Positions 1 to 37,526 of a stretch of 37,526 bases of DNA are shown here, piece after piece. The stretch is from Bacteroidales bacterium (GTDB lineage Bacteria > Bacteroidota > Bacteroidia > Bacteroidales > UBA7960). The position numbers were made by a program, and so were the translations under genes. The stretch covers positions 1 to 37,526 of the forward strand of contig SKYG01000012.1 of the NCBI GenBank assembly GCA_007128045.1. Reading direction: 5' to 3'. Within the stretch, counting starts at the first letter, position 1; every line of letters begins with the position of its first letter. The notes under the pieces were generated by a model. That model had not been told where the DNA came from. It ran no database searches and worked only from the letters and a program-made list of their open reading frames with translations.

Positions 1-2
1 AA

Positions 3-1037
3 ATTGCTGTCATAGCGTTCAGTACTATCTTTCTTTTCCTGGGTTGCAATATGCGCCCAAAAAATGACATCACCGTTTTTCCCGCTTCAAAAAAAGCAAC
101 TCTGAATGAAATCGGTATTCCGAACGTTTTAGCGGTACCAATGGAGCTTGTAATTCTCGATGATAAGATTATAATTTATGATATGCTTTCTGAATGGATA
201 TTCAAAATTTTTTCCAGAGAGAGTTTTGATTTTAAAGGAGATTTAATCATGCGAGGAAGGGGACCCATGGAAGAAGTAGACGTTTCGCCATATTTCAGAA
301 GATATGGGAATGACACTTTTCTTTACAAAAGCACTGGCACCGTAAAAGTTGCTGAAATACATTCCAACAATAGAGATTTGAATTATGTTATCATTGATGA
401 ATTTGCTTTGCCTGCGGATATGCATTATGATGACGATTTTTTTCTGTTAAACGACAAACTCTTCTCATCTATTACCTTTCAATCGATCGCCAGGGATTTT
501 AGATGTTTTGACATTGATGCCAATAGTACCTACGAGTGGGGAGAATTACTTCCCCTGCGCAGACCAAAATCTTTGCATCCAGATGACATATTCTATCTTG
601 CCAAGTTTACAACAGTGAATCCTGACCAAAATCTTTTAGCCGTTGTTTATCAGAACCTTCCAATACTTAGAATTTATTGCATTAATAGTGTCCGGGCGCT
701 TTCTCAACAACATATGGCCGATGGTTCAGATAACATAAAATATTTTAAAAGAAATTCTTTTGGAGAAGGATTTCTCACATATTATGGGCGCATAAAATCA
801 ACCAAAGAATTTATTTACGCACTTTACCCAGGTACTGGTTTGTCCTGGGATGATGAAAATATTCCTGACTTAGCAACTGTTATTCATATCTGGAAATGGG
901 ACGGAACACCGGCGATGAAGCTTGAGCTTGACCGACCCATCTTTTCGTTTGACGTTACCCCCGACAACAAGCAGCTAATAGCCTCCTCAATAGTAGATGT
1001 TGACAAGCTTTTCGTGGCTGAGATACCATGGGATTAA
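3..1037 (+). CDS. BF3164-like / 6-bladed beta-propeller lipoprotein, 5' truncated by the window edge
   Basis: The frame is open upstream of the ATG at 51 and reads IAVIAFSTIFLFLGC|N, a lipobox-type signal peptide. The body (VLAVPMELVILDDKIIIYD...GDLIMRGRGPMEE) resembles the Bacteroidetes BF3164-like propeller family. Confidence 0.65.
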   Translation: MAVIAFSTIFLFLGCNMRPKNDITVFPASKKATLNEIGIPNVLAVPMELVILDDKIIIYDMLSEWIFKIFSRESFDFKGDLIMRGRGPMEEVDVSPYFRRYGNDTFLYKSTGTVKVAEIHSNNRDLNYVIIDEFALPADMHYDDDFFLLNDKLFSSITFQSIARDFRCFDIDANSTYEWGELLPLRRPKSLHPDDIFYLAKFTTVNPDQNLLAVVYQNLPILRIYCINSVRALSQQHMADGSDNIKYFKRNSFGEGFLTYYGRIKSTKEFIYALYPGTGLSWDDENIPDLATVIHIWKWDGTPAMKLELDRPIFSFDVTPDNKQLIASSIVDVDKLFVAEIPWD

Positions 1038-1263
1038 TTGATTATAACAAATTAAGTTAGTGTCCCGCTTATTGTGTGGTTGAGAAGAACAGACGAGACT
1101 GGTTGTTGTCAAAAGTGATAACAATAGGTCAAATAAATTTATAATTTAGCGGCATAACGAAATAATTAATATATTTAACCACAATATATCAATATACACC
1201 CGTATTTGCCGTTTTTCACCTGCTCGCCACACAGACCATTTGATCATCTATAAAGAATAAACC

Positions 1264-2757
1264 ATGAGAAGGTATTTCATCACCATTGCATTGTTCATAC
1301 ATAGTTTTACCTCCTTGTCCTCACAGGAAAAACTGCACCTCACCCTGGATGATGTGTTAACGCTTGCCCGTGAACAATCACTTCAGACATTCCTGAATCA
1401 GCATTATTATATGGTTGACTATTGGGCATACCGCAGCTTTAAGGCAGACTTTCTGCCATCGGTAAACCTGAGGGCAAATCCATTGGGATATTCCAATGTG
1501 TCACGTCTGCGATACAACTCTTTAACCCAAACCGATGAATTTGTTCGTACCGAGAATCTTACATCCGACATGGTACTTGAAGTGTCTCAGAAACTGGCAG
1601 CTACCGGAGGAACGTTCTTTATGCAATCTGAACTGGGACGAATTGAAAATTTTGGCTTGAATAACTTCACTCAATACTCATCCGTGCCCTTCAGAATTGG
1701 CTATCAACAGGAACTGTTTGGCTTCAATCCCATGAAATGGCTTCGTAAAATTGAACCGCTCAAATTTGAAAAAGCCAGGCAAGAGTATCTTGAGTCAGTT
1801 GAAGATATGCATATTGCCGCAGTCCGTTACTTCTTTGCGATGGCCAGGGCTGCCGTTAGACAAGAGACGGCCTCAACAAACCTCGAAAACAATAACAACC
1901 TCCTTCAGATAGCACACAATCGCTTTGAGCTGGGAACCGTAACCCGTGAGGAATTGCTTGACTTGAGATTATCAAGCAACAATGCCGCAATCGTGCTACA
2001 GGAATCCAACCTGGAATACCGTGAAACAAAAGAGAGCCTGCTGAATTTTCTGATGCTGCCTATCGATACGGACATCGAAATACAACTGCCTAACAACATC
2101 CCTGTAACGCAAGTGGATGTCGGGATTGTGCTTCACAATGCCTTTGCCAACAACCCGGAGATACTGCAATTGGAACAGCAAGTCCTTGAAAGCAAAAGAA
2201 ATGTTGAACAGGCCAAAACAGCCCGCCACTTTCGCGCCAATGTCAATGTTTTTTATGGTATGAGTAAGGATGATGGTGATTTGTCGCGAAGCGGACATAT
2301 CGATAATGTCTATAGTGGAGATTTTAACAACCACCAGCGGATATCATTGGGCATCAATATCCCTATACTTGACTGGGGAAGAAATAAAGGACACTATGAA
2401 ATAGCCTTATCGCAACAACAAATTGCCGAAACTGCTGCACAGCAGTCGCTGCAGAAGTTCGAACAAAAGGCTGTAACAGATGCTATCGCTTTCAATATAC
2501 AGAAAGCACGTGTTGAGTCAGCTGCCCTTTCCGATACCCTGGCCGCAGAAAGTTATGAATTGACCATGGCAAGGTTTCGCGGTGGACAGGCGGATGTGTT
2601 AAGGCTTACCTCTTCTCAAAGTGCGAAGGATAACGCACGGCTGCAATACATCAATACCTTGTCTGAATATTGGGAAAGTTATTTTCTGCTCAGACGCCTG
2701 ACATTATACGATTTTGAAAATAACAGGGTCATAGAGTTTAATGAAATGGAGTTATAG
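1264..2757 (+). CDS. TolC-family outer membrane efflux protein
   Basis: 497 aa with a signal peptide and OEP-type repeats (LTLDDVLTLAREQS..., ISLGINIPILDWGRNKGHYEIA). First gene of an RND operon. Confidence 0.88.
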   Translation: MRRYFITIALFIHSFTSLSSQEKLHLTLDDVLTLAREQSLQTFLNQHYYMVDYWAYRSFKADFLPSVNLRANPLGYSNVSRLRYNSLTQTDEFVRTENLTSDMVLEVSQKLAATGGTFFMQSELGRIENFGLNNFTQYSSVPFRIGYQQELFGFNPMKWLRKIEPLKFEKARQEYLESVEDMHIAAVRYFFAMARAAVRQETASTNLENNNNLLQIAHNRFELGTVTREELLDLRLSSNNAAIVLQESNLEYRETKESLLNFLMLPIDTDIEIQLPNNIPVTQVDVGIVLHNAFANNPEILQLEQQVLESKRNVEQAKTARHFRANVNVFYGMSKDDGDLSRSGHIDNVYSGDFNNHQRISLGINIPILDWGRNKGHYEIALSQQQIAETAAQQSLQKFEQKAVTDAIAFNIQKARVESAALSDTLAAESYELTMARFRGGQADVLRLTSSQSAKDNARLQYINTLSEYWESYFLLRRLTLYDFENNRVIEFNEMEL

Positions 2758-2783
2758 TATAAAACAATATAAATCATAATGAC

Positions 2784-3881
2784 ATGCCTGAACATCCGAT
2801 TCTTCTCACAATAAAAGTCATGTTGCTGGCCGCATGCTTATCGGCAATTGTATCATGCCGTCAACAGAGCGGTGACGATTCTACCGCCCTTGCGCGTAGG
2901 GCACACTATGCAGAGCTTATTGAAGTGAGTACTACCCCCGCAAAAAAGGGCAATTTCTCAATGGAGCTTATTACAAACGGCCGCCTGAGTGCAATAAATA
3001 AGGCTACAGTGCTATTCAGGGTGCAGGAATTGGTCAGGGAAGTTCATGTGATCAACGGCCAGAGAGTAAGAAAAGGTGAACTACTGGCTGTGCTGGAGGA
3101 GTTCCCCTTTGTGTCGAGACTCGAGAGGGCCCTCGACCAGGTTGAGAAAACCAGGCTGGAACTGGAAGACGTGCTGTTAGGTTATGGCCATTTCTTACGC
3201 GATAGTGCCCAGGTATCCGAACATATCTGGAATATGGCAAAAATAAGAAGCGGGTATAATGCCGCCATGAACGAGTTGGCCGAAGCGCGATATCAAATGA
3301 ATGGCACCAGGATCGAGGCTCCTGTTGCCGGAGTGGTTTCAGGACTGGAGGTCAAACCCCATAACCACAGTTCATCCTATGAAAAATTTTGTGTAATTGT
3401 TGATAATACACGCCTGGAAGCCAGATTTCCAGTTCTGGAGTCGGAAACATCGATGGTGGCCAGAGGGCAACCCGTGGAGGTAAGGCCCTATGCAAACAGG
3501 AGTATATCATATACAGGTACTGTAACAGGTTTTGACCCAAGTGTTGATGAGCGGGGGATGGTAATGGTAAGGGCATTGATAGAAAACCCCGGTGGCGAAC
3601 TGCTGGATGGAATGAATGTGCAGGTAATCCTTAAAAAGGAAATACCCAACCAGATCATTGTCCCGCGTGATGCGCTGGTGCTAAGGCAGGGAAGACAGGT
3701 GGTCTTTACTCTGGAAGATAGTATCGCACTTTGGACCTATGTTGAAACTGGTTTTCAGAATAGCAGGGAGTATACCATAAATAGCGGCATTATCGAGGGA
3801 CAGGAGGTTATTGTGTCAGGTAATTTCAACCTGGCACATGAAACCCCGGTAAGGAAAGTTCAACAAGAGGATAATCGCTAA
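2784..3881 (+). CDS. RND efflux periplasmic adaptor (membrane fusion protein), lipoprotein
   Basis: 365 aa; lipobox-like LSAIVSC; biotinyl-lipoyl-like hairpin (VREVHVINGQRVRKGELLAVLEEF...TRIEAPVAGVVSGLEV). Lies between the OMF and the RND genes. Confidence 0.9.
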   Translation: MPEHPILLTIKVMLLAACLSAIVSCRQQSGDDSTALARRAHYAELIEVSTTPAKKGNFSMELITNGRLSAINKATVLFRVQELVREVHVINGQRVRKGELLAVLEEFPFVSRLERALDQVEKTRLELEDVLLGYGHFLRDSAQVSEHIWNMAKIRSGYNAAMNELAEARYQMNGTRIEAPVAGVVSGLEVKPHNHSSSYEKFCVIVDNTRLEARFPVLESETSMVARGQPVEVRPYANRSISYTGTVTGFDPSVDERGMVMVRALIENPGGELLDGMNVQVILKKEIPNQIIVPRDALVLRQGRQVVFTLEDSIALWTYVETGFQNSREYTINSGIIEGQEVIVSGNFNLAHETPVRKVQQEDNR

Positions 3882-3970
3882 TAACGATTATATTTTATTC
3901 AAACCGGACAACTCAGGTTTTTGCATGTATAATCTATACAGGTTAGGTACAGAAGATTAAAGATGCTGAA

Positions 3971-6900
3971 ATGATAAATGCAGGGTTCAATAACAGGCAG
4001 CCAGGCCTCCTTCCATGGGGGATGTCAGCATTTACTACCAATATCATTTTCGTGGTGTTGATAATTGGCGGTATTGCCCTCGCCCCGCTCACCTCATTCA
4101 AGTTTAAACCAACCCGTGCACTGCCTTCGATATCGGTGAGCTATAACTGGCCAAATATTAGTGGCAGGGTTATTGAAATGCAGGTTACCGGCCCCCTGGA
4201 ATCTGCCTTTTCTACAGTTAGGGGAATAAGAAACATCAACTCCGTATCTTCCAGAGGCAGCGGCAGGATCAATATGGCGTTCGACAAAACTGCCGACATG
4301 GATGCGATTAGGTTCGAGATCGCTGCGCTTATTCGTCAGGTGTATCCTAAGCTGCCTGAAGGCGTGAGCCGGCCTTCGCTGACCCTAAACAGACCCGGCG
4401 AAAACGAACCACCCCTGATAACCTATACCATTAATGCCAAAACAACGGTTTTTACCATTGGTAAGTATGCTGAAGATGTGATCAAAAGGCGGCTGTCAGA
4501 TATACCGGGAGTGTATTCAATAGATATTACCGGTACACTTCCCTATGAATGGGAACTGAAATATGATGCTGACAGGATGCAGGAGCTTGGCATTGACCAT
4601 ACAAAACTTCGCGCATCTATTAACAACTACCTTAGCGTACATGAAATGGGTCAGGTGCTGCTGGATCGGGACGGGGATACGGAAAACAGGATCAATCTGC
4701 TTTTCAGAGGAAACCCGGGCGACAACTTTAACTGGGAACATATTCCGGTTGCAGTTTCAGGCGGAAGAATAGTGAAACTGACCGAAGTGGCACAGCCCTG
4801 GTACGTTGAGCAGGCTCCCAACTCTTATTACCGCATTAACGGACTGAGTACCGTGAATATGATAATTACCGCGGAAAAAGGCGCCAACCACCTGAACGTG
4901 GCAAAGGAGGTGAAAAACAGGATGAGCCGTCTGCGGGATGAACTGCCCGCAGGATTCTCAATAACCGTAGCCCGCGATTCAACAGAGTTTCTAAGAGGTG
5001 AGCTACGAAAGAACATATTTCGTACCTCCTTTTCCCTGGTGGCACTCCTGATCTTTATATACCTGGTAACCCTGCAACGACGCTACCTGTACATTGTCGC
5101 CATAAGCCTCCTGGCAAACCTGATCATTGCCTTTATCTTTTATTTCATGCTCGGTGTTGAGATACACCTCTACTCACTTGCTGGGATCACTGTGTCTTTG
5201 GGGATTCTGATCGACAATACCATCGTGATGATAGACCATCTGCGCCATAAGAAAAACCTGAAAATATTCATTGCCCTCCTGGCTGCAACCCTTACCACCA
5301 TCGGTGCGTTGACAGTGGTCTTTTTCCTTAAGGAAAGCCAAAAGGTAGACCTGGTAGATTTTTCAATGGTTGTTATCATTAACCTCTCGATATGCCTCTT
5401 TATTGCCTTGTTTTTTGTACCCGCCCTTATGGAGAAGATGCCGCTGCGTACCAACCATACATCCAGGATGTTGCGTAGAAAAAGGCGTGTGGCAGCATTC
5501 AACGGTTACTACCGGCGTTATATTGCATTTGGCCGACGCTTCAGATTCGCTTTTATCATTGCCGCGGTACTGGCATTTGGCTTGCCTGTATTCTGGCTCC
5601 CGCAAAAAGTAGAAGGTGAAAAGTGGTACCATTCCCTTTATAACACCACCCTGGGTAGTGAAAAATATATCAAATCCATAAAGCCTGTAACCGACAAGGT
5701 ACTTGGAGGAACGCTCAGGCTCTTTGTCTATCACGTATCGGAACGGTCATTCTTTACACAGCCCGAACGTACCACCCTGCACGTCAGGGCTTACCTCCCT
5801 GAAGGGTCAACCATTATACAGGCAAATACGGTGATGGAGGATTGGGAGAATTTCCTGGCGCGCTTTGATGAGGTTGAGCAATATCATACCAGAGTGAATG
5901 GACCGGAAAGTGGCAGTATAGAAATTCATTTTTATCCTGAACATGAAAATACCTTTTTCCCTTACCGGCTCAAAAGCCTGCTTGAGCAAAAGGCTATCTA
6001 TTCAGGAGGTGCCGATTTTACGGTGTTTGGCGTGGGACAGGGTTTCTCAAACAGGTTTTATGAAAGAGCAAGCCCCGGCATCAGAATCACCGGCTACAAC
6101 TACGACATGCTTTCCAACTATGCCACGCAGATTGTTGCAAAACTCGAAGCACAACCCAGGATACAAAAAGTGCACATGCAATCAAGCCGGAATTACTGGT
6201 CCCTTGACCTGAGAACAGAATATCACATGGAGTTTGACAGGGGCTCCCTTGCAAGACTGGGATATACCATCCCCAGTGTTTATTCATACCTCCGCAGCCT
6301 CTTTATTCATGATTCAGGCCCTTTTGGAGGAAATATTCAGGGAGAGTATGTGCCCATGCGGTTAAAAGCAAAAAATGCTGAACAACTGGGACTATGGGAA
6401 GTGGAAAATACGATGATCGGCAGCAGCAGAGGCCATGCTTTCAAATTAAACGAGGTTGCTGAAATTACAAGAACAAGGGCGCCAGATGCGGTTTTCAAGG
6501 AGAACCAGCAGTATTTTATAACCCTGATGTATGACTTCATGGGTCCATATGAACTGTCGAGAAGAGTAAGAGAAGGCGTAATAGATGAGGCCAACGGGTT
6601 TCTGCCATTGGGATTCAGGGCATTAGACCCGCAAAGGGGTATGACATGGAGGGTTGATGAAAAAAGACAATATGGCCTGTTACTCCTTGTCATATTGATC
6701 ATATTCTTTATATGTGCCATATTGCTGGAGTCATTGCTGCAGCCCCTGGCTGTCATTCTTATGTTGCTGCTGTCATATATTGGCGTATTTCTCACATTTT
6801 ACTTGTTTAACTTTAATTTCGACCAGGGGGGATACGCAGCCTTCCTGTTTTTGAGCGGCATCGTGGTTAACTCAGCACTGTATATCCTTAACGATTTGAA

Positions 6901-7186
6901 TAACCTGCGCAAAAGCAATCCCTATCTGACGGTTATCGATATGTATATCAAGGCGTATAATGCCAAGATCATTCCCATATTGCTGACCGTGATATCCACC
7001 ATACTGGGACTGACGCCTTTTCTTTTTGGTGGCAAAACCGAGTCATTCTGGTTCGCCCTGGCGGTAGGAACGATCGGAGGACTGGTTTTCTCTCTTCTTG
7101 TGTTGATGGTGTTTTTGCCGCTATTGATAAAATATGTGTCGCCTGAAAGATCTTCTGTGTCGCTGTACCTGCGAAACCTGTGCTGA
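3971..7186 (+). CDS. RND efflux permease (AcrB/MMPL-type), divergent
   Basis: 1071 aa with RND architecture. The TM4 motif SLGILIDNTIVMIDHL and the TM10 region SGIVVNSALYILNDL are recognisable. Confidence 0.88.
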   Translation: MINAGFNNRQPGLLPWGMSAFTTNIIFVVLIIGGIALAPLTSFKFKPTRALPSISVSYNWPNISGRVIEMQVTGPLESAFSTVRGIRNINSVSSRGSGRINMAFDKTADMDAIRFEIAALIRQVYPKLPEGVSRPSLTLNRPGENEPPLITYTINAKTTVFTIGKYAEDVIKRRLSDIPGVYSIDITGTLPYEWELKYDADRMQELGIDHTKLRASINNYLSVHEMGQVLLDRDGDTENRINLLFRGNPGDNFNWEHIPVAVSGGRIVKLTEVAQPWYVEQAPNSYYRINGLSTVNMIITAEKGANHLNVAKEVKNRMSRLRDELPAGFSITVARDSTEFLRGELRKNIFRTSFSLVALLIFIYLVTLQRRYLYIVAISLLANLIIAFIFYFMLGVEIHLYSLAGITVSLGILIDNTIVMIDHLRHKKNLKIFIALLAATLTTIGALTVVFFLKESQKVDLVDFSMVVIINLSICLFIALFFVPALMEKMPLRTNHTSRMLRRKRRVAAFNGYYRRYIAFGRRFRFAFIIAAVLAFGLPVFWLPQKVEGEKWYHSLYNTTLGSEKYIKSIKPVTDKVLGGTLRLFVYHVSERSFFTQPERTTLHVRAYLPEGSTIIQANTVMEDWENFLARFDEVEQYHTRVNGPESGSIEIHFYPEHENTFFPYRLKSLLEQKAIYSGGADFTVFGVGQGFSNRFYERASPGIRITGYNYDMLSNYATQIVAKLEAQPRIQKVHMQSSRNYWSLDLRTEYHMEFDRGSLARLGYTIPSVYSYLRSLFIHDSGPFGGNIQGEYVPMRLKAKNAEQLGLWEVENTMIGSSRGHAFKLNEVAEITRTRAPDAVFKENQQYFITLMYDFMGPYELSRRVREGVIDEANGFLPLGFRALDPQRGMTWRVDEKRQYGLLLLVILIIFFICAILLESLLQPLAVILMLLLSYIGVFLTFYLFNFNFDQGGYAAFLFLSGIVVNSALYILNDLNNLRKSNPYLTVIDMYIKAYNAKIIPILLTVISTILGLTPFLFGGKTESFWFALAVGTIGGLVFSLLVLMVFLPLLIKYVSPERSSVSLYLRNLC

Positions 7187-7268
7187 GCTTAGTCGAAGTA
7201 TCTGCGGGACACATAAATAACAGACTTTCGCGGATCGTTTGTATGTATATAAAACTTGAAATGGTACT

Positions 7269-10200
7269 ATGGTAAAATTCCTTATTAATCGACCGGTTGC
7301 GGTAATCATGAGTTTTCTGGCGATGGTATTGCTGGGATTGGTAAGCGGTGGACTGCTCCCGGTGTCGCTGTTGCCTGACATACAAATACCGGAGATCACC
7401 GTTCAGGTTTCGCATCCCAATGCTTCGGTCAGAGAGCTGGAGAATACTGTGGTAAGGCCACTCCGACAACAACTGCTTCAGGTGGCTGGGCTGTCAGACA
7501 TTGAGAGTGAGGTCCGCGATGGTAACGCAATGATACGTTTGCGTTTCACCCACGGCTCGAACATGAATTACCTCTATATCGAAGTCAATGAAAAAATTGA
7601 TGCCGTAATGGGCAACCTGCCAAGGGAACTGGAAAGACCCCGTGTGATCAAGGCAAGCGCATCGGATATTCCGGTTTTCTATCTTAATATATTTATGAAC
7701 AGAATAGATCAGGATCAGGACCTTTCCCAATTTCTTGAGCTGAGTGAGTTTGCCGATTGGGTTATTCGCAAGCGAATCGAACAATTGCCGCAGGTGGCCA
7801 TGGTCGATGTAAGCGGTTTGGTATACCCTGAAGTTTCTGTAGTGCCTGATCAGGGGATGATGACAGGCCTGGGTTTGACACATGATGATATCAGGCAGAT
7901 GATGGAGCAGAACAACGTGACCCTCGGGAGCCTCATGGTGCGCGATGGCATCTACCAGTATAACGTAAGGTTTACCTCAACACTGCATAATGTTGAGGAT
8001 ATCGGGAATATCATGATCATGGCTTCAGACAGGCTGTTTAGACTAAAAGATCTGGCAAAGATAAACGTACGCCCAAGAAAACCGGAGGGCCTCTTTCACT
8101 GGAACGGCAGGCCTGCTGTCACAATGGCCGTTATAAAGCAAGCCGAAGCCCGTATGAGCGACATGAAAGCGGCGATGAAAAACCTTACATCAAGGTTTGA
8201 AAAGGATTACCCCCAGATGCGTTTTGAACTTTCGCAGGACCAGACGGGTATATTGGACTATACCATCGGAAACCTGAGAAATAACCTGATCCTCGGGGGC
8301 AGCCTGGCAATTATCTTGATGTTCCTGTTTCTGAAGGATGTAAGGTCGCCGTTGCTAATTGCCATGAGTGTACCTACCTCACTTATTATCAGCTTGCTGT
8401 TTTTCAAGCTGACGGGCCTGTCACTCAATATCATTTCCCTGTCGGGTTTGATACTCGGAGTGGGTATGATGATTGACAATTCAATCATCGTTATAGACAA
8501 TATCACCCAGCACATGGAACGTGGCCACCCGCTTCACGAAGCATGTATAAAGGGTACCAATGAAGTTATCCGGCCACTGATATCATCTGTACTGACTACC
8601 TGTGCGGTGTTTATCCCCCTGATCTTTCTTAGCGGCATTGCCGGAGCCCTTTTCTACGATCAGGCAATAGCAGTGGCCTCAGGACTGGCTGCGTCACTAA
8701 TCGTGTCAATAACGCTAATTCCGGCATTGTATCACCTGATTCATTATAAAACCCGAAACAAGTCCGGCTTGAAGAAGTTCCATTCTTTTCAGGTGTTCAA
8801 ACTCGAGAATGCCTATAACCGAGGATTCGACCTGGTGTTTAAGTACCGCCGTCTTGCCATGGTTGGTTTTGTATTGTTATTGTTGATTGCCGGAGCACTG
8901 TATACCATGTTGCCCCTGCAAAAGATGCCACCGCTTAAGCAGATAGAAATGGTCATGAAGATCGACTGGAACGAAAGCATCCATCTTGACGAGAACACCT
9001 CAAGGGTATCGTCACTGATCAATCACCATGATGAGATGATTGTAGAATCGGCCGCTTTTACCGGGCGGCAACAGTTTCTGCTCGGACGTGACATTGATAA
9101 CGATATAACCCACGCCTATGTCTATCTGAAATCCCATGATCAACAGTCACTATCTGCGCTCAGGGAAAACATACTTGCTACCGTTGCCAGTCGCTATCCC
9201 CTGGCAAGAATCGGCTTTGAGCCTGCAACAAATGTGTTTGATAAGATCTTTGAATCACAACAGCCCCCCCTGGTTGCGAAAATTACCAGCGTTCAGGGAC
9301 AAAGGGTGCCGGAAGTGAAAAAGATCAGGCACATTGGACGGATGATTGCCGGTGCCCACCCTGATGCTGAAATTAACCCATTGCCATTGGGTGAGAATAT
9401 TGTTTTAGGGGTGTATCCTGACAAGCTATTGCTATACAAGGTGAATCAAACCCACCTTTACGGTCAGATAAAAACGGCACTTGATCAGTACGAGATAGGC
9501 CGGTTAATGGCCGATCAGACTCTGGTGCCCATTGTTTTGGGGGAGGAGGAACGGCTGATTGAAGATATCATTAACACCCTGCTGGTACGAAATTCTGAAG
9601 GTGCCCACATTCCCGCCACAGCACTTGTCAGCATGCACCGGGAGGCCGGTTACAGCTCCCTGGCTGCAGGCAGAGAGGGAGAGTATATACCTGTAATATT
9701 CAGCAATCCGGGAAACAGAACCGGGATGCTTATCAGCAGTGTGGAGCAGCTTGTAAGGCAAGACCCTGAACTTGATGTGAGCTTTTCTGGCAGCTGGTTT
9801 GAAACGCGCATGCTGATGCGTGAGATGCTGCTCGTGGTGCTGATCTCTCTGCTGCTTCTGTATTTTATCCTGGCAGCTCAGTTCGAATCGCTGCTACAGC
9901 CCCTCATTGTGATGCTGGAGATACCAATGAACCTGGCAGGGGTGTTCCTTGCCCTGTTTATTGCCGGGGCAGGTATCAATATCATGTCAATGATTGGTAT
10001 CGTGGTAATGGCAGGTATCGTGATCAACGACTCCATCCTAAAGATAGACACCATCAACCACCTGAGGGCTGACGGCATGTCGCTCATGGATGCGTTGCAT
10101 ACCGGCGGTACCAGAAGGCTGAAACCTATTGTGATGACAAGCCTCACCACCATTCTCGCCCTGACACCCACACTCATTGGCAAAGACATGGGCTCGGAGT

Positions 10201-10337
10201 TGCAGGAACCCCTCGCCCTGGCAATCATTGGTGGCATGGCAATGGGTACTGTTGTCAGCCTGTATTTTATCCCGCTGGTTTACTGGTTTTTTTATAACAA
10301 GACTCCGGAAGCCTCAACACTCACTCAATCACCGTAA
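7269..10337 (+). CDS. RND efflux permease (AcrB/HAE-like)
   Basis: 1022 aa; N-term MVKFLINRPVAVIMSFLAMVLLG; TM4 LGVGMMIDNSIIVIDNI; C-terminal GIVVMAGIVINDSILKIDTI; FILAAQFESLLQPLIVM. Confidence 0.93.
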   Translation: MVKFLINRPVAVIMSFLAMVLLGLVSGGLLPVSLLPDIQIPEITVQVSHPNASVRELENTVVRPLRQQLLQVAGLSDIESEVRDGNAMIRLRFTHGSNMNYLYIEVNEKIDAVMGNLPRELERPRVIKASASDIPVFYLNIFMNRIDQDQDLSQFLELSEFADWVIRKRIEQLPQVAMVDVSGLVYPEVSVVPDQGMMTGLGLTHDDIRQMMEQNNVTLGSLMVRDGIYQYNVRFTSTLHNVEDIGNIMIMASDRLFRLKDLAKINVRPRKPEGLFHWNGRPAVTMAVIKQAEARMSDMKAAMKNLTSRFEKDYPQMRFELSQDQTGILDYTIGNLRNNLILGGSLAIILMFLFLKDVRSPLLIAMSVPTSLIISLLFFKLTGLSLNIISLSGLILGVGMMIDNSIIVIDNITQHMERGHPLHEACIKGTNEVIRPLISSVLTTCAVFIPLIFLSGIAGALFYDQAIAVASGLAASLIVSITLIPALYHLIHYKTRNKSGLKKFHSFQVFKLENAYNRGFDLVFKYRRLAMVGFVLLLLIAGALYTMLPLQKMPPLKQIEMVMKIDWNESIHLDENTSRVSSLINHHDEMIVESAAFTGRQQFLLGRDIDNDITHAYVYLKSHDQQSLSALRENILATVASRYPLARIGFEPATNVFDKIFESQQPPLVAKITSVQGQRVPEVKKIRHIGRMIAGAHPDAEINPLPLGENIVLGVYPDKLLLYKVNQTHLYGQIKTALDQYEIGRLMADQTLVPIVLGEEERLIEDIINTLLVRNSEGAHIPATALVSMHREAGYSSLAAGREGEYIPVIFSNPGNRTGMLISSVEQLVRQDPELDVSFSGSWFETRMLMREMLLVVLISLLLLYFILAAQFESLLQPLIVMLEIPMNLAGVFLALFIAGAGINIMSMIGIVVMAGIVINDSILKIDTINHLRADGMSLMDALHTGGTRRLKPIVMTSLTTILALTPTLIGKDMGSELQEPLALAIIGGMAMGTVVSLYFIPLVYWFFYNKTPEASTLTQSP

Positions 10338-11340
10338 CCCACCCATGCTCATCAGCTTCATCCCCATACTGGATGCCCTGAAGCTTTTGAAACAGCTTGG
10401 TGGACCAGGGTCCGGCCTTGCCATCTTTGCTGAAGGTGTAGATTTTGCCACTTTCTCGTTCAACGATTGTTCCTATCGGAGAGATGATAGCGGCTGTGCC
10501 GCATGCCCCGGCTTCTTCAAACTCTGCAAGCTCCTCAACAGCTACCTGCCTGCGCTCAACCTTCAACCCCAGATCTTCTGCCAATCGCATAAGACTCATG
10601 TTTGTTATGGAGGGCAGGATAGAGTCAGACTTGGGTGTGATATACGTTTTATCCTTAATGCCGAAGAAATTGGCAGGACCGGCTTCATCAATGTATTTCT
10701 TTTCTTTGGCTTCTAAAAAGATGACGGATGCAAACCCTTCGCTCTTGGCTCTTTCAGAAGCTCTCAGACTGCCGGCATAATTTCCCCCTACCTTGATATG
10801 TCCTGTGCCAAGTGGCGCTGCACGGTCTATATCGCGAATGACCTGCATCTTTACCGGGTTAAACCCTTCCTTGAAATATGGGCCAACAGGTCCAACGAAT
10901 ACCATGAACATATACTCATTGGCCGGACTGACGCCAATCTGGACGCCGCTACCTAATAGCAGCGGACGAATATATAACGCGGCCCCGTGACCATATGGCG
11001 GTACAAATCGCTCATTAAGTTTTACAACCTTAAATACCATCTCCTTGAACAATGTTTCAGGCACTTTGGCCATGAGAATGCCTTCGGCAGATCGTTGCAT
11101 ACGTTTTGCATTCTCTTCCCAGCGAAACAACCTGACCTTTCCGTCTTTTCCCCTGTAGGCCTTCATGCCCTCAAAGGCCTCCTGACCATAATGAAGACAT
11201 GTTGCCGCCATATGCATGTTAACGATCTCAGATGATGAAATCTCTATCTCCCCCCATTTCCCATCACGATAATAACAGCGGAGGTTGTAATCTGTTTTGA
11301 AATACCCGAAAGGCAGCTTTGACCATTCAATTTCGTGCAT
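10321..11340 (-). CDS. ilvE: Branched-chain amino acid aminotransferase
   Basis: 339 aa class IV aminotransferase. Motifs LHYGQEAFEGMKAYRGKDGKVRLFRWEENAKRM, GGNYAGSL, DEAGPANFFGI and GTAAIISPIG. Confidence 0.93.
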   Translation of the reverse strand: MHEIEWSKLPFGYFKTDYNLRCYYRDGKWGEIEISSSEIVNMHMAATCLHYGQEAFEGMKAYRGKDGKVRLFRWEENAKRMQRSAEGILMAKVPETLFKEMVFKVVKLNERFVPPYGHGAALYIRPLLLGSGVQIGVSPANEYMFMVFVGPVGPYFKEGFNPVKMQVIRDIDRAAPLGTGHIKVGGNYAGSLRASERAKSEGFASVIFLEAKEKKYIDEAGPANFFGIKDKTYITPKSDSILPSITNMSLMRLAEDLGLKVERRQVAVEELAEFEEAGACGTAAIISPIGTIVERESGKIYTFSKDGKAGPWSTKLFQKLQGIQYGDEADEHGWVTVIE

Positions 11341-11441
11341 GACAATCTGAATTTATAGGTTGATGTGTGTTTTTTTTGTCTATGGCGAAATTATGAATAA
11401 TTTTTTGTTTTTGGCTGATCGCGATGGTAATTTTTCCCACA

Positions 11442-11470
11442 CCTGTCATTTCGAGCGAAGCGAGAAATAC
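11442..11470. repeat. Dispersed extragenic element of the TGTCATTTCGAGCGAAGCGAGAAAT type
   Basis: cctgtcatttcgagcgaagcgagaaatac, partly self-complementary (ATTTC...GAAAT). I recall this as a common Bacteroidota intergenic element; not searched. Confidence 0.55.
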
Positions 11471-11492
11471 CCTACAGATCGAAGGTTCCCAT

Positions 11493-11516
11493 GTTACGAG
11501 GTTACGGGGTTAAGAG
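11493..11516 (+). repeat. Octamer array GTTACGAG-GTTACGGG-GTTAAGAG
   Basis: Three 8-bp units. The 16-mer GTTACGAGGTTACGGG also occurs on the minus strand at 36776-36761. Confidence 0.7.
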
Positions 11517-11560
11517 AATTAACCGCAAAGGAACGCGGAGTGATTCGCAGAGCACGCTGT

Positions 11561-11582
11561 ATAGGCCGGGCTTGACCGGCCT
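11561..11582 (+). repeat. REP-like hairpin, ATAG head, stem AGGCCGG/CCGGCCT, loop GCTTGA
   Basis: atAGGCCGG-GCTTGA-CCGGCCT, a 7-bp perfect stem. Confidence 0.75.
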
Positions 11583-11604
11583 TCAATCACACTGGCATTG
11601 CCCT

Positions 11605-11628
11605 GTAGGGACAGGGCTTGACCTGTCC
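11605..11628 (+). repeat. REP-like hairpin, GTAG head, stem GGACAGG/CCTGTCC, loop GCTTGA
   Basis: GTAG-GGACAGG-GCTTGA-CCTGTCC, a perfect 7-bp stem. Confidence 0.8.
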
Positions 11629-11774
11629 GACATGATATTCTGGCAGGTGATATGTATCAACAGGGCTTGACCTGTCCGACATGATATTCTGGCAGGTGAT
11701 GCGTATCATCAGGGCTTGACCTGTCCGACATGATATTCTGGCAGGTGATGTGTATTAACAGGGCTTGACCTGTC
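11612..11774 (+). repeat. 49-bp tandem repeat, about 3.3 copies, each carrying CAGGGCTTGACCTGTCC
   Basis: Units start at 11612, 11661, 11710 and 11759, at exactly 49-bp spacing; small differences in the gatatgtatcaa segment. Confidence 0.92.
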
Positions 11775-11808
11775 CTCACAGGGTTACATGTTTACTGCGC
11801 TTTCTAAA

Positions 11809-11850
11809 TTCTCAATTCTCAATTCTCAATTCTCAATTCTCAATTCTCAA
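11809..11850 (-). repeat. Heptamer array (TTCTCAA)6, i.e. (TTGAGAA)6 on the minus strand downstream of dacB
   Basis: Six exact 7-bp units. Confidence 0.95.
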
Positions 11851-11887
11851 CGCTCAGCGCTAATTTCTAAAGGCGCTCAGCGCTAAT
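11851..11887. repeat. 14-bp direct repeat CGCTCAGCGCTAAT x2, spaced 23 bp apart
   Basis: 11851-11864 and 11874-11887. The second copy ends on the last base of the dacB stop codon (minus strand). Confidence 0.85.
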
Positions 11888-13368
11888 CACTCCCCAATGG
11901 CATTCAGCAACTCCACCATCTTATTGCGCATGGCAGCAGGGCTGCCGTCATAGTCGTTTACGATCAGGGCAAAGGCTGCCGGATGGCCGTTCTTTAACCT
12001 GGTATAGCCTGCATACGACCTGACATTTCCCAGAAAACCACTTTTTGCCTGTAGGATACCCTCTGATGGTGTATTCCTGAAAAGGTTGGTGAGTGAACCG
12101 GTTCTGCCCGCTACAGGGAGGCTGTTGATTAAATATGGCGATATGTTGCTGTTATGGCTATGCACCAGCATGTTAACGATCAGCTCTGTCGTTATCCGGT
12201 TCGATGGCGACAGTCCGCTACCATCATGAAGCCGCATGCCTGAGATGTCAATCCCATGTTGTTTCCATAACTCGTATATGGCCTTGGTGCCGGCTTCCAG
12301 GCTACCTGTGCCGGAGGTGGCAAGACCCAGGGTCTTTACGATATTCTCAGCATACACATTCACACTTTCCATATTCGTGCGGAAGATGATCTCCGGCAGG
12401 GTGGGGGAATGCCATTGGCATAGCGAGGTTCTTGGCTTTGATGCGGATAAACCTGCTTTAGTAGCTGTTCTAAGGGTATGCGCCTGGCCTGTGATGGCAA
12501 TTCCGTTTTTCTGAAGCTGATCACTGAACCAGCGGGCTGCAAAAAGTGGCGGATCCGGCATGGATCCTCTTACCGAAAAATGCCTGCTCCCCAGAGGAAC
12601 AGTGCCTGTGAGCAATCGATGCTGGATATACGGTGCCCCAAAGATATATACCTGATCGCCAGAGCCACGCTCGCCAGTTGTCACTTCGTTCACAAACACC
12701 AGTTCGTGCAGGTCTGGTTGTATATCCGAAATTTTTGCCGGTTCGCCAACTACCTGGCCTGCATCGAAAAACACCGTAAATTCATTTTCATGGATTGTAA
12801 GTCCGCTGGATCCTGCACCGAAGTAGTTGCCAATGTCTTCCCACAACCATTTGCGGGGTATCATGTTCGCGTCAAAGGCAGCGTCATCTGCTATTATATG
12901 GCCATCTATATGATTAATTCCCGCTGCTTTTATACTCCTTAAAAAATGACCTGATACTTTGCCAAGTGATAATGAATCACTCATCCGGCTTGATCCGAAA
13001 CTGGGGTCTCCGCTGCCCTTAATGTAAAGATTTCCGCGTAGGATACCCTGGTGGTCGATGTGCCCGTCATACTGCAGTGTCGTGATATACCTATATTCAG
13101 GACCCAGTATCATCAATGCTGATATGGTTGTGACAAGCTTCTGAACAGAAGCCGGTGTAAGTGAAAGATGCTGATTGTGTGCCAGAACAGGTTGGCCGGT
13201 TACCATGTCAACGACAAAGACAGACCAGCCTGCATGCTTCATAGCCGGGTCGTTCTTAAACGCATTGTACCGGGCATGTAATTCAGGAGATTGTCGCGAT
13301 TGGGATGACAATGTGCCTGGAAGCAACAAACAAATGACTGAAAGATAAAGCCAATAGATTCTGTTCAT
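11887..13368 (-). CDS. dacB: D-alanyl-D-alanine carboxypeptidase/endopeptidase, PBP4 (peptidase S13) family
   Basis: 493 aa with a signal peptide. SxxK in LTPASVQKLVTT, SxN-like SVNVYAENIVK, LHDGSGLSPSNRIT, and KSG near the C-terminus. Confidence 0.88.
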   Translation of the reverse strand: MNRIYWLYLSVICLLLPGTLSSQSRQSPELHARYNAFKNDPAMKHAGWSVFVVDMVTGQPVLAHNQHLSLTPASVQKLVTTISALMILGPEYRYITTLQYDGHIDHQGILRGNLYIKGSGDPSFGSSRMSDSLSLGKVSGHFLRSIKAAGINHIDGHIIADDAAFDANMIPRKWLWEDIGNYFGAGSSGLTIHENEFTVFFDAGQVVGEPAKISDIQPDLHELVFVNEVTTGERGSGDQVYIFGAPYIQHRLLTGTVPLGSRHFSVRGSMPDPPLFAARWFSDQLQKNGIAITGQAHTLRTATKAGLSASKPRTSLCQWHSPTLPEIIFRTNMESVNVYAENIVKTLGLATSGTGSLEAGTKAIYELWKQHGIDISGMRLHDGSGLSPSNRITTELIVNMLVHSHNSNISPYLINSLPVAGRTGSLTNLFRNTPSEGILQAKSGFLGNVRSYAGYTRLKNGHPAAFALIVNDYDGSPAAMRNKMVELLNAIGE

Positions 13369-13481
13369 CCTGCTAGTGTTATTTTTTTACTCCTGCTGCT
13401 CAAGAAACAATATATCTGCTTAAATATGTGAGTCCACTCCGAAAAGTCTTTGCCCGCTGATTGCGCTGATTCTCGATGATT

Positions 13482-14360
13482 TTATTTGCCAAAAACGGAG
13501 AAGCTGAAATACTTTTTTGGATTGTTGCGGATATCTTCCAACAGGTATTCAAGTTGTTTTGTAGATGCTTCAAGAGTTAGGTACAGATCTTCATTGTTTA
13601 GCAGCATGCCTGCGGTACCTTCACCAGCTTCCAGGTTGTGTAGCAGATTGGAGAGTGATTGTAAGGTCTCATTGGTCTGTTTGAGGAGTGGAGAAAACTC
13701 CAAAGCAGCAAGGGTATCCGACACTGCAGAGAAGTTGTCAATGATGTTTGCTATAGAATTTTCATGATCCCGGATATTGGCAGCAATCGATTCAATATGA
13801 GCGAGGCTTTTATCCAGTTGATGCAAGCCGGAATTAATTTGTGATCGGGTTTCCTCGTTAAACAACATATTTAGAGATGCCAACAAGGTGTCGAGCCGTG
13901 TAATAACACTTACTGCCTGGTCTTTGACAGGTTCAATCATACCTAAGAGTTCATCCTGTATAGGAGGTTTGATCCTTCCCGGCAGTGTATCGCCATGTTG
14001 GAGGTAATCAGGTGTGTTTCCCAGAAGTAATTCAATCTCGAAACCACCAATCAAACTGGATGATTTCAATAAAGCAATAGAATTGGATGGGATATCAATA
14101 TAGTCGCCAATAAGGCATTCAACAACCACCCGGCCGCTTCTGTCCTTATGAAACCCAATCCGGTTCACCTGTCCGATAGCAACACCGTTTACCGTAACGG
14201 GATGCGATTCAATAAGGCCATCTATCACAGGATAAACCACAAAAAATCGCTGTTGTTTTTTTAGCAGGTCTTTGCCTTTCAAATAATTAAATCCCCAAAC
14301 AAACAGCAATAATGCTATTACACCTACTGCACCCAGAATAAACTCACGACGTATTTTCAA
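13482..14360 (-). CDS. MCE/MlaD family protein
   Basis: 292 aa; N-terminal TM then an MCE domain (VTVNGVAIGQVNRIGFHKD...SSLIGGFEIELLLG) and a coiled-coil tail. Confidence 0.87.
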   Translation of the reverse strand: MKIRREFILGAVGVIALLLFVWGFNYLKGKDLLKKQQRFFVVYPVIDGLIESHPVTVNGVAIGQVNRIGFHKDRSGRVVVECLIGDYIDIPSNSIALLKSSSLIGGFEIELLLGNTPDYLQHGDTLPGRIKPPIQDELLGMIEPVKDQAVSVITRLDTLLASLNMLFNEETRSQINSGLHQLDKSLAHIESIAANIRDHENSIANIIDNFSAVSDTLAALEFSPLLKQTNETLQSLSNLLHNLEAGEGTAGMLLNNEDLYLTLEASTKQLEYLLEDIRNNPKKYFSFSVFGK

Positions 14361-14381
14361 AATGTCTTTATAGTTAGATGG

Positions 14382-15719
14382 TTATTGATTGGAAGATTGA
14401 ACACTCAACAGCCTGATAGCTTCCTGCGGGCTGATTCTTTCTTCTTTTTGGAATGCCACGACAAAGGCATCGGAAAACCCCTTGCGGTGCATCTCTTTTT
14501 GCAAGAGGACGGCACTTTCCAGTGTCTTTTCATTGCCTACGGTATATTTAAATAAGCCCTGGTGAACATAATGGTTTACGCCACTGAGGCCTTTAAATTC
14601 GGGCGCATCATCGGGTCTCTTGCGGCTGGAAACAGCTATCTGAACCCTGAAGTATATCTCACACTCAGATGAAGAAGGTTCTGAAGAATTAGCTGTGGCG
14701 GTTTCTGTAACAACCAAATCGCTGGTCCCTACAGAAATATTGGCATGTCCGGTATTGACTACATTTCCGGCATCATGACTGTGTTCTTCTTCAGCTTGGT
14801 TCTGAACAGCACCATTTGCTGCCAGATCACCGCCCTGATTTATAATGGCGGGGATGTGCGTGGAGTCAATAATTGAAGGAGGTTTATTTGGGGGATCAAC
14901 ATTTGTTGTCCCACCTGATAAATACTGAAGGCGGGCGGAGGCAATGTCGTCTTGCTGTTCTTTATAGTCACGGAATGCCCGGTATATGGCAGAGGCAATA
15001 TATGCTTGTCCGGATTCAGACATCAGGTACTGTTCTTCTCTGGGGTTCGACAGAAATCCTGCTTCTACCAAAATGCCTGGCATGGTGATTTGATAAAGTA
15101 CCAGAAACCCTGCCTGCTTAACGCCTCTGTCTATTCGTCTTGCCCGCTCCCTGAATTGATCCTGAACGAGTGACGCAACGGAAAGGCTTTGATCCAGATA
15201 GGCATTCTGGTATAGACTGAAAATGATATTTGCTTCCGGAGAATGCGGATCAAAGCCATCGTATGTATCCATATAATCATCCTCAAAAAGTATGGAGGCA
15301 TTTTCTTTGCGGGCCACTTCCAGGTTGGCCTCACTTCTGTGAAGTCCCATCACGAATGTCTCGGTACCTATGGCTGTAGAAGACCGGCTGCTATTACAAT
15401 GAATGGATATGAACAGATCTGCGTTATTTTCGTTAGCGATTTGTGCGCGCCTGAACAGCTCTACGAACTCATCCTTCTCCCGGGTATAAATAACCTTTAC
15501 ATCAGGCATATTTTCTTTGATATATTCTCCCAGCTTCAAAGAAATTGCCAGGGTGAGATCCTTTTCTTTGGAGTTCCGTCCTACGGCACCTGGGTCACGT
15601 CCGCCATGTCCCGGATCAATAACAACTGTATTGATGAAACCGTGACGATCAGCCAAGGCAACCTGAGTAGTCACCAGGGCAAGTAACAGAATACCAAAAA
15701 TTATAAAGAAACGTTTCAC
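14382..15719 (-). CDS. N-acetylmuramoyl-L-alanine amidase (Amidase_3)
   Basis: 445 aa; TVVIDPGHGGRDPGAVG, ADLFISIHCNSS and GILVEAGFLSNPREE motifs; SPOR-like C-terminal segment. Confidence 0.93.
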   Translation of the reverse strand: MKRFFIIFGILLLALVTTQVALADRHGFINTVVIDPGHGGRDPGAVGRNSKEKDLTLAISLKLGEYIKENMPDVKVIYTREKDEFVELFRRAQIANENNADLFISIHCNSSRSSTAIGTETFVMGLHRSEANLEVARKENASILFEDDYMDTYDGFDPHSPEANIIFSLYQNAYLDQSLSVASLVQDQFRERARRIDRGVKQAGFLVLYQITMPGILVEAGFLSNPREEQYLMSESGQAYIASAIYRAFRDYKEQQDDIASARLQYLSGGTTNVDPPNKPPSIIDSTHIPAIINQGGDLAANGAVQNQAEEEHSHDAGNVVNTGHANISVGTSDLVVTETATANSSEPSSSECEIYFRVQIAVSSRKRPDDAPEFKGLSGVNHYVHQGLFKYTVGNEKTLESAVLLQKEMHRKGFSDAFVVAFQKEERISPQEAIRLLSVQSSNQ

Positions 15720-15740
15720 TTATAATATGTCAAATTTAGT

Positions 15741-15748
15741 TAGTTTTG
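15741..15748 (+). promoter_or_regulatory. Candidate Bacteroidota -7 box TAGTTTTG upstream of the LptD-like gene
   Basis: Matches TAnnTTTG, 69 bp upstream of the TTG start; no clean -33 TTTG at standard spacing. Confidence 0.3.
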
Positions 15749-15817
15749 CCATGATTATTCGCCTACATAATAACGGTAATAGCGGCAAATAGTATACAAA
15801 AATAACACTAATTCGGT

Positions 15818-18556
15818 TTGCTGACAAAATTGGGATTCAAGTTTTCTCTCCTTTTATGGATTATTTCACTGATTGGAATGGTCACACAGGCGCAGGTTCC
15901 ATTAAGTCCGGTGGAAGCAGATAGCTTGTTTCAGGATCCGTTAATATATGATATTGATACACTTGAAGTACAAGCCGACAGCTTGTTTCTGGTTCCCTTT
16001 TCTGCTGATATTGATACGCTTGATGTGCAGACGGAAAGACATACCGGTTCTGCAAACATATTGGATGCACGTGTCGATTATGCCGCGTCAGATTCAATAT
16101 TCTTTGACCTGAAGAACCAGAAGGTGTTTTTATATGGAGATGCAGACTTAACCTATGGGAACATCCACCTTGTTGCTGCTTTTGTGGAGCTTGACTTCCG
16201 TACCAATGAGTTATTTGCAAAGGGTATGCCTGATTCACTGGGTGTCATGCAGGGAAATCCGGTTTTTACGGAAGCAGACCAAAGTTTTGAGTCGGCGGAG
16301 TTACGTTACAACTTTGAAACCAAGCGAGGGCGTACGGTCAATGTGATTACTGAAGAGGCTGATGGATTTGTTCATGGTCATTTTGTGAAAATTCAACCAG
16401 ACAGGGTTGTTCACGTTGAAGATGGAAAATATACCACCTGTGATGATCCTGATCCACACTTTCATATAGGGTTCAGAAAAGCCAAACTGATACCGAACGA
16501 CAAAATTATCACCAGTGTTGCCTTTCTGGTTATTGAAAAAGTCCCCATGCCTTTGATTATCCCGTTCGGGTTTTTTCCCAACAAACGGGGACAGGCATCC
16601 GGCATTTTAATGCCATCATACGGGGAAGCTGCCAACAGAGGATTTTACCTCGAAAATGGCGGATTTTACATGGGCATTAATGATTATGTAGACTTATCGC
16701 TGAGGGGTGACATATACTCCAGGGGTAGCTGGGGTTTACGGTTAGGATCAACCTATAGGGTTAGATATCGCTACAACGGAAACATTAATTTGAATTATGC
16801 CATCAATGTAATGGGGGAGAGGGATCTTCCCGGTTATTCCCGTAGCCGCGATTTTCGGGTTGTTTGGAGCCACAACCAGGATCCTAAGGCTCGCCCAAAC
16901 AGTACTTTCAGAGCCAATGTCAATGCCGGAAGTTCGCAGTCGACACGCTTTAACCCTGAGTCGGAAAGGGATTACCTGTCCAATACTTTTTCCTCGAACA
17001 TCTCTTACTCTGCCTCCTGGGCAGGAAGGTATAACTTCTCGGCCAATGCCAGACACAGCCAGAATACCATTAACAGGACGGTTGATCTGAACCTGCCGGA
17101 GATTGCCTTCAGTGTGAGCAGGATATACCCCTTCCGGAGAAGTCAGACGACAGGCAGGACACGCTGGTACGAAGACATCAACTTTACCTATTCGATGAAT
17201 GCACGAAATGAAATCCGTGCTCCCGATTCATTGCTTTTTGAGCCTGAGACCTGGGCCCGAATGCGTAACGGAGTAAACCACGTTATCCCATTATCATACT
17301 CCACCAGGGTGCTGAATCATCTAAACTTCAGTACCAGTATGAATTATACTGAGAGATGGTATTTCAGTACCATCGAAAAATCCTGGGATGACTCCTTTAT
17401 GCGCATCGTCGGCAATGATACTATTTACGGTAGAGAGAGAATAGACACCGTTCCTGGCTTTAAGTCGGCCAGGGATTTTAACTTTAGTACTGGCCTCAGT
17501 ACAAGAATTTATGGCCAGATGGGATTCAGCAGAGGACCGGTCAGGGCTATAAGGCATGTGGTTTCACCCAGTGTCAGCCTTTCTTTCAGGCCTGACTTTG
17601 CCGATCCATTCTGGGGGTATTATAAGCAGTATTATAACCCGCAAAGAAATGAAGAGGTGAGGTATTCTATTTTCGAAGGTGCACTCTATTCTGGTCCGCA
17701 GCCAAACCGATCAGGCAATATGGGATTTAATATTACCAATAACCTGGAGATGAAGGTCAGAAACAGGAATGACACCGTGACGGGAGAGCGAAAAATATCT
17801 TTGATAGATAATTTTACTGTATCTGGGGGGTATGACCTGGCAAGAGACTCCCTTAATTGGTCAGATATACGACTTAGCGGTCGTACCCGGTTATTTGGAA
17901 ACTTTGATGTATCTTATTCAAGTTCTTACACACTATACGCAAGAAATGAAGCAGGGGCTTACATCAACAGATATCTGTGGGATACTGAAAATAAGCTGTT
18001 TAGATTGAACAACACATCCTGGTCGTTAAGTTTCAACTATAATATCGGTTCAGATAGAGATGGAGCAGGAGGTCGGTCAGATATGGGTACAGGTGCCCAA
18101 ATACCGGGTAGTCCAGGAATTAATGACCAGCTGTTGGACCCAAATGGAAATGGATTGGATGAGATGGATCATGAAATACCAGTGGCACAGGAAGGGATCG
18201 ACTTTTCAGTTCCCTGGTCACTGAACTTTAGCTATTCATTTAATTATAACTCAAGGTATCAGCACCTGCAAAAGGAATATGACAGGTCATATATTCAGAA
18301 CCTGAGTGTTTCCGGAAACGTGGCATTAAGCCCCAAATGGCGGGTAGGATTTCGTACCGGATTTGACTTTGATCGCAAGGAGATCACTTATACCTCAGTA
18401 GATATTTACCGGGATCTGCATTGTTGGGAGATGACACTTAACTGGATACCTTTTGGCTTTCGACAAAGTTACAATTTCACCATCAGGGTCAAATCATCAG
18501 TTCTTCAGGATCTGAAACTTACCCGCAGAACGCACCACCTCGACAGGATGTTCTGA
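15818..18556 (+). CDS. LptD/OstA-like outer membrane LPS-assembly protein, TTG start
   Basis: 912 aa; signal peptide; OstA-like N-terminal domain (SIFFDLKNQKVFLYGDADLTYGNIHLVAAFVELDF) and a large beta-barrel (FGFFPNKRGQASGILMPSYGE). Confidence 0.85.
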   Translation: MLTKLGFKFSLLLWIISLIGMVTQAQVPLSPVEADSLFQDPLIYDIDTLEVQADSLFLVPFSADIDTLDVQTERHTGSANILDARVDYAASDSIFFDLKNQKVFLYGDADLTYGNIHLVAAFVELDFRTNELFAKGMPDSLGVMQGNPVFTEADQSFESAELRYNFETKRGRTVNVITEEADGFVHGHFVKIQPDRVVHVEDGKYTTCDDPDPHFHIGFRKAKLIPNDKIITSVAFLVIEKVPMPLIIPFGFFPNKRGQASGILMPSYGEAANRGFYLENGGFYMGINDYVDLSLRGDIYSRGSWGLRLGSTYRVRYRYNGNINLNYAINVMGERDLPGYSRSRDFRVVWSHNQDPKARPNSTFRANVNAGSSQSTRFNPESERDYLSNTFSSNISYSASWAGRYNFSANARHSQNTINRTVDLNLPEIAFSVSRIYPFRRSQTTGRTRWYEDINFTYSMNARNEIRAPDSLLFEPETWARMRNGVNHVIPLSYSTRVLNHLNFSTSMNYTERWYFSTIEKSWDDSFMRIVGNDTIYGRERIDTVPGFKSARDFNFSTGLSTRIYGQMGFSRGPVRAIRHVVSPSVSLSFRPDFADPFWGYYKQYYNPQRNEEVRYSIFEGALYSGPQPNRSGNMGFNITNNLEMKVRNRNDTVTGERKISLIDNFTVSGGYDLARDSLNWSDIRLSGRTRLFGNFDVSYSSSYTLYARNEAGAYINRYLWDTENKLFRLNNTSWSLSFNYNIGSDRDGAGGRSDMGTGAQIPGSPGINDQLLDPNGNGLDEMDHEIPVAQEGIDFSVPWSLNFSYSFNYNSRYQHLQKEYDRSYIQNLSVSGNVALSPKWRVGFRTGFDFDRKEITYTSVDIYRDLHCWEMTLNWIPFGFRQSYNFTIRVKSSVLQDLKLTRRTHHLDRMF

Positions 18557-18583
18557 TACACGGAAAACCGACATGGCATAGAA

Positions 18584-18618
18584 GGTCGAAGGTCGAAAGC
18601 CGAAAGTCGAGGGTCAAA
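18584..18618 (+). repeat. Heptamer array (GGTCGAA)n, degenerate, 5 units, downstream of the LptD-like gene
   Basis: ggtcgaa ggtcgaa agccgaa agtcgag ggtcaaa. Confidence 0.8.
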
Positions 18619-18761
18619 AAAAAAACAGAAATGATCGTTAACGACAAATGTTTTTAGGAAAAAAAATTCGAAAAATACCACTGTTTGAAAAAAAATTTGA
18701 ATATTTGCACTTGAATTACAAACATGCCTGTTTGGCAATGTGTTTTTTGGTATTTAAGACT

Positions 18762-18769
18762 TACATTTG
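18762..18769 (+). promoter_or_regulatory. Candidate -7 box TACATTTG
   Basis: Matches TAnnTTTG, 29 bp upstream of ATG 18799; the -33 element is degenerate. Confidence 0.35.
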
Positions 18770-18798
18770 CATATTCACCTAAACGCTTTAGACCGATT

Positions 18799-19386
18799 AT
18801 GAAAACAATTATTCAGATTGTGATGGTTATTATTATCGTAGTGCTGGTATATCTGATATATGACAGTATCATGGAGCCTGTACGTTTTAATCAGGAAGTT
18901 GCCCGCAGAGAAGCATTAATCATTCAACGACTTAAAGATATACGGGCTGCGCAGATTGCACACAGATCCAGATACCAGAGTTTTCTTGGAGACCTGGATT
19001 CGCTGGTATTGTTTGTAAAAAATGATTCATTACCGATCATTATGGCTATTGGTTCTGTGCCTGATTCATTGACTGAGTCTGAAGCCGTCCGTTTAGGAAT
19101 TGTTCAAAGGGATACAATTTGGAAACCAGCAGTTGACAGCCTCTTCAGACGAACCAGATATCCTGTTGATTCATTACCTTATGTGCCCAGGAGCGACGGT
19201 AAGAGGTTTACAATGGAAGCCGGACAGATCGAACGGGGCCTTGTTAAGCTCCCCGTTTTTGAAGCTTTTACAATGCCGGAAGATTATTTGGGTGATATGG
19301 ATAACTGGAGAACATATTACACCCGTACCGCAGGGTTAAAAGTTGGCTCTATGGTCGAATCTTCTATAGACGGGAACTGGGAATAG
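18799..19386 (+). CDS. Small single-TM protein of unknown function with pseudopilin-like layout
   Basis: I prefer the start MKTIIQIVMVIIIVVLVYLIYD over the ORF-track start at 18724, because a candidate -7 box at 18762-18769 lies inside the longer ORF. The hydrophobic N-helix is followed by RLKDIRAAQIAHRSRYQSFLGDLDSL. Confidence 0.7.
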   Translation: MKTIIQIVMVIIIVVLVYLIYDSIMEPVRFNQEVARREALIIQRLKDIRAAQIAHRSRYQSFLGDLDSLVLFVKNDSLPIIMAIGSVPDSLTESEAVRLGIVQRDTIWKPAVDSLFRRTRYPVDSLPYVPRSDGKRFTMEAGQIERGLVKLPVFEAFTMPEDYLGDMDNWRTYYTRTAGLKVGSMVESSIDGNWE

Positions 19387-19404
19387 ACATAAACTATACA
19401 TATC

Positions 19405-20271
19405 ATGTCTGGCCCATTAAGAAAAATAATCTCAGTTGTTGATAAGGATTTTCTGCCGGGCGCATCCGATAAGAGCATTTTATCCATCGAGTTTCAACCC
19501 GATGGATTTTCTTTTTCAATACTTGATACATTAAAGGCAAAGTACCAATTACTTGAAGTCTTTCAATCTGAGGATATGGATGGCTTCTTTGGTGATCCTG
19601 TAGAATTGCTGAAGTCAGTAATTCATCAAAGCCCATACCTGCAGAATGCCTATAAAGAAGTTATCTTGAATTATTATTCCCGTCATTTGTTGCTACACCC
19701 TGAGGAGGGATTCAAACGCGAAGATCAGATAACTTTGTATTCCTCCTTCCGAAAAATACCGCAAAAATACAAGCTCAGGATTGACAAACTCAGTAATTTA
19801 GGCGGTTATGGCCTTTATATCGTTCATGAAGAACTTTTAAAACTGTTGGATGTGAGCTTCCCTGGCCATACATTGATGCACACTGGAAGCGCCTTTATAG
19901 AAAATTACCTGGGATCAATTATGCCCGGCAACTTCAAGCCCGATATCATTCTGCATGTCAGACATACTAATTTTGAGCTGCTATTGATGGAGGATGGAGG
20001 ACTTTCTTTTTACAGGCTATTTCCATACCAAAGCTTTGAAGATATACTTTTCTACTTGTTCTTAGTCTTACAAAATCAGAACAAAAAGGCTCAGGATATG
20101 GATATTATGGTTGTTGGTGAGATACATCCCAATTCAATAAATTTCAAACAACTGGTATCGTATTTTAACCAGGCCGGTTTAGCCGAAAGAGGCCATCGCT
20201 ATCAGTACGCCCCAGGTTTTGAAAGTATTCCAGGACATTTTTACTATAATGTGTTAAATCATTTACTTTGA
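19405..20271 (+). CDS. DUF3822 family protein
   Basis: 288 aa; sequence character (KSILSIEFQPDGFSFSILDT...GHTLMHTGSAFIENYL) and position next to rsmD-coaD are typical of Bacteroidetes DUF3822. Confidence 0.75.
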   Translation: MSGPLRKIISVVDKDFLPGASDKSILSIEFQPDGFSFSILDTLKAKYQLLEVFQSEDMDGFFGDPVELLKSVIHQSPYLQNAYKEVILNYYSRHLLLHPEEGFKREDQITLYSSFRKIPQKYKLRIDKLSNLGGYGLYIVHEELLKLLDVSFPGHTLMHTGSAFIENYLGSIMPGNFKPDIILHVRHTNFELLLMEDGGLSFYRLFPYQSFEDILFYLFLVLQNQNKKAQDMDIMVVGEIHPNSINFKQLVSYFNQAGLAERGHRYQYAPGFESIPGHFYYNVLNHLL

Positions 20272-20807
20272 GAATTATAGGCGGTTCAAATAAAAGACGG
20301 ATCATCAAAGTTCCTTCCGGCTTGCCGGTAAGGCCTACTACAGATCTGGCAAAAGAAGCTCTTTTTAATATTCTTAATAATCATTTCGATTTTGAAGCAA
20401 TCAGGGTACTTGATCTATTCTCCGGCACAGGAAATATTGCTTTTGAGTTTGCTTCCAGAGGTGCACTGGAAGTCATTGCAGTAGAAAACAATAGCCGGTG
20501 TGTTACACATCTCCATAACACAATCAAAAGCCTACAGTTCGGGCAAATGGTTGCTGTTAAGGCAGATGCCCTTCGTTTTATCACCAGCTGCAGAAGTAAT
20601 TTTGACATTGTATTTGCAGACCCCCCATATGAAATACCTGACATTGTATCCATTCCTGACCTTGTTTTTAAACACAATTTGCTGGATTCCAACGGATGGC
20701 TTGTGTTGGAACATGCTTCGCATACTCATTTCGATAATCATCCGAATTTTACCGGTAAAAGAAAATATGGCAGGGTGCATTTTAGTTTTTTCTCCGGTCA
20801 ACCATAA
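20268..20807 (+). CDS. rsmD: 16S rRNA (guanine(966)-N(2))-methyltransferase, TTG start
   Basis: 179 aa; MRIIGGSNKRR, RPTTDLAKEALFNIL, VLDLFSGTGNIAFE and the DPPY motif (DIVFADPPYE). Confidence 0.93.
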   Translation: MRIIGGSNKRRIIKVPSGLPVRPTTDLAKEALFNILNNHFDFEAIRVLDLFSGTGNIAFEFASRGALEVIAVENNSRCVTHLHNTIKSLQFGQMVAVKADALRFITSCRSNFDIVFADPPYEIPDIVSIPDLVFKHNLLDSNGWLVLEHASHTHFDNHPNFTGKRKYGRVHFSFFSGQP

Positions 20808-20839
20808 CTTCTCATAGTATATTGTTGCCCTGTTCTGGT

Positions 20840-20847
20840 TATATTTG
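20840..20847 (+). promoter_or_regulatory. Candidate -7 box TATATTTG upstream of coaD
   Basis: Matches TAnnTTTG, 21 bp upstream of the ATG. Confidence 0.35.
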
Positions 20848-20868
20848 TGATCATAAAGAATTGTCACT

Positions 20869-21330
20869 ATGAATAAAGTAGCGCTTTTCCCCGGCTCATT
20901 TGACCCTATTACCAAAGGCCATGAGTCTATTATCTTGAGAGCAATCCCATTGTTTGACCGCATTATTGTGGCCATCGGAGTAAATGTGGAAAAAAATTAT
21001 TTTTTCCCGCTTGAGAAACGAATGAACTGGATACGCAAGGTCTTTAAAGAATATCCTTCAATAGAAGTGATTACTTATGAGGGTCTTACCGTTGATCTTT
21101 GTAAGAGTTTGGACGTGAGATATATACTGCGCGGACTAAGGACATCTGCCGACTTTGAATTTGAAAGGAGTATCGGGCAAATGAATAAGATGATGCTGCC
21201 CGGCCTGGAAACCGTATTTTTATTAACAACACCAGAACATACCGCACTAAATTCTTCTATTGTCAGGGATATTATCAGGAATGGGGGCGATGCCAGCCAA
21301 TTTGTACCAGATCAGGTAGATTTGATATAG
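20869..21330 (+). CDS. coaD: Pantetheine-phosphate adenylyltransferase
   Basis: 153 aa; ALFPGSFDPITKGHESII, YILRGLRTSADFEFE, NSSIVRDI. Confidence 0.96.
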   Translation: MNKVALFPGSFDPITKGHESIILRAIPLFDRIIVAIGVNVEKNYFFPLEKRMNWIRKVFKEYPSIEVITYEGLTVDLCKSLDVRYILRGLRTSADFEFERSIGQMNKMMLPGLETVFLLTTPEHTALNSSIVRDIIRNGGDASQFVPDQVDLI

Positions 21331-21944
21331 TAAATAGTAAGTAGTTTAGCAATAGACCTGTAGGCCCCTTTAAGCTTCTTATGGATATCTTTTCTTGGCA
21401 CCCATTCCGCTTTGGTAATATTCTCAGATGTTTGTGGTTGAAGATGCTGCCAGGTTTCAGCCTGCATCAAATACCAGTGTGTTTTTTTTAGTATCCAGCT
21501 ATTGCTACTGTCTTGATAAACATGGTAGGTAGGTGGTAATGTATTTGTGATTATCAAACCACCGATACCGCATTCTTCCTCTACCTCCCTGATCGCGGTA
21601 TCTTGTGTCGTCTCACCTGCATCTACTTTGCCTTTTGGCAAGTCCCATTTACCCAGACGGAATATCATCAACAAATCTCCATTAGGGTTCTCTACCACGC
21701 CTCCTGCTGCTTCAATAATTGTAAAATTCTGAGATAGGTCGAGAAAGCGTTTCTCAGGTTCATCGGTAACATAAACAAGGTCAGATAAGTCAGGTATCTG
21801 ACTCCAGGATAAGAAAGATTGCCAGACATCGTCTTTACAGTCAAATGACCTGATTATATCCCTATTGCATAGCGTATCATCGTGGCTTTGTATATAAAAG
21901 GCGCGGGGTTCTAAAAAGATGATTATCATCATTACTTCAATCAA
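21312..21944 (-). CDS. NUDIX hydrolase
   Basis: Nudix box GKVDAGETTQDTAIREVEEECGI. Confidence 0.9.
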   Translation of the reverse strand: MIEVMMIIIFLEPRAFYIQSHDDTLCNRDIIRSFDCKDDVWQSFLSWSQIPDLSDLVYVTDEPEKRFLDLSQNFTIIEAAGGVVENPNGDLLMIFRLGKWDLPKGKVDAGETTQDTAIREVEEECGIGGLIITNTLPPTYHVYQDSSNSWILKKTHWYLMQAETWQHLQPQTSENITKAEWVPRKDIHKKLKGAYRSIAKLLTIYYIKST

Positions 21945-21961
21945 ATGTTAAAAAAAACAAG

Positions 21962-21969
21962 TAGTTTTG
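21962..21969 (+). promoter_or_regulatory. Candidate -7 box TAGTTTTG upstream of pyrE
   Basis: Matches TAnnTTTG, 22 bp upstream of the ATG. Confidence 0.4.
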
Positions 21970-21991
21970 CCGAAACCAATTATTTGTTTTT

Positions 21992-22642
21992 ATGAACGAC
22001 GAGAAGTCTACAGCGTTAACAATAGCATCAGCTTTGCTGCAAATTAACGCAATTAAATTGAATGTAAAAAATCCATATACCTGGGTTTCCGGTATCAAAT
22101 CTCCTATATACTGTGATAACAGAAGAACGCTGTCATATCCTGATATACGAAATATGATTGCCGATGGTATTGTAACATGTATAAGACGAGAATTTCCTGA
22201 TTGCGATGTGATTGCAGGCGTTGCCACAGGGGCAATAGCCCATGGGATGCTTGTGGCTGACAGAATGAATAAACCCTTTATCTACGTTCGTAGCTCCGCC
22301 AAAGAACATGGGCTTGCAAACAGGATCGAGGGGAACATAAGCCCGGGTTCTGCTGTTGTAGTCGTTGAAGACCTCGTTTCAACCGGTAAGAGCAGCCTGA
22401 ATGCCGTGAAAGCTTTAAAGCAGGCTGGTTGTAATGTGTTGGGTATGGTAGCCATCTTTTCGTATGAGATGCCGGAAGCGAATGACGGTATGAAACAAGA
22501 AAATTGTCCTTTGTATACACTAAGCAACTTTTCTGCTTTAATCAGACAGGCACAGGATGAGAAAATTATAGCTTCAGATGAGGTTGAAGTATTGTCGGCG
22601 TGGAGAAAAAATCCAGAAAAATATTATTATGACAAGATTTGA
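21992..22642 (+). CDS. pyrE: Orotate phosphoribosyltransferase
   Basis: 216 aa; SGIKSPIYCDNRRTLSYP, GVATGAIAHG, and PRPP loop VVVVEDLVSTGKSSLN. Confidence 0.95.
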   Translation: MNDEKSTALTIASALLQINAIKLNVKNPYTWVSGIKSPIYCDNRRTLSYPDIRNMIADGIVTCIRREFPDCDVIAGVATGAIAHGMLVADRMNKPFIYVRSSAKEHGLANRIEGNISPGSAVVVVEDLVSTGKSSLNAVKALKQAGCNVLGMVAIFSYEMPEANDGMKQENCPLYTLSNFSALIRQAQDEKIIASDEVEVLSAWRKNPEKYYYDKI

Positions 22643-23027
22643 GAGTGAATCAGTAGTTTTGAATACACCGTGTGAAGAAGTATTTTCTTTTTTAAGTGAC
22701 TTCAGGAAAATAAAGCAGGTGATGCCTGAACAAATTATCAACTGGAAAGCTGAAGAAGATAGTTGTAGTTTTACCATACAGGGCGTAGCGGATTTGTCGA
22801 TGCGCCTGGCATCTATGTCGCATTGCAGAAATATTCATATCGTATCTGAAGGCAACAATCCTATTGAGTATTCTATGGATTATTTCTTTATAAAAAAAGG
22901 GGACTCTCAATGTGAAGTCACGGTATTGCTTGATGCGGAATTGAATGCCTTATTGAAGATGATGGCATCCAGGCCATTACAAAATCTTGTTGATATGATA
23001 GCAGGCAAACTGAAGGAAATGTATTAA
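22629..23027 (+). CDS. SRPBCC (START-like) family protein
   Basis: Preferred start MTRFESESVVLNTPCEEVFSFLSDFRKIKQVMPEQI, overlapping the pyrE 3' end by 14 bp; SRPBCC-like fold signature. Confidence 0.68.
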   Translation: MTRFESESVVLNTPCEEVFSFLSDFRKIKQVMPEQIINWKAEEDSCSFTIQGVADLSMRLASMSHCRNIHIVSEGNNPIEYSMDYFFIKKGDSQCEVTVLLDAELNALLKMMASRPLQNLVDMIAGKLKEMY

Positions 23028-23084
23028 TGCATCTTGAATAGAGTTTGTCCATAAAGTCGGGTGTCTGGATCAAAATGTTCGAGA

Positions 23085-23831
23085 TCAAAGCAACAACCTG
23101 ACTTCTTTATGGTCGTATTCTTTTAAGACTCCATTCACCTTAAGGATGAGTTTGCCATAATGGGTAACGCCAAAAATTTCAGCGCTGAAAGTTTCCTGAC
23201 CACTAACGAACTGGAGTTGCTTCCTGTATCCCCACAATAGATGAATGTATTGATGACCAATTAATTCCAGCAATCCGTTTTTCAAATTGCTTATCCATAT
23301 CCCAACAAAATGACAAATGTTGTACAGACAGTCATCCAGCTCAAGTTTGTGGCCTGTTAGTTGAGCCAGAGAAATGGGATTGGGCGCATCAGAAGCAAAT
23401 GACAATTGGTTCACATTTACCCCTATGCCAACTACAGATACATCAAATACTGATCCTACGATACTATTTTCTATCAAGATACCCGCTGCTTTCTTTTTAT
23501 TTATGTAAATGTCGTTAGGCCATTTAATCTGTACCTGGTTGTTGGGGCACAGATATGATATTGCCTTACATAATGCAATTGATACGGCCTGACTGAGGTA
23601 AAACTGATTCGACACATCCAGGTATGTTGGTCTTAACACAATCGATATGTTCAGGTTGCTGTTCGCTTCGCTCTCCCAGGAGGTGCCCCCCTGGCCTTTG
23701 CCTGCTGTTTGAAAATCAGCCCTGATGATAGTCCCTTCGTCTAATGACGTGCTGTTTAGTACCCTCCACGCTTCATTGTTGGTAGAATCGACACGAGAGT
23801 ACATGATGACCTTATTTCCGATAGTATTCAT
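23085..23831 (-). CDS. birA: Biotin--[acetyl-CoA-carboxylase] ligase
   Basis: 248 aa; VDSTNNEAWRVL, ADFQTAGKGQGGTSWESEANSNLNISIVLRP, KWPNDIYINKKKAAGILIE. Confidence 0.94.
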   Translation of the reverse strand: MNTIGNKVIMYSRVDSTNNEAWRVLNSTSLDEGTIIRADFQTAGKGQGGTSWESEANSNLNISIVLRPTYLDVSNQFYLSQAVSIALCKAISYLCPNNQVQIKWPNDIYINKKKAAGILIENSIVGSVFDVSVVGIGVNVNQLSFASDAPNPISLAQLTGHKLELDDCLYNICHFVGIWISNLKNGLLELIGHQYIHLLWGYRKQLQFVSGQETFSAEIFGVTHYGKLILKVNGVLKEYDHKEVRLLL

Positions 23832-23903
23832 ACTGGTTAAAAGTAAATAAAAGATTTATATTTATTAACCTTTTAGATAGAACATTATGTGCCCAAAAAT
23901 CGT

Positions 23904-23911
23904 TAATTTTG
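23904..23911 (+). promoter_or_regulatory. Candidate -7 box TAATTTTG upstream of rsfS
   Basis: Matches TAnnTTTG, 21 bp upstream of the ATG. Confidence 0.4.
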
Positions 23912-23932
23912 CACAACTCTAAACAGCGATGA

Positions 23933-24301
23933 ATGATAAAACACAAATCCACAGATCCGGTTGATTTACTGCTTGAAGCTATAGTGGAAGGAATCCGGGA
24001 AAAGAAAGGTATTGATATAGTCGGTCTAAATCTGGCCGAAATACATTCAACGGTTTGTGATTACTTCATTGTATGTCATGGAACTTCCCGAACACATGCC
24101 AATGCTATCGCTGAATCAGTTGAAGAGATAGTAAAGGCAAGTATTGGCGTAAAACCCAGTCGCCGGGAGGGCATCACCAACGCCGAGTGGATACTGCTGG
24201 ATTACTTGGATGTTGTTGTGCATATCTTCCAGGAACCTGTACGTAACTACTATCAGATTGAACAATTATGGGCTGATGCTCCTTTAGTAAATTACTCATG
24301 A
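23933..24301 (+). CDS. rsfS: Ribosome silencing factor
   Basis: 122 aa; VCDYFIVCHGTSRTHANAIAESVEE, EGITNAEWILLDYLDVVVHIFQEPVRNYYQIEQLW. Confidence 0.95.
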   Translation: MIKHKSTDPVDLLLEAIVEGIREKKGIDIVGLNLAEIHSTVCDYFIVCHGTSRTHANAIAESVEEIVKASIGVKPSRREGITNAEWILLDYLDVVVHIFQEPVRNYYQIEQLWADAPLVNYS

Positions 24302-24370
24302 CAGATTACGGGCACTGTAATTCCGTAGTTAAGTTACTTACTTTGATTACTTACAACTGACAAACAGCAT

Positions 24371-26530
24371 ATGGCGAATACAAACAAAGAACATAATCCG
24401 GCTCCTGGCGCGAATGGAGAAAAAGGCAACCCTGGAGCTGGTGGCAAATCACCAAATAAAAAACCCGGTTTTAACTTTTACTGGGTTTATGCCATTCTGG
24501 CCATTGTATTTATTGGCTTGCAGCTTTTTAATTGGGGTGGCTCAGCTGTTGAAATTTCTCAGATGCGTTTTGAGAATGAGATGCTATTTGTCGGCGAGCA
24601 TGAGCAGAATGACATTGAAAAGCTCAAAATTATCAATCAGGAGATAGTGGAGGTGTTCATTAAACCCGATCGCCTGTCTAAAGAGAAATATGAAGACGCC
24701 ACCGTACATACCGGTTTAAGAGAGGCCACAACCCCACATTACGTGTTTCAGATTGCCTCCGTTGAAAATTTTGAGAATCTGGTACGTGAGGCTCAAAAAG
24801 ACAGACCTCGCGAAGAACGTTTCCCTGTATATCCTGAGACCCGTAAGAACTGGGGTGGAGACATCCTGAGCTGGTTATTGCCTATCGGGTTGCTGATTGC
24901 CTTTTGGATATTCATCATGCGTCGGATGGCTGGTGGAGGGCCTGGCGGGCAACTCTTCAACATTGGAAAAGCCAAGGCAACCCTGTTTGATAAAGACCTC
25001 CATGTGAACATCACATTTAAAGATGTTGCCGGCCTTGATGAAGCGAAGATTGAGCTCATGGAGATCGTTGACTTTCTGAAAAACCCCAAGAAATATACTG
25101 ACCTGGGCGGGCAAATACCAAAAGGGGCATTGCTCGTAGGCCCTCCGGGCACTGGAAAAACATTGCTGGCAAAAGCTGTTGCCGGTCAGGCACAGGTACC
25201 TTTTTTCTCATTGAGTGGCTCAGACTTTGTTGAGATGTTCGTGGGTGTTGGTGCATCCAGGGTACGTGACTTGTTTAAACAGGCCAAAGAGAAAGCTCCC
25301 TGTATCATCTTTATTGATGAGATTGATGCCATAGGCCGGGCTCGTGGTAAGAACCCGGTTACCGGAGCAAATGATGAAAGGGAAAATACATTGAACCAGC
25401 TGCTTACAGAGATGGATGGTTTTGGTACAAATGTAGGCGTAATCATTCTGGCAGCAACAAACCGTGCGGATATCTTAGACAGAGCGTTACTCAGGGCAGG
25501 ACGGTTTGACCGGCAGATTCAGGTGGAGATGCCAGACCTCGAAGAACGAAAAGCAATTTTTAAGGTTCATATGAAACCGCTAAAGCTGTCAGAAGAGGTA
25601 AGCTCTGACTTTCTCGCCAAACAAACACCTGGATTTTCAGGCGCTGATATTGCCAATGTGTGTAATGAAGCTGCTCTGATCGCTGCCAGAAAAAACAAGA
25701 AAATTATTGAACGCCAGGATTTTCTGGATGCAGTTGATCGCATTATTGGTGGACTGGAAAAAAGAAACAAAATTATTTCCCCTTTTGAGAAGAAGGTAAT
25801 TGCATACCATGAAGCTGGTCATGCTGCCATAAGCTGGCTCCTCGAACATGCACACCCATTGGTTAAAGTCACTATTGTGCCCCGGGGAAAAGCGCTTGGA
25901 GCAGCCTGGTATCTGCCCGAAGAACGACAAATCTCTACATTCGAGCAGATGTTCGATGAGATAACTGCCACATTGGGTGGCAGAGCCTCAGAAGACCTTA
26001 TTTTTGGCAAGGTTTCTACCGGGGCACTTAACGACCTGGAAAAGATTACCAAACAGGCATATGCTATGGTTGTTTATTTTGGACTGAATGCCAAAATTGG
26101 TAATGTAAGCTATTACGACTCCAGTGGTCAGAACGAATATGGTTTTACCAAACCGTATTCTGAAAATACCGCACAGACTATTGATGAAGAAGTCAGAGAA
26201 TTGATTGAAAAGGGCTATCTAAGGGCAAAGCAGATTTTGAAAGACAATCAGGAGAAGCTAGAGGCTTTAGCGACCTTGCTGCTTGAGAAAGAGGTGCTGT
26301 TCAGGGAAGACCTGGAGGCGATATTTGGTAAACGCCCTTATGATAAAGATGAGGATAACCTTCCGATGTCTAATACTGAAATACCTCCGGTAAATGTTGG
26401 TTTAAACAATGAAAATGAACAGCAACAGCAACAGGAACATGTAGATACCGATGCAAGTCATCATCCAGGAGAAGAACCAGATAACTCTTTAACTCCTAAG
26501 AATAGAACAGGAGAAGAACCGGTATCTTAA
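24371..26530 (+). CDS. ftsH: ATP-dependent zinc metalloprotease FtsH
   Basis: 719 aa; Walker A GPPGTGKT, SRH region, and zinc site HEAGH (YHEAGHAAISWLL); low-complexity termini. Confidence 0.97.
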   Translation: MANTNKEHNPAPGANGEKGNPGAGGKSPNKKPGFNFYWVYAILAIVFIGLQLFNWGGSAVEISQMRFENEMLFVGEHEQNDIEKLKIINQEIVEVFIKPDRLSKEKYEDATVHTGLREATTPHYVFQIASVENFENLVREAQKDRPREERFPVYPETRKNWGGDILSWLLPIGLLIAFWIFIMRRMAGGGPGGQLFNIGKAKATLFDKDLHVNITFKDVAGLDEAKIELMEIVDFLKNPKKYTDLGGQIPKGALLVGPPGTGKTLLAKAVAGQAQVPFFSLSGSDFVEMFVGVGASRVRDLFKQAKEKAPCIIFIDEIDAIGRARGKNPVTGANDERENTLNQLLTEMDGFGTNVGVIILAATNRADILDRALLRAGRFDRQIQVEMPDLEERKAIFKVHMKPLKLSEEVSSDFLAKQTPGFSGADIANVCNEAALIAARKNKKIIERQDFLDAVDRIIGGLEKRNKIISPFEKKVIAYHEAGHAAISWLLEHAHPLVKVTIVPRGKALGAAWYLPEERQISTFEQMFDEITATLGGRASEDLIFGKVSTGALNDLEKITKQAYAMVVYFGLNAKIGNVSYYDSSGQNEYGFTKPYSENTAQTIDEEVRELIEKGYLRAKQILKDNQEKLEALATLLLEKEVLFREDLEAIFGKRPYDKDEDNLPMSNTEIPPVNVGLNNENEQQQQQEHVDTDASHHPGEEPDNSLTPKNRTGEEPVS

Positions 26531-26539
26531 ATATATCAG

Positions 26540-27190
26540 GTGATGAAGGAGTCAACCCAAAAGGAAAAAGTCCTGAAAAACGTAAGGGATGCCTTGGTAA
26601 ATGCCATGGATGTGCCTTTCAAAGATGTTGATATGGACAAGGAAGTTTACTTTCAACCGGCACCAGATTCACTTGACATTGTATTTGCAGAAGAATTTTC
26701 AAAGTCTAATGGCAAGTTTATATATTGTGCCAATACTGATGAGCTGGTCAATGCTTTGATAGGCTTGTTGCGTGAGAGAAGTATTAAAAGCTTGTTTTGT
26801 GCCGATGATTTTTTCGATGGATTGTTGGAAGAGTATGGCATCACATGTTATTATAATACAGATGATATCGCTCGGTGTGAAGCCTCAATCACTACGTGCG
26901 AGGTACTGTTAAGCAGGCTCGGCTCGATCATGGTAAGCAGCAAGCATGGCAATGGCCGCCAGGGCGCTATCTTTCCTCCTGTGCATATTGTAGTGGCCTC
27001 AACCAGGCAGCTTGTAAAAGATATCAACGAAGCATTTCAATTTTTGTATAAAAGATATGGCTCCTCCTGGCCTTCTATGATAAGCCTAATTACAGGGCCG
27101 AGTCGTACTGCAGAGATTGAGGGCACACTGGTTCATGGCGCACATGGTCCTAAAGATATATTTCTTTTTCTGCTTGATGCGGATGGCTAA
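26540..27190 (+). CDS. LUD-domain (LutC/YkgG-like) protein
   Basis: 216 aa; CEVLLSRLGSIMVSS...HIVVASTRQLVKDINEAFQ...MISLITGPSRTAEIEGTLVHGAHGPKDIFLFLL matches the LUD C-terminal signature. Confidence 0.8.
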   Translation: MMKESTQKEKVLKNVRDALVNAMDVPFKDVDMDKEVYFQPAPDSLDIVFAEEFSKSNGKFIYCANTDELVNALIGLLRERSIKSLFCADDFFDGLLEEYGITCYYNTDDIARCEASITTCEVLLSRLGSIMVSSKHGNGRQGAIFPPVHIVVASTRQLVKDINEAFQFLYKRYGSSWPSMISLITGPSRTAEIEGTLVHGAHGPKDIFLFLLDADG

Positions 27191-27195
27191 TACAA

Positions 27196-27408
27196 ATGAA
27201 GATGGATGATAAAGACTGGCAAAAAATATACAGCTCAGCCTATGAGCATAAAGTGGAAATTGTTAAAGCAGTGCTTGAGGATATGGGTATACATAGCGTA
27301 ATCATCAATAAAAAAGACTCAGCCTACTTATTTGGTGAACTGGAACTCTACGTGCAAGCTGATTATGTGATTCGCGCCAAAGCCATTATAAATAAAGAAA
27401 CGCTTTGA
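27196..27408 (+). CDS. DUF2007-like putative signal-transducing protein
   Basis: 70 aa; WQKIYSSAYEHKVEIVKAVLEDMGIHSVIINKKDSAY...ELYVQADYVIRAKAII. Confidence 0.72.
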   Translation: MKMDDKDWQKIYSSAYEHKVEIVKAVLEDMGIHSVIINKKDSAYLFGELELYVQADYVIRAKAIINKETL

Positions 27409-28223
27409 ATAATCTGGTAAAACGCACCATTACAGGTATCGTATTCGTACTATTGATAGTTGGCTCTATAATTGCTGACCGTCATCTGTTCTCATTGCTG
27501 TTTGTATTCATTACAGCCATGGGTTTATGGGAATTTTATACCCTCGTAGAAAAGGCCGGTATCTCACCCAATAAGTTTGCAGGGCTTATGGCCGGTATAT
27601 TCCTTTTTGCCTCCAATGCTATGATAGCTTTGAATATTGCGCCCAGGGAGATTCAAATGGGTAACTTTGTCCTGATATTTCTGATTTTCCTGTTCGAGCT
27701 GTATAGAAAACTCCCCAACCCGTTTACCAACATTGCATTTACATTATTCGGCATATTATATGTCGCCGTACCCTTCTCACTGTTAAACTTTTTCCCCAAT
27801 CCTGTGTTCCTCCCGGGTGTTTACAATCATAAGTTGTTGCTCGGGTTCTTTTTCCTGATATGGATCAACGAAACCGGAGCTTTTCTTGTAGGTACTGCTA
27901 TAGGGCGAAGAAGGTTGTTTGAACGTGTGTCTCCAAAAAAAACGTGGGAAGGATTCTTTGGCGGAGGCGTTCTTTCTATCATCACCGCGGTGATCCTGGC
28001 AAGATTCTACACCCAGATCATGACTGTAGATTGGGTGATCATAGCTGTTATTGTGGTGATTTGCAGTACCTATGGTGACTTGTTTGAATCTATGTTCAAG
28101 AGAAGTATAAATGCCAAGGACAGTGGAACAATTCTGCCAGGACATGGTGGAATTCTCGATCGTTTCGATGGGGTGATCATGGCTGCGCCCTTTGTTTTCG
28201 TATATCTTACATTATTCTATTGA
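27405..28223 (+). CDS. cdsA: Phosphatidate cytidylyltransferase, TTG start
   Basis: 272 aa polytopic; SPKKTWEGFFGGGVLS and the terminal signature YGDLFESMFKRSINAKDSGTILPGHGGILDRFDG. Confidence 0.95.
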   Translation: MNNLVKRTITGIVFVLLIVGSIIADRHLFSLLFVFITAMGLWEFYTLVEKAGISPNKFAGLMAGIFLFASNAMIALNIAPREIQMGNFVLIFLIFLFELYRKLPNPFTNIAFTLFGILYVAVPFSLLNFFPNPVFLPGVYNHKLLLGFFFLIWINETGAFLVGTAIGRRRLFERVSPKKTWEGFFGGGVLSIITAVILARFYTQIMTVDWVIIAVIVVICSTYGDLFESMFKRSINAKDSGTILPGHGGILDRFDGVIMAAPFVFVYLTLFY

Positions 28224-28894
28224 AAATTTTATCTATGACCATCCATAAAGAAGGGTATAAAATAATTTCTGTTAGCCTGATCGCTGTAGTAAGCCTGATC
28301 GTTATTTTTCGTATGCTTTTATTTCCTGTTCTCTCTGGATGGCATTGGTTGATATACGGCGGTTTGCTGGTGTTATTATTTGGGATTGTCTATTTTTTCA
28401 GATTGCCGTCAAGAATTTTTCATACTGACCCGGCTAAGGTGTTGAGTCCTGCTGATGGAAAGGTAGTAATTGTTGAAGAAACAATGGAACATGAGTATTT
28501 TAAACAGCCAATGCAACAGGTTTCCGTATTTATGTCTCCGATAAATGTGCATGTAAACCTATACCCGGTCTCAGGTAAAATTATTTACAGCAAATACCAT
28601 CCCGGTAAGTTCCTGGTGGCCTGGCATCCCAAATCAAGTACCTTGAATGAGAGAATGAGTATAGCCATCCAAACAAATGATAATAAGGATGTTATGATAC
28701 GACAGATCGCTGGACTACTTGCACGGCGTATCGTTTGTTACAGCACGGAGCACCAGGCTGTGGAACAGTGCCAGGAGCTAGGCTTTATTAAATTCGGATC
28801 CAGAGTAGATGTGTTCCTGCCATTGAGTAGCAAGATACTCGTTAAACCCGGTGATAAGGTTACTGGTGGCATTACTGCATTGGCATCCCTGTAA
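28220..28894 (+). CDS. psd: Phosphatidylserine decarboxylase (short form), TTG start
   Basis: 224 aa; LSPADGKVV, SPINVHVNLYPVSG, and the autocleavage region IKFGSRVDVFLP. Confidence 0.92.
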   Translation: MKILSMTIHKEGYKIISVSLIAVVSLIVIFRMLLFPVLSGWHWLIYGGLLVLLFGIVYFFRLPSRIFHTDPAKVLSPADGKVVIVEETMEHEYFKQPMQQVSVFMSPINVHVNLYPVSGKIIYSKYHPGKFLVAWHPKSSTLNERMSIAIQTNDNKDVMIRQIAGLLARRIVCYSTEHQAVEQCQELGFIKFGSRVDVFLPLSSKILVKPGDKVTGGITALASL

Positions 28895-29084
28895 TTTTTG
28901 TTTGGCTTAAGCAGTTCCAGGGGTGGGGGGTATACCTGGTATATCGACCATACCGAATTCATACACTTTATTTGTACAATCATACCGGTTAACGAAACCA
29001 TACCATTGTTCCGTCAGGCTAACCAATTATTTCGTATTTTTGATATATAAAAATACTACATGATTGCTATACGTATGATGTAAT

Positions 29085-30998
29085 ATGGAATTAAACCTGC
29101 AGTCGGTCTTGTTAAAACATTGGGGCTATGCGTCTTTCCGGCCACTTCAGGAAGATATTATCCGGTCTGTGCTCGAAAACCACGATACCCTGGCCTTACT
29201 GCCTACCGGTGGTGGTAAGTCCATATGCTACCAGGTACCTGCACTGGTAAGGGATGGAATATGCATCGTGGTAACCCCACTCATTGCCCTGATGAAGGAT
29301 CAGATCCAAGCCTTGAAAAACAAGGGAATCCCAGCAGTGGGAGTATACCACGGTCTGAGTAAAATGGAACTCGACATCGCCATCGACAATTGCGTATATG
29401 GACAAGTAAAGTTTTTGTATTTGAGTCCGGAACGCCTGACCACCGACCTCATACGCAGCCGTATACAAAAGATGAAGGTAAACCTGCTGGCTGTAGATGA
29501 AGCGCATTGTATCTCGCAATGGGGGTATGATTTCCGGCCTCCTTATCTGCGTATTGCTGAGATACGTGAGTTTATTCCTGCCACACCGGTCATCGCACTA
29601 ACTGCCACTGCCACTGTAAATGTTGTCGGAGATATTCAGGAAAAGCTTGCCTTTAAAGATCAGAAGGTTTTTAGAAAAAGCTTTGAAAGAAAAAACCTGA
29701 CTTACATGGTGTTCCATGAAGAAGACAAGCTGGGACGCTTGCTCAAGATTTGTCAGAAGCAAACCGGAGTTGGAATCGTGTATGTCAGAAATCGTAAAAA
29801 AACACGGGAAATATCGGAATTTCTAAAAAACAACCAGGTTGCGGCTGATTATTACCATGCCGGTCTGACTACCATGGAGCGAGACCTTAAGCAGAATGCC
29901 TGGATGAAAGAACGCACCCGCGTAATCGTTTCTACCAATGCCTTTGGCATGGGCATTGACAAACCCAATGTACGTTTTGTGGTTCATATGGATTTGCCAG
30001 ACAGCCCGGAAGCCTATTTTCAGGAAGCAGGAAGGGCTGGAAGGGATGAGAAAAAAGCGTTTGCAGTACTGTTATATAATAATTCCGACATCATTGATCT
30101 GAAGAAGTCACATGAGCAGTCATTTCCATCGGTCGATTATATCAAGCTGGTATATAACTGCCTGGGTAACTACTTTCAGTTGGCACAAGGCAGCGGCAGA
30201 GATCAAAGCTTGGAGTTTGACCTGATAGCATTCTCCGCTAATTATGACCTGGATCCAATTCTGGTATTCAACGCGATGAAATTTCTTGAAAAAGACGGCT
30301 ACCTGGCCCTCTCGGAAGCCATGACCAACCCCTCAAGAATACTCTTTACCCTTGACAAAGAAGATTTATATCGCTTCCAGGTCGCAAACCCCAGATATGA
30401 TGCTTTTGTGAAATTGCTTTTAAGATCATACCCCGGACTATTTACTGAATTTGTCAAAATACGCGAACAAGATGTAGCTAATCGGGCAAATATTACCGTC
30501 GAACAAACGGAAAAGATACTGAATGAACTGCATAGGATGAATATTCTACAGTACGAAAAACAAAACAAAAAGCCATTAATAACCTGGGTCGAAGAAAGAA
30601 TTTCATCAGATAGCCTGAGAATATCAAAAGAAAACCATGCCGAAAGAAGGCAGTTTGCCAGAAAAAGACTTGATGCCATGGTAGAATACGTGCAGTCATC
30701 CCATACCTGCAGAAGTATATTCCTCCTGGCATATTTTGGAGAAAGAAAAACCATGAAGTGCGGACAGTGTGATGTTTGCCTGGATATCCGGGAGCTTAAG
30801 TTGAGTGACCTGGAATTTGATACGTTGCGTCAAATGATCCGAAAAACACTTACTGTTCAGAGTTACAGACTGGAAGAATTGGTTGAGGTTCTTCCTACAA
30901 CTATAACTGAAAAGAAGATTCTTAAGGTTATTCGCTGGCTTAAAGACCATGGAAGTATCCCTGAAGAACCTGATGGAAAACTTCGCTGGCAGGATTAA
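29085..30998 (+). CDS. recQ: ATP-dependent DNA helicase RecQ
   Basis: 637 aa; FRPLQEDIIRSVL, LPTGGGKSICYQVPAL, DEAHCISQWGYDFRPPY; Zn-binding Cys cluster (C...CGQCDVC). Confidence 0.93.
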   Translation: MELNLQSVLLKHWGYASFRPLQEDIIRSVLENHDTLALLPTGGGKSICYQVPALVRDGICIVVTPLIALMKDQIQALKNKGIPAVGVYHGLSKMELDIAIDNCVYGQVKFLYLSPERLTTDLIRSRIQKMKVNLLAVDEAHCISQWGYDFRPPYLRIAEIREFIPATPVIALTATATVNVVGDIQEKLAFKDQKVFRKSFERKNLTYMVFHEEDKLGRLLKICQKQTGVGIVYVRNRKKTREISEFLKNNQVAADYYHAGLTTMERDLKQNAWMKERTRVIVSTNAFGMGIDKPNVRFVVHMDLPDSPEAYFQEAGRAGRDEKKAFAVLLYNNSDIIDLKKSHEQSFPSVDYIKLVYNCLGNYFQLAQGSGRDQSLEFDLIAFSANYDLDPILVFNAMKFLEKDGYLALSEAMTNPSRILFTLDKEDLYRFQVANPRYDAFVKLLLRSYPGLFTEFVKIREQDVANRANITVEQTEKILNELHRMNILQYEKQNKKPLITWVEERISSDSLRISKENHAERRQFARKRLDAMVEYVQSSHTCRSIFLLAYFGERKTMKCGQCDVCLDIRELKLSDLEFDTLRQMIRKTLTVQSYRLEELVEVLPTTITEKKILKVIRWLKDHGSIPEEPDGKLRWQD

Positions 30999-31010
30999 CC
31001 CGATGCTGTT

Positions 31011-31042
31011 GTTGAATTGTTGAGTTGTTGAATTGTTGAATG
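31011..31042 (+). repeat. Octamer array (GTTGAATT)4, downstream of recQ
   Basis: gttgaatt gttgagtt gttgaatt gttgaatg, beginning 13 bp after the recQ stop. Confidence 0.88.
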
Positions 31043-31101
31043 ATTTGGCAGAAGGTTCTGGGTTGAGGCATCCGAATTTTGTAAGGGCAGTACATGCTCT
31101 G

Positions 31102-31287
31102 TTATAAAATCCTGTTGCTGTTTTTGGCATCAGGGTTCAGTGGACAGTCAGTACAATCACTGCTGCAGCCATCACAGTCCGCTGCTTTTTGCGTTGTTCT
31201 TTGTATCGTTTTTGCAATCTTTACCACGGCATATACCAATGCAGCGCACACAATCAATCCGGTAAGTATCCATTGCCACATAATCAT
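31102..31287 (-). CDS. FeoB-associated Cys-rich membrane protein
   Basis: Preferred start MIMWQWILTGLIV, directly after the feoB stop. One TM plus a CX2CX3CX2C cluster (DCDGCSSDCTDCPLN). Confidence 0.8.
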   Translation of the reverse strand: MIMWQWILTGLIVCAALVYAVVKIAKTIQRTTQKAADCDGCSSDCTDCPLNPDAKNSNRIL

Positions 31288-31288
31288 C

Positions 31289-33826
31289 CTAATTAAAAAA
31301 AAGAATACCAAGTTGATACACAAAAAATGAAACCATCCAGGCAACGGCTGTGGTGTAAACCATTGTGAATAACCCCCACTTCCAGTGTCCTGACTCCCTG
31401 CTTATGGCGGCAATAACACCAACACATGGAAAATACAGCAACACGAACATCATGAATGACAGCGCCACCAATGGGGTAAAGACTGGTTGACCTTTTTTGG
31501 GGCCGGAAGGGTACGTTTGATTTTGTATCTTCTCTATCAATGAAGGGGTATGGGTCTGAACATTTTCATCAATATGATACAACACGCCAAGGGTACTTAC
31601 CACGATTTCTTTTGCGGCAACACCTGAAATGATGCTGATGGTCATTTTCCAGTCAAAGCCCAATGGTGCCATGAGTGGCTGAACGGCCTTCCCAATTTGT
31701 CCGATATAACTGCTTTGCTGACGCTCAACCATGGCAGAATACTCAACTTCATGGATTTCTCTTTCCTTTTGTTGCTTCAAAACCGTCAAAGCTGCTGAAT
31801 CAGAAGAATCTGTCATTAAAAGCTTTTCTGTGTAGGCTTGCTCGACAGAAAGTTTCTTAGTTTCCATCATAGCAGATGTTTTTCCTCCATGGGGGAAATA
31901 TCCCAATGCCCAGATAATTATGGAGGCTACCAATATGACGCCACTGATCTTTCTTAGGTACTGTACTGCTTTGCTCCACATGTGTATGGTTATCGATTTT
32001 GTCGTTGGTATTCTGTATGGAGGCAACTCCATTACGAATGGAACCTCTTCGGAACGAAACAGCGTGCGTTTGAACAATACGGCAATACCTATGGCAACTA
32101 CTACTCCGGTACCGTAAATGAGGAATAGCAATGTTCCCTGGTATTCAGAGAAGAATGCGCTGATAAATAAAACATATATAGGCAATCTGGCACTGCACGA
32201 CATAAATGGATTGATCAACATGGTGAGCATGCGGTCATTACGGTTTGCCAATGTACGTGTAGCCATTATTGCCGGTACATTGCACCCAAAACCCATTAAT
32301 AGTGGTATAAATGACTTGCCATGCAGACCGATTTTATGCATCAGCTTGTCCATGATAAAGACAGCCCTCGACATATATCCGGAATCCTCCATTAAACTGA
32401 TGAAGAAAAACAATAGCATAATGTTTGGCAAGAACACAATAACGCCCCCCACACCTCCAACAATACCGTTTATTGATAAGTCTTTTAACGGCCCGGGCCT
32501 GATGTTCTCTTCAAGGTATCCGGAAAAGGCCCCCATGCCTGCTTCTATCCACTCCATCGGATAATTCCCGAGCTTAAACGTAGCTGTAAACATCAACCAC
32601 ATAAAAAAGAGAAATATAGGAAATCCGAGCAATCGATGTGTTATCAGGCTATCAATGGTCTGGCTTTTCCTGATACGAGCAGAAGGGGCATGCTTGTATG
32701 TCTCTTTCAGTGCCCCGGCAATGAATCCGTACTTGAGATCGGTAGAGATAGTCTCAGGGGTTTCGTTAAATTCTTTCTCCAGCCTTTTGGCCTCCTGCCT
32801 GGCAACAAATACAATTTCTTCATGGTTATGACAATTTGTCATCACCTTTTTAATGGCCTCTTTGTCGTTTTCTAACAATCGAATAGCCAGAAACCTTGAT
32901 GATATCAGGTCGGTGAGGTGTTGATTGCCCTCCCGGTTAATCACATTCTGTATCTCGTGAATGGATTGCTCAACAAACGTTCCGTAATTGATATGAATAT
33001 GCCGTACCGTTTCATTGCGCCCCTCATATACCTCAATAACTTTAGTGAATGTTTCCCGGATACCAATACTTTTAGAACTAACTGCAGGAATAATAGGTAT
33101 CCCTAACATCTTTCCCAAAGTCTCGTAATCGAAAATATCTCCTTTTTTTTCCAGCTCATCGTACATGTTAAGCACCATAATAACCCTGATATCCATGTCG
33201 ATAAGTTGGGTGGTCAGGTAAAGATTACGCTCCAGGTTGGAGGCATCGACTACATTGATCACCACATCAGGTATTTTTTCTGATATATATTTTTGTACAA
33301 AGAGTTCTTCCGGAGTATATGCTGAAATAGAATAAGTGCCTGGCAGGTCAGTAATATTGATTTTATACCCTTCATGGAAGAACTTAGCCTCCTTGGCATC
33401 GACAGTTACACCACTATAATTTCCTACACGTTCCCTGGAGCCGCTTGCATGGTTGAAAAAAGTCGTCTTCCCACTATTGGGATTACCCACCAATGCTACA
33501 TTGATTACTTTTTCAGGGCGATGTAAACTATTTCCGGTTTTTTCGCTGAAAAATGTACCGTCAAAAGGAACGTCTGCGTACTTGTGCTGATCATCGACGG
33601 GTGTGACCTCGATAAGTTGCGCTTCACTGCTTCTCAGGGATACATTATACCCCATGATGCTATACTCTATAGGATCCTGAAGGGGGGCTTTCTTTATGAC
33701 CTCTACCGTCTTGCCGGTTACAAAACCCATCTCAATGATCCTTCTGCGAAAAGCTCCGCGGCCACGTACCTTTAAAATAATGCCTCTTTCGCTGTTTTGA
33801 AGGTCCAGCAGGGTCATAACTCGCAT
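31289..33826 (-). CDS. feoB: Ferrous iron transporter B with N-terminal FeoA domain (FeoA-FeoB fusion)
   Basis: 845 aa; FeoA/SH3-like N-term (RGRGAFRRRIIEMGFVTGKTVEVIKKAPLQDPIEYSIMGYNVSLRSSEA) then G1 GNPNSGKTTFFN, DLPGTYS and Gate domains. Confidence 0.95.
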   Translation of the reverse strand: MRVMTLLDLQNSERGIILKVRGRGAFRRRIIEMGFVTGKTVEVIKKAPLQDPIEYSIMGYNVSLRSSEAQLIEVTPVDDQHKYADVPFDGTFFSEKTGNSLHRPEKVINVALVGNPNSGKTTFFNHASGSRERVGNYSGVTVDAKEAKFFHEGYKINITDLPGTYSISAYTPEELFVQKYISEKIPDVVINVVDASNLERNLYLTTQLIDMDIRVIMVLNMYDELEKKGDIFDYETLGKMLGIPIIPAVSSKSIGIRETFTKVIEVYEGRNETVRHIHINYGTFVEQSIHEIQNVINREGNQHLTDLISSRFLAIRLLENDKEAIKKVMTNCHNHEEIVFVARQEAKRLEKEFNETPETISTDLKYGFIAGALKETYKHAPSARIRKSQTIDSLITHRLLGFPIFLFFMWLMFTATFKLGNYPMEWIEAGMGAFSGYLEENIRPGPLKDLSINGIVGGVGGVIVFLPNIMLLFFFISLMEDSGYMSRAVFIMDKLMHKIGLHGKSFIPLLMGFGCNVPAIMATRTLANRNDRMLTMLINPFMSCSARLPIYVLFISAFFSEYQGTLLFLIYGTGVVVAIGIAVLFKRTLFRSEEVPFVMELPPYRIPTTKSITIHMWSKAVQYLRKISGVILVASIIIWALGYFPHGGKTSAMMETKKLSVEQAYTEKLLMTDSSDSAALTVLKQQKEREIHEVEYSAMVERQQSSYIGQIGKAVQPLMAPLGFDWKMTISIISGVAAKEIVVSTLGVLYHIDENVQTHTPSLIEKIQNQTYPSGPKKGQPVFTPLVALSFMMFVLLYFPCVGVIAAISRESGHWKWGLFTMVYTTAVAWMVSFFVYQLGILFFN

Positions 33827-33859
33827 TCCTGTGTTTATTAAGATTTATTATAAATACCG

Positions 33860-33867
33860 CAAAGGTA
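33860..33867 (-). promoter_or_regulatory. Candidate -7 box TACCTTTG upstream of feoB
   Basis: Minus-strand match to TAnnTTTG, 33 bp upstream of the feoB ATG. Confidence 0.4.
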
Positions 33868-33934
33868 AATTATTTTTGGCAAATGAAGGAATTGGGTTAA
33901 TTTTACATACCATACACACAAAAATAAGATTACC

Positions 33935-35929
33935 ATGCTGACACCTGATTTTGTGCGCAAAGATGAGCATTTGCTACCCCATGCCGGGGCAATTACCGGA
34001 AGAATGCGAAAGGCGTTTAACAAAGAAAAAGAACTCACCGGAATTTCTGGATCTTTGTCTGACTTTGCCTTGGGATATATGTATTATGGACTGCATAATA
34101 AAGGGGATAGTTGGGTGTATCGGGATTGGGCACCCAATGCCCGTGAAATTTTTCTGGTCGGTGCATTTTCCGGATGGAAACCTGATGAGCGTTTTGCCGT
34201 GCATCCTCTTGAGAATGGGAACTGGGAACTCTCGATCCCACTCGAAACATTGCAACACGGCGATTTATATAAATTACATATGGTTTGGGATGGTGGGAGT
34301 GGGGATCGCATCCCGGCATGGGCAAATCGTGTGGTACAAGACCAAAATACGCTGGTGTTTAATGCCCAGGTCTGGAACCCGCCTTCTTCCTATAAATGGG
34401 AAAATGTAGCCCCTTCAAATAATGACTTTGTGCCTATAATTTATGAGGCACATGTTGGTATGGCCACTGAAAAATATGGTGTCGGAACCTGGGAGGAGTT
34501 TCGCACTCAAGTCTTGCCACATGTAGAAAAAGCCGGCTATAACACCATACAGATGATGGCCGTGCAAGAGCATCCCTTTTATGGGTCTTTTGGCTATCAC
34601 GTAAGTAACTTTTTTGCTCCTTCAAGCCGCTTTGGAACACCCGAGGAGCTTAAGGCACTTATAGATGATGCCCATGGCAGAGGCATACGCGTGATCATGG
34701 ATATTGTGCATTCACATGCAGTAAAAAATGAGGTGGAAGGAATCAGCAGGTACGATGGAACTTATTATCAGTTCTTTCATGATGGCCCCAGGGGAAATCA
34801 TATAGCCTGGGATAGCAGGTGTTTCGATTATGGCAAAAATGAGGTGCTCCATTTCCTGCTATCCAATTGTAAATACTGGCTTGATGAATTTCAGTTCGAT
34901 GGATTTCGTTTTGATGGGGTCACAAGCATGTTATACCTGGATCATGGATTGGGTTCCGTGTTCAGCAGCTATGACCAGTATTACAATCTTAATCAGGATG
35001 AAGATGCGATCGCATATCTTCATCTGGCCAATAAACTCATTCATCAGGTAAATCCAAACGCCATATCCATAGCTGAAGAGATGAGTGGAATGCCTGGCCT
35101 TGCCACACCACAGAGCCTGGGTGGCTATGGCTTCGACTATCGCCTGGCCATGGGTGTTCCTGACTTCTGGATTAAAACCATCAAAGAAAAGAAAGTGGAA
35201 CTCTGGAATGTAGGAGATATATTTTACAACCTCTCCAACAAACGTCTTGATGAAAAGACGATTCATTATGCTGAATCACACGATCAGGCCCTGGTAGGAG
35301 ATAAAACGATCATATTCTGGTTGATGGATAAGGATATGTATTTCGATATGCATGTCGATCGCCAAAATATCGTTATTGATAATGGGATGGCCCTGCATAA
35401 AATGATCCGACTTATTACCATCGCCACTGCCGGTAATGGTTACCTGAATTTCATGGGTAATGAGTTTGGACACCCTGAATGGATTGACTTCCCTGGTGCC
35501 CATAATAACTGGTCGTACCATTACGCAAGAAGGCAGTGGGGCCTGCGCGACAATCCAACACTCAAATTCAGGTTTCTGAATCAATTTGACAAGGCCATGA
35601 TCAACCTGGTAGATGATAGCAACATACTCCTGGAACCTTCCATTCCTGCTTATTTGCAACATACAGATGATCAGGTGCTTGTTTTTGGAAGGGGCAACTA
35701 TCTGTTTGTGTTTAACTTTAGCCCTTTTAAATCGTACACAGATTATTTAGTCCCTGTGCCCAAAGGTACGTACAAAATTGTTCTTGATAGTGATGACACA
35801 GTTTATGGTGGTTTTGGCAGGATAGATCACAGCTTTGATTATACAACCCATTATAATGAAAAAGAAAACAACAGCCTGAAACTGTACCTGCCCACACTTA
35901 CCGGGCTTGTTCTTAGAAGGAACAATTGA
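33935..35929 (+). CDS. glgB: 1,4-alpha-glucan branching enzyme, GH13_8-like
   Basis: 664 aa; CBM48-like N-term, YGSFGYHVSNFFAPSSRFGTPEELKALIDDAHGRGIRVIMDIVHSH, DGFRFDGVTSMLY, FMGNEFGHPEWIDFP. Confidence 0.93.
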   Translation: MLTPDFVRKDEHLLPHAGAITGRMRKAFNKEKELTGISGSLSDFALGYMYYGLHNKGDSWVYRDWAPNAREIFLVGAFSGWKPDERFAVHPLENGNWELSIPLETLQHGDLYKLHMVWDGGSGDRIPAWANRVVQDQNTLVFNAQVWNPPSSYKWENVAPSNNDFVPIIYEAHVGMATEKYGVGTWEEFRTQVLPHVEKAGYNTIQMMAVQEHPFYGSFGYHVSNFFAPSSRFGTPEELKALIDDAHGRGIRVIMDIVHSHAVKNEVEGISRYDGTYYQFFHDGPRGNHIAWDSRCFDYGKNEVLHFLLSNCKYWLDEFQFDGFRFDGVTSMLYLDHGLGSVFSSYDQYYNLNQDEDAIAYLHLANKLIHQVNPNAISIAEEMSGMPGLATPQSLGGYGFDYRLAMGVPDFWIKTIKEKKVELWNVGDIFYNLSNKRLDEKTIHYAESHDQALVGDKTIIFWLMDKDMYFDMHVDRQNIVIDNGMALHKMIRLITIATAGNGYLNFMGNEFGHPEWIDFPGAHNNWSYHYARRQWGLRDNPTLKFRFLNQFDKAMINLVDDSNILLEPSIPAYLQHTDDQVLVFGRGNYLFVFNFSPFKSYTDYLVPVPKGTYKIVLDSDDTVYGGFGRIDHSFDYTTHYNEKENNSLKLYLPTLTGLVLRRNN

Positions 35930-36082
35930 TAAATTATGAACCATCCAACATCACGAACGGGATCTCTCACTTCGTTACCCATGATAAGTCTCTTGTAAAG
36001 CACTGATATACAAACTAATCGTACTTTTGCATTATGGCCTTAATATGCTGATTTTACATTCGTTTTGTCATTACGCATTGTG

Positions 36083-36097
36083 GCCCGGGGCCCGGGC
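36083..36097. repeat. GC-rich palindrome GCCCGG-GGC-CCGGGC
   Basis: 6-bp perfect stem with a 3-nt loop, between glgB and the AHSA1 gene. Confidence 0.6.
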
Positions 36098-36149
36098 TTT
36101 CCATTCGAGATGACAGGGTGCTATGCAACAGCTTCGGTAACCCGGCAAC

Positions 36150-36174
36150 GGGCGACCACAAGGGTCGCCCCTAC
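36150..36174 (-). repeat. REP-like hairpin, GTAG head on the minus strand, stem GGGCGACC/GGTCGCCC
   Basis: Minus strand reads GTAG-GGGCGACC-CTTGT-GGTCGCCC, an 8-bp perfect stem. Confidence 0.75.
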
Positions 36175-36207
36175 AGAAAAACAAACAACCCCCAACTCAC
36201 AACCCCC

Positions 36208-36585
36208 ATGAAAACTCTAAAACTTACCCGCAAAATCCAGGCAACACCGCAAGAAGTGTATCGCGCGCTGACCAATCCATTTACCATTGAATTATGGACC
36301 GGTGATCCTGCCGTTATGAGCGAAGTGGCAGGGGAGGAGTTTAGCCTTCTTGACGGGAATATTACAGGCAGGAATGTTTCCTTTGTTCCCGATCAGGAAA
36401 TAAAACAGGTCTGGTATTTCGGTGAAGACACAGAATCGGATGTGATCATCAGGCTGTTCCCGGATAAATCCAATACACAAGTGTGGGTTGAACATAGCGG
36501 CATTCCCGATGATGCGTATGATAATATGCGCGAAGGCTGGAATGAAGCCTATCTGAATCCACTGAAGGACTTTTTTGAAATATAA
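36208..36585 (+). CDS. AHSA1/SRPBCC-domain protein
   Basis: Preferred start MKTLKLTRKIQATPQEVYRALTNPFTIELWTGDPAVMS. The upstream extension to 36118 runs through a REP-like hairpin. Confidence 0.8.
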   Translation: MKTLKLTRKIQATPQEVYRALTNPFTIELWTGDPAVMSEVAGEEFSLLDGNITGRNVSFVPDQEIKQVWYFGEDTESDVIIRLFPDKSNTQVWVEHSGIPDDAYDNMREGWNEAYLNPLKDFFEI

Positions 36586-36626
36586 GGTATTCTCAATATC
36601 TGTAATTTCAATATGTTGTTTCTTTA

Positions 36627-36663
36627 GGGCATATTCAATAGGGCGTATTCAATACGTCCCTAC
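36627..36663 (-). repeat. REP-like hairpin (GTAG head on minus, GGGACGTAT/ATACGCCC stem) plus a 14-bp tandem partial copy
   Basis: gggcatattcaata gggcgtattcaata cgtccctac. Minus strand GTAGGGACGTATTGAATACGCCC, with one bulge. Confidence 0.65.
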
Positions 36664-36687
36664 GACTGCAACATATTGTTGATTTGA

Positions 36688-36711
36688 GGACAGGTCAAGC
36701 CCTGTCCCTAC
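36688..36711 (-). repeat. REP-like hairpin, GTAG head on minus, identical core to 11605-11628
   Basis: Minus strand GTAG-GGACAGG-GCTTGA-CCTGTCC, an exact 24-nt match to the 11605 copy in inverted orientation. Confidence 0.82.
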
Positions 36712-36733
36712 GACTGCACACCACTCTGATTGA

Positions 36734-36755
36734 AGGCCGGTCAAGCCCAGCCTAT
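36734..36755 (-). repeat. REP-like hairpin, ATAG head on minus, homologous to 11561-11582
   Basis: Minus strand ATAGGCTGG-GCTTGA-CCGGCCT; one G.T wobble in the stem. Confidence 0.72.
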
Positions 36756-36760
36756 ACCAA

Positions 36761-36840
36761 CCCGTAACCTCGTAACTTTTCAACACCTCAACACCTCAAC
36801 TCCTCAACACCTCAACTCCTCAACTCCTCAACTCCTCAAC
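36761..36840 (-). repeat. Octamer array (GTTGAGGA)n followed by GTTGAAAA-GTTACGAG-GTTACGGG, downstream of rtcB
   Basis: Ten 8-bp units; the first unit shares its G with the rtcB TAG stop (36842-36840, minus strand). Confidence 0.9.
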
Positions 36841-37526
36841 TATCCTTTAATAACTGCCAGCGGCTGAAGTTCTGTGAGCACCTCTACCAGGTCTTTTTGG
36901 TTGTTCATCACCTCGGAAATATCCTTGTATGCACTGGTGGCTTCTTCAAGGTCGCTTTGGTTTCTGATGGCATGAAGAACTCCTTTTTGGTCAAGCTTCC
37001 GGATCTCTTCTTTCAGGTTTAGCTTTCGGATTGCTTCTTTGCGGCCCATGATCCGGCCTGCTCCATGCGAACAGCTTTCAAAACTCTCTTTATTACCCTT
37101 CCCTTTAACGATATAACTATTGCTGCCCTGACTGCCAGGAATAATACCAATGGTCTCTTTGGATGCTTTTGTGGCCCCCTTCCTGTGAACCATGACCTCT
37201 AAACCAAAATGTTTTTCCGTGGTTGCGTAGTTGTGGGCTATATTGATCATCGGACCAGAACGAAAGCTTTTGCCGAAATGGTGTTCAAATACATTCAGTA
37301 TATTGGTCATCATCATTTTCCGGTTGGCATAGGCGAAGTCAATACAATAATTCATTTCTCTGATATACTGTTGGCCTTCATCGCTCGACAGATACAGATA
37401 CGCCAATTGAGCTGATTTTGGTACCTGACTTTTCCACTTAACGTTGAATTCTATTGCCAGGCGGTTGTAATGGTCCGCAACCTGTTTGCCGATATTTCTG
37501 CTTCCGGAGTGTACCATGATCCAGAT
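36840..37526 (-). CDS. rtcB: RNA-splicing ligase RtcB, C-terminal part; 5' end lies beyond the window
   Basis: IWIMVHSGSRNIGKQVADHYN...GIIPGSQGSNSYIVKGKGN...CSHGAGRIMGRKEA; frame still open at the window end. Confidence 0.93.
   Translation of the reverse strand: MWIMVHSGSRNIGKQVADHYNRLAIEFNVKWKSQVPKSAQLAYLYLSSDEGQQYIREMNYCIDFAYANRKMMMTNILNVFEHHFGKSFRSGPMINIAHNYATTEKHFGLEVMVHRKGATKASKETIGIIPGSQGSNSYIVKGKGNKESFESCSHGAGRIMGRKEAIRKLNLKEEIRKLDQKGVLHAIRNQSDLEEATSAYKDISEVMNNQKDLVEVLTELQPLAVIKG

Follow-up and report, generated by a model that had tools for sequence, protein, structure and literature searches.

Tandem arrays of 7- and 8-bp repeats run outward from gene edges in a Bacteroidales genome

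The window, the whole 37,526-nt stretch of DNA from a Bacteroidales bacterium that was analysed, contains four short tandem arrays, each lying downstream of a gene (Table 1). The four genes were confirmed by profile matches as rtcB (Pfam PF01139), recQ (NCBIfam), the PBP4/DacB gene dacB (TIGR00666) and an LptD-like gene (LptD_2, PF19838). A preliminary description had placed four arrays with periods of 7 or 8 beside these genes. The arrays are indeed present, within a base or two of the positions it gave, with a period of 7 at dacB and the LptD-like gene and a period of 8 at rtcB and recQ. Its observation that the rtcB array begins on the last base of the stop codon was also confirmed: the final G of the rtcB TAG is the first base of the array (minus strand GGATAG-TTGAGGAG), and the junction of stop and array reads GGATAGTTGAGGAGTTGAGG on the rtcB strand. 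At dacB, the gap between the stop codon and the array contains degenerate repeats (TTAGCGCTGAGCGCC...). A G-tract of 3 or more in every unit, as quadruplexes would need, is absent from the arrays; the longest G run is 2 at rtcB, 1 at recQ and 1 at dacB, while a single run of 3, not repeated in every unit, occurs in the LptD array.

Table 1. Repeat features of the window and their positions relative to neighbouring genes.
Feature	Position	Strand	Context
(GTTGAGGA/GTTGAGGT)7.8 array, period 8	36780..36842	-	Points away from rtcB
(GTTGAATT/GTTGAGTT)4 array, period 8, 4.1 copies	31009..31042	+	~10 bp past recQ TAA (30998)
(TTGAGAA)7 array	11802..11850	-	36 bp past dacB stop
(GGTCGAA)5 array	18581..18618	+	24 bp past LptD-like stop; family B on G-richer strand
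GTTACGAGGTTAC, short relative of array family C	36764..36776	-	Gene-distal side of rtcB array
Dispersed REP-like palindrome GACAGGTCAAGCCCTGTC	36689..36706	.	rtcB-array intergenic region; not an array component

Other repeats share these regions. The GTTACGAGGTTAC module recurs near dacB (11493-11516), and the palindrome GACAGGTCAAGCCCTGTC is also found at 11610-11627. Counting both strands, this palindrome has 100 matches in the 864-kb sample described below; many are GTAG-flanked, and they look like GTAG-tagged REPs. The intergenic region 3' of dacB additionally carries a 49-bp unit repeated 3.4 times (11611-11775, 94% match), which includes the ACAGGGCTTGACCTGTCC palindrome. A search of the window against Rfam returned no family at gathering thresholds.

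The source genome is an incomplete draft of 3.14 Mb in 389 contigs, from which 864 kb was sampled in stretches; 20 of the contigs were picked because they bear arrays. Genes were called by a simple Markov-scored ORF method, with predicted, uncurated starts, and tandem arrays were called with Tandem Repeats Finder (TRF). TRF returned 200 rows of period 7 (68) or period 8 (132), of which 187 are intergenic, compared with 3 rows for period 6 and 6 rows for period 9. The abundance of period-7 and period-8 arrays far exceeds chance. On contigs that were not array-selected, ~163 such arrays per Mb lie between genes, and the genome holds hundreds of intergenic 7- to 8-bp repeats. Because several contigs begin or end inside or near arrays (L036 4404-4440, L039 1 and 14764, L052 3, L067 1, L070 1 and L082 8), the arrays may break the assembly and hence be undercounted.

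The repeat units belong to several families. Family A has the unit GTTGANNN, and family B has the unit GACYTTYA or GACYTTY, which reads GTCTGAAR or GTCRAAR on its G-richer strand and includes the LptD array (GGTCGAA); GGTGAAT/TTGAGAA, GGTTTAA and GGTTACCN are minor families. Family A arrays peak just after stops in the sense orientation and just before starts in the antisense orientation, while their other orientations are flat. Family B mirrors this arrangement, being sense before starts and antisense after stops. Single arrays may combine unit families, all in one orientation. The TYGAR-like core that had been proposed for the four arrays is therefore an approximation only, since the families differ. 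Core positions (GTTGA) are less variable than unit tails, beyond what array selection or uniform mutation would produce, and this low variation could reflect selection on the unit.

Each array was oriented by its G>C strand before distances from its edges to genes were scored. Of 137 arrays, 106 have the 5' edge of this strand nearer to a gene and 31 have the 3' edge nearer (p = 8.5e-11), with median edge-to-gene distances of 12 bp and 127 bp, respectively. Of the 113 arrays that have 60 bp or more of free space, 66 place the 5' edge and 3 the 3' edge no more than 15 bp from a gene, where a uniform placement predicts 10.6. The boundary nearest the 5' edge is a stop in 54 arrays and a start in 52, the start arrays being antisense. 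The G-richer strand usually begins within ~15 bp of a coding boundary and runs outward from it, at starts and stops alike. As a predictor of orientation, G>C (106:31) performed best, followed by purine content (81:48) and T>A (67:66). Removal of the array-selected contigs left a polarity of 65:16 (p = 3.6e-8). A tally by the TTGA strand in tandem gene pairs gave no sense bias (37:35) and was superseded by the G>C orientation; it was flat because it pooled families that differ in which strand carries TTGA.

The polarity is almost absent from non-array segments. Random non-array 40-mers gave 370:309, with 77 and 71 lying within 15 bp of a gene by their 5' and 3' edges, and repeats of other periods gave 16:11. 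Just after stops, the G/C skew of the non-array background is -0.06 compared with +0.38 for the arrays; since the two are opposite, the polarity there is not inherited from background composition. Before starts, the background skew has the same direction as that of the arrays and is weaker (-0.15 to -0.22), and the start-side half of the polarity may owe something to selection against G-rich leaders as well.

The preliminary description had noted that the arrays share an orientation bias across differing units, all following a stop codon in the sense orientation. The shared bias is genuine, holds across the genome and must have a common cause. The sense placement after a stop holds for all four arrays in the window; it fails genome-wide, where 54 stop-adjacent arrays are matched by 52 start-adjacent arrays in antisense. 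The bias is confined neither to stop codons nor to the sense orientation, as mirrored arrays at starts are as frequent as those at stops; the tally found arrays upstream of genes at equal frequency, in mirror orientation, an outcome that the preliminary description had named as counting against its idea. Because antisense arrays before starts occur at an equal rate, the proposal that the arrays are an mRNA 3'-end determinant is unsupported, and the arrays are without terminator anatomy. Hairpin terminators were considered and rejected for the window: folding is weak for the rtcB, recQ and dacB arrays (-4.1, -0.9 and -1.8 kcal/mol) and reaches -8.5 kcal/mol (z -1.6) for the LptD array, with no U run after any of the four.

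Outward polarity at both starts and stops means that two arrays in one region should face each other. In regions with exactly two arrays, convergent pairs number 11 here and 14 in other genomes, while divergent pairs number 0 and 1 (p = 8e-7). In 7 of the 11 convergent pairs here, each of the two arrays is no more than 16 bp away from the gene it adjoins. Similarly, where abutting arrays switch strand, the switch is from G to C in 6 cases and from C to G in 0. Together, the convergent pairs and the strand switches indicate that each gene edge tends to own an outward array.

The same polarity was found in other genomes. The replication set consisted of 115 loci fetched by their GTTGANTT pattern, and thus non-random, with a cruder gene call; it gave a polarity of 112:31 (p = 6e-12), with medians of 19 and 119 bp. 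By source, the counts are 20:0 for a Saprospiraceae genome, 8:1 for a Cytophagales genome, 76:24 for other Bacteroidota and 8:6 for non-Bacteroidota, so the replication is driven by Bacteroidota. Units without TTGA lean the same way (39:20). Two relatives, G020 (5:1) and G038 (2:1), offered too few usable arrays in the sampled stretches. Named genomes with GTTGANTT arrays are mostly Bacteroidota (Saprospiraceae, Bacteroidales, Cytophagales and others), and FtsH of the genome studied here matches a Chitinophagaceae locus at 56%; both point to a Bacteroidota host. One of the named genomes is Tannerella forsythia ATCC 43037, a cultured member of the Bacteroidota (L148, L187), and the pattern thus extends beyond uncultured genomes. 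Array abundance across relatives ranges from 0 to hundreds. None of the recQ 3' flanks that were readable in family relatives showed a GTTGA array, in a partial check of 24 loci for a number of which another ORF was picked.

At start codons, family B (GACYTTYA) arrays run into a leader, A(A/T)TTnTAAACAnATG, and 24 of the 26 copies of this leader in the 864-kb sample have an array. Other genera within the family have the leader too (14 copies in G054, 5 in G008 and 0 in most genomes), and in several places there it joins other array units (GACATTTC; AAACCCTT). Genes downstream of the leader in those genera gave no protein matches to the genes downstream of it here. A regulon downstream of the leader arrays was rejected, as the genes are, by eye, of many kinds. 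The leader GACAAATTATAAACACATG abuts the start codons of unrelated genes (L033, L040, L041, L049, L058, L070, L079 and others; G054 and G008). Four of 27 leader copies, each joined to an array, open just 9 to 30 codons (L036 3666, L039 8444, L042 570 and L088 9078); these may be decayed or misassembled genes, or leader insertions with no gene. The conserved GACYTTYA leader appears to be functional or copied.

Of the ideas in the preliminary description, the one that still fits the data best is that repeats are generated by a process directed at the ends of genes. We infer, tentatively, that the arrays may well be products of directional repeat growth halted at coding sequence. Units would be added or copied with strand polarity. 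Growth could proceed toward the gene, with the C-richer strand extended at its 3' end, or outward from an end at the gene edge, with the G-richer strand extended at its 3' end in a telomere-like manner. Such growth would be tolerated as far as the stop codon or the region of translation initiation, and sometimes inside them, with purifying selection on coding sequence bringing it to a halt. An array that entered a stop codon would supply its own TGA, TAG or TAA (GTTGA, GTCTGA, GGTGA) as the new stop. Some arrays, chiefly GACYTTYA arrays with the leader at start codons, may later have gained a role in translation initiation. Of the stop-adjacent arrays, 18 have a 5' edge at or over the stop codon, and several genes have array-derived TGA stops (aggagtTGA-GGAG, aaggtcTGA-AAG and acacggTGA-AAAG). 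These array-supplied stops fit growth into gene ends, permitted because the unit closes the frame. Stop supply is not the whole story, however, because most arrays follow a native stop and the start-side mirrors need another reason.

In this genome, the arrays decay away from the gene, with a terminal-unit value of 0.956 at the proximal end and 0.902 at the distal end (p = 0.004). This gradient is absent in the arrays of other genomes, and reading the growth direction from decay gradients was rejected because the gradient did not replicate. An improbable version of the process, in our view, is one in which an activity with a polarity like that of telomere addition, present in several bacterial lineages, starts at DNA ends located at gene edges and adds G-rich 7- to 8-mers in the outward direction, with facing arrays being healed, rejoined breaks.

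The strongest rival, although an unlikely one, is that the arrays are RNA-level elements under selection, with C-rich, G-poor arrays ahead of start codons keeping the initiation region open or binding a translation factor and G-rich arrays downstream of stops acting on 3' ends. Selection of each array type at its own mRNA position would explain the polarity, and the leader suits such a role, being tied to GACYTTYA arrays in 24 of 26 cases and standing before unrelated genes in other genera. Unit cores more conserved than tails point the same way, as does the translational regulation proposed for similarly placed TAACTGA repeats (PMC4679880). On its own, this explanation fails to account for the equal rates at which GTTGANNN arrays occur in antisense at starts and in sense at stops, or for the same polarity in units of different sequence; moreover, the downstream genes have no common function and some array-plus-leader copies are without a gene. 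The leader is the part of the pattern least explained by the growth model.

It is quite improbable that the polarity stems from stop-codon safety or ORF bookkeeping, whereby sense arrays create a stop and abut it and stop-free antisense arrays are counted inside the gene. Stops do occur in every frame on the G-richer strand of most units, 66 of 137 arrays combine a closed G strand with an open C strand, and several of the 18 arrays at or over a stop provide its TGA. Against this, most stop-adjacent arrays begin a few bases past a native stop, and the mirror-image placement at starts is left unexplained. In other genomes, arrays that are stop-free on the G strand lean the same way (8:3, a small count), and the published Xanthomonas and Nostoc units, stop-free on both strands by inspection, share the polarity (PMC4692102).

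We give little credence to a mobile composite of arrays, leaders and palindromes that a transposase, for instance a RAYT, would have placed in intergenic regions. The leader and array do precede non-orthologous genes across genera, REP-like palindromes are abundant, and there are two Y1_Tnp (PF01797) genes in the genome, one of them with in-frame stops. GTAG-tagged REP palindromes are dispersed, intergenic and of high copy number (PMC3733652); the GTAG-flanked palindromes here share intergenic regions with the arrays, but the arrays themselves are non-palindromic, and a comparison of the array units with the REP palindrome/RAYT system found them not to be palindromic. The presumed composite would also have no fixed boundaries, order or length, some array regions are without palindromes, and the same leader is joined to different array units between genomes. 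Plain slippage microsatellites, with the orientation being a chance property of four arrays, are very improbable: the units vary from locus to locus and long-period simple repeats can expand in some bacteria, but the polarity is present here (p = 8.5e-11) and in other genomes (p = 6e-12) and is missing from non-array segments and other repeat periods.

The gene-edge polarity is not new: it was already published in 2015 for Xanthomonas and Nostoc, and the rule here is that rule. Rehm et al. 2015 reported that GGGAATC repeats in two Xanthomonas and GGGGA(C/T)T repeats in Nostoc are closer to their 5' neighbouring ORF, whichever the direction of that ORF, so that repeats after a stop occupy the coding strand and those before a start the non-coding strand, mostly <50 bp from the ORF (PMC4692102). 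Like those repeats, the arrays here are abundant, intergenic and of short, heterogeneous units with a conserved core, linked to neither a functional class nor a mobile element (PMC4692102), and the 5' edge of their G-rich strand is near an ORF of any direction (106:31 here and 112:31 in the replication set). They differ from those repeats in having a period of mainly 8 and several unit families in one genome, and three of the four window arrays lack G-tracts suited to quadruplexes. The accessible text of Rehm et al. 2015 makes no mention of the convergent pairing or the start-codon leader seen here (PMC4692102). Neither tandem GGGAATC nor tandem GGGGA(C/T)T was found in the 864-kb sample.

TAACTGA direct repeats were described by MacGregor 2015 in marine Beggiatoaceae, Cyanobacteria and five Bacteroidetes (PMC4679880). 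Those heptamer arrays likewise stand directly before starts with no common gene function; whereas they mainly face starts in the best-studied host, the arrays here abut stops equally (PMC4679880). Sense arrays directly upstream of starts occur here in the GACYTTYA family and not among GTTGANNN arrays, and tandem TAACTGA is missing from the 864-kb sample (0 occurrences of TAACTGATAACTGA). The STRR heptanucleotide repeats of cyanobacteria, reportedly described by Mazel and colleagues in 1990, are genome-wide tandem heptamers as well, with other units and hosts than those here. Our literature search found no paper on Bacteroidota octamers.

These results correct a natural misreading of the arrays as a 3'-UTR signal and connect the octamers of Bacteroidota to the heptamers of Xanthomonas and Nostoc. 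The count of convergent versus divergent pairs is a sharp test that can be applied to any genome. The GACYTTYA leader, should it prove functional, would be a translation-initiation module not previously described in Bacteroidota. That the bias follows the edge of the coding sequence, and neither the direction of transcription nor the sequence of the unit, restricts how bacterial 7- and 8-bp repeats could have arisen and points to strand-polar growth, or to constraint at both ends of genes.
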